Shown here: one piece after another, positions 1 to 47,506 of the stretch
Numbering within the stretch: the stretch's first letter is position 1
Layout: the number at the start of each line of letters is the position of its first letter
NCBI GenBank assembly: GCA_947484175.1
Contig: CANKOI010000022.1
Coordinates: 1-47,506, forward strand
Length of the DNA: 47,506 bases
Source: Deltaproteobacteria bacterium
GTDB lineage: Bacteria; Myxococcota_A; UBA796; SXON01
Direction of reading: 5' to 3'
The notes under the pieces: model-generated
What the model was told of the DNA's origin: nothing
The model's database searches: none
Seen by the model: only the letters and a program-made list of their open reading frames with translations
Position numbers and translations under genes: made by a program

Positions 1-172
1 CGCCCCGCGGGCACCGCGCACGAAGCAACTGCCCCACCACGGCCACCCGCCGCCACGCCATCCAACGCAGCGCCGGGTTGGAGTGGAGGTAGCTGGGGAT
101 GGCCATCTCGTCGCGGTCCTCGACGCTCAACACGGCCGCCATCTCCCGCAGCGTCGGCGCGTCAATCGTCAT
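1..172 (-). CDS. Partial methyltransferase-like protein, N-terminal fragment
   Basis: Only the first 57 codons are present; the gene runs off the left edge. It starts at ATG 172-170 and its start overlaps the end of the upstream glycosyltransferase by 11 bases (ATGACGATTGA). The fragment reads MTIDAPTLREMAAVLSVEDR, then a segment with MAIPSYLHSNPALRWMAWRR. A short-helix N-terminus of this kind, with HSNPALRWMAW, is what I associate with small class I SAM-dependent methyltransferases in polysaccharide clusters, but the SAM-binding motif lies outside the window. The overlap makes co-translation with the glycosyltransferase likely. Function is therefore an inference. Confidence 0.5.
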   Translation of the reverse strand, partial: MTIDAPTLREMAAVLSVEDRDEMAIPSYLHSNPALRWMAWRRVAVVGQLLRARCPRG

Positions 173-1157
173 GGGGGCCGGCGGAGGGCTCGCCCAAGCG
201 CGGGAGGTAGCGCCGCGCGAGGTAGAGCTGCTGCTCCTGAACGCTCCGCAAGCGCGCCACCATCAGGGCGATCTGGCCCAAGCCGAACACGAGGAGCGCG
301 AGGCCGAAGAGGTAGGCGCCGACAAACCCCGCCCAGATGTGCGGCGTGAATGCGCCGGTGGACCACCGGTGCCAGAAGAAGAAGCCCCCGAAGCCCGCCG
401 AGGCCAACGCGAGGAGCAGCGTGAGGTTGTTGAACAACAGGCCCGGCGAGTAGTCGCGCACGAACCCGAAGAGGATGCCGAGGGTGCGCCACGCGTACTT
501 CCAGAGGTTGTTCGCGATGCGGCTTTTCCCGAACTCGCGCTCGCCGCGCACGCGCATGGGCATCTCGTGCAGCCGCAGGCCCTTCTGGGAGAGCGCGAGG
601 AAACTCTCCTGCGTGTAGGTGAACTTTCCGAGCAAGACGAGCCGGAGCATCGCCTCGCGCCCGTAGCACCGGAATCCGCAGCTCACGTCGGCGAAGCGCC
701 GCCCCACGAGCAGGCTCACGATGCGCGCCATGCCCCAGTTGCCGAGAATCTTCACCCGCGGCATGTCGGGCAGCAGCGACGGGTCGAGGAACCGCGAGGC
801 CGTCACGAAGTCGGCCGCTCCTTCCACGACGGGCACGATGAGCCTGGCGATGTCTTCGGGCGCGAACTGCCCGTCGCTGTCGATGTTCACGGCGAGGTCC
901 ACCCCGAGGCGCAGGGCTTCGGCCAGCCCCGTTTGCAGTGCCACGCCCACCCCCAGGTTGTGCCCGTGCCGGATCACCGCGGCGCCCGCGGCGAGGGCGA
1001 GGGCGGCCGTGTCGTCCGTGCTGCCGTCGTCCACCACGAGGAGCAGCACCTCGCCGATGCCATCGAGCCGCCGAGGCACCCGCGCGAGCACCGCCCCAAT
1101 GGTGGCGGCCTCGTTGAGCGCAGGCAACATCACGAGGAGCCGGAGCGGACGCGGCAT
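162..1157 (-). CDS. Family 2 glycosyltransferase, dolichyl-phosphate mannosyltransferase-like, membrane anchored
   Basis: 331 residues. The N-terminal half is a GT-A glycosyltransferase domain: MLPALNEAATIGAVL near residue 10, VVDDGSTDDT near residue 41 (nucleotide-binding loop) and the NIDSDGQ motif near residue 90 (metal/donor site). It resembles the DPM1/ArnC group that transfers a sugar from a nucleotide donor to a polyprenyl phosphate. The C-terminal ~90 residues hold two hydrophobic segments (NNLTLLLALASAGFGGFFF and AGFVGAYLFGLALLVFGLG), so the enzyme should sit on the inner membrane. Its start overlaps the stop of the flippase-like gene upstream (TGATG), and its end overlaps the partial gene at the left edge. 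The three form one minus-strand operon, probably for envelope glycan or lipid-linked sugar synthesis. Confidence 0.9.
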   Translation of the reverse strand: MPRPLRLLVMLPALNEAATIGAVLARVPRRLDGIGEVLLLVVDDGSTDDTAALALAAGAAVIRHGHNLGVGVALQTGLAEALRLGVDLAVNIDSDGQFAPEDIARLIVPVVEGAADFVTASRFLDPSLLPDMPRVKILGNWGMARIVSLLVGRRFADVSCGFRCYGREAMLRLVLLGKFTYTQESFLALSQKGLRLHEMPMRVRGEREFGKSRIANNLWKYAWRTLGILFGFVRDYSPGLLFNNLTLLLALASAGFGGFFFWHRWSTGAFTPHIWAGFVGAYLFGLALLVFGLGQIALMVARLRSVQEQQLYLARRYLPRLGEPSAGPHDD

Positions 1158-2134
1158 CAGGACGACCCGGGGGGAGGCGGCGAGCTAACCCGCTCTTCCG
1201 GCAGCGGGATCGTGAGGCTGACGAGCAGGAGAGTGGCTTCGATGGCGGCGAGCAGGAGCCGGTTGGCGACCGCCCAGGCGAGTACGACCGGAGGGGCTGC
1301 GACGTCGGCGAGCGCCGCCACGAGTACGGCCTCTCGCACGCCAAGGCCCGCCGGCGTGACGCTCGACACCTGCCCCACGACGTAGGAGACGACGAACCAG
1401 ACGGCGAGCGGGAGCGCGTCGATGGGAGCGGGATTCTCAAACAGGCGGGCCGTCTGCGCGAAGCACAGGCCGAGAAGGAGCCAGCACACGGCGTTGCCCG
1501 CTACGAGGCCCAGCTGCGCGGCGACCGGAGCGTCGAGCACGAGGCCCGGGAGCCGCGCAGCCAGCGCCGGGAACCGCCTCGCGGCCCAGCGCAGCGCGAG
1601 CGGAAAGAGCAGCAGGCCGACGAGACACACCGCCGCGCCCCCCGCGGCCTGGGCCTGCGACACGGGGGAGTCGGCGCGACTGGGCAGCAGGGCGAAGCTC
1701 ATTGCCGCAAACACCGCGCTCCCTGCCACAAGGAGCCCGCTCTCCCACACCACCAGCAGCACGCTGCTGGTGGTGGAGATGCCGAACCGCCTCCCCAACC
1801 GAACCCGCTCCGCCACGAGAACGAGTTTGCCAGGGATGTACCGGTACAGATACGAGACGAACCACAGGCGGTACCACCGAAGCGCAAAGCCCGCCGCGCC
1901 GACGCGCGGAACCAGCCCGAGCGCCACTACCCCGGCGGCAGAGACGGTCGCCAGCAGCACGAGCGCCACCGCGCCCGGAACCACCGCCGACACCCACGCC
2001 GCCGGGGTTGCCGAGAGCGCCGGCATCGGCGTAGCCCCCCACGCTGCCGCCAGCTCGCGCCCGGCCCAGCCGACCGCGAGAAGGGTAGCGCAGAACCGGA
2101 GGACCGCGCCCAGGTTCCGTCGCAACCAGGCCAT
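1157..2134 (-). CDS. Lysylphosphatidylglycerol synthase-like/UPF0104 flippase-type membrane protein
   Basis: 325 residues, almost entirely hydrophobic with about eight predicted membrane segments. It carries the family hallmark YRYIPGKLVLVAERVRLGRR near residue 100 and a glycine-rich loop before the end (VTPAGLGVREAVL near residue 265). This matches the integral membrane domain shared by MprF-type proteins and the AglD-like family (lysylphosphatidylglycerol synthase TM region). Family members are believed to move or modify lipids or lipid-linked sugars. No aminoacyl-transferase domain is present, so it is not a full MprF. Translation is coupled to the glycosyltransferase by a one-base stop/start overlap, which favours a role in handling a lipid-linked glycan. 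The exact substrate cannot be read from sequence. Confidence 0.82.
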   Translation of the reverse strand: MAWLRRNLGAVLRFCATLLAVGWAGRELAAAWGATPMPALSATPAAWVSAVVPGAVALVLLATVSAAGVVALGLVPRVGAAGFALRWYRLWFVSYLYRYIPGKLVLVAERVRLGRRFGISTTSSVLLVVWESGLLVAGSAVFAAMSFALLPSRADSPVSQAQAAGGAAVCLVGLLLFPLALRWAARRFPALAARLPGLVLDAPVAAQLGLVAGNAVCWLLLGLCFAQTARLFENPAPIDALPLAVWFVVSYVVGQVSSVTPAGLGVREAVLVAALADVAAPPVVLAWAVANRLLLAAIEATLLLVSLTIPLPEERVSSPPPPGSS

Positions 2135-2289
2135 CCGCGCCGGCGTATCGTGAGCGCGACCTCACCGCCTCCCGTCGGGACCGTCGCGGAGTAGGCGCCT
2201 GCCGCCCGCGCCGGCAGGGAGCTTTTCGCTTCTCCCCGTGTGAATCTTCCACAACGGGATATTCGAGTGTGTGACACCTCAGAATCCCG

Positions 2290-3531
2290 ATGATGTTCCT
2301 GCCCCGAAGTCTCGCAGCAAGACTACGCCTCCTCATCCGCCACTTTCCGGTGGTGGTCGTCTCCGGCGCGCGGCAGGTGGGGAAAAGCACGCTCCTCGCG
2401 CATGAGCTCCCCGACTGGGCAAGCGTGGTGCTCGACCCGGTCATCGACACGGGGAACGCCCGCACCGAGCCCGATCTGTTCCTCGATGCCCACCCTGCGC
2501 CGTTGATCATTGACGAGGTGCAGTACGCACCCGAGCTGGTCGCGGCGGTGAAACGACGTGTCGATCAAGACCGCCGGCCAGGGCGCTACGTGCTGACGGG
2601 CTCGCAGCAATGGGGCGTACTCCGGGCCCTCTCCGAGTCGTTGGCGGGCCGCGCCGCATTCCTTGATCTGGAGGGTCTGTCGGTCCGAGAGCAGGCGGGC
2701 CGAGGGGACGGTGCCGGGTGGTTGGAGCCGTGGCTTGTCGCGGGCCCCGATGCGTTTCTCGCGCGCCCCAGTGAACTCCTCCCGCTCGGGCGGCCCCTCC
2801 ATGAGGTCGTTTGGCGAGGGTCACTGCCCGAGGCCTGGACGCTACCTCCCGAGCTCGTGCTCGCCTTCCACTCCGCCTATCGTCGAACCTACATCGAACG
2901 CGACGTCCGCCTCCTGTCGAACCTGAGTGATCACCAACGATTCGGACGCTTCCTGCAGTTGGTCTCGGCGCTCACGGCGCAAGAGATCAACCACTCCCAA
3001 CTCGGGCGCGAGCTCGACGTCGCGGGCTCGACCGCCCAGAGTTGGCTCGGCCTGCTGACGGCCACCTTCCAATGGTGCGAACTCCCAGCCTGGTCGGGGA
3101 ACACGATCAAGCGCGTGAGCCTGCGGCCGAAGGGCCACATCGCCGACACGGGGCTGGCCTGCTCGGCGCTCGCGATCAGCAGTCCGTCCGCCCTTGCGGG
3201 GCACCCCAATCAAGGCGCCCTCATCGAGAGCGCTTGGGTGGGCGAGGTACGCAAGCAGGCCGCGGCGATGGCGGCGCCGCCCAACCTCTACCACTGGCGA
3301 TCGCACCGAGGGGCCGAGGTCGACCTCGTACTGGAGCGGGACGGCCGCCTCTTCCCGATCGAGATGAAGGCGACCACCCACCCGGACCGAAAGACCACGT
3401 CAGGGATCGCCGCATTCCGTGAGGTTTACGGTGCGGCCGTCGGCCCCGGGCTGGTCATCTGCGCTGTCGATCGCCCTCTTCGGCTTACGGCACAGGATCT
3501 GGCCATTCCCTGGAACCTCGTGATCGGGTGA
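2290..3531 (+). CDS. AAA-family ATPase with DUF4143 domain
   Basis: 413 residues. The N-terminal AAA_14 domain has a Walker A motif GARQVGKST at residues 26-34 and a Walker B LIIDEVQYAPEL near residue 75, followed by a sensor-like VLTGSQQ. The second half is the DUF4143 domain: YRRTYIERDVRLLSNLSD near residue 200 and a C-terminal GAEVDLVLE...FPIEMKAT pattern that resembles a PD-(D/E)XK nuclease core. Proteins of this family are common, often horizontally moved and poorly characterised. No partner gene is adjacent, and it sits alone between the divergent glycosyltransferase operon and the sugar dehydrogenase. Start is ATG 2290; a second ATG follows directly at 2293. Confidence 0.9.
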   Translation: MMFLPRSLAARLRLLIRHFPVVVVSGARQVGKSTLLAHELPDWASVVLDPVIDTGNARTEPDLFLDAHPAPLIIDEVQYAPELVAAVKRRVDQDRRPGRYVLTGSQQWGVLRALSESLAGRAAFLDLEGLSVREQAGRGDGAGWLEPWLVAGPDAFLARPSELLPLGRPLHEVVWRGSLPEAWTLPPELVLAFHSAYRRTYIERDVRLLSNLSDHQRFGRFLQLVSALTAQEINHSQLGRELDVAGSTAQSWLGLLTATFQWCELPAWSGNTIKRVSLRPKGHIADTGLACSALAISSPSALAGHPNQGALIESAWVGEVRKQAAAMAAPPNLYHWRSHRGAEVDLVLERDGRLFPIEMKATTHPDRKTTSGIAAFREVYGAAVGPGLVICAVDRPLRLTAQDLAIPWNLVIG

Positions 3532-3580
3532 GACAAAGGGCTCGTCGGGATAGTTTCCCTTCCCGCCTGCTGGAGCCGCC

Positions 3581-4909
3581 TTGTCTGCCAACGTCCTCGC
3601 CGCCCTCACCGCCCGCCTCGCCGGGCCCCGGCCCACGATCGCGGTGGTGGGCCTCGGCTACGTGGGCCTGCCGCTCTGCGTGGAGTTCGCGGCGTCGGGC
3701 GCGCTGGTCGTGGGCCTCGACGTAAACGAGTCGCTCTGCGCGGCCCTCGCCGCCGGGCACTCGCACGTGGGCGACGTTTCCGACGCCGCGCTCGCCGAGG
3801 CCCTGGCAGCGGGCTTTCTCCCCACCGCCGACGCAACCCGCCTCCAGAGCGCCGACGCCATCGTCATCTGCGTGCCCACCCCCCTTCGCAAGACGAAAGA
3901 CCCCGACATCTCCTACATCGTGGCGGCGGGTCGGGCCGTCGCGGAGAACGCGCGCGCCGGACAGCTCATCGTGCTGGAGAGCACCACCTACCCGGGCACC
4001 ACCGAAGAGATCCTCGTGCCGATGCTCGAGGCCAAAGGGTTGCGGCCTGGCGTCGAGGTGGCGGTCGCCTTCTCGCCTGAGCGGGTCGATCCGGGCAACC
4101 TCCGCTTCGGCATCCGCAACACGCCGAAGGTCATCGGCGGGGTCACCCCCACCTGCACCACGGCCGCGGCTGCGCTCTACGGCCGCGCCTGCGACACGGT
4201 GCACGTCGTCAGCTCCCCGGCCACCGCCGAAACGGTGAAGCTGCTCGAGAACACCTTTCGCATGGTGAACATCGCGCTGGTCAACGAGTTCGCGCTGATC
4301 TGCCACGAGCTGGGCGTGGACGTGTGGGAGGTGATCGAAGCGGCGGCCACCAAGCCGTTCGGGTTCATGCCCTTCAAGCCCGGCCCCGGCCTCGGCGGCC
4401 ACTGCATCCCGGTCGACCCGCACTACCTTGCGTGGAAGCTGCGTGCGCACAACTTCACCGCGCGCTTTGTGGAGCTGGCCGACGCCATCAACGGGCGAAT
4501 GCCGGAGCACGTCGTCGACGTCGTGGCCGACCTGCTCAACGAGGCCCGCCTCCCGCTCAACGGCAGCCGCGTGCTCGCCCTCGGCGTGGCCTACAAAGCA
4601 GGGGTCGCCGACATGCGCGAGTCGCCCGCCCTCGATGTGCTCAGCCGCTTGCGTGCCCGCCACGCCGTCGTCGCCTACCACGACCCCTACGTTCCCGAGC
4701 TCACCCTCGACAGCGGCGGGTTGCGCAACGAAGCCCTCACCGCAGCCCTGCTCGAAGGCACCGACGTGGCCGTGATCCTCACCGACCATCCCGACTTCGA
4801 CTGGGACTTCGTGTTGCGGCACGCGCCTCGAATCGTCGACGCTCGGAATGCCACGGCGGCGGCGAGGCAGCGCGCTCCGGAGTTGGCTGGCCGCGTGCGC
4901 ACGATCTGA
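3581..4909 (+). CDS. Nucleotide-sugar dehydrogenase (UDP-GlcNAc/UDP-ManNAc 6-dehydrogenase type)
   Basis: 442 residues, the usual family length. An NAD-binding Rossmann motif VVGLGYVGLPLCVEFA lies near residue 22, the central helix has ENTFRMVNIALVNEF (residues ~222-236), and the catalytic cysteine is C275 in GLGGHCIPVDPHYL. The C-terminal UDP-binding domain has VAYKAGVADMRESPALDVL. The enzyme oxidises C6 of a UDP-sugar twice to a uronic acid, using two NAD+. The GHCIPVDP and FMPFKPGPG motifs fit the WecC/TviB/WbpA branch (N-acetylhexosamine substrates) better than UDP-glucose dehydrogenase. The start is TTG 3581, with GGAG at 3572-3575 five bases upstream; no ATG fits. Likely part of exopolysaccharide or O-antigen precursor supply, together with the glycosyltransferase locus to its left. 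Confidence 0.93.
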   Translation: MSANVLAALTARLAGPRPTIAVVGLGYVGLPLCVEFAASGALVVGLDVNESLCAALAAGHSHVGDVSDAALAEALAAGFLPTADATRLQSADAIVICVPTPLRKTKDPDISYIVAAGRAVAENARAGQLIVLESTTYPGTTEEILVPMLEAKGLRPGVEVAVAFSPERVDPGNLRFGIRNTPKVIGGVTPTCTTAAAALYGRACDTVHVVSSPATAETVKLLENTFRMVNIALVNEFALICHELGVDVWEVIEAAATKPFGFMPFKPGPGLGGHCIPVDPHYLAWKLRAHNFTARFVELADAINGRMPEHVVDVVADLLNEARLPLNGSRVLALGVAYKAGVADMRESPALDVLSRLRARHAVVAYHDPYVPELTLDSGGLRNEALTAALLEGTDVAVILTDHPDFDWDFVLRHAPRIVDARNATAAARQRAPELAGRVRTI

Positions 4910-5236
4910 TCGCTGACAGCCTTCGACACTGTTCGCCGCGCAGGACGCGGCGCCGTGGGGGCGAAGGTCTCGTGCCAGCCCGACGCCTTGCCGGGGGGCG
5001 CTGAGCAGACGCCAGCGTTGGTGAGGGGTCCTGCCGCTATTGGCCGCCCCTCCGCTCGCCCCGCAGCGGGGCTCGGGCGGCACGGCCCACAGCGTCACCC
5101 AGCCCGTCACCGCCCCGTCCAACGGCAGTGCCCCACAACCGATCGTCAGGTTGTCAACAGACTCCGCGGGGCTTGCTGCAGCGGCTCAGCTCGGGCCGCG
5201 AACTCCCGCGAATCGCGATGAGTCGCCAGGAGCGCC
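4910..5236. repeat. Intergenic region holding a degenerate copy of a dispersed repeat (minus orientation)
   Basis: No gene is supported here. On the minus strand, blocks shared with 32710-32869 appear in the same order: ACGGGCTGGGTGACG (5093-5107), CGGCAGGACCCC (5025-5036) and a GGCGCCGCGTCCTGC block (4940-4963). The first two blocks are 56 bases apart here and 55 bases apart in the other copy, which points to common descent. A perfect hairpin, CGCCGCG-cagga-CGCGGCG (4934-4952), lies at the inner edge, 24 bases after the dehydrogenase stop, and could also act as a terminator. No open frame is conserved between copies. Confidence 0.7.
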
Positions 5237-6085
5237 CTACTCCACGAACTCCACCACCGCAGCCACCTCGGCGTCCCAGTACGTCGGCAACTCGTCCCAC
5301 GGGTCGCGGGGCCGGTCGTCGGTGATGTAGGTCCAGCCGATGCCCTGGTCGTGCACGAACTTGAGGTTTTGGCCGAGGTCCACGCCCGGCGCGTCGTACG
5401 CGAGGAACATGAACCGCTCGGGCGGGTAGGCGGCCATCCACTCGGCGGCCACGAAGCGAGTGAGCTGGGCCATCCGGTCCTCCGCCACCACGATCACGTC
5501 GGCGCCATCGAGGTGTTCGGCACAGGTGATGGCGCCGGGGTTGTACACGACGAGGGCGTCGCCGCTCGAAACGAGACCGTTCGCCGCGGCGGCGCGGGCT
5601 GCGTACCAGGCAGCGAAGGCCTCGCAGTCGCTGCTCACCTCGTCGAAAAACACGCCATCCACGTTGTACCAGGTGGTGTACTGGTTCACATCGCCGTCGA
5701 CATGCTCCGGGTCGCGCGTGCCGTAGGTGGTCGGGACGTAGCCGAGCACTCGCACACCGCGCGCTCGGGCGTCTGCGCTCGCGGTCACGTAGGTTTCGTC
5801 GATGTTGCTGCCGGGCCCCGAGTCGGGGTTGAGGATCACAAAACCGTCGGTGGCTGCGGCTCCGACCACAAAGCCTTCCCACTCGGCCGTTCCCGGCGCG
5901 GCGTAGCTGGGGATGCCGAGGCGCAGCGTACGAACCACCTCGACAACGCCGGTGTCGCCGCTGTCCTCGCCACTATCTCTGCCGGAATCTCCACCCGAAT
6001 CCCCCGAGTCAGGGGCGGCCGCGGTTTCACCCTCCACGGGCTCGGGCCCCGGTTCTCCGCAGGCGATCGTCAACAGCAGCAGCAT
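5237..6085 (-). CDS. Spherulation-specific family 4 (spherulin 4)-like lipoprotein
   Basis: 282 residues from ATG 6085-6083. It begins MLLLLTIACGEPGPEP, so C9 is the probable lipidated cysteine, although the signal is unusually short; GTG 6121 would give a longer, basic n-region. A low-complexity linker with DSGDSGGDSG follows, then a ~220-residue TIM-barrel-like domain. Diagnostic stretches are LGIPSYAAPG, FVILNPDSGPG, VRVLGYVPTTYGTR, VDGVFFDEVSSDC and ITDDRPRDPWDELP. These match the spherulin-4 family, which is related to glycoside hydrolase folds; FFDE is the likely acidic site. The substrate is unknown, and polysaccharide cleavage is an inference. Convergent with the sugar dehydrogenase, with repeat-bearing spacers on both sides. 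Confidence 0.82.
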   Translation of the reverse strand: MLLLLTIACGEPGPEPVEGETAAAPDSGDSGGDSGRDSGEDSGDTGVVEVVRTLRLGIPSYAAPGTAEWEGFVVGAAATDGFVILNPDSGPGSNIDETYVTASADARARGVRVLGYVPTTYGTRDPEHVDGDVNQYTTWYNVDGVFFDEVSSDCEAFAAWYAARAAAANGLVSSGDALVVYNPGAITCAEHLDGADVIVVAEDRMAQLTRFVAAEWMAAYPPERFMFLAYDAPGVDLGQNLKFVHDQGIGWTYITDDRPRDPWDELPTYWDAEVAAVVEFVE

Positions 6086-6160
6086 GGCGCGATCATAGCG
6101 GGTTGAGGGAAAAGCGGGCACCTCAGGGGGACCCGGGCTCTCGGCGGTCTCGCGGCCGGA

Positions 6161-6257
6161 GCAGGACGCGGCGCCGTTGGCGTGGGGGCACTCACGGGTG
6201 TCGGAAGAAAGGGCGAGGGCGGGGGCGGAGAGTCTGCGACGGCCTGACGTTGGTGGG
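6161..6257 (-). repeat. Second copy of the dispersed intergenic repeat
   Basis: This lies in the 209-base gap between the spherulin-4-like gene and valS. Read on the minus strand it contains CCCACCAACGTCAGGCCGTC plus GCAG (6234-6257), a perfect 24-base match to 32624-32647. It then has GCAGACTCTCCGCCCCCG (6220-6237), a perfect 18-base match to 32794-32811, and a 27-base block (6161-6187) identical to 32843-32869. The gap between the last two blocks is 32 bases here and 31 bases in the other copy. Nothing suggests coding. Confidence 0.8.
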
Positions 6258-6294
6258 CCGCGAGGCCGCAAGCCCGCGAGGGTCCCGGCCGCCC

Positions 6295-8907
6295 CTAGCC
6301 CAGAGCGGCGAGCGCCGCCGTGAGTGTGGCCAGCCGGCCTTCGTCGCCTTCTAGTTCTGCACGGCGACTAGCCAGAAGCTCGGGCTTCGCCTTGCCCACG
6401 AAGCCCTCGTTGCCGAGCAGGTTCCGCAAGAAGTCCACCGACTTCTGAGCCTTGGTGATCTGCGCCGCGAGCCGCTCGCGCTCCTTGTCGAGGTCGAGCA
6501 CACCCGCTAGCGGAATCCAGCCCTCGATGCCCTCCACGACGACGGTGGCGCACGCGTCGGGCTTCTCGCCCGTACACACCGTCACCTTCGCGAGGTCGTC
6601 GAGCACGCGGTGGTAGCGGCCCAACGCGCCGAGGCCCTGCGAAACGAGCTGCAGCGGCACGCGCGGCGACACCTCCTTCTCCGCGCGCACGCGGCGCACC
6701 GCCACGATCGTCTCCTGCAGGAGCGCGACCTCGGCCAGCGTGTCGTCTGCGGGCGGGAAGTCGTCGGGGCGCGGAAATGGCGCCCGCACCACGCTCCCCT
6801 CGCTGCCGGGCAGGTTCTGCCACAGCTCTTCGGCGAGGAAGGGCATGAAGGGGTGCAGAAGACGCGCCACGGCCGAGTACACCGTCCACAGCGTGTGCCG
6901 CGCGGCCGCCTTCTCGGCTTCGTCTTCGCCGTAGAGCGCGGCCTTGGAGAACTCGAGGTACCAATCGCACAGCTCGTACCACACGAAGCGGTGAAGCTCG
7001 GCCGTGGCGTCGTTGAAGCGGTAGCTGTCGATCGCGCTGCGCACGTTCTGAACGGCCACGCCGGCACGAGCCAGAATCCAGCGGTCCATCGGGCCGAGGG
7101 GGGCCGGCGCGGGCTTCTCGTTCACGTGCATCCGCAAGAACCGAAAGCTCTGCCACACCTTGTTCTGGAACCGGGTCCACACTTCCACGTGCTTGTCGCT
7201 CCACGACAGGTCGCGCCCGAGGCCCGCGAGCGAAGTGAGGGTGATGCGGAAGGCGTCGGTGCCGTGCTTCTCGATGGCCACGAGCGGGTCAACCACGTTG
7301 CCCTTGGTCTTCGACATCTTGTCGCCGTTCTCGTCGCGCACCAGACCGTGGATGTACACGTCGTGAAAGGGCACGGAGCCGAGGTTGTGCAGGCCGGCCA
7401 TCATCATCCGGGCCACCCAGAAAAAGATGATGTCGAAGCCCGTGATGAGGACGGCGTTCGGGTACCACTTCGCCAGCTCGGGTGTGCGCGCGGGCCAGCC
7501 GAGCGTGGAGAAGGGCCACAATGCCGAGCTGAACCAGGTGTCCAGCACATCCTCGTCCTGCGCCACGTTGGCGCTTCCGCACGTGCCGCACGCGGTCACG
7601 TCCACGCGAGACACCGTGGTTTCGCCGCACGCTGCGCAATGCCACGCCGGAATGCGGTGCCCCCACCACAGTTGGCGGGAGATGCACCAGTCCTGGATGT
7701 CACGAAGCCAGGCGAAGTAGGTATTTTCCCACTGGCGCGGGTGGAACGTGGTGAGGCCCTGCTCCACGGCGGCGAGCGCGGGCTCCGCGAGCGGCTTGGT
7801 GCGCACGAACCACTGCGTACTCACCATCGGCTCGACAACCGCACCCGAGCGCTGGCTGCGCGGGAGCGTCATCACGTTGAGCTTGCTGCCGCGCCCGAGG
7901 CCCATGGCTTCGAGATCCGCCTTGATCTTCGTGCGGGCATCGAATCGGTCGAGGCCCTCATACGGGCCCCCTTCCGCGTTCACCCTGCCGTCGAGCGTGA
8001 AGATGGTGAGCAGCGGGAGATCGTGGCGCTTGCCGACTGCATGGTCGTTGAAGTCGTGCGCGGGCGTCACCTTCACTGCGCCGCTGCCGAACGCCGGGTC
8101 GACGAGGATGGCGTCGCCCACGATCGGAATCTCCCGCCCGAGGATCGGGTGGCGTACCGTGCGCCCGATCAAGTGCTGGTAGCGCGGGTCGTCGGGGTGT
8201 ACGGCGATCGCGGTGTCGCCGAGCATCGTCTCGGGGCGGGTGGTGGCCACCACGATCTCGCCGCTGCCGTCGCTCAGCGGGTAGGCGAAGCTCCACAGCT
8301 CCCCCTGTACGTTCTCCTCGGTTTCCACCTCGAGGTCGCTGATGGCCGTCATCCCCACCGGGTCCCAGTTGATGAGGCGCGTGGCCCGATAGATGAGCCC
8401 CTCCTCCACGAGCCTCACGAAGTTCTCGCGCACCGCGGCTGAGAGCCCCTCGTCGAGGGTGAACCGCTCCCGCGACCAGTCGCAGCTCACGCCCAGCCGC
8501 TTGAGCTGACTCACGATCGTGCCGCCTGACTGCTCCTTCCATTCCCACACGCAGGCGAGGAACTTCTCGCGGCCCAGCTCGCGGCGATCGATCCCCTTCG
8601 CACGGAGCTGCTTCTCCACGATCCACTGCGTCGCGATGCCCGCGTGGTCGGTGCCCGGAATCCACACGGCGTTGAACCCGTCCATGCGTTTGTAGCGGAT
8701 CAGCACGTCCTGGAGCGTGTTGTTGAGCGCGTGCCCCATGTGGAGGCTGCCGGTCACGTTCGGCGGGGGAATCACGATGCAGTAGGGCTCCCCCGGCGCG
8801 TCGGCGGCGGGGCTGTTCACACCCGACGCTTCCCAAGCGGAGGCGTACCGCTGGAAGGCGGCGTGCGGATCGTAGAACTGGGGGAGCTCGGGAGCGGGAG
8901 GGGTCAC
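6295..8907 (-). CDS. valS: Valyl-tRNA synthetase
   Basis: 870 residues from GTG 8907-8905, which has GAGG five to six bases upstream; an in-frame ATG at 8958 would add 17 unconserved residues. This is a class I aminoacyl-tRNA synthetase that charges tRNA-Val. The HIGH signature is HMGH at residues 56-59 within PPPNVTGSLHMGHAL, and the KMSKS loop is KMSKT starting at K530. The editing (CP1) domain is seen in TTRPETMLGDTAIAVHPDD and the anticodon-binding domain follows KMSKT. The C-terminus has the ValS-specific coiled-coil arm (LDLDKERERLAAQITKAQKS to the end). A zinc-type CAACGETT...CGTCGS insertion is present. The gene is intact and single-copy in the window. Confidence 0.98.
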   Translation of the reverse strand: MTPPAPELPQFYDPHAAFQRYASAWEASGVNSPAADAPGEPYCIVIPPPNVTGSLHMGHALNNTLQDVLIRYKRMDGFNAVWIPGTDHAGIATQWIVEKQLRAKGIDRRELGREKFLACVWEWKEQSGGTIVSQLKRLGVSCDWSRERFTLDEGLSAAVRENFVRLVEEGLIYRATRLINWDPVGMTAISDLEVETEENVQGELWSFAYPLSDGSGEIVVATTRPETMLGDTAIAVHPDDPRYQHLIGRTVRHPILGREIPIVGDAILVDPAFGSGAVKVTPAHDFNDHAVGKRHDLPLLTIFTLDGRVNAEGGPYEGLDRFDARTKIKADLEAMGLGRGSKLNVMTLPRSQRSGAVVEPMVSTQWFVRTKPLAEPALAAVEQGLTTFHPRQWENTYFAWLRDIQDWCISRQLWWGHRIPAWHCAACGETTVSRVDVTACGTCGSANVAQDEDVLDTWFSSALWPFSTLGWPARTPELAKWYPNAVLITGFDIIFFWVARMMMAGLHNLGSVPFHDVYIHGLVRDENGDKMSKTKGNVVDPLVAIEKHGTDAFRITLTSLAGLGRDLSWSDKHVEVWTRFQNKVWQSFRFLRMHVNEKPAPAPLGPMDRWILARAGVAVQNVRSAIDSYRFNDATAELHRFVWYELCDWYLEFSKAALYGEDEAEKAAARHTLWTVYSAVARLLHPFMPFLAEELWQNLPGSEGSVVRAPFPRPDDFPPADDTLAEVALLQETIVAVRRVRAEKEVSPRVPLQLVSQGLGALGRYHRVLDDLAKVTVCTGEKPDACATVVVEGIEGWIPLAGVLDLDKERERLAAQITKAQKSVDFLRNLLGNEGFVGKAKPELLASRRAELEGDEGRLATLTAALAALG

Positions 8908-8964
8908 GGTCGCCTCGAAACAGGCCGGGCGGCTATCACGGGCGCGACGCGCTACCATGGGCCA

Positions 8965-10512
8965 ATGCCGTCATCCGGTGCCGGGAGCCTGTGTGTGTCG
9001 GGGGGCGGGGTGCTACTGCGCGCGCCGGTGTTCGCATCGATCCTCGGCGCGTGTCTCGCCGAGCCGACGGCCCCGGGCACGCACGACACCGCCACCGCAC
9101 CCGACACAGCGGGCCACACCGGCGACACCGCGCCCGACACCGCTCGCGACACCGCACCTACCGACACCGACACCGCAGGCGACACCGCTGCCGACCCCGC
9201 CCAACCGCCGCTCAGCCTCGCGCCCGTGTGGCAGGGCGAGGGCCTCGCAACGAAAGACCGGTACGGCTTTAGCGTGGCTTCCGCCGGCGACGTGAACGGC
9301 GACGGCTTCGACGAGGTGTTGGTGGGGGTGCGCAACTCCCACCTCGACTGGCTCCTGGAGGGCGCGGTGTACCTCCACGCCGGCGGCCCGGGGGGCCCTT
9401 CTCCGAGCCCAAGCTGGGAGCTTCGCGGAGGGGTACCCGAAGCCTTCCTAGGCGAAGCGGTAGCGGGCGTGGGCGACGTGAACGGCGACGGCTTCGACGA
9501 TGTGGTGGTGGCTGCGGCGAACCACCCCACGGAGTCGGGAGGCAACGGGCGGGTGTACCTCTTTCGGGGCAGTGCCGGCGGCCTGCAAACCGAGCCCGAC
9601 TGGACCTACGACTCCGAAAACCAGGGCTCCTGGCTCGGCCGCAGCGTGGCGGGCGCCGGCGACGTGAACGGCGACGGCTACGCTGACGTGCTCATCGGCG
9701 AAAAGTACTACGGCAGCGCCCTCCGCCCCGCCGAAGGGCGGGTACACCTCTTCTTCGGGTCGTTGGCAGGCCTCCGCCCCGACCCGGACTGGACCTACGC
9801 CTCTGGCCAAGCCGGCGCGATGCTCGGCTTCTCCGTGGCGGGCGCCGGCGACGTGAACGCCGACGGCTTCGCCGATGTGATCGTCGGCGCGGCCTTCTGG
9901 GATGGAGCCGCGCCCGAAGAGGGCACCGCGTGGGTCTTCCACGGCTCACCCTTTGGGCTCGGCCGTGCCCCCTCGTGGTCCGCGGAGCCGGCGGGCCCCA
10001 ACTCGCTGTGCGGCTACCCCGTCTCCTCAGCGGGCGACGTGAACGGCGATGGCTACGACGACGTGGTGATGGGCTGCATGAGCCATACGGGCACGCACCC
10101 GGCGGAGGGCATGGTGCGCCTGTACCACGGCTCTGCCACCGGCTTGGCCGGGGCAGCGTGGGAACGTTTCGGCCAGCAGGAGGGCGCCCACCTCGGCCAA
10201 GCCGTGAGCGGGGGATGCGACGTGGATGCGGATGGCTACGACGACGTGCTGGTGGCGGCTTCCGGCGTGAGCAATGGGCACGAGGGCGAAGGCGCCGCCT
10301 CGCTCCACCGCGGGGGGCCGGGAGGCCCCGATCCCACCGCCGCCTGGTCCTGGGAGCCCGACCTCGCCGCCGCCGGCCTCGCGAATGCCAGCGCTTGCGC
10401 CGGCGACGTAGACGGCGACGGCGTGGACGACGTGATCCTCGGCGCGATCGGCTGGTCTGGCGCCGGAGCGGAATCCGGAGCGGCCTGGGTGTTCACCGGG
10501 CAGCGGCGCTGA
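8965..10512 (+). CDS. FG-GAP/integrin-alpha repeat lipoprotein
   Basis: 515 residues from ATG 8965. The N-terminus ends in a lipobox (SILGAC, C30), followed by about 45 residues rich in Asp, Thr, Ala and Pro (DTA/DTG repeats), a probable surface spacer. Seven FG-GAP repeats follow, each with a calcium-loop core such as GDVNGDGFDEVLVG, GDVNGDGYADVLIG, GDVNADGFADVIVG, CDVDADGYDDVLVA and GDVDGDGVDDVILG. Seven blades are what a closed integrin-alpha beta-propeller needs. The DxNxDG loops should bind Ca2+. It is presumably a cell-surface or outer-membrane protein; ligand or activity is unknown. It is divergent from valS and convergent with the receiver-like gene. Confidence 0.88.
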   Translation: MPSSGAGSLCVSGGGVLLRAPVFASILGACLAEPTAPGTHDTATAPDTAGHTGDTAPDTARDTAPTDTDTAGDTAADPAQPPLSLAPVWQGEGLATKDRYGFSVASAGDVNGDGFDEVLVGVRNSHLDWLLEGAVYLHAGGPGGPSPSPSWELRGGVPEAFLGEAVAGVGDVNGDGFDDVVVAAANHPTESGGNGRVYLFRGSAGGLQTEPDWTYDSENQGSWLGRSVAGAGDVNGDGYADVLIGEKYYGSALRPAEGRVHLFFGSLAGLRPDPDWTYASGQAGAMLGFSVAGAGDVNADGFADVIVGAAFWDGAAPEEGTAWVFHGSPFGLGRAPSWSAEPAGPNSLCGYPVSSAGDVNGDGYDDVVMGCMSHTGTHPAEGMVRLYHGSATGLAGAAWERFGQQEGAHLGQAVSGGCDVDADGYDDVLVAASGVSNGHEGEGAASLHRGGPGGPDPTAAWSWEPDLAAAGLANASACAGDVDGDGVDDVILGAIGWSGAGAESGAAWVFTGQRR

Positions 10513-10549
10513 CGCGGGCTGCGGGAGCAGCCGGCGAGCCGGCCCCGCG
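10513..10549. terminator. Cloverleaf-like inverted repeat between convergent genes, possible bidirectional terminator
   Basis: An outer stem CGCGGG (10513-10518) pairs with CCCGCG (10544-10549). It encloses two hairpins: CTGC-GGGA-GCAG (10519-10530) and CCGG-CGAG-CCGG (10531-10542). The structure begins directly after the FG-GAP stop and ends 13 bases before the stop of the convergent gene. There is no T tract, so intrinsic termination is only an inference. Confidence 0.4.
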
Positions 10550-10562
10550 CGTTGCCCCCGAT

Positions 10563-11375
10563 CTACCCCTCTCCGCGCTCGATCTCAGCTAGGCGCTCAC
10601 GGATCACCTTGCGTGCGATGCCGGGCAACTCTTCCCGAAGCGCGGCTTCCACCGCCACCTCCACCATCTCCCGAAAGGCCGGCGAGGTGGTGATCGCCTT
10701 GTTGAGCAGAATCTCCACAACCTCCGGTAGCACAGCCAAGATGGCCCGCTCGAGCGCCGGCCCGACCACCTCGGGATCAACCTGCACCGGGGGGAGGGTG
10801 CGCCAGTCCCGAGGAAGGAAGCTCGCACGCCGTTCATCCCCCACCGGCGGCGCCGGCACAGGCACGGGAGCCTTTACCAGCCGCGGCGCGGCCGGCGCAC
10901 GCTGACGATCCGCCGATACCGGGAACGGGACGACGGCTTCACCCTCGCCGAGCGCCTCGACCGAGCCGGGGTCGAGGGTCTCCTCAGGGGACTCGGGGTC
11001 CTCCAAGCCGGCCGTGATGGGGCCCAGCGCACCTTCAAGGGCGCGACGAACGGCCTCCGAGGTGAAGGGGCGAGAGAGTCGGCCCGCAATCCCCGCCTCG
11101 GCAGCTCGCTCGTGGTTGACCACGTCGAACCCACCTGAAACCAGGAACACGGCCGCGGCCGGATGACGGGCATGCACGCTGCGGGTGAGGTCGTAGGGGT
11201 TGCCGCCCAGCAGCGCCACCGCGGTGAATACGGCCACAACATCATCACGATCGAGGATGACCTCGGCCTCGTTCGCATCGCGGGCCGTACGAATCTCGAG
11301 GTGCGTGCCCACGAGCGCCTGCGCCACGCGTTGCGCTGTCTGAGCGAGCGGATCGACGACGAGCACCACCGACAT
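10563..11375 (-). CDS. Degenerate receiver-domain (pseudo-response-regulator) protein
   Basis: 270 residues. Residues 1-115 follow the CheY fold (MSVVLVVDPLAQTAQRVAQA; FLVSGGFDV; GRLSRPFTSEAVRRAL), but key residues are changed. Only one acidic residue (D8) remains in the first strand loop. The phospho-acceptor position at the end of strand 3 reads VFT (T51) instead of D, and the conserved Lys before Pro-Phe is Arg (SRPF). A Pro/Ala-rich linker of ~80 residues follows. The ~60-residue C-terminus is helical and acidic (AILAVLPEVVEILLNKAIT; LPGIARKVIRERLAEIE), resembling the tail of several myxobacterial scaffold-type receivers and, loosely, the PopZ C-terminus. A protein-interaction role is inferred. 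It follows the lipoprotein gene by 14 bases. Confidence 0.75.
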   Translation of the reverse strand: MSVVLVVDPLAQTAQRVAQALVGTHLEIRTARDANEAEVILDRDDVVAVFTAVALLGGNPYDLTRSVHARHPAAAVFLVSGGFDVVNHERAAEAGIAGRLSRPFTSEAVRRALEGALGPITAGLEDPESPEETLDPGSVEALGEGEAVVPFPVSADRQRAPAAPRLVKAPVPVPAPPVGDERRASFLPRDWRTLPPVQVDPEVVGPALERAILAVLPEVVEILLNKAITTSPAFREMVEVAVEAALREELPGIARKVIRERLAEIERGEG

Positions 11376-11389
11376 CAGGATTCCAGGGG

Positions 11390-12208
11390 TCAGCGCACGA
11401 CGGCGGCGTGGATCACTCGAGTAACCAGTTCAATCCGCTGGTTGTCCGCCGTCGTCGTCGTCTCGGAGTTCTGCACCGTGACGAAAAGGTTGGTGACATC
11501 CGGCTCGATCGCGCTGTTCATCAGCGCCCACACCCCTTCGTCGACCGTGAAGGTGTTGGAGCCGCCGGTGTTGCACGTGACCGAGTCGACAAGGTCGCCG
11601 TCCGTTTCGGCACGCAGCTGCACCCAGGAATCCTGCCAGCCCTTCTGGGTCCACGACACTTCCACCTCGGCTCCGTACGCGAGTCCGGTAGTTAGGTCGT
11701 AGTCGCTGATCTCTACATCATCGAGCGTGCCGGCCGCGGGCGAAACGGCGCCGCTGAAGCTGCCCGCTCCCGAGAGCGCGGTGCCATCTCCGATGAGGTC
11801 CTCCGCGTAGCTGCAATTTTGAACCTTTCCGTAGACGTCGTCGAAGTAGAAGCCATCGCTCTGTTGGGTGAGCGTGCCGGAAATCTCGCCGTTGGTCCAC
11901 TCGGGGTTTCCCGCGTCGGGGATGTTCACGCCGCCGCTGCCGGCGCCGTTCGGGAACATGTCCAGCCCGCTCGTGCAGCCTGCCGCCGGGAGATCGCGCT
12001 TGACCAGCTCGTCGGGCGCGTACTCGAACGAGACCTGGTAGCTGTACACGCCGTTGTAGTAGGTGATGTCGGTCTCGGTGCGCTCCTCGCACTTCCACGT
12101 GTAGACGTCGGCGAAGAGCCGCGCATCATCGTCGCCACCCTGCCCGAGCGCGATCTTTTGCTGGTCGCAGCCAGCAAGCAGAACAAGAGCCACGAATACG
12201 CGCGCCAT
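11390..12208 (-). CDS. Lipoprotein of unknown function
   Basis: 272 residues from ATG 12208-12206. The signal is MARVFVALVLLAGC, lipid-attachment C14. The mature part is Thr/Gly/Asp-rich and looks beta-stranded (DITYYNGVYSYQVSFEY; GAEVEVSWTQKGWQDSW; NTFTVDEGVWALMNSAIEP), with cysteines near CEERTETD, GCTSG and NCSYAED that may pair. I recognise no family. A longer reading to 12376 would run antisense through tRNA-Leu and is rejected. It probably shares a transcript with the receiver-like gene 14 bases downstream. Confidence 0.8.
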   Translation of the reverse strand: MARVFVALVLLAGCDQQKIALGQGGDDDARLFADVYTWKCEERTETDITYYNGVYSYQVSFEYAPDELVKRDLPAAGCTSGLDMFPNGAGSGGVNIPDAGNPEWTNGEISGTLTQQSDGFYFDDVYGKVQNCSYAEDLIGDGTALSGAGSFSGAVSPAAGTLDDVEISDYDLTTGLAYGAEVEVSWTQKGWQDSWVQLRAETDGDLVDSVTCNTGGSNTFTVDEGVWALMNSAIEPDVTNLFVTVQNSETTTTADNQRIELVTRVIHAAVVR

Positions 12209-12243
12209 GCCAGTCTTCTCCGCCGCACATCGTAGCCGACCCG

Positions 12244-12272
12244 CTTGCGCGGTGCCGGCGGCGAAGTAAAAC
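12244..12272 (+). promoter_or_regulatory. Candidate promoter of tRNA-Leu
   Basis: TTGCGC (12244-12249) and TAAAAC (12267-12272) are 17 bases apart, a usual sigma-70 geometry, and end 17 bases before the mature 5' end of the tRNA. Matches to consensus are partial (3/6 and 4/6). Confidence 0.35.
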
Positions 12273-12289
12273 GTGTGTCCGGAACGCGC

Positions 12290-12375
12290 GGGGGCGTGGC
12301 GGAATGGCAGACGCAGGGGATTCAAAATCCCCCGGGTGTATACCCTTGTGGGTTCAAGTCCCACCGCCCCCACCA
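12290..12375 (+). tRNA. tRNA-Leu (anticodon CAA)
   Basis: Acceptor stem GGGGGCG (12290-12296) pairs with CGCCCCC (12365-12371), followed by A and an encoded CCA end (12373-12375). The anticodon stem GGGGA/TCCCC encloses loop TTCAAAA, with anticodon CAA at 12323-12325, reading UUG. A long variable arm (GGGTGTATACCC) makes it a type II tRNA as expected for leucine, and the T arm is GTGGG-TTCAAGT-CCCAC. Confidence 0.96.
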
Positions 12376-12399
12376 CATCACCCGGCCGTTGCGGTCCGC

Positions 12400-12421
12400 A
12401 TGATGACGCACTATGATGACG
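12400..12421. promoter_or_regulatory. Direct repeat upstream of the first toxin-antitoxin pair, possible operator
   Basis: ATGATGACG occurs at 12400-12408 and again at 12413-12421, 13 bases apart start to start, ending two bases before the antitoxin start. Ribbon-helix-helix antitoxins commonly bind short repeated sites at their own promoters. The binding is inferred. Confidence 0.3.
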
Positions 12422-12423
12422 GC

Positions 12424-12654
12424 ATGCGGACCATCATCGAGCTTCCCGCCGAACAGCTGGCAGCCCTCGACACGTGGCGTGCGTCGCGAGGAGTGAGCCG
12501 GGCCGAGGCCGTGAGGCGAGCAGTGACCCTGTTGCTGGATGACGACGACGCGCGACTCGGCGCGATCGTAGCTGCGTGTGGATTGTGGAAGGGGCGCGTG
12601 CGCGACGGCCTTGAGGAGCAGGAGCGGCTGCGCTCCGAATGGGAGGGCCGTTGA
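12424..12654 (+). CDS. Ribbon-helix-helix antitoxin (VapB/CopG type)
   Basis: 76 residues. The N-terminal 38 residues fit a ribbon-helix-helix DNA-binding fold: a strand MRTIIELP, helix AEQLAALDTWRASRG and helix SRAEAVRRAVTLLL. The C-terminal half, ending GLEEQERLRSEWEGR, would wrap the toxin. The start ATG 12424 is chosen because the strand begins there; ATG 12400 or 12403 would only add MMTHYDDG. It overlaps the PIN toxin gene downstream, the usual antitoxin-first order. The start is 48 bases from the 3' end of tRNA-Leu. Confidence 0.82.
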   Translation: MRTIIELPAEQLAALDTWRASRGVSRAEAVRRAVTLLLDDDDARLGAIVAACGLWKGRVRDGLEEQERLRSEWEGR

Positions 12655-13019
12655 GCCCGCTGTTGGACTCTTGCATCCTGATCGACGTTCTGGCCGGCTC
12701 CGTCAACGCTACGGAGTACGTACGCCACCTGCGAGGGGGCGCCATCAGTCAGATCACGTGGATGGAGGTGATGGTGGGTGCGGTCGGCGCAGAGGAGGAG
12801 CGCACCGTACGCGCCTTGCTCGCAGCGTTCGAAGTGGTTCCGCTCGACGACTCCGTGGCCGAGGAAGCGGTCCTCCTGCGCCGAGCCCGCCGCCTGAAGC
12901 TCCCCGACGCGATCATCTTCGCAACCGCACGTGTGCACGGTCGTGACCTTGCCACTCGGAACACACGTGACTTCACCGAGGGTGAACCCGGCGTCATTGT
13001 GCCGTACCGACTCCAGTGA
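12639..13019 (+). CDS. PIN-domain toxin (VapC type)
   Basis: 126 residues from ATG 12639; TTG 12651, giving a 4-base TTGA overlap with the antitoxin stop, is an equally plausible start. The PIN acidic residues are visible: D in LLDSCILIDVL, E in ITWMEVMVG, D in KLPDAIIFATA, and the Asn/Asp pair in TRNTRDF. VapC toxins are Mg2+-dependent ribonucleases that act on tRNA or rRNA, held inactive by the cognate antitoxin. Length is normal for the family and the site looks intact. Confidence 0.85.
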   Translation: MGGPLSPLLDSCILIDVLAGSVNATEYVRHLRGGAISQITWMEVMVGAVGAEEERTVRALLAAFEVVPLDDSVAEEAVLLRRARRLKLPDAIIFATARVHGRDLATRNTRDFTEGEPGVIVPYRLQ

Positions 13020-13194
13020 TCCGCACGGGGAGGGTTCGGGGCGCCGCGACCGGGCGCGCGTTGGGCAGGCGGCATCGGCGGCGCACTCCTGTACCGCCCC
13101 GGCTGAAGCGTGACTCTCTCCCCCGCCGCTAATCCGCGGCGCCAATCCTCGGCCGGGCGGTCGTCGGTTAGGGGAGACCAGTCCCGAGTCTCGC

Positions 13195-13386
13195 ATGTTC
13201 AAGTTCGATGCCATCACCGCTGCCGCGATCATCGACGAGGAGGCGGCGCTGGCCACCCTCCGCGGCTACCCGATCGAGGAAGTTCTGGCGGCGATCGACT
13301 CCGGCGAGGATGTCCACGATGAAGAGTCTGCCTTCAATGCGTTGATGTCTGCCATGTACTCGCTACGACCTGTCGGGTACCTCTAA
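13195..13386 (+). CDS. Small hypothetical protein
   Basis: 63 residues, acidic and mostly helical (AAAIIDEEAALATLRGYPIEEVLAAIDSGEDV). It resembles no family I know. The ribosome site is weak: GGGGAG lies more than 15 bases upstream. It sits between the toxin gene and the cytochrome operon. Composition (not Arg/Pro-rich like the shadow frames) argues for a real gene, but support is limited. Confidence 0.5.
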   Translation: MFKFDAITAAAIIDEEAALATLRGYPIEEVLAAIDSGEDVHDEESAFNALMSAMYSLRPVGYL

Positions 13387-13446
13387 CTCGGGTGGCGAGC
13401 AGGGCGGCGCCGGGCTAATCGCGCGCCGTCTACAGGGAGTCTACAC

Positions 13447-13950
13447 ATGGTCAGCGTTGTGTTGTTCGCGTGGCTGAGTGCCTGCGGTGGCGAGGAGCCG
13501 GCGCCGCCCGCGCCCCCGGCACCCGTCGCCCCACCTCCCGTAGCGGTACCCGTGCCGGTAGCCGCCCCGGTGGCCGCCCCCTCGGGCCCCTACACCCCCG
13601 ACGAGCTGGCCCTCGCCGCCTACGAGAAGTCGAAGGCGGCCGCCGCCGACGCGCGGCCCAACCCCAAAGCGGGCGATCCGGCGGCCATCGCCGCCGGAAA
13701 GGCCCTGTACGCCAAGTGCGTGACCTGCCATGGTGCCTCCGGCGCGGGCGATGGAATCGCCGGCGCCGCCCTTCCCCAGAAGCCTGCGCAGTTCAACTGG
13801 AAGGAACGCTGGGATGCCACGACGATCGGTACGAAACACTGGATCGTGAGCAACGGCGTGAGCGGAACGGCGATGGCGCCGCTCGGGCTAACCGAGGATC
13901 AAGCTTGGGAAGTACTTTCGTACATCGACGCCGAACTCCGTAGCAAGTAG
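13447..13950 (+). CDS. Monohaem cytochrome c lipoprotein
   Basis: 167 residues from ATG 13447, preceded by AGGGAG seven bases upstream. The N-terminus MVSVVLFAWLSAC ends in a lipobox cysteine (C13); a Pro/Ala/Val-rich flexible linker of ~30 residues follows. The class I haem site is CVTCH at residues 91-95, and a likely sixth ligand Met is in GTAMAPLG near residue 145. It should be tethered by lipid on the periplasmic side, with the linker letting the domain move. It is placed 72 bases upstream of actA, so it is a candidate electron acceptor of alternative complex III; this is inferred from position. Confidence 0.88.
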   Translation: MVSVVLFAWLSACGGEEPAPPAPPAPVAPPPVAVPVPVAAPVAAPSGPYTPDELALAAYEKSKAAAADARPNPKAGDPAAIAAGKALYAKCVTCHGASGAGDGIAGAALPQKPAQFNWKERWDATTIGTKHWIVSNGVSGTAMAPLGLTEDQAWEVLSYIDAELRSK

Positions 13951-14022
13951 CAGCCCACTCCCCTTGTGGGCCGCCCCACCCCGCATTAGGATGCGGCGCC
14001 CACTCCACCAGCCGGAAGAAAG

Positions 14023-14691
14023 ATGCGACAGTTCACCCGGGCCACCCTGGCAATCGTGCTCCTCACAGGCGCGGCCGTGGGGATGGCGGGCTTCGCCACA
14101 CGGGCCAACGCCGAAGATCCCCCAGCGCCCGCTGAGGAGGAAACGTTCACGATCGGGATGAAGAACCTCCTCCCCCCGGAGATCTTCGACCGCGGGCTGG
14201 TGGTCACCGTCGGAGCCCCCCTCGATGAGGCGATCGAACAGCCCATCGCGTTCACCCACGAGCGGCACGTGGGCACGCTCGGAATGGACTGCAACTACTG
14301 CCACAGCAACGCTCGGAAGGGCATCCATGCGGGTGTGCCGGCCACCAGCGTGTGCATGGGGTGCCACTCCCTCGTCGATACCACCGAGCGCCCCGAGCTG
14401 GTGAAGCTCAAGGACTACTGGGAGAAGGGGGAGGTGATCCCTTGGAAGAAGGTGCACGACGTGCCCGACTACGTCTACTTCTCGCACAAGCGCCACGTGG
14501 TGGCGGGGCTGGACTGCCAGGAATGCCACGGCGAAGTTCAGGACATGACGGTGAACGAGCGCGTAGCGCCATTGAGCATGGGCTGGTGCCTCGATTGCCA
14601 CGCCCAGCATGAGAGCATCGACCAAAACTACGGTACCAAAGCAGAACTTCGGCGTGCTGAGCTGAAGGACTGCTGGACCTGTCACAAGTAG
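14023..14691 (+). CDS. actA: Alternative complex III subunit ActA, pentahaem cytochrome c
   Basis: 222 residues. An uncleaved or cleaved N-terminal hydrophobic segment (TLAIVLLTGAAVGMAGFA) is followed by a periplasmic domain with five CxxCH haem sites: CNYCH (from residue 90), CMGCH, CQECH, CLDCH and CWTCH at the very end. Spaced histidines (FTHERHVG, FSHKRHVV) are the likely distal ligands. Five haems and the position before actB identify ActA, which carries electrons from the iron-sulfur subunit ActB toward a cytochrome c or an oxidase. It is followed by actB after 11 bases. Confidence 0.93.
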   Translation: MRQFTRATLAIVLLTGAAVGMAGFATRANAEDPPAPAEEETFTIGMKNLLPPEIFDRGLVVTVGAPLDEAIEQPIAFTHERHVGTLGMDCNYCHSNARKGIHAGVPATSVCMGCHSLVDTTERPELVKLKDYWEKGEVIPWKKVHDVPDYVYFSHKRHVVAGLDCQECHGEVQDMTVNERVAPLSMGWCLDCHAQHESIDQNYGTKAELRRAELKDCWTCHK

Positions 14692-14702
14692 CGGGAGCCA
14701 CC

Positions 14703-17700
14703 ATGGACGGACTCAACCGCCGCGACTTCCTGAAAGCAGGCGCGGTTGCTACCTCGGCGACCGCCGCGGCCTGCGCCTACGACTACAAGGTGCCCCAAGA
14801 AGAGGTGCTTCCGTACGTCGTGAACCCCGAGAACGTACAGCCCGGCCTTGCCAGCTACTACGCCTCGTTGTGCAACGGCTGCGCCACCGCCTGCGGGCTC
14901 GTGGCCCGCAACAACGACGGCCGCGTGGTGGGTGTAGAGGGCAACCCCGACCACCCCACTGGGCCGGGGCTGTGTACGCGCGGCCACTTCGATCTCATCG
15001 GCGCCTACGGCCCCGACCGGCTGGCCGGCCCCTCGGAGAACGGGGCGACCCTCTCCTGGGCCGACGCCGACAAGCGCATGCTCGACGCCGTGACCGCCGC
15101 CCGTGCGGCCGGCAAGACCGTGGCGTGGCTGGGGCGGTACCGCACCGGTACCGCGGCGGCGCTGCTCGACGTGCTCGCCGCGGGCGGCATGCGGCGAGTT
15201 CATTGGGAACCGCTGGGCGTTGAAACCCTGCTCGCGGCCTCACGCGCCGCGTTCGGTGTCGACGAACTCCCCGTGTACGAGCTGTCTTCGGCCCGCACGG
15301 TCGTCACGTTCGGCTTCGACTTCGCAGAGAGCGCCTTCGGCTCGATGGGCATGCGAAAGGGTTGGGCCAAAGCTAAGAACCCTGCGCACGATGGCTTCAC
15401 GGCGCGCCTCGTGGCGATCGAGCCCCGCCTGGGCAGCTCCAGCATCGGCTGCGACGACTGGGTGAGCGCGGCCCCCGGCACAGAAGTTCAGGTCGCCATG
15501 GCGCTCGCCAAGCTCTGCGCCGCCACCACCGCCTACGCGGGCCCCGGCGCCTCGCTGCTCAGCTCGGTAGACGTGAACGCGGCCTGCGCCGCGAGCGGAA
15601 TCGCCGAGGCGCGCCTCGCCGAAGTCGCTGCAATGCTCACGGCAGCCCCCTCGGTGGTGCTCCCCGGCGGTCCGGGCACCCAAGGCGCAGACGCCACCGC
15701 CCTCGCCGTGGCCACCCTTCTCTGCAATGTAGTGCTGGGCAACATCGGCACCTCGGTGCAGTTCGGCCGCGGCTTCCGGCCCGGCCAGGTGAACAGCTAC
15801 GCCGACGTAAAGGCCCTCCTCGAGGAGGCCGCCGCCGGCAACCTCGGCGTGCTCTTCCTCGACGGGGTCGACCTCCTCCACGCGCTGCCGCCGGCCACGA
15901 AGGCGGCCGACGCTCTCGCACGCGTGCAGCTGGTGGTGCAGCTCGCCGACGAACTCAATGACTCCAGCGGTGCCAACACGCTCGTTCTGCCCACAGGCTC
16001 CGGCCTCGAGCAGTGGAGCGATGCGAGCGTGGAGTCTGCGCTCCACGTGCTCGGCCAGCCTGCAATGGTGCCGCTGCACGACACCCGCGGCTTGGGCGAC
16101 ACGCTTTTGGCCCTCGTCAAAGCTGCACCCGCCGCAGGGCCAGCCAGCGAGCCCGCCCCAGTGGTGCCGGTGCCGGCCGAGGGAGAGGCTGCCGCAGGCG
16201 AAGCCGCCGCGGTGGTAGCCCCCGCCCCGCCCGCCTTCTCGATCGCAACGGCGGCGGCCGCGGCCGCCTCCTTCGGCGACCTGGTGAAGAGTCGCTGGCT
16301 CGCCCTCGTGATGCCGGCCGGAGCCGACCCCGCGGCGTGGTGGGCGGACACGCAGGCCACCGGCGTGTCCGCGGGCCATCCGGCCCTCACCAACGTGCTT
16401 TGGACCGCGGCGGCCCTGCCCGCGGCGGGTGCCGCCTCCAGTGGCGACCGCGCTCTTGTCCTCTTCGCCTCCCACCTCGGTGACGGCCGCTGGGCCAACG
16501 TGCCTTGGGCACAGGAGCTCCCCGACTCGGTGAGCACCTTCTTCTGGGGCGCATGGGCGGAGATCCATCCGCGCACCGCCGAGTCGCTCGGGCTCGGTGA
16601 GAAAGACCTCGTGAAGTTGGAGACCGACCACGGCCACGTGACGGTCGGCTGGTTCGGCGCACCCACCGTGCGTGAAGACACTGTCGCCCTTCGCATGGGC
16701 AACGGCAAGAAGACCGGCCGCTACGCCAAGGGGCGCGGCGCCAACGCCTTCAGCGTGCTCGCGGGCGAGGCAGACCCCGCTTCGGGTGCGCTGGTGCTCA
16801 CCTCGAGGGTGCGCATCTCGCGGGCCCAGGGTGAGAGCGGTGTGCACCCGCTGTGCGGCAGCATGAACCAGGATGGCCGCACGATCGCCGCGGTCGTGAA
16901 CGCCGCCGACGCCGTGGCACACGTGGAGGGCGAGGCCCAGTCCATCGTGCCGATCCACCACCTGCCGACCGACCCTCGTGTCGAGGCAGCCGGCCCGGTA
17001 GACATGTATCCGGAGCCCCAACACCCCACCTACCGCTTCTCGATGGTGATCGACACCAACGCGTGCAACGGCTGCGGTGCGTGTCAGGTGGCCTGCGCGA
17101 TCGAGAACAACACGCCCTTCGTGGGTCCCGACCAGCTCCGCAAAGGCCGCACAATGAACTGGATCCGTATGGACCGGTTCTTCGAAGGCGACGCCGACCA
17201 CCCCGACGTTCGCTACCTGCCGGCGCTCTGCCAGCACTGCGCCCACGCGCCGTGCGAGGGCGTTTGCCCGGTGTTGGCTACCTACCACAACCTCGATGGC
17301 CTCAACGCCATGATCTACAACCGGTGCGTGGGCACGCGCTACTGCGCGAACAACTGCCCCTACACCGCGCGGCGATTCAACTACCACACGTGGGAGTGGC
17401 CGGAGAGCTACCACCTGATGCTGAACCCCGACCTCTCCTCCCGCGAGATGGGCGTGATGGAGAAGTGCACCTTCTGCGTGCAGCGCGTTCGCACCGTGAA
17501 AGACAGCTGGCGCGACCAGGCCTTCGCTTCCCGCGAGCCCGGCAAGCCGGTGGTCATGGAGAAGCACCGCGTACCCGATGCCGCTCTGCAGCGCCTCACG
17601 GCGTGCGCGGCCGCGTGCCCCTCCGAGGCGATTGAGTTCGGGAACTGGAACGAAACCACCTCGGTGGTGCGGAAGGTTGGCAGCAGCCCGCGCGCCTACA

Positions 17701-17864
17701 CCCTCTTGGGCGAGCTGAACACCAAGCCGGGTGTTCGCTACATGGCGCGGGTGAGCCACCACGCGGCGCCCTTCGGTGGCGGCCACGGTGGCGGCCATGG
17801 CGGCGGCGAAGACAAGCACGAAGCACCCGCTCCCGGCCACGGCGCCGAACACAAGGAGGGCTGA
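14703..17864 (+). CDS. actB: Alternative complex III subunit ActB, molybdopterin-like/iron-sulfur fusion
   Basis: 1053 residues, the fused form. A Tat signal (NRRDFLKAG, R6-R7) precedes a molybdopterin-oxidoreductase-like domain (~50-760) and a PsrB/NrfC-like ferredoxin domain (~775-990). The second domain holds cysteines for four clusters: CNGCGACQVAC from C788, CQHCAHAPCEGVC from C843, CVGTRYCANNC, CTFC, and CAAAC at C968-C972. The first domain also has C57, C60, C64 and C91 in the CX2CX3CX26C arrangement used for a cluster in true Mo enzymes. ActB accepts electrons from quinol sites in ActC and passes them to ActA and ActE. The C-terminus is His/Gly-rich (GGGHGGGHGGG). Stop overlaps the actC start (TGATG). 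Confidence 0.95.
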   Translation: MDGLNRRDFLKAGAVATSATAAACAYDYKVPQEEVLPYVVNPENVQPGLASYYASLCNGCATACGLVARNNDGRVVGVEGNPDHPTGPGLCTRGHFDLIGAYGPDRLAGPSENGATLSWADADKRMLDAVTAARAAGKTVAWLGRYRTGTAAALLDVLAAGGMRRVHWEPLGVETLLAASRAAFGVDELPVYELSSARTVVTFGFDFAESAFGSMGMRKGWAKAKNPAHDGFTARLVAIEPRLGSSSIGCDDWVSAAPGTEVQVAMALAKLCAATTAYAGPGASLLSSVDVNAACAASGIAEARLAEVAAMLTAAPSVVLPGGPGTQGADATALAVATLLCNVVLGNIGTSVQFGRGFRPGQVNSYADVKALLEEAAAGNLGVLFLDGVDLLHALPPATKAADALARVQLVVQLADELNDSSGANTLVLPTGSGLEQWSDASVESALHVLGQPAMVPLHDTRGLGDTLLALVKAAPAAGPASEPAPVVPVPAEGEAAAGEAAAVVAPAPPAFSIATAAAAAASFGDLVKSRWLALVMPAGADPAAWWADTQATGVSAGHPALTNVLWTAAALPAAGAASSGDRALVLFASHLGDGRWANVPWAQELPDSVSTFFWGAWAEIHPRTAESLGLGEKDLVKLETDHGHVTVGWFGAPTVREDTVALRMGNGKKTGRYAKGRGANAFSVLAGEADPASGALVLTSRVRISRAQGESGVHPLCGSMNQDGRTIAAVVNAADAVAHVEGEAQSIVPIHHLPTDPRVEAAGPVDMYPEPQHPTYRFSMVIDTNACNGCGACQVACAIENNTPFVGPDQLRKGRTMNWIRMDRFFEGDADHPDVRYLPALCQHCAHAPCEGVCPVLATYHNLDGLNAMIYNRCVGTRYCANNCPYTARRFNYHTWEWPESYHLMLNPDLSSREMGVMEKCTFCVQRVRTVKDSWRDQAFASREPGKPVVMEKHRVPDAALQRLTACAAACPSEAIEFGNWNETTSVVRKVGSSPRAYTLLGELNTKPGVRYMARVSHHAAPFGGGHGGGHGGGEDKHEAPAPGHGAEHKEG

Positions 17865-19198
17865 TGTCCGACAAGCTCACCTACGCTCAAGTCAACCGCG
17901 ACATCATGCGGCCGTTGTTCTCGCCCACGATGGCGTGGCATGGCCTGATGGCGCTCGCGCTGCTGGGGCTGGCGATCGGCGGCGGCTGCTGGGCTATGCA
18001 GTTGGTGTGGGGCCTCGGCGTTGCTGGGTACCACCCGCCGGTGTTCTGGGGCGTGTACATCACGACCTTCGTGTTCTGGATCGGTATTGGCCACGCCGGC
18101 ACCCTGATCAGCGCGATCCTCTTTCTCACGCGCAGCCGCTGGCGCACCGGCATCTACCGGGCTGCAGAAGCGATGACGATCTTCGCGGTCATGACGGCCG
18201 CGCTGTTCCCGGCCATCCACGTCGGGCGAGCCTGGCAGGCCTACTGGCTGTTCCCCTATCCAAATCAGCGGCAGCTCTGGCAGAACTTCAAGTCGCCGTT
18301 GATGTGGGACGTGTTCGCGGTCAGCACGTACTTCACGGTGTCCACCGTGTTCTTCTTCATCGGGCTCGTGCCCGACATTGCCGCGGTGCGAGACAACACG
18401 CGCGGCTACACCCACAAGATCTACTCGGTCATGGCGCTCGGCTGGCGTGGAACGGACCGGCAGTGGCGGCACTACATGGCGGCCTACGGCTTCTTTGCCG
18501 CGATCGCCACCCCTCTGGTGCTCTCGGTGCACAGCGTGGTGTCGTGGGACTTCGCGATGGCCGACACGCCCGGCTGGCACAGCACCTTGTTCCCGCCCTA
18601 CTTCGTGGCGGGCGCCATCTTCTCGGGCTGCGCGATGGTGATCACGCTGATGCTGCCCTTGCAGAAGGCCTTCAAGCTCGAAGCGTACATCCACACGTGG
18701 CACTTCGAACACCTCGCCAAACTGTGCATGTTCACCGGAGGGATTCTCACGTATTCCTACGGCTGCGAGTACTTCATCGCTTGGTACTCCGACAACCCCT
18801 ACGAGTGGGGCACGTTCTCCGACCGTGTCGTTGGCAAGTACTGGTGGGTTTTCGGCACGATGGCGCTGTGTAACTGCACGATTCCGCTGCTTTGGTGGTT
18901 CAAGAAGATTCGCACCTCGTTCATGGGCCTCCTGCTGGTGAGCATCGTGATCAACATCGGGATGTGGTTCGAGCGCTACAACATCATCGTCACGTCGCTG
19001 GCCCACAGCTACGACCCGGCCGCATGGGTGTACTACACGCCCACCTACATTGAGATCGGCATTCTGGTTGGCTCCTTCGCGTGGTTCTTCACCTGGTTCC
19101 TGCTCTTCGTGAAGATCATGCCTGCCGTGGCGATCGCGGAGATCAAAGAAACGCTTCGTCCCCCGCTCAAGCACGATGAGGAGGCCGCCGCCAAATGA
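17864..19198 (+). CDS. actC: Alternative complex III subunit ActC, NrfD-like quinol-interacting membrane protein
   Basis: 444 residues with about ten membrane helices of the NrfD/PsrC family. Recognisable stretches include FWIGIGHAGTLISAILFL, AMTIFAVMTAALFPAIHVGR, LVLSVHSVVSWDFAM and MWFERYNIIV. The His and Asp/Arg residues on these helices are typical of the quinol pocket and proton path in family members. It is the probable quinol oxidation site of the complex. It starts one base inside the actB stop and overlaps actD by ATGA, so the subunits are tightly coupled in translation. Confidence 0.95.
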   Translation: MSDKLTYAQVNRDIMRPLFSPTMAWHGLMALALLGLAIGGGCWAMQLVWGLGVAGYHPPVFWGVYITTFVFWIGIGHAGTLISAILFLTRSRWRTGIYRAAEAMTIFAVMTAALFPAIHVGRAWQAYWLFPYPNQRQLWQNFKSPLMWDVFAVSTYFTVSTVFFFIGLVPDIAAVRDNTRGYTHKIYSVMALGWRGTDRQWRHYMAAYGFFAAIATPLVLSVHSVVSWDFAMADTPGWHSTLFPPYFVAGAIFSGCAMVITLMLPLQKAFKLEAYIHTWHFEHLAKLCMFTGGILTYSYGCEYFIAWYSDNPYEWGTFSDRVVGKYWWVFGTMALCNCTIPLLWWFKKIRTSFMGLLLVSIVINIGMWFERYNIIVTSLAHSYDPAAWVYYTPTYIEIGILVGSFAWFFTWFLLFVKIMPAVAIAEIKETLRPPLKHDEEAAAK

Positions 19199-19731
19199 GC
19201 CAAGCCCACGTTGCCGGTCCCGCCGGCGCCCCGGTCAAGGCGGTGTACCGACACCTCGACTGTCTCCTGCAAGGAATCCATGATCTCCATGCGGTGGGCA
19301 TCAAGGAGTTCACGGTGCTGAGCCCCATCCCGCGCCACGAGATCGAGGAGATGATCTACAAGGGGGAGCCGAGCCCCGTTCGCTGGTTCACCCTCGCGGG
19401 CGGCCTGTTGGGCGGCTCGATGATCTTCTCCTTGGCCGCCCTGACCCACGCGAACTGGCCGATGATCATTCCTGGCGGCAAGCCGCTGGTGTCGATTCCG
19501 CCGTTCCTGGTGGTCACCTTCGAGGGCACCATTCTGTGGGCGGCGATGTTCACGCTCATGGGCATGCTCAAGAACACCGGTCTCCCGGCGGTGAACCTCC
19601 CCCCGCAGATGCACGACCCTCGCTTCACCAACGATTGTTTCGGCATCGTGTTCGAGCGCAGCGGGTCGCGGCTCGCCGAGATCATGCACATCCTCGAATC
19701 GTCCGGCGCCACCGAGGTGACCCATGGCTGA
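19195..19731 (+). CDS. actD: Alternative complex III subunit ActD (DUF3341)
   Basis: 178 residues. An N-terminal cytosolic part (HLDCLLQGIHDLHAVGIKEF) resembles the sensor-like DUF3341 fold. Two membrane helices follow (AGGLLGGSMIFSLAALTHA and FEGTILWAAMFTLMGML). The C-terminus (MHDPRFTNDCFGIVFERSG) is conserved in ActD. It anchors or stabilises the complex beside ActC and ActF; no cofactor is expected. It overlaps actC by four bases and actE by eight. Confidence 0.93.
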   Translation: MSQAHVAGPAGAPVKAVYRHLDCLLQGIHDLHAVGIKEFTVLSPIPRHEIEEMIYKGEPSPVRWFTLAGGLLGGSMIFSLAALTHANWPMIIPGGKPLVSIPPFLVVTFEGTILWAAMFTLMGMLKNTGLPAVNLPPQMHDPRFTNDCFGIVFERSGSRLAEIMHILESSGATEVTHG

Positions 19732-20392
19732 AACCAAGAAGCGAGCTCGTTGGCTGGTCGCCGGCGCGCTCTTCGTCGCGGGCGCGGCCTGGGCCTCCCC
19801 TTGGGACATCGACATGATCGATGGCCTCACCTTCAAGGCCTACGAGTGGCGCATGAAGCCGCAGCCCGAAGCCGTGCTGGCGCGCCGGGCCGGCACCGCC
19901 CCCAAGGCCCGCGGCTTGGGGTACGCACAGAACGACGCCGTGCCCAGCGTGAACCGGCTCGACGTCGAAGCCACCAACGCCCTAATCGACCCCTACTCCA
20001 GTGACCCCCAGCACCTCGCCACCGGTGCGCGCATGTTCCGCGTGAACTGCGCGCCCTGCCATGGGCTCGAGGGCGCGGGCAACGGCCCGGTCACGGTGAA
20101 CGATGTGGAGAAGGGCATCCGGCGCTTCCCCATGGCGGCCCCGAACCTGAGCGGCTCCAGCAGTCGGGTGAACACCCTTAGCGACGGCTACCTCTACGCC
20201 ACCATCCGCAACGGCGGCAATGGCAGCGCCGGAGCCTCCGCCACCCGCCCCGCGGTCCAGGCCGCGATCGGCGCGGGAATGCCGGCCTACGGCCCGCTCC
20301 TCACCGACGCCGAACGATGGTCGGTCGTGGCCTACATCCGCACCCTCCCCAACGGGGCCTACACCCCGCCCGCCCCGGAAGTGCCGCAATGA
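19724..20392 (+). CDS. actE: Alternative complex III subunit ActE, monohaem cytochrome c
   Basis: 222 residues. One N-terminal hydrophobic segment (WLVAGALFVAGAAWA) has no lipobox cysteine, so it should be a membrane anchor or cleaved signal. The mature part has a single class I haem site CAPCH (C109, C112, H113). A distal Met is likely in GAGMPAYGPLLTDAERW near residue 190. The WDIDMIDG and MKPQPE motifs are typical of ActE. It relays electrons from ActA outward. It overlaps actD by eight bases and actF by ATGA. Confidence 0.93.
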   Translation: MAETKKRARWLVAGALFVAGAAWASPWDIDMIDGLTFKAYEWRMKPQPEAVLARRAGTAPKARGLGYAQNDAVPSVNRLDVEATNALIDPYSSDPQHLATGARMFRVNCAPCHGLEGAGNGPVTVNDVEKGIRRFPMAAPNLSGSSSRVNTLSDGYLYATIRNGGNGSAGASATRPAVQAAIGAGMPAYGPLLTDAERWSVVAYIRTLPNGAYTPPAPEVPQ

Positions 20393-21720
20393 GCGCCGTC
20401 GATCTCCTCGCCGCCACCCGCCGCACCGTCGGCCCCGGCCCCGACTGCTCCGCCACCTTGGCCAGCACTCCCCGGACGGTGCCTGCCGGCGTCCGCACCT
20501 TCGGTCTGGTGGGCATCCTCATCGGCCTTGGTGCCCTCGCCATCGGGCTCTCCACCGAGCACAACCGCACGCTCGGCGTGCTCCTCGTGTGCATCGTGTA
20601 CTTCATGGGCATCGCGCAGGGTGGCCTGATGTTCGCCGTGATCCAAACGATCACGCTCGGCCGCTGGGGTCGCCCGTTCAAGCGCATCGGCGAATCGTTC
20701 TGGTTCTTCATGCCGGTGAACTACGCGCTCTACATCCTGTTCTTGGCCCTCGGCGGGCTGGAAATCTTCCCGTGGATGCACGAGGAGATGCCCCCCCACA
20801 AGGCCACGTGGCTGCAGCCGGGCTTCTTCGTGGCCCGAAATCTGGGGATGTTGGGCATCCTGATGGTGCTCGACTTCGTGTTCATCCGCAACTCGATGCG
20901 CGCCGACATGGGCGTGGCGGCGGAGACCCTCGGATCGCGCACGCCTGCGTTCTGGACCAACCTCACGGCAGGCTGGCGAGGAAAGGCCGTAGAAGTAGAG
21001 GACACCTACCAGAAGAACATCCGCCTCGCGCCGGTGATCGTGGTCCTCTACGCGGTGTTCTTCAGCCTTTTCGCGGTCGACAACATCATGTCGCTGGCGC
21101 CGCACTGGTACGCCAACATGTTCCCCGCGTGGCACTTCGTGTCGAACGTGTGGCTCGCCCTAAACTGGACAGTGATCATCGCGGTGTTCGCGTCGGACTG
21201 GCTGAAGATCGGCCACCTGCTCACCCCCAAGCACTTCCACGACATCGGCAAGCTCATCTTCGCGTTGTGCATCTTCTGGACCTACAACTTCTTCGCGCAC
21301 CTCCTGCCCATCTGGTACGGAAACATGCCCGAAGAGACGTGGTACCTGATCCTCCGCATGTACATCGAGCCGTGGTCGGGCCTCTCGAAGGTCGTGATCT
21401 CGATGTGTTTCTTCATGCCGTTCACGGTGCTTCTGAGCCGTGGGATCAAAAAGACCCCGAAGTCGCTGGTGGGCATCTCGATGGTGATCGCAACCGGCGT
21501 GTTCCTGGAACGCTTCGTGCTCATCATGCCGCAGGTGTGGACGAAGCCCACGTTGCCAATCGGCCTCGTCGAGATCGGTCTGGCCACCGGCTTTGTGGCC
21601 GCCTTCGTCACCGTGGTGTTCAACGTGCTGGCGCGGGTGCCTGCGGTGCCGGTGAGCGACCCCTTCATGCACGAACACCCCGACGACATCCACGTTCACG
21701 TGGGCAGTCACGCGCACTAG
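20389..21720 (+). CDS. actF: Alternative complex III subunit ActF, second NrfD-like membrane subunit
   Basis: 443 residues from ATG 20389, which overlaps the actE stop by four bases; a longer upstream frame is only the shadow of actE. About ten membrane helices are visible (GILIGLGALAIGLS; WNVWLALNWTVIIAVFA-type segments; IFWTYNFFAHLLPIWYGN; GLATGFVAAFVTVVFNVLA). ActF is the paralogue of ActC and is thought to help proton movement rather than oxidise quinol. The C-terminus is rich in His (MHEHPDDIHVHVGSHAH), a possible metal-binding tail. No actG or cytochrome oxidase follows. Confidence 0.93.
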   Translation: MSAVDLLAATRRTVGPGPDCSATLASTPRTVPAGVRTFGLVGILIGLGALAIGLSTEHNRTLGVLLVCIVYFMGIAQGGLMFAVIQTITLGRWGRPFKRIGESFWFFMPVNYALYILFLALGGLEIFPWMHEEMPPHKATWLQPGFFVARNLGMLGILMVLDFVFIRNSMRADMGVAAETLGSRTPAFWTNLTAGWRGKAVEVEDTYQKNIRLAPVIVVLYAVFFSLFAVDNIMSLAPHWYANMFPAWHFVSNVWLALNWTVIIAVFASDWLKIGHLLTPKHFHDIGKLIFALCIFWTYNFFAHLLPIWYGNMPEETWYLILRMYIEPWSGLSKVVISMCFFMPFTVLLSRGIKKTPKSLVGISMVIATGVFLERFVLIMPQVWTKPTLPIGLVEIGLATGFVAAFVTVVFNVLARVPAVPVSDPFMHEHPDDIHVHVGSHAH

Positions 21721-21723
21721 GCC

Positions 21724-22182
21724 ATGGTCGAAGTCACTCGCGAGGACATCCTTCGCCACTGTGAGCCGATCGCCGCGCGAATCGCCGCTGTGGGTACCGG
21801 AGATCCCGACGCGCTCGTGGCGGCTCTCGAAGAGCTCGACACTGCCGCTCTCGAAGCCACTGCGCTGGCCGCTCACGCGGCGGGGTGGCTCACTCCGAAA
21901 GAGGCGGGCGGCGTGAAGTTCGGGCGCCTTAGCCGCGCCGACGCCACCACCCACGGCCTCAGCATCGATGCGGTGGACATGAGCGGACCCGCCGCTGGAG
22001 CCCACACCCACCCCCGGGGCGAGGTGGAGTTGTGCATCGATCTAGTGGGCGAGCCCGCGTTCGATGGCCGGCGGCAGCGCTTCATCGCCTACCCGCCCGG
22101 CAGCCGGCACGTGCCCACCGTTTCGGGCGGGCGCATGCTGATCCTGTACTTCTTGCCAGGCGGCGAGATCGTCTTCGACTGA
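21724..22182 (+). CDS. DUF4863 cupin-like protein (4-hydroxylaminobenzoate lyase family)
   Basis: 152 residues. The C-terminal ~90 residues carry a cupin-like pattern: GGVKFGRLSRADATTHGLS, then AHTHPRGEVELCIDL, YPPGSRHVPTVSGG and LILYFLPGGEIVFD. This matches the DUF4863 family, whose one characterised group (PnbB) splits 4-hydroxylaminobenzoate. The N-terminal part is helical. It begins three bases after the actF stop, so it is likely co-transcribed with the respiratory operon. A lyase role in that setting is unexpected; family assignment is firmer than function. Confidence 0.72.
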   Translation: MVEVTREDILRHCEPIAARIAAVGTGDPDALVAALEELDTAALEATALAAHAAGWLTPKEAGGVKFGRLSRADATTHGLSIDAVDMSGPAAGAHTHPRGEVELCIDLVGEPAFDGRRQRFIAYPPGSRHVPTVSGGRMLILYFLPGGEIVFD

Positions 22183-22271
22183 GGTCGGTGCCGGTCGGGG
22201 CGCGGGACGCAGCGACGGTGGGGCGGAGGTCACAGGGCAGCCAGCTGTGGCCGTGGCCGCGGCTCCTCATG

Positions 22272-22292
22272 GCCATAGACAACGTCCATGGC
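22272..22292. promoter_or_regulatory. Inverted repeat over the promoter of the second toxin-antitoxin pair
   Basis: GCCATAGAC (22272-22280), spacer AAC, GTCCATGGC (22284-22292): nine-base arms with one mismatch. A near-consensus -10 box TATACT follows at 22293-22298, and a weak -35 (TGGCCA, 22270-22275) lies 17 bases before it. The arms fill the spacer, the usual place for autorepression by an antitoxin. Confidence 0.45.
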
Positions 22293-22305
22293 TATACTGT
22301 TCGAC

Positions 22306-22542
22306 ATGAAGACCATCTCCGCCGGACAGTTCAAACAGACCTGCCTCCGCGTCCTCGACGAGGTGGAAGCGACCCACGAGCACGTGCTGATCACCAAGCG
22401 GGGTCGTCCTGTCGCAACGCTGGTGCCCTGCCGCGCGGCGACAGGCGACTGGGGAGCGCTGCTGCGCGGGAGCGTGAAGGTGACCGGCGACATTCTCGCC
22501 CCGGCGCTTTCGGTTGAGGAGTGGGAAGGTGTCCCGGGATGA
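22306..22542 (+). CDS. Phd/YefM-type antitoxin
   Basis: 78 residues from ATG 22306. The N-terminal part MKTISAGQFKQTCLRVLDEV and VLITKRGRPVATLVPC is the Phd/YefM fold, which dimerises and binds DNA. The C-terminal 25 residues (GSVKVTGDILAPALSVEEWE) would bind the toxin. The alternative ATG at 22288 lies inside the promoter region. No Shine-Dalgarno is seen before 22306, and the -10 box ends only seven bases upstream, so the message may be leaderless. The stop overlaps the toxin start (ATGA). Confidence 0.88.
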   Translation: MKTISAGQFKQTCLRVLDEVEATHEHVLITKRGRPVATLVPCRAATGDWGALLRGSVKVTGDILAPALSVEEWEGVPG

Positions 22543-22931
22543 GAATCCTGCTCGACACGCACGCGTGGATTTGGAACTTTACCTCGACCACCTCGCTGTC
22601 CGACACGGCACGATCCGCGCTTCGAGAGTCCTCCAATGAGCTGTTCTTGTCGCCCATCTCGCCCTGGGAGGTGTTGATGCTCGCGCGGAAGCGCCGCTTG
22701 ACGCTCGACCGTGAACCGCAGGCCTGGATCGCGGCGGCCTTAGCCGCGACGCCGGCAACCCAACTGCCGATCACCCACGAAGTGGCTGTTCGTTCACAGG
22801 ATTTGCCGGGCTACACCAACCCCGACCCGGCCGACCGGTTCCTCGTGGCCACGGCGCTGGTGCACGACCTGTGCATCCTCACGTGCGACGAGACGATGGC
22901 CGCGTGGCCGGGCGTGCGCGTGCTTTGGTAG
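22539..22931 (+). CDS. PIN-domain toxin (VapC-like, Phd partner)
   Basis: 130 residues from ATG 22539. Acidic PIN residues are visible: D in MRILLDTHAWIW, E in SPISPWEVLM, D in DPADRFLVATAL and D in ILTCDETM. The MRILLDTHAWIW start marks the PIN subgroup usually paired with Phd antitoxins. It is a predicted Mg2+-dependent RNase toxin, appears intact and is translationally coupled to the antitoxin. It ends 16 bases from the convergent phosphatase gene. Confidence 0.88.
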   Translation: MRILLDTHAWIWNFTSTTSLSDTARSALRESSNELFLSPISPWEVLMLARKRRLTLDREPQAWIAAALAATPATQLPITHEVAVRSQDLPGYTNPDPADRFLVATALVHDLCILTCDETMAAWPGVRVLW

Positions 22932-22947
22932 CGACCCCGCCCCCCCC

Positions 22948-24993
22948 TCACGGCGAAAGTGCCGCCGCCCCCGTCGCCACCCCCGACCCATCCACGCTGA
23001 GCGTCGCCACCTGCACGATCTCGATGGGGTCGGCGCCGGGCTCCGTGGAAGACGCAAGGCCTGGGAGCGCCTGGTTGCTCCCCCAATCGCCCCCGTAGTT
23101 CACCAGCACGACCGAAACGGCCACCGTCGTGCCGCCCGCCGGCAGGCCCAGCGGAAACAGGCTCGTCCACGGCAGGAGCGTCTCCATGCCGTTCTCGGTG
23201 AGCCCCGTGGCGCCGGCATCAGCGGCAGCGGCGCCTTCGGCGATGTTGCCGTCGTCGAAGTTGTTGATCGCGGCTAGCCAAGAGAGATCGTCGGGCGCGC
23301 CGATGTCGCCGTCAAAGCCGCGCAGTCCCACCTGTTCGGAGAGCTGCACGAGCCCGATCTCCTCGGCGCCGAGGGCGCCGAAGGCGGCGTCGAAGCCCAC
23401 GCCCGGCACCGAAACGCTGAGCGAGGTGGTGCTGAGCGCCACGTCGAGCACGTCGAGCGAGTCGGCGAGGGCGAGATCGGCGCCGAGGCCGGTGGCGCCG
23501 CCGTAGTCGAGGTCGATTAGCACCAGCACGGCGTTGTCGCCTCGCTCGAACACCCCGTCCACGCCCACGCGCAGGCCGTCTGCGTCGCTCACCAGGTAGA
23601 GCCCGTCGAGCTGGTTGTAGCCGGCGCCGAAGGAGGTTGACCAGGGCTGGGTGGCCACCTGAGCGCCGAGGTCGCTCGTGTAGCCATCCACCAACGTGGG
23701 CTCGGTGGGACTGGTCACGGTGGAGGCCTGATCGATCGACGCCGCGAGCACGGCGTGCACCCAGAGGTGGTCGAGCCGCTGGCCGTCGAAGGTGGAGGTC
23801 AGGGTGCCGCTCGCGTACACCGGCACGTCGGCGTTCGTGTGTTCGCCCCAGCGCCACGTAGAGGTGGGGATCACCCCCGCGGCGGAAGCCCCCGTGATGC
23901 TGAGCCCTCCGCACTCGTGGTCGGCGGTGACCACCATCGTCACGTCGCGGGGGGTGGTACTCGCCCAGCTCACCCCGGCCGACACGGCGTCATCGAAGCT
24001 GAGCACCTCGTCGTACACCGAATCCTCGTCCATCGCGTGGCTGGCGTGATCGATGCGGGCCCCTTCGACGACGAGCAGAAAGCCTGCGGCGGTGTCGTCG
24101 AGGTAGTCGATGGCGTACTGCGCCATCTCCTCGAGCGTGGGCTGATCGGCGGAGTAGCCCTCCACGACGAACGGGAACGTGTTGCCCGCGAACGTGCCGA
24201 ACAGGGGGCGGCCGTCGTTCACCGCGGCGAAGAGGTCGCCGCGCGTGCTGACCAATTGCGCCGACATCGAGCTGAACAGCGCCGAGAAGTCGTTGGTGCC
24301 CCCGCCCAGCGAAATGTCGGGCAGGTTGGTCGTCCACGCCGAAGCGACGGCGGCATAGTCGCCGCGATCTTCTTCGTGCACCAAAAAGGCCGAGGGAGTG
24401 GCGCCCACCAAGCGGTCGGTCGTGACCACGCCCACGGCGTAGCCGGCCGCCTGTGCCCGTTCGATGAGGTTCTCCACGCTGGCGAGATCGCGGTCGACCC
24501 CCAGCCGCTCGTTGTAGGTCTTGTTCCCCGTGGCGAGCGCGGTGCCCGCCGCCGCCGAGTCGGTCACGCCCGACAACGAGGCGGTGCGAAGCCGCCCCTG
24601 CATCGGGAGCGTTTCCATCACCAGCGAACCCGCCGAGCCCGTGGCGTACATGCCCCCGCCCGCGACATGTTCGAACCCCATCCCGTCGCCGATGTAGAGC
24701 AGGATCGCTGGGCCAGGCGCGGCACCCGTGTCGCCGCTGTCCGCGGTGTCGCCGCTGTCAGCGGTCTCCCCCGTGTCCGCGGTGTCGCCGCCGCCGGTGT
24801 GGCCGGTGTCGCCCGTCTCGGCGGTGTCCCCGCCGCCCGAGGTGTCGCGGCCGGTCTCGGGAGCGGAGTCGCTGTCTACGGGGTCGGAGTCCCCGGTGTC
24901 GGGCGCGCCTCCGGTCTCCCCCACCCCCCCTCCGGGCTCCACCGCAGGATCACAGGCCGCCAGCAACAGCAACCCCACGCAGCGCACCTTCAT
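22948..24993 (-). CDS. Alkaline phosphatase (PhoA superfamily) lipoprotein
   Basis: 681 residues from ATG 24993-24991, with GGAGGG three bases upstream. The lipobox is LLLAAC (C14); residues ~20-92 form a linker of Asp, Thr, Ser and Gly repeats. The phosphatase domain (~96-450) has IGDGMG (D103, metal), the nucleophile motif VTDSAAAGTALATG (S146), RIDHASHAMDED and TADHECGG metal ligands. The enzyme hydrolyses phosphomonoesters with two Zn and one Mg, outside the cytoplasm. A C-terminal ~200-residue beta-rich extension (ALVLIDLDYGG-like stretch to the end) is not part of PhoA and resembles a binding or display domain. The longer open frame to 25938 is the antisense shadow of the next gene. It lies 35 bases downstream of the methyltransferase gene, in the same direction. 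Confidence 0.92.
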   Translation of the reverse strand: MKVRCVGLLLLAACDPAVEPGGGVGETGGAPDTGDSDPVDSDSAPETGRDTSGGGDTAETGDTGHTGGGDTADTGETADSGDTADSGDTGAAPGPAILLYIGDGMGFEHVAGGGMYATGSAGSLVMETLPMQGRLRTASLSGVTDSAAAGTALATGNKTYNERLGVDRDLASVENLIERAQAAGYAVGVVTTDRLVGATPSAFLVHEEDRGDYAAVASAWTTNLPDISLGGGTNDFSALFSSMSAQLVSTRGDLFAAVNDGRPLFGTFAGNTFPFVVEGYSADQPTLEEMAQYAIDYLDDTAAGFLLVVEGARIDHASHAMDEDSVYDEVLSFDDAVSAGVSWASTTPRDVTMVVTADHECGGLSITGASAAGVIPTSTWRWGEHTNADVPVYASGTLTSTFDGQRLDHLWVHAVLAASIDQASTVTSPTEPTLVDGYTSDLGAQVATQPWSTSFGAGYNQLDGLYLVSDADGLRVGVDGVFERGDNAVLVLIDLDYGGATGLGADLALADSLDVLDVALSTTSLSVSVPGVGFDAAFGALGAEEIGLVQLSEQVGLRGFDGDIGAPDDLSWLAAINNFDDGNIAEGAAAADAGATGLTENGMETLLPWTSLFPLGLPAGGTTVAVSVVLVNYGGDWGSNQALPGLASSTEPGADPIEIVQVATLSVDGSGVATGAAALSP

Positions 24994-25028
24994 CGACCCT
25001 CCGAACAGAAGCGGAGTGTAGCCGACCC

Positions 25029-25835
25029 TCAGGCGCGCGCGCTCACCCAGAGCCAGACACTCTCGGTCGCATCGACTGGCACGGACTCCTCGGGAACTTC
25101 CCACCCTTCGCTCCCCGACACCTCCACCTCCCCGAAGCCGGCCGCGCGTAGGTTCGCCATCAGCTCCGCCGGCGTGTACGCCCGGATGGACTGGGCCGGC
25201 GGCTCCACACGTTCCCCGCCCCGGAAACAGATCGTGCGCTCGTCCACCCGGCCGTTCTGGGCGTCGAAACGGATGCTTTGGACCACCTCCACTCGCTCCG
25301 CGAGGGCGCCGGGAGCGACGTACTGGGTGCCGGTGTGCGTGGCCCACCAATAGGGGTTGGGCGTTTGCAGGACGAGCGTGCCCCCGGGCCGCAGGTGTTG
25401 GAGGGCGCCGACGAGCACCTGCTGGTTCTCGGCATCGGTTTCGAACAGGCCGAAGGAGCTGCCGAGAAACAGGAGGGCGTCGAACGCGCCGCCGTTGGGC
25501 AGCCACCGCATGTCGCCGGGCATCCACGTCGGGCCGGGCTGACCGGCGAACAACCGGTCCCAGCGCTCGCGCGCGAGGCGCAGCACCCGCGGGCTGAGGT
25601 CGGCCCCCGTGACCTGATGGCCCCGCAGCGACAGTGCGCCCGCGTGCCGCCCGAGCCCGCAGCCGACATCGAGGATGCGAGCGCCGCGCTCGAGCCCCAA
25701 GAGCCGCTCCACCAGCTCCGCTTCCGCCGCGTAGTCGCCGAGCCCCAGAAGCGCGGGATCGATAGCAGCCAACGCTTCGTAACGGAGGGCCCACCAGGGG
25801 GTGTCGGCGGGTGAATCGTCCATTCTGAGGGACAT
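25029..25835 (-). CDS. Class I SAM-dependent methyltransferase
   Basis: 268 residues from ATG 25835-25833, with GGGGGAG eight bases upstream. Motif I is ILDVGCGLGRHAGAL near residue 55, motif II has VTGADLSPRVLRLAR, and FDALLFLGSSFG is the strand-4 motif. LRPGGTLVLQTPNP completes the Methyltransf_25/11-type fold. The substrate is unknown. It is divergent from the MopE-repeat gene, with a 123-base shared intergenic region, and followed by the phosphatase. Confidence 0.88.
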   Translation of the reverse strand: MSLRMDDSPADTPWWALRYEALAAIDPALLGLGDYAAEAELVERLLGLERGARILDVGCGLGRHAGALSLRGHQVTGADLSPRVLRLARERWDRLFAGQPGPTWMPGDMRWLPNGGAFDALLFLGSSFGLFETDAENQQVLVGALQHLRPGGTLVLQTPNPYWWATHTGTQYVAPGALAERVEVVQSIRFDAQNGRVDERTICFRGGERVEPPAQSIRAYTPAELMANLRAAGFGEVEVSGSEGWEVPEESVPVDATESVWLWVSARA

Positions 25836-25958
25836 GTAGCACGCTCCCCCGCGAGTGCGGCGCCTGCAGGCGTTGCTCGCCGGAACGGGGACAGCTGGGG
25901 CGCCTTCGAGATTCCTCGCATTGTAGTAGTCTGAGCACACGCGAACCCTTGGAGTGCC

Positions 25959-28900
25959 ATGTTCTTCGCCTCCCTGCTCACGATGGCGCTGGCAACGCTT
26001 GCGCAGGCCGCTTGCCCCTCCGCCGAGGCGATCCTCGAAGACCTGACCTGCTCCTCCGCCGTCACGGGGCGCGTGTCCAACTCGGGCACCAGCGACCTTG
26101 GCGGCACCTGCGCGGGCAGCGACTGCTACACCTGCGGCGACCCGTACACCGACCTGGAGCAGACGAGCGCCGAAGACGTCTACGCGTTCACCTGCCAGAC
26201 GACCGGCGACGTGACGCTCGAGATCAGCGGACTCGACTGCGACCTCGACATGTACATCCTCGACGACACCTGCGATCCCGACGGGGCCAGCTGTGTCGAG
26301 GGTTCCACGCAGGCCAGCACGACCACGGACTCCGTCACGTTCACCTGCAGTGCGGGCGACACCTATTACTTGGTGATCGAAGGCTACGGCTTCGGGGCCC
26401 CGGGCGGGTATTCGGGACGCTGCGCCGGCGCGAACGACGGCGACTACACGCTCTCCTTCGACGTGAGCGCGGGAACCGGGTGTTCTGAAGACTGCGACAA
26501 CGGCCTGGACGACGATCTCGACGGCGACGTGGACTGTGCCGACTCCGACTGTGCGTCCGATCCCGTATGCGGCAGCTGCGACAACGACGGGGACGGCGTG
26601 GACTCCTCCGCGTCCGCGTGCGGCGGCCTCGACTGCGACGACAACGATGCCTCCGTGCTCGGGCCGTCCACCTGGTACTCCGACGCCGACGACGACGGCT
26701 TCGGCGGCACTTCCACCACCTCGAGCTGCTCGCAGCCGTCGGGCTACGTGGCCACCTCCACCGACTGCGACGACGCGGACGACACCGTGTACCCGGGCGC
26801 GCCCGAGCTCTGCGACGGCCTCGACAACGACTGCGACGGCACGGTCGACGAGGGCGGGGGCGTGACCTGGTACGAGGACGCCGACGGGGACGGCTACGGC
26901 GACAGCGGGAGCACCAGCCTGAGCTGCTCGGCTCCCCGCGGTTTTGTGGCGGACGACACCGACTGCGACGACGGCGACTCGGCGGTGAACCCTGGCGCCG
27001 ACGAGGAGTGCAACGGCATCGACGACGACTGCGACGGCACGACCGACGAGGACGACGCCATCGACGCCACGACTTGGTACCGGGACGCCGACGGAGACGG
27101 CGAGGGCGATGCGAACGTCACCGACACGGCGTGCGATGTCCCCTCGGGCTACGTGTCCAACGCCGACGACTGCTACGACGACGACGCGGCCGTGAGCACC
27201 TCCGGCACCGAGAGCGCCGACGGGGTCGACCAGGACTGCGACGGCACCGTGGACGAGGGCACCACCTGGTACGACGACGACGGCGACGGCGTCACGGAGG
27301 ACGGCGGAGACTGCGACGACACGGCGGGCGACGTCTCGCCGATGGGCACCGAGACCTGTGACGGCGAGGACGACGACTGCGACGGCGTCACCGACGAGGA
27401 CACCGAGTGCTCCGACGACGACGGCGATGGCACAACGGAGACCGAAGGCGACTGCAACGACGGGGACGCCGCCGTGAGCCCCACCACCGCGGAGATCGCC
27501 TCCAATGGCGTGGACGACGACTGCAACGGCGCGGTGGACGGCGGTGTCTACGATCCGGACGGCGACGGCTACACGGCCGGCGGCGGCGACTGCGACGATG
27601 CCGACGCCACCAGCTACCCTGGCGCGAACGAGCTGCCGGACGGCGCGGATAACGACTGCGACAACGCGATCGACGAGGGAACGACGGCCGCTGACGACGA
27701 CGGCGACGGGTTCTCCGAAGAGGCCGGCGACTGCAACGACGCCGATGCGGCCACAAACCCCGACGCCACCGAGACCGTCAACGGCCTCGACGACGACTGC
27801 GACGGCACCGTGGACGAGGGCAGCGAGCGTACCGACGACGACGGCGACGGGTTCTCCGAGGAGGCCGGCGACTGCGACGACGCGGACGCCGCCACCGCGC
27901 CGGGGGCCACCGAGTCCGAGAACGCCGAGGACGACGACTGCGACGGCACGATCGACGAGGGCACCCCCGGCTTCGACGACGACGGCGACGGCTACACCAC
28001 GGACGACTGCGACGACGCGGACGGGTGGACCAACCCGGGCCGGGCAGACCTGTGCGACGGCGTCGACAACAACTGCGACGGCAAGGTGGACGAGGGCTGC
28101 GAGGTCGAGGGACTCTCGACATCTACGTCCGGAGACTGCGGCTGCGCCTCGGGATCAAGCTCCGCGGGGCTCCTCCCTGCGTTGCTCGCGCTGGTCGCGC
28201 TACGGCGTCGCGCCCGCGCCGGCGCGTTCGGGGGCATCGCGCTCCTCGCCTCCTGCACGCAAGACGTCTCCGTCTCCAGCATCCCCCCCACGCTCACCGT
28301 TCAGCCGGGCGTGCTCGACTTCGGCGACGTGGCCGTGGGCGAGTCGACCACGGACGCCGTGTCCGTGATCCACGTCGGGGGCAAGACTGCGGAAGTGCTC
28401 AGTGTCGATCTCACGGGCGACTTCTTTGCTCTGGACGCGGAGATGCCCGACGTGCCGCCGGACGGTACAGCCGCGCTCTCGATCGCGTATGCGCCCACCG
28501 AGGCCGGCTGGCACGAAGGCGCGGTCACGATCACCTACAACAACACGAAGGAACCCACGATCTCCTTCGTGGTGCGCGGCCACGCCGTCTCACCGAGCAT
28601 GCGCGTTTACCCTTCGGTCCTCGACTTCGGTGTGGTTCTCGCAGGCGAAGCGGGCACGCGCCCGCTCACCCTCGCCAACGAGGGTGACACCGACATCACC
28701 CTCTCGGCGGCCACCTTCGCCAACGCCGCGTTCTCCCTCTCGACGACGCTGCCGGCCACGGTGCCCGCCGGGACGGCGCTCGAGCTCGTCGTTCGCTACG
28801 CGGTGTGCCCGCAGGAAGCCGACGCGTGCGCCCCCGACGCGTCCGCGGTGGCGAGCACGCTCGACCTCGACCTCGACGTGGGCACGGTCACGCTGCGCGC

Positions 28901-29624
28901 CAACGACTGCACCAACGGCACGCCCGACGCGTACGACGTCGACGCCGACGGCTTCAGCTCCTGCGGCGGCGACTGCGACGACCACAGCGAGCTCGCGCAC
29001 CCCGGCGGCGCCGAGACCGCCGACGGCACCGACGAGGACTGCGACGGCATCATCGACGAGGGCACCACCGCCTACGACGACGACGGCGACGGCTTCAGCG
29101 AGGACGACGGCGACTGCGCGGACGGAACGGCGACCGTGAGCCCGGGCGCTCCCGAGGCTCAGGGCAACGGCGTGGACGACGACTGCGACGGGATCATCGA
29201 CCAAGGCAGCACCGACGCGGACACCGACGGGTACGACCCTGACGCCGGCGGCGACTGCGACGACGCCGACGCCACCGTGTATCCCAACGCCCCCGAGCTG
29301 GAGGACGGGCAGGACAACGACTGCGACGGCACCACCGACGAGGGCACCTCCGCCTACGACGACGACCGCGACGGCTACACGGAGAAAGCCGGCGACTGCG
29401 ATGACACGGACGCCGCCATCTCCCCAGCAGATGCCGAGACCGCGAACCACGCCGACGACGACTGCGACGGCACCGTGGACGAGGGCACCGCCAACGGCGA
29501 CGACGACGGCGACGGCTTCACCGAAACCGGCGGCGACTGCGACGACGCCGACGCAGACGTGTCCCCGGCCGCGCCCGAAGTCCGCGACGGCATCGACAAC
29601 GACTGCGACGGCACGGCTTCCTGA
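25959..29624 (+). CDS. MopE-type repeat surface protein, apparent in-frame fusion of two secreted proteins
   Basis: 1221 residues, GGAG four bases before the ATG. Signal peptide MFFASLLTMALATLAQA; then a PPC-like beta domain (~60-170). Nine MopE repeats (~36 residues each, core NDCDGTVDEG...DDDGDGF...DCDD) run to about residue 722. Residues 727-751 are a MYXO-CTERM-like tail: C727-G-C729, a hydrophobic stretch (AGLLPALLALVAL) and R749-R751. Only 15 residues later comes a lipobox (GIALLASC, C766). Two ASH/choice-of-anchor-D domains follow (VLDFGDVAVGES; VLDFGVVLAGEA), then five more MopE repeats. Thus it reads as a MYXO-CTERM protein joined to a lipoprotein, without a stop or start between. 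MopE repeats bind Ca2+ or Cu in known cases. Confidence 0.85.
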   Translation: MFFASLLTMALATLAQAACPSAEAILEDLTCSSAVTGRVSNSGTSDLGGTCAGSDCYTCGDPYTDLEQTSAEDVYAFTCQTTGDVTLEISGLDCDLDMYILDDTCDPDGASCVEGSTQASTTTDSVTFTCSAGDTYYLVIEGYGFGAPGGYSGRCAGANDGDYTLSFDVSAGTGCSEDCDNGLDDDLDGDVDCADSDCASDPVCGSCDNDGDGVDSSASACGGLDCDDNDASVLGPSTWYSDADDDGFGGTSTTSSCSQPSGYVATSTDCDDADDTVYPGAPELCDGLDNDCDGTVDEGGGVTWYEDADGDGYGDSGSTSLSCSAPRGFVADDTDCDDGDSAVNPGADEECNGIDDDCDGTTDEDDAIDATTWYRDADGDGEGDANVTDTACDVPSGYVSNADDCYDDDAAVSTSGTESADGVDQDCDGTVDEGTTWYDDDGDGVTEDGGDCDDTAGDVSPMGTETCDGEDDDCDGVTDEDTECSDDDGDGTTETEGDCNDGDAAVSPTTAEIASNGVDDDCNGAVDGGVYDPDGDGYTAGGGDCDDADATSYPGANELPDGADNDCDNAIDEGTTAADDDGDGFSEEAGDCNDADAATNPDATETVNGLDDDCDGTVDEGSERTDDDGDGFSEEAGDCDDADAATAPGATESENAEDDDCDGTIDEGTPGFDDDGDGYTTDDCDDADGWTNPGRADLCDGVDNNCDGKVDEGCEVEGLSTSTSGDCGCASGSSSAGLLPALLALVALRRRARAGAFGGIALLASCTQDVSVSSIPPTLTVQPGVLDFGDVAVGESTTDAVSVIHVGGKTAEVLSVDLTGDFFALDAEMPDVPPDGTAALSIAYAPTEAGWHEGAVTITYNNTKEPTISFVVRGHAVSPSMRVYPSVLDFGVVLAGEAGTRPLTLANEGDTDITLSAATFANAAFSLSTTLPATVPAGTALELVVRYAVCPQEADACAPDASAVASTLDLDLDVGTVTLRANDCTNGTPDAYDVDADGFSSCGGDCDDHSELAHPGGAETADGTDEDCDGIIDEGTTAYDDDGDGFSEDDGDCADGTATVSPGAPEAQGNGVDDDCDGIIDQGSTDADTDGYDPDAGGDCDDADATVYPNAPELEDGQDNDCDGTTDEGTSAYDDDRDGYTEKAGDCDDTDAAISPADAETANHADDDCDGTVDEGTANGDDDGDGFTETGGDCDDADADVSPAAPEVRDGIDNDCDGTAS

Positions 29625-29632
29625 CCCGGCTT

Positions 29633-29652
29633 GCCGTAGTGCCTACAGCGGC
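29633..29652. terminator. Weak hairpin between convergent genes
   Basis: GCCGTAG (29633-29639), loop TGC, then CTAC-AG-CGGC (29643-29652) forms a stem with a two-base bulge in the 18-base gap between the MopE-repeat stop and the DUF374 stop. No T tract. Termination is a guess from position. Confidence 0.25.
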
Positions 29653-30188
29653 GGCAGCCTGCTCATCGCCTCCGCAAACGGCCCCTCTCCGGGATGCCAC
29701 ACGCCGTACTCCACTTCTACTCGGGCGAAGGGCCAGGGCACCAGAAAGCGGTCCCAGCTGCCGGCTCGCCACCCGGCAGCCCGGATGCGCCCGAATACGA
29801 CCGGCCGCTGCTCCGCGACCGCGAGGCGCTCCGCTCCGGGCTTCACGCCGCCGGCTGGCCCCCGGGGGCCATCCACCGCCAAAACGGGGCGCCGCCCCTC
29901 CCGCAACGCGAGCAGGCAGCCCTCCATTGCCTCGGCGCCGCCCCGCGAGGACGACCCCCGCACCACCCCGTAGCCGAACCGTTCCACGACACCAGCCACG
30001 ATCGCCCCGTCGCGCGAGAGGCTCGCGAGCGCCACCATCCCCATGTCGCGGTGGAGCACCATCATCGGGAGCTGGTCGCCGTGCCACAGCGCCGTCACGC
30101 AGGCGCCCGGAACGGGCCACGGCGGCCGCTTCACTCGCCACGTAGCCGCGAGGCAACGAATCGCGGTGCAGAGGAGCCAGACGAGCAC
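29643..30188 (-). CDS. DUF374 lysophospholipid acyltransferase-like protein
   Basis: 181 residues from GTG 30188-30186. No ATG fits, because the frame upstream runs antisense into the next gene. A short hydrophobic start (VLVWLLCTAIRCLA) is followed by TALWHGDQLPMMVLH (catalytic-type His-Gly-Asp), SLSRDGAIVAGVVERFG, RGSSSRGGAEAMEGC and VLAVDGPRGPAGGVKPGA, the standard DUF374 signature. Family members are membrane-associated acyltransferases that may act in lipid A or phospholipid assembly. No Shine-Dalgarno is obvious and the N-terminus may be slightly off. Confidence 0.82.
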   Translation of the reverse strand: MLVWLLCTAIRCLAATWRVKRPPWPVPGACVTALWHGDQLPMMVLHRDMGMVALASLSRDGAIVAGVVERFGYGVVRGSSSRGGAEAMEGCLLALREGRRPVLAVDGPRGPAGGVKPGAERLAVAEQRPVVFGRIRAAGWRAGSWDRFLVPWPFARVEVEYGVWHPGEGPFAEAMSRLPPL

Positions 30189-30236
30189 GGCCGAAGCGTA
30201 GCCGATTGCCGCCGCCCCGCGGGTTATGCGGCGGCG

Positions 30237-30902
30237 ATGGTTCGACTTCTTCTCCCGGTGCTCCTCTTCGCAGGGTGCTCCACCACGCACGGGGTTCGAC
30301 CGCTCGGCAAGGGCGCCGTGTCGATCGACGCCTCGCTGGGCGGCCCGATCACCGAAGTGTTCGGCCTCCCCATTCCCCTCCCCATCACCACGGTGGGCGC
30401 TACCGTGGGGGCCACCGACACCACAGACGTGCACGCTGCCATCCATCCCACCGCCGCCGCCATGTTCGGCATCGGCGCGGCAGAGGTTGGTGTTTCCCAA
30501 CAGTTGCTCGCCCCCGCGGGCGCTCGGCCCCGCCTCTCCGCCGACCTCACCCTGCTCGGCGCGGCCGGCGACCTCGACCCCGACCACGCTCCCGAGGGGG
30601 GGTTCCGCCTGTTTGTGCAGCCCACCGTGCTGGCCGGGTGGGACTACGGGAAAGAACAACAGCACACCGTCTACACCGGCTTCACTGCGTTCAGCGAAGC
30701 GGTCGACCCTGTCGCCGCCGTGGGCGGCTTGGTGCTTGGCAACCGCTTCGGGCTCGGCCCGAGCCACCTCGACGTAGAGTTGAAGTGGCTCAATCCTTGG
30801 GACAACGCGGAGAGCGTCGTTCCCGAGTACGCCGCGCCGGGCCTGCAGGGCGCCGTGTCGTTGCAGTTCGGCTACGGCTTCCGCTTCGGGGGTGCGCCAT
30901 GA
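30237..30902 (+). CDS. Lipoprotein, probable outer-membrane-associated, unknown function
   Basis: 221 residues. Lipobox in MVRLLLPVLLFAGC (C14). The mature part is Gly/Ala-rich with alternating hydrophobic strands (SIDASLGGPITEVFG; LSADLTLLGAAGD; GGFRLFVQPTVLAGWDYG; GAVSLQFGYGFRFGG) and a terminal Phe, which resembles a small outer-membrane beta-barrel, although a lipid anchor and a barrel together are uncommon. Its start is 48 bases from the divergent DUF374 gene. It is translationally coupled to the hydrolase gene through ATGA. Confidence 0.75.
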   Translation: MVRLLLPVLLFAGCSTTHGVRPLGKGAVSIDASLGGPITEVFGLPIPLPITTVGATVGATDTTDVHAAIHPTAAAMFGIGAAEVGVSQQLLAPAGARPRLSADLTLLGAAGDLDPDHAPEGGFRLFVQPTVLAGWDYGKEQQHTVYTGFTAFSEAVDPVAAVGGLVLGNRFGLGPSHLDVELKWLNPWDNAESVVPEYAAPGLQGAVSLQFGYGFRFGGAP

Positions 30903-31741
30903 CGCTGCTCTTCGTGCTCCTCGGCTGCTACCAGCTCGACGGGTTCTTCTTCAACCCCGACGTCGTCGACGCGTACACGCTCGGCGGCACCGTGATCCCC
31001 TCCACCTGCCAGGAGCTCGTGAGCTTCGACGGTGAAGGCGGCACGCTCTACGGCGCCTGGGCCCACCAGCCGCTCGAAACGGGGGGCGACTGCGAAGCCG
31101 GCGCGCACCACCCCACCGCCACGACCGTGATCTTCTTCCACGGAAACGCCGAGAACATCGACGGGTACTGGGAGTACTCCGAGCTGATCTGGTCGGCCGG
31201 CTACGAAGCGCTGAACTTCGACTACCGCGGCTACGGTCGCTCAGCGGGCAGCCCCACCTTCGATGGGGTGATCGACGACGGAGCGGTGGCCATCGAATAC
31301 GCCTCCGCAAAGTCCGGCCGCGGGCCCGAGGAGCTCGTGCACATCGGGCTCTCCCTCGGCGGCTTCGTGGCGGTCCACAACCTCAAGGACGGCGCTCCTT
31401 CCGTCCTCATCACGATGGACATGTTCGCCAGCACGCAGAAGATACTCGACGACGGCACCACCCTCGACCTCCCCGCGGGCTGGTTCTTCGAAGAGAACTT
31501 CGACAACCTCGCGCCGCTGCGCGAGATGCCGGCGGCTACGCCCTACCTCGTGGTGCACGGCGCGAACGACACCTACATTCAGCCCGAACACGCCCGCCTT
31601 GTGTACGCGGCGGCGGCCTCTACCGACAAGTCGCTCGAGTTGATCGAGGGCGCCGACCACGCCGACGCCATCGAGGTAGCGCCGAAGGTGCTGAGCGACA
31701 CCCTGACCGGGTGGATCGACACGCACCTCGCCCCCGGATGA
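30899..31741 (+). CDS. Alpha/beta hydrolase lipoprotein (BEM46/ABHD13-like)
   Basis: 280 residues. A very short lipobox signal MTLLFVLLGC (C10) lacks basic residues; the start overlaps the preceding stop (ATGA). The hydrolase fold shows the oxyanion motif IFFHGNAENIDGY, the helix DYRGYGRSAG, the nucleophile elbow HIGLSLGGF (Ser), an acid region VVHGANDTYI and a His near EGADHADAI. The catalytic triad is therefore complete. It probably hydrolyses an ester or a lipid on the cell envelope; the substrate is unknown. The first ~60 residues contain cysteines in TCQEL and GGDCEAG that may pair. Confidence 0.85.
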   Translation: MTLLFVLLGCYQLDGFFFNPDVVDAYTLGGTVIPSTCQELVSFDGEGGTLYGAWAHQPLETGGDCEAGAHHPTATTVIFFHGNAENIDGYWEYSELIWSAGYEALNFDYRGYGRSAGSPTFDGVIDDGAVAIEYASAKSGRGPEELVHIGLSLGGFVAVHNLKDGAPSVLITMDMFASTQKILDDGTTLDLPAGWFFEENFDNLAPLREMPAATPYLVVHGANDTYIQPEHARLVYAAAASTDKSLELIEGADHADAIEVAPKVLSDTLTGWIDTHLAPG

Positions 31742-32550
31742 AGGCTGTGGGAGAGGCCATCGGGGCACGGCCCCGCCGCCCGCCGGCCCACCCTCGCGGC
31801 GCTGCTGTGAGTCCGCCGGGCTCCGCCGCGGCCGGGGGCGCAGCCGTGCTGCGCGTTCCGGCCGCCCCCGCCGCAATCGTGATGGTGCGCCTCCCCGTGG
31901 GCGACGCGGCGGCGCTTCAGAGGGTGGCTCGCCGCACCGCCACCGCCGAAGACGAGGTGGCGCGGGCGGCGCACCGGCCGGGCTGGTGGGCGTGGGCGCC
32001 ATCGCTGGCGCCAGGCCCGGCGGCCCGCCTCCGCGGCCAAGCGGAGCGGGCCGGTCTCCAAGCGGAGGTGCGCAGCACGGGGGTCTCCTCCCCCAGCTTC
32101 CTGCCGGCGTTGGTGGCGGGGGGCCTCGCGCAGCTTCCCCTCTACGTGAGCACGGGCATGCCAGCGCTCGACGCGGCGGTGCTCGGTGGGCTCGGCGCCA
32201 CCGCGCTTTTCTCGCTGGTTCGTGCCGGTCGCGGCATCGCCCCCGCGCGCGCCTCCGCCGCCGCGGCGGGCGCCTGGGCGGCGTGGACACGGGCCACCCG
32301 TACGCACGGCCCGGAGTTGGCGCTGCTCACCCTCGAGCTCCGCCTCGCCGAGCCGGGCGCCCTCGGCGCGGTCGCCACCGACCTCGCCGACACCCTCGAC
32401 GAAGCCTGGAGCCGCCTGTTCGCCCTCCCCGCGGGACCGAGCCGCGCCGCCGACCAGCTCAACCGAGCCGCCCACCGGGTGCTCGCGCTCCTCGACGACA
32501 CCGATTCCACCGAGCTGATCGCGGCCTTGCGGGCGTTGGCGCGGGGCTGA
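31738..32550 (+). CDS. Hypothetical protein with membrane hairpin
   Basis: 270 residues from ATG 31738, overlapping the hydrolase stop by ATGA. Composition is Ala/Arg/Pro-rich. A single hydrophobic pair is visible (GLAQLPLYVSTGMPALDAAVLGGLGATALFSLV region, residues ~125-160). The rest looks helical (RASAAAAGAWAAWTRATR; DELADTLDEAWSRLFALP-like stretch; STELIAALRALARG). It matches no family I recognise. The coupling to an intact hydrolase gene supports that it is real. Confidence 0.6.
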   Translation: MKAVGEAIGARPRRPPAHPRGAAVSPPGSAAAGGAAVLRVPAAPAAIVMVRLPVGDAAALQRVARRTATAEDEVARAAHRPGWWAWAPSLAPGPAARLRGQAERAGLQAEVRSTGVSSPSFLPALVAGGLAQLPLYVSTGMPALDAAVLGGLGATALFSLVRAGRGIAPARASAAAAGAWAAWTRATRTHGPELALLTLELRLAEPGALGAVATDLADTLDEAWSRLFALPAGPSRAADQLNRAAHRVLALLDDTDSTELIAALRALARG

Positions 32551-32932
32551 GCGCCCCCACGCCAACGGCGCCTCGTCCTGCGTCGGCCGGCTCTCCCCCC
32601 TCCCCACCACCGCCGCCGCCCCGCCCACCAACGTCAGGCCGTCGCAGCCAGCCTCAGTGGGCTGCTCCCGGGTGTTTCTCGCCTCGAGGTTCGCTGGGTC
32701 GGAGCCCCAACGGGCTGGGTGACGGTACGGGCCAGCGCGACTGAGGCCCGCCGCGGGCCGAACGGACGCCGGACCGTGCCGGCAGGACCCCGCGCAGACT
32801 CTCCGCCCCCGTCACCCTCCCCGCTTTCCCACCCGCGAGCCTCCCCACGCCAACGGCGCCGCGTCCTGCGTCGGCCGGCTGTGAGCTAGCCCGGCGCGCG
32901 CTTTGCAGTACTCGTCGCCACCGAGGCTCCCC
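32551..32932 (+). repeat. 382-base intergenic region built of dispersed repeat modules
   Basis: No gene is supported. A 38-base direct repeat (32555-32592 and 32843-32880, one mismatch) starts with CCCCACGCCAACGGCGCC. Between the copies lie a 24-base block (32624-32647) and an 18-base block (32794-32811) found inverted at 6234-6257 and 6220-6237, plus ACGGGCTGGGTGACG (32710-32724) and CGGCAGGACCCC (32780-32791), found inverted at 5093-5107 and 5025-5036. The spacings match to within one base. Confidence 0.82.
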
Positions 32933-33571
32933 ATGCACATTTCTGCCCTTCTCTCGCTCTCCTTCCTCATTGCCTGTCCCGAAACAGGAGCAACAGTCTG
33001 CGACACCCGCGCCACGGTCTCGGTGTTCGTCGAGGTCGAAGGGCCGGAGAGCGCCACCGTGAGCTACACGCACGAAGGCGTGGAGGCGGCCTGTGACGCC
33101 AACCCGGGCGGCGGCTGGTTCTGCGGCTACGAAGCAGCCGGGGAGATCACGGTGAGGGCCACCGCGCACGGGTGGACGCCAACCCAGGCGACCGTCACCG
33201 TCGCAGAGGACGAGTGCCACGTCGTTCAGGAGGACGTCATGCTGGTCATGGAGCCTGCGGATTGCACCCTCGAAGAGTTCCCCGCGTTCGTCGTGGACGT
33301 GGTCGGTTCGAGCGGCGAGGCGCTTACCGGAGTGGCGGTAAAGTACGCCAGCACGTCGGCAGACATGGACCCCTTGCCATGTCAGCATGACGGCGAGACC
33401 GAGGGGGAGGATTGGTCCTGCGGCTGGAACGCCACCGGAGGCCTCGAGATCGGCGCCTTCGCGGATGGGCACGAGAGCCGCTGGGTCGTCGTGGAGCCTC
33501 AACTCACCGACGACGGCTGCTACCCCGTGACCCAGGAACTGGAGATGGCGCTGGATTGGCTTCCGGACTGA
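32933..33571 (+). CDS. Lipoprotein with internally duplicated beta domain
   Basis: 212 residues. Lipobox in MHISALLSLSFLIAC (C15). The mature part holds two copies of an ~85-residue module. Both have Cys, then WFCGYEAAGEITVRATAHGW (first) or WSCGWNATGGLEIGAFADGH (second), and end with DECHVVQED or DGCYPVTQE before a final strand. The pattern fits a carboxypeptidase-regulatory or Ig-like beta sandwich stabilised by disulfides. Function unknown. Promoter and ribosome site are not obvious behind the repeat-rich spacer. Confidence 0.75.
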   Translation: MHISALLSLSFLIACPETGATVCDTRATVSVFVEVEGPESATVSYTHEGVEAACDANPGGGWFCGYEAAGEITVRATAHGWTPTQATVTVAEDECHVVQEDVMLVMEPADCTLEEFPAFVVDVVGSSGEALTGVAVKYASTSADMDPLPCQHDGETEGEDWSCGWNATGGLEIGAFADGHESRWVVVEPQLTDDGCYPVTQELEMALDWLPD

Positions 33572-33617
33572 TTCCGGCCGATAGCCCAACAGCCTCGCTC
33601 CGGCGTAAGCTGTCCCC

Positions 33618-34958
33618 ATGTGGTTCCTCGCTGCCTGCGCCGCCATCGAGTCGGGTTCCAAGGAGTCCGATGCCGGCAGCGTCATCGTCGATTCCGGCAC
33701 GGCCGTCGTAGATTCAGGCTGCGAAGCCTGCGACAGCGCAGACACCGTAGACAGCGCAGACACCGGCGCTCCAGCGGACACAGCCGTGGAAGAGACGGGC
33801 ACCACCCCCGAGGCCGCGTGCGGCGACGCGACGTGCGACCCGGGCGAGGACTGCTGGGCCTGCGCGGGCGACTGCGGAGACTGCGACTGCCCGACGGCGG
33901 CAGAGGTGATCGTCTACACCCAGTCGGCGTGGAACGGCCTCGCCGACGCCTTCCTCGCCGACCCCTCCCCGTGCGCCGACTACTACATCTCACTCCCGGC
34001 CAACAGCGGCGACAAAGCAACACCTCGGAGCGAGGGCGAGCCCGAGGCCATGCACGCCCGCGGTCCGCGCATGCACGCAATGGCGGAGTTCCATTGGACC
34101 ACGTGGGCGAACGAGGCCGGCTCCTGGTACGACAAGGGCGTGGAGTTCCGTCGTCGGATGGAGGTCGCCGGCTACGACGTCTCCGCGGGCGACACATGGG
34201 CCATCAACGAGCTTCCCTCTACGGTGCGCAGCGACGACGAGGTCCGCGAGGCCGCCCGCGAGGTGTTCCGCGGGCTCTACGAGGGCCCGAGCGGGAGCCC
34301 CGTTGCGAGGGGGGCGGTGTTCACGGTGGGCATGGGCCACGGAACCATCAACTTCTCGGTGTACAAGCCCTACTTGGAGGACTGGCTAGAGGACACTAGC
34401 TTCTGGGGCCAAGCGAACCTCTACGTCAGCTGGTGGGCGCAGGAAGTGTACGCCGACCCCGACTGGACCTGCGTGCCCGACACCACCACCGCCGAGCGCA
34501 GCACCGCCACCAACGCCTACGTCGAACACGTGGCGCTCCTCGCCGAGGTGGGCCCCCCGGAGGCCAACACGGCCCAGACCTACCTCGGACGGGCGTACAC
34601 CCCGCTGATGAACGCGGTGTGGGGCTCCTCGGGCAGCGGATACGGCGAGACCGGCATCGATCTCGAACAGATGCAGCACTTCGTCTCCGGCGAAGTGTAC
34701 GCGGCCCGGGCATGGGCGGGCACCCACGACTACCCCGATGGACGGCTCGGTTTCGCTTGGGCCCGCAACGACGACGCCACCGAGGCCGACATGGACACGC
34801 TCGCCGCCCGCCTCGCGTCGGCGATTCACTACGCCTACGACGAGGGCGGCGGCTCGGCCGCGCATGCGTGCAGCCCAAGCGGCGCCTACACGTGGTGCCA
34901 GTGCAGCGTCGAGGGCGCGACGTTCAACGACGGCTGGAGCACCTTCGAAAGCTGGTGA
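33618..34958 (+). CDS. Lipoprotein with Asp/Ser/Thr linker and large unknown domain
   Basis: 446 residues. An in-frame TAA at 33606 fixes ATG 33618 as the first usable start, so the signal is only MWFLAAC (C7), far shorter than normal. A linker of Ser, Asp, Ala and Thr with scattered Cys (residues ~12-60) precedes CGDATCDPGEDCWACAGDCGDCDC, a knot-like cysteine cluster broken across residues 68-92. The remaining ~350 residues include HARGPRMHAMAEFHWTTWAN, GAVFTVGMGHGTINFSVYKP and DYPDGRLGFAWARND. I do not recognise a family; His and acidic residues could form an enzyme site. It is convergent with the MoaD-like gene. Confidence 0.72.
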   Translation: MWFLAACAAIESGSKESDAGSVIVDSGTAVVDSGCEACDSADTVDSADTGAPADTAVEETGTTPEAACGDATCDPGEDCWACAGDCGDCDCPTAAEVIVYTQSAWNGLADAFLADPSPCADYYISLPANSGDKATPRSEGEPEAMHARGPRMHAMAEFHWTTWANEAGSWYDKGVEFRRRMEVAGYDVSAGDTWAINELPSTVRSDDEVREAAREVFRGLYEGPSGSPVARGAVFTVGMGHGTINFSVYKPYLEDWLEDTSFWGQANLYVSWWAQEVYADPDWTCVPDTTTAERSTATNAYVEHVALLAEVGPPEANTAQTYLGRAYTPLMNAVWGSSGSGYGETGIDLEQMQHFVSGEVYAARAWAGTHDYPDGRLGFAWARNDDATEADMDTLAARLASAIHYAYDEGGGSAAHACSPSGAYTWCQCSVEGATFNDGWSTFESW

Positions 34959-34972
34959 GCTTCGCGCCGCCT

Positions 34973-35230
34973 TCAGCCGCCCGACAACGCCGCGATGAGC
35001 TGAACGTCCCCCCGAACCGGCGCCTCCAAGCCCAACGCCTGCTCCCCCGCGACAAAACACTTGATGTGGGGCCGGAAGCGGTCCTGCTCATCCACCACGC
35101 GGATCAAGAAGCCTGGGAACTGCCGCTCGACATCGGCGAGCAGCGCGCCCACCGTCTTCCCCTCAGCGCGGATCACCGCCACGCCCCCGGTGTAGCTGCG
35201 CAGGTGGGTGGGCAGGATCACGCTCGTCAC
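34973..35230 (-). CDS. MoaD/ThiS family ubiquitin-like protein
   Basis: 85 residues. A beta-grasp pattern (VILPTHLRSYTGG; EGKTVGALLADVERQFPG; DVQLIAALSGG) ends in the terminal Gly-Gly that is adenylated and thiocarboxylated in MoaD and ThiS. Length fits. It carries sulfur in molybdopterin, thiamine or similar pathways, but no E1-like activating enzyme, MoaE or ThiG is in the window. Its ATG overlaps the stop of the BNR-repeat gene (ATGA), and pairing of these two families recurs in other bacteria as far as I recall. Confidence 0.83.
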   Translation of the reverse strand: MTSVILPTHLRSYTGGVAVIRAEGKTVGALLADVERQFPGFLIRVVDEQDRFRPHIKCFVAGEQALGLEAPVRGDVQLIAALSGG

Positions 35231-36359
35231 TCGCCCTCGCTCACCGTCACCGCGTAGATGTGGGGCAGGTGCCCGGCGATGCGCGAGAACGACTCACCTT
35301 CGTCGGCGCTGGCCCACAGCTCTCCGCTGGTCGTCCCGAAGTACACTCCCACCGAAGACTGGTTGTCGGTGGCAAGGCACTGGCGCTTCACCGTCCACCA
35401 GGCCTGCTCGGAAGGGAGGCCCACGGCCTGCCGAATCCACGACGCGCCGCCGTCGCGGGTGCAGAACAGCGCGGGCTTGCCGCCGGGGCTGGTGCGCGGC
35501 CACACACTGGTGCCGTCCATCGGGAACACCCAGACGGTGTCGGGCTCGCGGGGGTGGAGGGCCACGGGGAAGCCGATGTCCCCGACCTCGGCAGGCAGGT
35601 TCCGGCCCACGCGGTCCCAGCGGTCGCTCAGGTTCCGATCGAGTCGGTAGAGACCACAGTGGTCCTGCCGCCACAGGCGGTTGGGGTCAGCGGGTGCACC
35701 GCCACGCAGTGGGGATCGTGGCCGAAGGGGTACTCACTGCCGTCCGCACGCGGCGGAGCAAAGTCCATCGCGACGCCGGCGTTCAGCGGGCTCCAGGTGG
35801 CGCCCCCGTCCTCGGAGGTGAAGCAGCCGCCACCGGAGAGCCCCACGTAGAGCCGCTGTGGATTCTGCGGGTCCACCAGCACGGAGTGGGTCTTCCCTCC
35901 GTCCGGGGTCTGGTCCTGGTCGCCGCCGACCCACTCCCGCTGGTCGGGGTGGTCGTTGAACCCGGCGAACGCCTCCCAGGTGTCGCCGGCGTCCCCGCTA
36001 CGGAACAGGCCCTGCGGAGAGGTCCCTGCATACCAGACGCCCGGCTGGCTGGCGTGGCCGGGTGTGAGCCAGAAGACGTGGTCCACGGCGCGGCCGCGGG
36101 CTTCTCCCTTCTGAAAGACGGGCGGCTGGGTGGCCTGCGTCCACGTGCGCCCTCCATCGGTGGACCGCTGAAGCGCCGGGCCGAGGTGGCCGCTGCGCTT
36201 CGCGGCGAGCACAGTGGAGCGATCTCGCGGGTCGGCCACCGTGTGGTGCACGATGCTGCCGAAGTGATGGGGCCCGTCCACGGCCCACTGCCGTCGGTCC
36301 GGACTCAGGTAGAACCACAGGCCCTTGCGGGTGGAGACGGCGACCTAGAGGACGGACAT
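35227..36359 (-). pseudogene. WD40/YVTN/BNR-repeat (sialidase-like propeller) gene, broken by a stop codon and a frameshift
   Basis: Read from ATG 36359-36357 the frame is MSVL, then TAG at 36347-36345, then VAVSTRKGLWFYLSPDRRQW in the same frame, the usual N-terminus of this family. The repeat body continues (ALQRSTDGGRTWTQATQPP; GLFRSGDAGDTWEAF; GGCFTSEDGGATWSPL) to VAVHP near 35695. There one G is missing from the plus-strand GGG at 35692-35694. Adding it restores ADPNRLWRQDHCGLYRLDRN and the conserved remainder to 35227 (LFCTRDGGASWIRQ; ELWASADEGESF). Four or more Asp-box-like SxDxGxTW motifs are visible. Intact it would encode a propeller of ~375 residues, often annotated as exo-alpha-sialidase-like. 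Two independent lesions favour a real pseudogene over one sequencing error. Confidence 0.75.
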
Positions 36360-36367
36360 GGTTGATC

Positions 36368-37750
36368 TCACGGAAGCGTGAGCACCCCCCGCCACCACGC
36401 ATACCGCGCCGAAGCGGACAGCCACTCGGCGGGCGCTTGGCGCTCCCGTGCGCGTCGCGCACGCTCGTCGGCCCACAACATCCGCTGGGCCGCTGTGTAG
36501 AAGCGGTCGGAGTACGCCATCTTGAACCGGAGGCGGCCCCCGGACACCCCGGTCACCTCGCCTTGGACGTCATCGTAGAACGCCGTTCCCTTCATCGGGT
36601 GGGCCACCGACACCAGCGTTACGGCCGGGCGCAGCTCCCGCAGCAGGTCGCGGGTGGCGAGCACGTCGGGCCGGGCCTCGCCGGGGTAGCCCAACATCAC
36701 GAACGCGCCGAGCTCGATGCCCGCTTCCCGGAGCAGCCGCCCCGCCGTGCGCAGCTCCTCCACCGTGGTGCCCTTCTTCATCGCGGAGAGCACGTGATCC
36801 GCGCCGCTCTCGGCCGACAGGTACATGCGGTAGCACCCCGCCGCACGCATCCTCGCGAGCTGGGCGGGCTCGAGGGTCTCGGCGCGCCCGATCACGTAGA
36901 AAGGCATCACTGCGCCCCGCTCGATCATTCGGGTGCAGAACTGATCCACCCAACGGCGGTTGATGGTGAACATGTCGTCTACGAACCAGATCTGGTCGGG
37001 CGAGAACGCCTCTCGCATCGCCACTAGCTCGTCGATCACCGCGTCGGGCTCCCGCCGGCGGAAGGTGTCTCCGTACACCTGCTTGCTGCACCAGGTGCAG
37101 TGGTACGGACATCCGCGGCTGGTGGTCATCGAGAGCGCGGTCTCTCCGTGCCGCTTCCGCCACGCAGCGAAGTACTGGTCGAGGTCTGAGCGCTGGCGCA
37201 TCGGCCATGGAAGGCTGTCGAGAGGGCGAATGAGCGGGCGCGCGGCCGTTCGCACGACGACCTCGCCCCGACGAAACGCGATGCCAGCTACCTCATCGAG
37301 GTGATCGTAGTCCCAGCGGCCGTGGTTGGCCTGAAGGTGGGCGACCAGCTCCACCACGGTGCGCTCCCCCTCGCCCACGACCACCACCTCCACGCCCATC
37401 GCGAAGTACTCGTCGAGGTACTGAACCGGGTCGGGGCCACCGGCGATCACGCGCAGGCCGCGCCCGACGCACTCCGCCACCATTCCAGCCGTCACCGGCC
37501 GCGTGATGGTGTGCCCGTAGAAGCCCACGACATCGGGCCGAGCGGCCTCCAGCGCCCCTGCGAACGCCTGCACGCCCGGTGCCCATGTCGCGTCCCACCA
37601 CTCAGCACCGACCCCCGCTTGGCGCAGCGCCGCCACGAGGTACTGGATGCCGAGCGGCGGAAAGGGCCGCATCAGCTCGGCCTCGTGCGGATCGTCCACA
37701 AGGAAGTAGCCGTGGGTGAACAGAACCTGCACGGCCGCAAGGTAGCGCAA
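36368..37750 (-). CDS. Cobalamin-binding radical SAM protein
   Basis: 460 residues from ATG 37750 (GTG at codon 7 is an alternative start). An N-terminal B12-binding domain (~10-150; FPPLGIQYLVAALRQAG, VVGFYGHTITRP, VIAGGPDPVQYL) precedes a radical SAM domain with CPYHCTWCSK (CX3CX2C) near residue 220. SAM-binding residues follow (IWFVDDMFTIN; GCYRMYLSAESG; FVMLGYPGEARPD). Such enzymes (BchE/MiaB-like B12 group) carry out methylations and C-C or cyclisation chemistry on unreactive carbons. The gene ends eight bases before the BNR pseudogene, with the MoaD-like gene next, all on one strand. Substrate unknown. Confidence 0.9.
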   Translation of the reverse strand: MRYLAAVQVLFTHGYFLVDDPHEAELMRPFPPLGIQYLVAALRQAGVGAEWWDATWAPGVQAFAGALEAARPDVVGFYGHTITRPVTAGMVAECVGRGLRVIAGGPDPVQYLDEYFAMGVEVVVVGEGERTVVELVAHLQANHGRWDYDHLDEVAGIAFRRGEVVVRTAARPLIRPLDSLPWPMRQRSDLDQYFAAWRKRHGETALSMTTSRGCPYHCTWCSKQVYGDTFRRREPDAVIDELVAMREAFSPDQIWFVDDMFTINRRWVDQFCTRMIERGAVMPFYVIGRAETLEPAQLARMRAAGCYRMYLSAESGADHVLSAMKKGTTVEELRTAGRLLREAGIELGAFVMLGYPGEARPDVLATRDLLRELRPAVTLVSVAHPMKGTAFYDDVQGEVTGVSGGRLRFKMAYSDRFYTAAQRMLWADERARRARERQAPAEWLSASARYAWWRGVLTLP

Positions 37751-37780
37751 ACGCAGGGCCCCGCGCTATGGCCGCCCCAA

Positions 37781-38278
37781 ATGACCCTCTCCCCCGCCGC
37801 CCTGAAGTTCCAGAAACGCGCCACCAACTGGCTCCTGATGACCTTCTGGATGTGGCTCAAGCTCCCGGCCGCCGCGTTCGCCGGCGTGTCCTGCACCCGC
37901 CTCGACGCCGCCGGTTGCGCCGCCGCCGTGCCCTACGGCTGGCGCAGCCAGAACCCCTTCCGCTCTACCTACTTCGCCACCCAGGCCATGGCGGCCGAGC
38001 TGAGCACCGGCGCGCTCGTGCTCTTGGCCACCGCCAACAGCTCCGTGCCCTTCTCGACCCTGATCCTCGACATTCGGGGCACCTTCGGCAAAAAGGCGGT
38101 CAGCACCGCCACCTTCACGTGCACCAGCGGCGAGGCTGTCTTTCGCGCGGTGGCCGAGGCTCAGGAGTCGGGGGAGGCGCGAACTGTCGTGCTCGAAACT
38201 GTGGGCGTACAAGAAGACGGTTCCGAGGTGAGTCGCTTCACGTTCACGTGGTCGGTGAAGGCGAAATCACGCGCCTGA
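37781..38278 (+). CDS. DUF4442/PaaI-like hotdog thioesterase family protein
   Basis: 165 residues from ATG 37781. The characteristic stretch is RSQNPFRSTYFATQAMAAE near residue 58, where an Asn-Pro-Phe and a Tyr-Phe precede a helix, as in DUF4442 proteins. The remainder alternates strands (FTCTSGEAVFRAVAEAQESG; TVVLETVGVQEDGS) in a hotdog-fold pattern. Acyl-CoA thioesterase activity is possible but unproven. It is divergent from the radical SAM gene, only 30 bases away, and convergent with the specificity-subunit gene. Confidence 0.75.
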   Translation: MTLSPAALKFQKRATNWLLMTFWMWLKLPAAAFAGVSCTRLDAAGCAAAVPYGWRSQNPFRSTYFATQAMAAELSTGALVLLATANSSVPFSTLILDIRGTFGKKAVSTATFTCTSGEAVFRAVAEAQESGEARTVVLETVGVQEDGSEVSRFTFTWSVKAKSRA

Positions 38279-38308
38279 GGGCGGGGCGGGGCGAATGGCG
38301 CCGGCCTG

Positions 38309-38989
38309 TCACCGGGGTGGGCGCGGCTCGCCGCCATTCGCGGCTCCCACCTCAACAGACCGCTGGGCTCCAGCGAGGAAAGCCGCTCGTACGGCGTCGG
38401 CGTCGCGCCTCACCTCCGCTCCGAGGCGCCCACTCTCGCGCACCAGCCAGTCCGGGATGGGCAGGGCGCGCAGGGCTGAAATCCCCACTCGGGGGTGGTG
38501 CCCGCCCTCCTGCGCGGCAGCCAGCGCAGCCTGTACCTCGGCACTGAGCAGGAAGGGCACGAGCGCGGCCACGTCGAAGCCGGAGCGGGCTCGCAGCACG
38601 TAGAACTCGGTGCTGGCGGCCACCTCCCGATCCCCGATCGCATCGACGAACAGCCCCTCGTCCACGTAGGCCACCTGCCGCAGGTAGGGGCGCAACCGCG
38701 ACACGATCACATCTCCGGCGCGCAGCCGGCGCTTCACCCCCTTGAGCGCGGCGCGCAGGATCGGGGAGTGGCGTGCGAGCACGAACCCTTCGAGCGCGTG
38801 GGTGGTGTCGAGGACCAGCACGCGGCAGCCCTTGGGCTGCACGGTCATCGTCTCCGCGGACACCTCCGCCACGTCGCCCAGCCTCAGTTGCGACCCGGAA
38901 ACCACATTGCGACGGGGATCGTAGCGCTCCGGCGAGAGGATCAGTCCCCCCTCCAGCTCCCCCACCGTCCGCCACGCGAGGCTCCCCAT
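38309..38989 (-). CDS. Half-size type I restriction specificity (S)-like subunit
   Basis: 226 residues from ATG 38989-38987, overlapping the methylase stop (TGATG). The order is a target-recognition-like segment (LRLGDVAEVSAETM; LEGFVLARHSPILRAALKG), the S-subunit signature RLRAGDVIVSRLRPYLRQVA, then STEFYVLRAR and ALVPFLLSAEVQAALAAAQEG, with a C-terminal helix (GAEVRRDADAVRAAFLAGAQ). A full HsdS has two such modules (~400 residues); this has one, so it would have to dimerise. It would choose the DNA target for the adjacent methylase. Confidence 0.75.
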   Translation of the reverse strand: MGSLAWRTVGELEGGLILSPERYDPRRNVVSGSQLRLGDVAEVSAETMTVQPKGCRVLVLDTTHALEGFVLARHSPILRAALKGVKRRLRAGDVIVSRLRPYLRQVAYVDEGLFVDAIGDREVAASTEFYVLRARSGFDVAALVPFLLSAEVQAALAAAQEGGHHPRVGISALRALPIPDWLVRESGRLGAEVRRDADAVRAAFLAGAQRSVEVGAANGGEPRPPR

Positions 38990-40113
38990 CAGGCGCCCTC
39001 TGCCAGCGCGAGACCTTCGCGCACCGCCGGCACCGCCTGCCCCAGCCCGTCGTCGTCCACGAAGAACAGGATGGGCTCGCGCTCGTCGAGCACCCGGAGC
39101 GGCACTCGGCGCCGAACTGCCACGATCACGCACGTCTTCTGGGACGTGTGTGGCAGAAAGGTGTCTCGTTTCAGCCCGAGGACGGCCACCACCCGCGTTT
39201 GCAAGAGCAGCCACCGGCGAACGAACGCCCACCTCGCGCTGCCCACCTTGTTGTGAGGAAGGACGATCGCGAGCCGCCCCCCCGGCCGGAGGAGCTCCAC
39301 GCAGCGCTCCAGAAAGAGTACGTCGCGTTCCACCCTTCCGGGGGCCGCCAACTCGTAGAGCTCGCGGAACGACTCGCCCACGTCGCCGGCGAAGGGCGGG
39401 TTCGTAAGTACCAGGTCGAAGCCGGGCTCCCCGCCGGCGCGCCGCATGCACGATTCGATGCTCTCCGCCTTCGAAGGCCGCCGCAGGCTGTCCAGCCGCA
39501 CCACCCGACCGCACGGCTGTTCCGACGCCGCCAGCATCGTCTTTGCCACCTGAACTGCGCGGCTGTCCTGATCGAAGCCGTACACCTCGCACCGCGGTTC
39601 GTTCCTCAACGCATGGCGCAGGAACGCCCCTGAACCGCAGGCGGGGTCCGCTACCCGCTCGCCTGCGCGGGGAGACATCATGGTCACCACGTCGTCCACC
39701 ACCCCCCGAGGCGTGAAAAACTGGCCCTTCTGTCCCTTGGCCGCCCGGGACACGATGAATTCGAAGATTGCGTCGAGCCCCACGAGATCGTCGGCCCGGA
39801 GATCGGCGTCGCGCAGCAGAGCGGCGGCCCGATGAAGCTCTGGCGCCGAGAGGCGGCACGCAGCGTCGGGTTCGAGAAGGCCGGGCCACCGGTTTCGAGC
39901 TTGGTCGAGCAGCGCCGAAACCTCTGCGGCCGGCCGGTCGGTGTCCGCGAGAAAGCCCCGCGACCCCGACGTGTCCGCATGAACGAGCCTCGCTACCAAG
40001 AGCTTCCAGGCCTCCTGAAAGCTGTCCTCCCCGCTATGGGCAGTGATCAGCTCGTCGAGTCGCAGCGCGAGCGCCTGCCAGTCCCCCGCGCCTTCCTGGT
40101 GGCGCTTGGCCAC
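38989..40113 (-). CDS. Type I-like N6-adenine DNA methylase (HsdM family)
   Basis: 374 residues from GTG 40113-40111, two bases after the antiporter stop; the longer frame to 40383 is only the antiporter's shadow. HsdM features: KGQKGQFFTPRGVVDDVVTM near residue 140, SAM motif I VADPACGSGAFLRHAL, motif IV LVLTNPPFAG (NPPF, catalytic) and LRPGGRLAIVLPHNKVGS. It is shorter than classic HsdM (~500), mostly by a reduced helical N-terminus. It would methylate adenine N6 at sites set by the coupled S-like subunit. No HsdR nuclease is nearby, so a solitary or regulatory methylation system is likely. Confidence 0.87.
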   Translation of the reverse strand: MAKRHQEGAGDWQALALRLDELITAHSGEDSFQEAWKLLVARLVHADTSGSRGFLADTDRPAAEVSALLDQARNRWPGLLEPDAACRLSAPELHRAAALLRDADLRADDLVGLDAIFEFIVSRAAKGQKGQFFTPRGVVDDVVTMMSPRAGERVADPACGSGAFLRHALRNEPRCEVYGFDQDSRAVQVAKTMLAASEQPCGRVVRLDSLRRPSKAESIESCMRRAGGEPGFDLVLTNPPFAGDVGESFRELYELAAPGRVERDVLFLERCVELLRPGGRLAIVLPHNKVGSARWAFVRRWLLLQTRVVAVLGLKRDTFLPHTSQKTCVIVAVRRRVPLRVLDEREPILFFVDDDGLGQAVPAVREGLALAEGA

Positions 40114-40115
40114 GG

Positions 40116-41948
40116 TCAGGCCGCGGGAGGGGGGGTGGCCACTAAGAGGGCCGCGACGCCCGTCGGTGCCTGCGCATCGGCACGGCACACGAAGAGAGTT
40201 CCCTCTCCCCGACTCCCGCCCTTCGGCAGCCCGAGCCGGCGCACCACGTCGAGCACGGTCGGGTCGGTCTCCTCGGGGAACAGCTCCACGGAGGTGAGCG
40301 CGGCGCCTTCGCGGTAGAGGTGCACACACACGGTGCCCCCCGCCTCCGCCAGCACGCGGCCCACGACCCCGCCAAGGTCCCACTCGTTGAGCAACGGCCG
40401 GTGGATTCCCAGAAGCAGGAGCTTCACCTGGCGTTCATGGGCGAGCCGGAGAATGTCGCGAGCCGGATCGGCCGCCACGGTGTCAATCACCTCCACCACC
40501 CGTGAGGCTCCCGAGAGCGCCTGGGTCAGTACCTCGAGAGGCTCGGCGGCCGCATCGGCGCGCAGGTAGGCCGAGGGGCGGTCGGAGCGACGCACATGGA
40601 GCGCCGCCACTTGGCCCTTCCCCGCGAGGCGGTCGGCCAGCGCCAACAGCGGCGCCACCCCCGAAGGGTCGGAAACGCAGACCATCACCGCAATCGGCGG
40701 GGCCCGCTTGCGGTCAGCGAGCATCAGGGCCCGCGGGTACACCCACTCCAGGAGCGGGGTGGTGATCCACGTCGTGACGAGCGCCATGATCACCATCATC
40801 GTGAACAGCCGCGGCGAGATCACCCCAAGATCGAGCCCCACGTTCAGCACGATGAGCTCCATCAGTCCGCGGGTGTTCATCAACACGCCCAGCGCTCCCG
40901 CCTCCCGCCAGGAGAATCCGAACACCCGCGCGGCCAACACGCTGCCGCCCAACTTCCCGATGCAGGCCACGGCCACGATCAACCCGCAGATCAGCCAGTC
41001 GTTCACCGAAGAGAGCGAGCCGATCTCTGTGCGAAGGCCGTTGTTCGCAAAGAAAAGCGGGAGCAGCACCACCAGCACGAAGTCCTCGAGCTTCGCAGTG
41101 ATGGCCTCGGTCAAGCCCGCCCCTCGCGGCATCACCGCCCCGAGCAGGAAGGCCCCGAACAGCGCATGGATGCCGATGAGCTCGGTGGTCGCGGCCGCCA
41201 CCAGGACGAGGAGCAACGTGATGGCCACGGTGTCGGCGTGCACCGCTTGGCCGCCCCGGGGACCGAGGCGCCGGAGCACCGGACGCACCACCCCGAGCAC
41301 CGCCGCAATGAACAAGGCCGTCAGCGCCGTCGTGATCACCGCCCCCGCCATCCCTTCGGAGCGGGCCACGCTCACCACGAAGGCGAGGATGCACCACGCC
41401 GTCACGTCGCCGAACGCCGCGCACGACAACGCGAACGCGCCGATGCGCGTGGCGATGACACCACGCTCAGCTAGGATTCGCGCCAACACCGGAAAGGCGG
41501 TGATGCTCATGGCTGCGCCGAGGAAGAGCGCGAACGGCAAGAATCGCACCCCCTCAGGCGCTAGAATCGGGAACAGCGACCACGCCAGAGCCACACCGAG
41601 CGCAAAGGGCGCGATGATGCTGGTCTGACTGATCAGGAAGGATTGTGCGCCGCGGCCCTGGAGCAGCTTCGGGTCGAACTCCAGACCCACCAGGAACATG
41701 AAGAACACGAGGCCCAACTGGGCCACGAGCGAGAGGCCGCCCAGCGAGGAGGCCGGGAACAGCCACGCCATGCCCTCCGGCCAGAGGAGGCCGAGGAGCG
41801 ACGGGCCGAGCGCGATGCCGGCCACGATCTCCCCGATCACCGCAGGCTGCCCGAGGCTGCGCATCACCCGCGCCAGCGCTCGCGCCACGAAGAGCACGAC
41901 AGCCACCTGAAGGAGTAGCAGCGCGATGGGAGAAACGGTCTGGTGCAC
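40116..41948 (-). CDS. Cation:proton antiporter (CPA2/KefB family) with C-terminal cytosolic domain
   Basis: 610 residues. Residues ~1-400 contain about 12 membrane helices with the CPA2 signatures GQPAVIGEIVAGIALGPS, LGLVFFMFLVGLEFDPKLL, AAMSITAFPVLARILAERG and NTRGLMELIVLNVGLDLGV. The rest (~430-600) is soluble and resembles a universal-stress-type nucleotide-binding domain (VLVTQALSGASRVV-like stretch; VKLLLLGIHRPLLNEWDL), not a KTN/RCK domain. It exchanges K+ or Na+ for H+ across the inner membrane. It is upstream of and nearly overlapping the DNA methylase gene. Confidence 0.9.
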   Translation of the reverse strand: MHQTVSPIALLLLQVAVVLFVARALARVMRSLGQPAVIGEIVAGIALGPSLLGLLWPEGMAWLFPASSLGGLSLVAQLGLVFFMFLVGLEFDPKLLQGRGAQSFLISQTSIIAPFALGVALAWSLFPILAPEGVRFLPFALFLGAAMSITAFPVLARILAERGVIATRIGAFALSCAAFGDVTAWCILAFVVSVARSEGMAGAVITTALTALFIAAVLGVVRPVLRRLGPRGGQAVHADTVAITLLLVLVAAATTELIGIHALFGAFLLGAVMPRGAGLTEAITAKLEDFVLVVLLPLFFANNGLRTEIGSLSSVNDWLICGLIVAVACIGKLGGSVLAARVFGFSWREAGALGVLMNTRGLMELIVLNVGLDLGVISPRLFTMMVIMALVTTWITTPLLEWVYPRALMLADRKRAPPIAVMVCVSDPSGVAPLLALADRLAGKGQVAALHVRRSDRPSAYLRADAAAEPLEVLTQALSGASRVVEVIDTVAADPARDILRLAHERQVKLLLLGIHRPLLNEWDLGGVVGRVLAEAGGTVCVHLYREGAALTSVELFPEETDPTVLDVVRRLGLPKGGSRGEGTLFVCRADAQAPTGVAALLVATPPPAA

Positions 41949-42030
41949 GGTTCGACTCAGGCGGGGCTATCCCGCACCGCCGGCCACTACCAAAGCTTTC
42001 GCTGGGCTAGTTCCGGTCAGCCGACATGAA

Positions 42031-42726
42031 TCAGAACGCGGAGAGCGCCGCCTCGGCAAGAGGGGTGCTATCGCCCGCGGCCTGCCTAGCCAGCGCCTGA
42101 ACGAAATCCGACACCCCGAGGTGGTCCTCGAAAATCCATTCGCGCCTCGACGGCGGCACGGGGGCTGCCGCCTCCCGATCGGATTCCTGAGCAGGCTGTG
42201 CCTGCTCAGCGGCATTCTCGGCGATCAACGCCTCCAGAATGGGGTTCTCGGCGGGGAGCGACCCCACCTCCTCGTTCTCCCCGACCAGCGCTTCCACCAC
42301 GGGGTTCTCGGCGGGCTCCTCCGCCACAGCGGAAGTAGCTACGGCGGGATCGGACGAAGCGTAGATATCGACGACGGCTTCCTCGACTGCAGCGGGCTCG
42401 GCGCCCTCTTCGGCGGCGGCCTTGACCGCGGTCTCCACCGCGGGCTTGGGCGGAGCGTAGATATCGACAACGGGCTCACTCTCCGCGGGGGGCGCCGAAA
42501 GGGCTGCCGAGGCCTCAGCGGCCAAGGCCGCCGTGGCCTCTGCGGAGAAGGTCACTTCCACGGCGGGCGTGACCGCCATCTCGCGCCAGTGCCGCCGCGA
42601 GGGCGACAGCCCCTGCGCCTTGAGTTCATGAACCTGCTCGGCGCGAGCGTACCCGCGAACGGCCGGCCCGCCTCGGAAAGCCGAGGGCGACGTGGAATCG
42701 GTTGGACGAAAGTTTAGGGGTTGCAT
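42031..42726 (-). CDS. Acidic, Ala/Glu-rich hypothetical protein with repeated motifs
   Basis: 231 residues. A perfect AGGAGG (42731-42736, minus) sits four bases before the ATG, the strongest ribosome site in the window. The middle is Ala/Glu/Pro-rich and probably disordered, with two copies of VVDIYA and two of ENP(V/I)(V/L)EAL. The ends are more ordered (GYARAEQVHELKAQGLSPSRR; REWIFEDHLGVSDFVQALARQ). It has no membrane segment or signal. It may be a short linear-motif scaffold. A plus-strand frame over the same bases is a shadow. Confidence 0.65.
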   Translation of the reverse strand: MQPLNFRPTDSTSPSAFRGGPAVRGYARAEQVHELKAQGLSPSRRHWREMAVTPAVEVTFSAEATAALAAEASAALSAPPAESEPVVDIYAPPKPAVETAVKAAAEEGAEPAAVEEAVVDIYASSDPAVATSAVAEEPAENPVVEALVGENEEVGSLPAENPILEALIAENAAEQAQPAQESDREAAAPVPPSRREWIFEDHLGVSDFVQALARQAAGDSTPLAEAALSAF

Positions 42727-42930
42727 GTGGCCTCCTCGGCGTCCCTACTTGTCATAGTCACACCGCTGGCTCCCAGAGAGAGTGGCGCGGGGTGGATACG
42801 GTTGGGCATCAAGGTGACAATACCACAGATTCTGGCGAACCGTCTGCAAAAAGATCGACACGCGGGTTCGCCGTGCTCTCCCTACTCCGCCCGAAAGAAG
42901 CCATAGACGCTGATCACAGACGATCCTCAA

Positions 42931-43428
42931 TTACTCGTTTCCATCCAGAATTAGCTCCACACTTTTTTCCAGCTTCGTCCCACAGGCATCCGTCAGAGTG
43001 GCCGACAAGGTCACCTGCTTCTCGTGGAGGTCGGTCCTCAAGCCTGTGTCGCCCCCCTCCTCGATGACCACCCGGTCCCCTACGAACTCCCAGGTTCCGT
43101 CGAGGTACACGGTGAAGAAGTGGGGGGTTTCTCCCAATTCGCCAAGCCTTTCGCCGTCAGACTTCAGCTTCATCGAGACCAGCGGGTTCCCTTCCACTGC
43201 GATGCTGCTGCTCAGCCCTTGCACGATGCCCTTTACGCGCAGCGCGGCCCAGACGTGCTGTCCACCTTGCGATCCGTAGTCCCACCCCACCCGGTCCCCA
43301 TCGGCGAGCGACACGAAACTCGTCTCGCCCGTGCCGAGGGTGAGCTCGGGGCCTTGGGCCGCGGCCGCCTTGCAGGCGTCGTCGCTGGCGGGGTCGCAGG
43401 CCATGAGGAGAAAGGGGATCAAGAGCAT
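42931..43428 (-). CDS. Small lipoprotein, unknown function
   Basis: 165 residues from ATG 43428-43426. Signal MLLIPFLLMAC (C11) has no basic residue. The mature part is beta-rich (ELTLGTGETSFVSLADGD; HVWAALRVKGIVQG; PHFFTVYLDGTWEFVGDRVV; QVTLSATLTDACGTKLEKSV), with the GGQHVW segment as the most distinctive piece, and reads like a single sandwich domain. It lies 32 bases downstream of the aquaporin gene and may be the last gene of that operon. Function not recognised. Confidence 0.72.
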   Translation of the reverse strand: MLLIPFLLMACDPASDDACKAAAAQGPELTLGTGETSFVSLADGDRVGWDYGSQGGQHVWAALRVKGIVQGLSSSIAVEGNPLVSMKLKSDGERLGELGETPHFFTVYLDGTWEFVGDRVVIEEGGDTGLRTDLHEKQVTLSATLTDACGTKLEKSVELILDGNE

Positions 43429-43460
43429 GATGGCAACGTGCTCGTGGGGTGCGGCTGCGT

Positions 43461-44171
43461 CTATGGCGCCGGGGGCTCCGACGCCCGCGCGGGAATGAGC
43501 CACGCGAACAGCGTCGCAGCAACCCCGGCGCCCAGCAGCTGCGCCGCCACAAAACCCGGCACATCGGAGGGCCGGATTCCCGTGAACGTGTCGGTGAACG
43601 CTCTCGCGAGGGTGACGGCCGGGTTCGCAAATGAGGTGCTCGCCGTGAACCAATACGCACCGACGACAAACAGGGAGACAGCCACCGGCGTGGCCGATGG
43701 AGTGCGGCGAGACACTCCGAAGATCGTGCCCAGAAGACCGAACGTGGCCACGAACTCCGCCAGCCACTGTGATGGGCCGGTTCGAACGTGCGTGGACGGG
43801 GTGAATGCAGGAAGCTCGAACATCCAGTGGGCCAAACACACTCCGAGCAGCGCTCCCGTAAGCTGTGCGGCAACGTAGGCGCCGACGTAGCGCCACGGTG
43901 TGCCCCCGGTCGCCGCGGAGGCCAGCGTGACCGCTGGGTTGAAGTGGGCGCCCGAGACCGGGCCGAACGTGTGGATCAGCGCCACCAGCCCCGCTCCGGT
44001 CGCCACCGCGTTGCACAGCAGTGTGAGCCCCGTATTTCCGCCGCACAAGCGGTCGGCCATGATGCCGGAGCCGACGACGGTGGCGACGAGCAGCAGGGTG
44101 CCGACGAGCTCCGCGACGGCTCGTCGTGCGAGGGAAGGCGGCAGAGGGTCCGCCTGATCGGCTCCCGTCAT
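43461..44171 (-). CDS. Aquaporin/glycerol facilitator (MIP) family channel
   Basis: 236 residues from ATG 44171-44169, overlapping the HutD-family stop by ATGA. Six membrane helices and both half-helix NPA motifs are visible: GAHFNPAVTLAS and TSFANPAVTLAR. The first half begins AVAELVGTLLLVATVVGSG. The size and paired NPA identify a MIP channel for water or small neutral solutes. Selectivity is not fixed by what I can read; a uniform aquaporin-type split (AqpZ vs GlpF) would need the ar/R positions. It is in the folE-ABC-HutD operon. Confidence 0.9.
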   Translation of the reverse strand: MTGADQADPLPPSLARRAVAELVGTLLLVATVVGSGIMADRLCGGNTGLTLLCNAVATGAGLVALIHTFGPVSGAHFNPAVTLASAATGGTPWRYVGAYVAAQLTGALLGVCLAHWMFELPAFTPSTHVRTGPSQWLAEFVATFGLLGTIFGVSRRTPSATPVAVSLFVVGAYWFTASTSFANPAVTLARAFTDTFTGIRPSDVPGFVAAQLLGAGVAATLFAWLIPARASEPPAP

Positions 44172-44713
44172 GGCCTCGGGGCCTCCCCAACCAGCGCCTC
44201 GCCGAAGAACTCCATCACCTCCCCCGGCTCCACGATCACCGTATCGCCGGCGCTCAGGTGCTGCTCGACTCCCCGCCCGGCCATCCCCACCACCACCCCG
44301 TCGCCCAGCGCCACGAGGAACCCGCCGCCCGCCAGGCATCCCTCACGGCGGCGCGCCGGGCACCACCGTGCCCCGCCCCGCGCCCACATCACGTTCACAT
44401 CGCGCACTGGGCCGTCGAGGAGGGTGCACTCCACCGGCACATCTCCCCGAAACTCGAACGGGTCTCCCCCCGGCAGCACCGTAGCGGTGAACCCCTGCCC
44501 GTCCAAACGAAAGCCCTCTCCACTCAGCACCGAAATCGACCTGTCCAGGCCAGGGAAGATGGAAAAGGGGCCGCTTGCGCCGACGTCGGCCACGCTGATC
44601 CGCAGCGTGAGCGCTCCCACGGATGGCACCCGCCACAGCTCCCGAGTCCTCCCTCCCCCGTTTTTCCACGCCTGCGGTTGAATGCCAGAGAGGCGGATCA
44701 CTCGCCCGCTCAT
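44168..44713 (-). CDS. HutD/Ves family cupin-like protein
   Basis: 181 residues from ATG 44713-44711. The hallmark QAWKNGGGRTRELWR near residue 14 is followed by LRISVADVGASGPFSIFPG, SISVLSGEGFRLDGQG and FRGDVPVECTLLDGPVRDVN, all typical of HutD/Ves. This double-cupin family is often near histidine-utilisation or stress genes, but its role is unsettled. It overlaps the ABC permease by ATGA and the aquaporin by ATGA. Confidence 0.87.
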   Translation of the reverse strand: MSGRVIRLSGIQPQAWKNGGGRTRELWRVPSVGALTLRISVADVGASGPFSIFPGLDRSISVLSGEGFRLDGQGFTATVLPGGDPFEFRGDVPVECTLLDGPVRDVNVMWARGGARWCPARRREGCLAGGGFLVALGDGVVVGMAGRGVEQHLSAGDTVIVEPGEVMEFFGEALVGEAPRP

Positions 44714-45480
44714 CCGTACCACCGGCCAATCGTTCGCCTTTCCAGCCACCCAAGCGCGGTGCCCAGCGTGAGCGCCAAAAACGCGGCGAGAAGAATGGCT
44801 GCAAACGCCTCGTCGGGGTGGGCGCTGCGACTGGCGAACAACACAGTGTAGCCGAGGCTGGGAGGGCTGCCGTTGCTCCCCACGAACTCGCCGACGATCG
44901 CCCCGATCACCGAGAGCCCCGCCGCCGTGCGGAGGCCCGCGAACAGCGCAGGAAGGGCCGCCCACGCTCGCAGTTGCACCAGCTCCCGGAGGCGCGAGGC
45001 CCCGAGGAGCCGGAACAGGTCGACCAGCTCCACGCCCGGCGCGCGCAATCCGGAGGATGCCGACGAGAACACCGGGTAGAACGCTGCGATACTGGCCGTA
45101 CACATCGATACTCCCCGGCCGTAGCCCAGCCAGACAACGAGGAGCGGTGCGATGGCCACGATGGGGACGACCTGCACAAGCACGGTCCACGGCGCAAGCG
45201 CTTGCTGCAGGCCCCGGTTCCACCACGCCGCCGCTGCGGCGAGCACGCCGAGCGTCGCGGCCACCGCGAGACCCCCGACCGCAGCTACGGACGTCTCCCA
45301 AAGCGCCGCCCCTAAGCTCATCCGATTCGCGACCAGTGCGCGCAAAACCTCGGTCGGCTGGGGGAGGAGCAGCGGACCGGCCGCGCTCGCCGCCACCGAC
45401 CAAACCACCACCCCCGCAGCCACCGAAATCACGGCCGCCAGCCCGAGGGGGGCCTTCCCACTTGCCCGTGTGCCGCTCAC
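44710..45480 (-). CDS. ABC transporter permease, SsuC/TauC-like
   Basis: 256 residues with six membrane helices and the binding-protein-dependent permease (BPD) loop in LVDLFRLLGASRLRELVQLR near residue 150 (EAA-type coupling motif). Flanks such as GPLLLPQPTEVLRALVANR, VPIVAIAPLLVVWLGYGRG and AGLSVIGAIVGEFVGS match the nitrate/sulfonate/taurine importer group. It pairs with the ATPase, whose stop it overlaps by ATGA. No periplasmic binding protein is in the window, so substrate is open. Confidence 0.9.
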   Translation of the reverse strand: MSGTRASGKAPLGLAAVISVAAGVVVWSVAASAAGPLLLPQPTEVLRALVANRMSLGAALWETSVAAVGGLAVAATLGVLAAAAAWWNRGLQQALAPWTVLVQVVPIVAIAPLLVVWLGYGRGVSMCTASIAAFYPVFSSASSGLRAPGVELVDLFRLLGASRLRELVQLRAWAALPALFAGLRTAAGLSVIGAIVGEFVGSNGSPPSLGYTVLFASRSAHPDEAFAAILLAAFLALTLGTALGWLERRTIGRWYG

Positions 45481-46163
45481 GTCCAGGCCTCGAGCGTGCG
45501 CAGCAGCTCACCAACGGCTTCGGGCGAGCGCGGCCGGGCCATCGAAGCGGGGACATCGAACACCACTCGCAGCGGCGGACCCTCCAGCACCACGATGCGA
45601 TCGGCGAGGCGCGCGGCCAGGGAGCGGTCGTGAGTGACGAGAAGCACGGTGCAGCCAAGGTCTTTCTGGGCTTGCAAGAGGAGGCGCTGCATGTCGGCGA
45701 CCGTGGCCGAGTCGAGCGCGGCGAAGGGCTCGTCGAGCAACAGGAGCTCGGGACGCGAAACCAGCGCCCGGGCGAAGCTCACCCGCATGCGCTGACCGCC
45801 CGACAACGCTCCCGGCAACGCAGCGCCGTGCCCCGCGAGGCCCACCGCCTCGAGCGCGGCCACGGCCAGCGCGGAGGGCGAGCCCGCAGGAAGCGCCAGC
45901 TCCACATTTTCGATCGCCGAGCGCCACGGCAGGAGCGCCGGTTCTTGGAAAACGAAGCCCATCCTCGCGGGGCGACCGGCCACCTGGCCGGTAGCGAGGG
46001 TGCGCAGACCGGCGATTACCCTCAATAACGAAGACTTCCCGCATCCAGAACGGCCGAGAACGACGGTGATGGACCCCGGCGCTACGGTGAAGGAGAACGC
46101 ATCGAGGATCGGCGCGCCTTCGGGCCGCCAGCTGACAGCCTGGAGCTCCACGGCCGCCCCCAT
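45477..46163 (-). CDS. ABC transporter ATP-binding protein, SsuB/TauB-like
   Basis: 228 residues. Walker A is LGRSGCGKSSLLRV near residue 33, the Q loop lies in MGFVFQEPALLPWRS, the ABC signature is LSGGQRMRVSFARAL, Walker B is LLLLDEPFAALDS, and the H switch is TVLLVTHDRSLA. All nucleotide-binding residues are present. The PALLPWRS Q-loop context is typical of nitrate/sulfonate/taurine importers. It starts three bases after the folE stop. Confidence 0.93.
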   Translation of the reverse strand: MGAAVELQAVSWRPEGAPILDAFSFTVAPGSITVVLGRSGCGKSSLLRVIAGLRTLATGQVAGRPARMGFVFQEPALLPWRSAIENVELALPAGSPSALAVAALEAVGLAGHGAALPGALSGGQRMRVSFARALVSRPELLLLDEPFAALDSATVADMQRLLLQAQKDLGCTVLLVTHDRSLAARLADRIVVLEGPPLRVVFDVPASMARPRSPEAVGELLRTLEAWT

Positions 46164-46166
46164 CGA

Positions 46167-46673
46167 TCAGCCCAGAAGAGACGCGTCAGCGCCGCCGCGA
46201 AGGGCCACCACCTCGATCTCCCCGGCCGACTCGACGCCCCGCATCTCCATACAGAGTTGGCGGGCGTGCAGGCGTACCGCTACCGGCGCCCCGAGCGCAG
46301 CCGCGAGGTGATCGGCGAGTTGGGCGGCCAACCGCTCCTGAAGCTGGGGCTGTCGTGCGAAGTGACGCAGGGCGCGAGCTACGGCGCCGAGGCCGGCGAT
46401 CACCTTGACGGGCCGGTAGGCGATGTCGGCGTGGCCGAAGAAGGGCAAGAGGTGGTGGGCGCAGAGGCTGTGGAACGGAAGCCCACGGAAGCGCACGGCG
46501 TCCGCTGATGGGGCAGGGAACGTGTCCAGCGCGGGCAAGGGACGACCGGGCGCGAAGTCCTCAAGCACGGAGAGCCAGCGCGAGGCCGTCTGCGCACTCT
46601 CGGGGTCGCTGCGGTAGCCCAGCTCGGCGAGGGCGCGGTCGAGGGAAGCCACGTGGGACGCCCGGCGTTTCAT
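46167..46673 (-). CDS. folE: GTP cyclohydrolase I
   Basis: 168 residues from ATG 46673-46671; the longer frame upstream has no family support. The zinc ligands and active site are intact: FHSLCAHHLLPFFGHADIAY (Cys and His), VIAGLGAVARALRHFARQPQ, LQERLAAQLADHL, and HARQLCMEMRGVESAG (second Cys). FolE converts GTP to 7,8-dihydroneopterin triphosphate, entering folate, biopterin or queuosine routes. The N-terminus is shorter than in E. coli FolE (~220 residues). It is the first gene of a minus-strand operon with an importer, HutD and aquaporin, an unusual setting for folE. Confidence 0.92.
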   Translation of the reverse strand: MKRRASHVASLDRALAELGYRSDPESAQTASRWLSVLEDFAPGRPLPALDTFPAPSADAVRFRGLPFHSLCAHHLLPFFGHADIAYRPVKVIAGLGAVARALRHFARQPQLQERLAAQLADHLAAALGAPVAVRLHARQLCMEMRGVESAGEIEVVALRGGADASLLG

Positions 46674-46741
46674 CGTTCCAACCACGCGGCGTCGAGATCG
46701 ACCATGCCGGGAGGTTAACGCCGCTGGGTCATGGAGGCCGC

Positions 46742-47506
46742 GTGTCTGAAGGTGGAGCCGGCGCCCAAGCGCTGCACGAAGCGATGTCGCACCTGCAACG
46801 TGGGGAGCTGGCCGGGGTGGGGCCGGCTGCGTTCCGCGCACTGGAAGCGTTCACCGCCGCGAACGATCGCACGGGGGCCGCGGCGGCCCACCAAGTGGCG
46901 GCCATCGGAGCCGTGGGCTTAGGGCGGTTCAGCGAGGCGCTCAGCCACGTAGACGCCGGCATCGCCCTGCGCGAGAGCACCGGCGACGTGGAGGGAGTGG
47001 CGTCGTTGTGGCAGGAGCGCATGGAGCTCTGCCTTCGCACGGGCGACCTAGAAGCGGCACGCACCGCCGCCGAAGCGCAAGTCGAAACGTGGCAGCGCAC
47101 CGGCGATACCGAAGGGCTTGCCCACGCCCGCCACCAGCTCGCCCAGCTGCTCATGGAGCTCGGAGACGACGGCCGCGCCGAAGCGCTCGTGCAGGAGGCG
47201 CTCTACGCCCTCGATCCCACCGCTCACGCCCGCGCCCGCAGCGCCCTCCACCTGCTCTACAGCAACCTTTGGATCTTGCGAGGAGACACCGACCGCGCCC
47301 TGCAACAGGCGCGCACCGGCCTCGAGATGGCCCGCTCGGCGAAGAACCGCGCGGCCGAGATCGACGCGCTGCAGCAGTGTGGCGTGGTGCACTCCGCAGC
47401 GCGCGAGTACCCCGCGGCGCGCCGCGCACTGCAGGAGGCGCTGGTGGGTCGCGAGCTGCTGAAGGACCTGCCCGGCCGCGCCTCCGTGCTCAGGGAGCTG
47501 GCCAAC
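46742..47506 (+). CDS. TPR-repeat protein, 3' end outside the window
   Basis: 255 codons from GTG 46742, with GGAGG at 46733-46737 four bases upstream, open to the right edge. After MSEGGAGAQALHEAMSHLQR come helical pairs with TPR-like spacing of Gly, Ala and Leu (GRFSEALSHVDAGIALREST; GDLEAARTAAEAQVETWQRT; GDDGRAEALVQEALYALDP; GDTDRALQQARTGLEMARSA; REYPAARRALQEALVGREL). At least five repeats are visible, with no signal peptide or membrane segment, so it is probably cytoplasmic and used for protein contacts. It may be part of a larger regulatory protein, and the C-terminus cannot be seen. Confidence 0.8.
   Translation, partial: MSEGGAGAQALHEAMSHLQRGELAGVGPAAFRALEAFTAANDRTGAAAAHQVAAIGAVGLGRFSEALSHVDAGIALRESTGDVEGVASLWQERMELCLRTGDLEAARTAAEAQVETWQRTGDTEGLAHARHQLAQLLMELGDDGRAEALVQEALYALDPTAHARARSALHLLYSNLWILRGDTDRALQQARTGLEMARSAKNRAAEIDALQQCGVVHSAAREYPAARRALQEALVGRELLKDLPGRASVLRELAN

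Follow-up and report, generated by a model that had tools for sequence, protein, structure and literature searches.

Polyproteins are rare in bacteria. The closest described counterpart of the locus considered here comes from work on MYXO-CTERM tails, which are cleaved by MrtX in a reaction for which their Cys residues are needed (PMC11980579). An internal MYXO-CTERM has been reported as a single case, in MXAN_5598 (Guo, Haft and Wall, mBio 2025, PMC11980579). This protein was read as a fusion of two genes in which the N-terminal part is processed, with the overlapping traA/traB given as a parallel, and processing was proposed for internally placed MYXO-CTERM signals (PMC11980579). Since MXAN_5598 has been published, an internal MYXO-CTERM by itself is not new. 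Here, we describe an ORF in which such a signal is followed by an internal lipoprotein signal.

The window (the whole stretch of DNA that was analyzed, 47,506 nt) contains an ORF on the + strand at 25959..29624, which the ORF listing gives as 1221 aa plus stop (ATG 25959, stop 29624). All features described for it are on the same strand. The ORF opens with an N-terminal signal peptide (25959..26009; MFFASLLTMALATLAQA), recognized from the sequence and its hydrophobic stretch, with a predicted cut site. A PPC domain follows (PF04151; aa 72-141, 26172..26381; Pfam, 28.3 bits against a cutoff of 25.9), and then a first block of MopE-type Asp/Cys repeats (PF11617; 26505..28118). Pfam finds 14 MopE stretches over the full-length ORF, compared with 9 in the N-terminal half. 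At 28137..28211 lies a MYXO-CTERM-like sorting signal, assigned from TIGR03901 and from conservation in 21 fused ORFs. It has the layout of a Cys in a short motif (C727-G-C729; C727 at 28137-28139, C729 at 28143-28145), a helix (735-748; 28161-28202), and an Arg cluster (RRR749-751; 28203-28211), and 470 residues follow RRR751 where a MYXO-CTERM signal would be at the extreme C terminus. An internal lipoprotein signal (28212..28256), identified through conservation in the same 21 ORFs, consists of a short loop, a second hydrophobic stretch, and the lipobox LASC763-766 (28245-28256; C766 at 28254-28256). The second half carries an ASH/choice-of-anchor D domain (28281..28556) whose start lies at aa 775-778 and whose scores exceed the cutoff (PF15780, 50.7 bits; NF012200, 58 bits in 2 stretches). 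This is followed by a second, weaker ASH domain and a second block of MopE-type repeats (28937..29620; Pfam) that ends in ...GDCDDADADVSPAAPEVRDGIDNDCDGTAS; most fused ORFs have a similar C-terminal end.

The original prediction had placed a lipobox Cys 15 residues past a complete sorting signal, and its coordinates and residues proved correct, with C766 lying 15 residues past R751 in a frame without a stop. It had also claimed that the gap holds neither a stop nor an in-frame start, and the sequence from RRR749-751 to the lipobox indeed contains no stop and no in-frame ATG, GTG, or TTG. The only such codon between the cysteines of the two signals is a TTG at 28182, farther upstream and inside the first helix, where there is no Shine-Dalgarno (SD) match. 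Directly upstream of the ORF, the stretch 22948-25940 carries on the opposite strand (-) an alkaline-phosphatase-like lipoprotein (MKVRCVGLLLLAACD...) and a SAM-methyltransferase-like ORF (25029-25940), both assigned by eye.

The sorting signal (aa 724-753) scored 17.8 bits against TIGR03901, just below the cutoff of 20. At an E value of 0.1 or less, the fused junctions matched TIGR03901 in 15 of 21 cases and TIGR03382 in 6 of 21. The genome encodes a candidate cognate myxosortase, a CPBP protease (L044:976-1872) that scored 112.2 bits against Mrt_core (NF040914; cutoff, 100) and has the motifs EEFFYR (EExxxR) and HAWCN (HxxxN). This protease fell below the cutoffs for MrtX, MrtP (161.4 against 250), MrtC, and MrtZ; as the class's member of the myxosortase family, it may belong to a subgroup that has no name yet. 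The MrtX model has matches in 68 of the 71 class genomes. Within the same genome as ORF 25959-29624, further MopE proteins end in ordinary C-terminal MYXO-CTERM tails (e.g., SCGCGSASAFPGALLLAAGVAAVRRRRRGGRGGKLG, followed by the stop). In the internal lipoprotein signal, LASC766 has a small residue at -1, Cys at +1, and a preceding hydrophobic stretch. Lipoprotein signals are otherwise N-terminal and follow a start of their own; this one is internal, and the ORF has no SD-preceded start for it. The genome also encodes two LspA and four Lgt homologs. In alignment A2, which comprises the junction region (28119-28823) and its 20 relatives, "midcut-by-XrtH" (NF033207) matched two junctions (best E value, 5e-4), and "lipo-invert" anchoring tails matched two (best E value, 0.007).

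To characterize the distribution of this arrangement, we ran profiles A1 and A2 against all 71 class genomes and about 308 others from the phylum. Fused ORFs (n = 21) were found in 13 of the 71 class genomes, from five families (f1, f3, f6, f7, and f9); these genomes are apparently metagenome assemblies or drafts, and, phylogenetically, the pairs and fusions counted here are not independent observations. Single fused ORFs were encoded by G000, G001, G005, G016, G019, G032, G038, G055, G066, and G069, while G067 and G068 had two each and G065 had seven. No fusions outside the class were among the matches listed for the roughly 308 other genomes. In the A2 search, the fused ORFs exceeded 200 bits, whereas the scores of unfused ones lay below 195. 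The other fused ORFs shared only 24 to 36% identity with ORF 25959-29624. Invariant in the alignment of all 21 were the second motif Cys (C729), one Arg, and the lipobox Cys, which was preceded by G, A, or S in every case; hydrophobicity of the second transmembrane stretch was weak in a few. The distance from Arg to lipobox varied from 15 to 43 residues, in frame throughout. The seven fused paralogs of G065 have differing N-terminal ectodomains and a lipoprotein half of the same type (L082, L087, L088, L089, L092, and L094).

An open frame is cheap in such DNA. At 77% G+C, 17 codons stay open by chance with P of about 0.9, and the chance of an open junction is high across 66 to 88% G+C, so that the lack of a stop in one copy is weak evidence. 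The case rests instead on recurrence and on the conserved residues. Because the same layout, with conserved signals and variable in-frame spacing, occurs repeatedly among these genomes, we reject an artifact, and the ORF probably encodes a genuine precursor and does not reflect an error of sequencing. A query with the junction against 94 relatives likewise recovered the same continuous junction in other genera and families, the outcome named beforehand as speaking against an assembly artifact.

Whether the two halves are separate genes elsewhere had been set as a check, and they are. At 15 loci in relatives (e.g., G013:C205, G026:C22, G031:C189, G063:C397, and G068:C506), detected only within 600 nt upstream of the lipobox, a MopE-MYXO-CTERM gene is followed immediately downstream or, often, with overlap by an ASH-MopE lipoprotein gene. 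The same unfused pair occurs in the metagenome-assembled genomes Kiruna_bin-11227 and RH-23may17-505, and other lipoproteins are standalone. A locus in the same genome as ORF 25959-29624 (L039; G000:C31:24500-31500) has the reverse order, with a standalone ASH-MopE lipoprotein gene upstream of a gene for a MopE protein with an ordinary C-terminal MYXO-CTERM tail. In a tree built from the lipoprotein halves (n = 70), parsimony assigns 11 changes to the fused label, at least 3 of them forced by well-supported branches, and in none of 200 bootstrap trees (0%) did the fused copies group as a single clade. The tree thus points to repeated fusion and/or fission across the lipoprotein family. The N-terminal half of ORF 25959-29624 has homologs in two other families, where they likewise form the N-terminal part of fused ORFs (51% identity in G055, 49% in G068, and 39% in G032), so its fused architecture is probably old, and the recent fusion offered in the original prediction is unlikely.

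It is possible that the halves were joined by neutral fusion, which would come easily where stops are rare at high G+C, bring no advantage, and perhaps allow partial processing. This explanation, which addresses persistence more than the mode of processing, draws on the ease with which the junction stays open by chance and on the number of times that the fused state has changed on the tree. We nevertheless regard it as unlikely, given that both signals have been retained over long divergence, that homologous fused genes are common to three families, and that one genome keeps seven fused paralogs.

We consider it likely that ORF 25959-29624 encodes one precursor that forms a hairpin with its Arg residues in the cytoplasm and is cut by a myxosortase and by Lgt/LspA into two anchored proteins. 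Under the positive-inside rule, an Arg-rich segment between two hydrophobic stretches lies on the cytoplasmic side. As RRR749-751 occupies that position, it is predicted to be cytoplasmic, with both long halves outside. Specifically, the N-terminal signal peptide would direct Sec export of the first half (PPC and MopE repeats), the MYXO-CTERM helix would halt transfer while RRR stays in the cytoplasm, and the next hydrophobic stretch would serve as an internal type II signal peptide that exports the second half (ASH and MopE repeats). Myxosortase cleavage at the CGC motif would release a C-terminally anchored protein. Lipidation and cleavage at C766 by Lgt/LspA would yield an ordinary N-terminally lipidated protein, and the two helices would be discarded as a hairpin. 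Both products would arise in a 1:1 ratio and would probably be partners on the outer surface, with the outer membrane as their predicted destination.

The hairpin could instead remain uncut, leaving a whole two-domain membrane protein with two helices and both halves periplasmic or on the surface. The same sequence would be expected to give identical topology, and uncut MYXO-CTERM proteins in mrtX mutants still partly reach the surface (PMC11980579). However, the Cys residues of both signals and the G, A, or S before the lipobox Cys are kept in 21 of 21 fused ORFs while most else drifts, and because a mere hairpin needs neither, we find an uncut protein quite unlikely.

Alternatively, the locus could comprise two overlapping genes in the same frame, with the second half made also, or only, from an internal start (TTG 28182 or a nonstandard CTG). 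The TTG is in frame, 24 codons before C766, and G032 has an ATG 17 codons ahead of its lipobox. Yet no internal start is conserved. All standalone lipoproteins (57/57) have a start codon within 10 to 36 codons of the lipobox, whereas 5 of the 21 fused ORFs lack one. SD matches of 4 nt or longer accompany 74% of standalone copies versus 10% (2/21) of fused ones (Mann-Whitney P = 8e-7, uncorrected for relatedness and with some lipoproteins lacking MopE repeats in the unfused set). Furthermore, the first frame reads through regardless, which would yield the long product in any case. An internal start as the main route is rejected for most copies, and overlapping genes are a distinctly improbable explanation overall. 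In G005 and G065:C134, the two fused ORFs with a surviving in-frame start and SD-like match, translation may begin internally. Overall, fused copies have mostly lost separate initiation while keeping the internal lipoprotein signal, a pattern expected of a precursor. Given the recurrence, the retained signals, and this loss of internal starts, a single precursor is the best reading. An assembly or base-call error by which two neighboring genes lost an intervening stop or a few bases is very improbable: the genome is a 167-contig draft and relatives have unfused neighboring genes, but recurrence in 21 ORFs of 13 genomes refutes error as a general explanation, along with the small assembly deletion proposed originally, and these genomes include G001, of the same genus, which lacks a start codon between the signals.

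The original prediction is thus partly supported as a whole, and its option of a dually processed polyprotein is backed by the comparative evidence. We lean toward viewing the fused ORFs as a recurrent class of envelope polyproteins, in which opposite lipid-anchoring signals stand back to back, a two-helix hairpin between them is discarded, and two different intramembrane proteases yield products fixed at 1:1. If true, two unrelated membrane proteases would divide one polyprotein at anchoring signals of opposite kinds, the myxosortase would tolerate a downstream helix and exported domain, a lipoprotein signal would function in midchain, and MopE/ASH lipoproteins would be partners of MYXO-CTERM surface proteins. 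Natural variants for testing are at hand in the pairs and fusions. Meanwhile, annotation rules that restrict both signals to protein ends overlook the fused cases.

Other systems share parts of this arrangement. As proposed for the fused ORFs, the bacterial cytochrome b/c1 precursor FbcH of Bradyrhizobium is divided at a signal peptide inside the chain; unlike them, it is cut by signal peptidase I and has one signal only and no sorting tag. The midcut-by-XrtH model (NF033207), which weakly matched 2 of the 21 junctions, implies by its name a mid-protein cut by exosortase H and, judged by that name only, a different enzyme. We know of no second lipoprotein signal in the ArtA-processed protein of Haloferax. 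That substrate has an internal tripartite signal and, as cited, offers an experimentally processed sorting signal that is not C-terminal, although it is archaeal and served by another enzyme (Abdul Halim et al. 2017, cited in PMC11980579). The recurrent pairing of internal MYXO-CTERM and internal lipoprotein signals was not found in the literature searched, which likewise yielded no informative account of midcut proteins. As far as that literature shows, the recurrence, the coupled lipoprotein signal, the family of fused and paired genes, and the loss of internal starts are new. Like the fused ORFs, MXAN_5598 has a mid-ORF MYXO-CTERM followed by a second exported module (PMC11980579). That module is an outer-membrane barrel with an OmpA domain, whereas in the fused ORFs it is a lipoprotein that keeps its lipobox and carries ASH domains and MopE repeats, and MXAN_5598 is one case, compared with 21 cases in 13 genomes and 15 unfused pairs in the present family.
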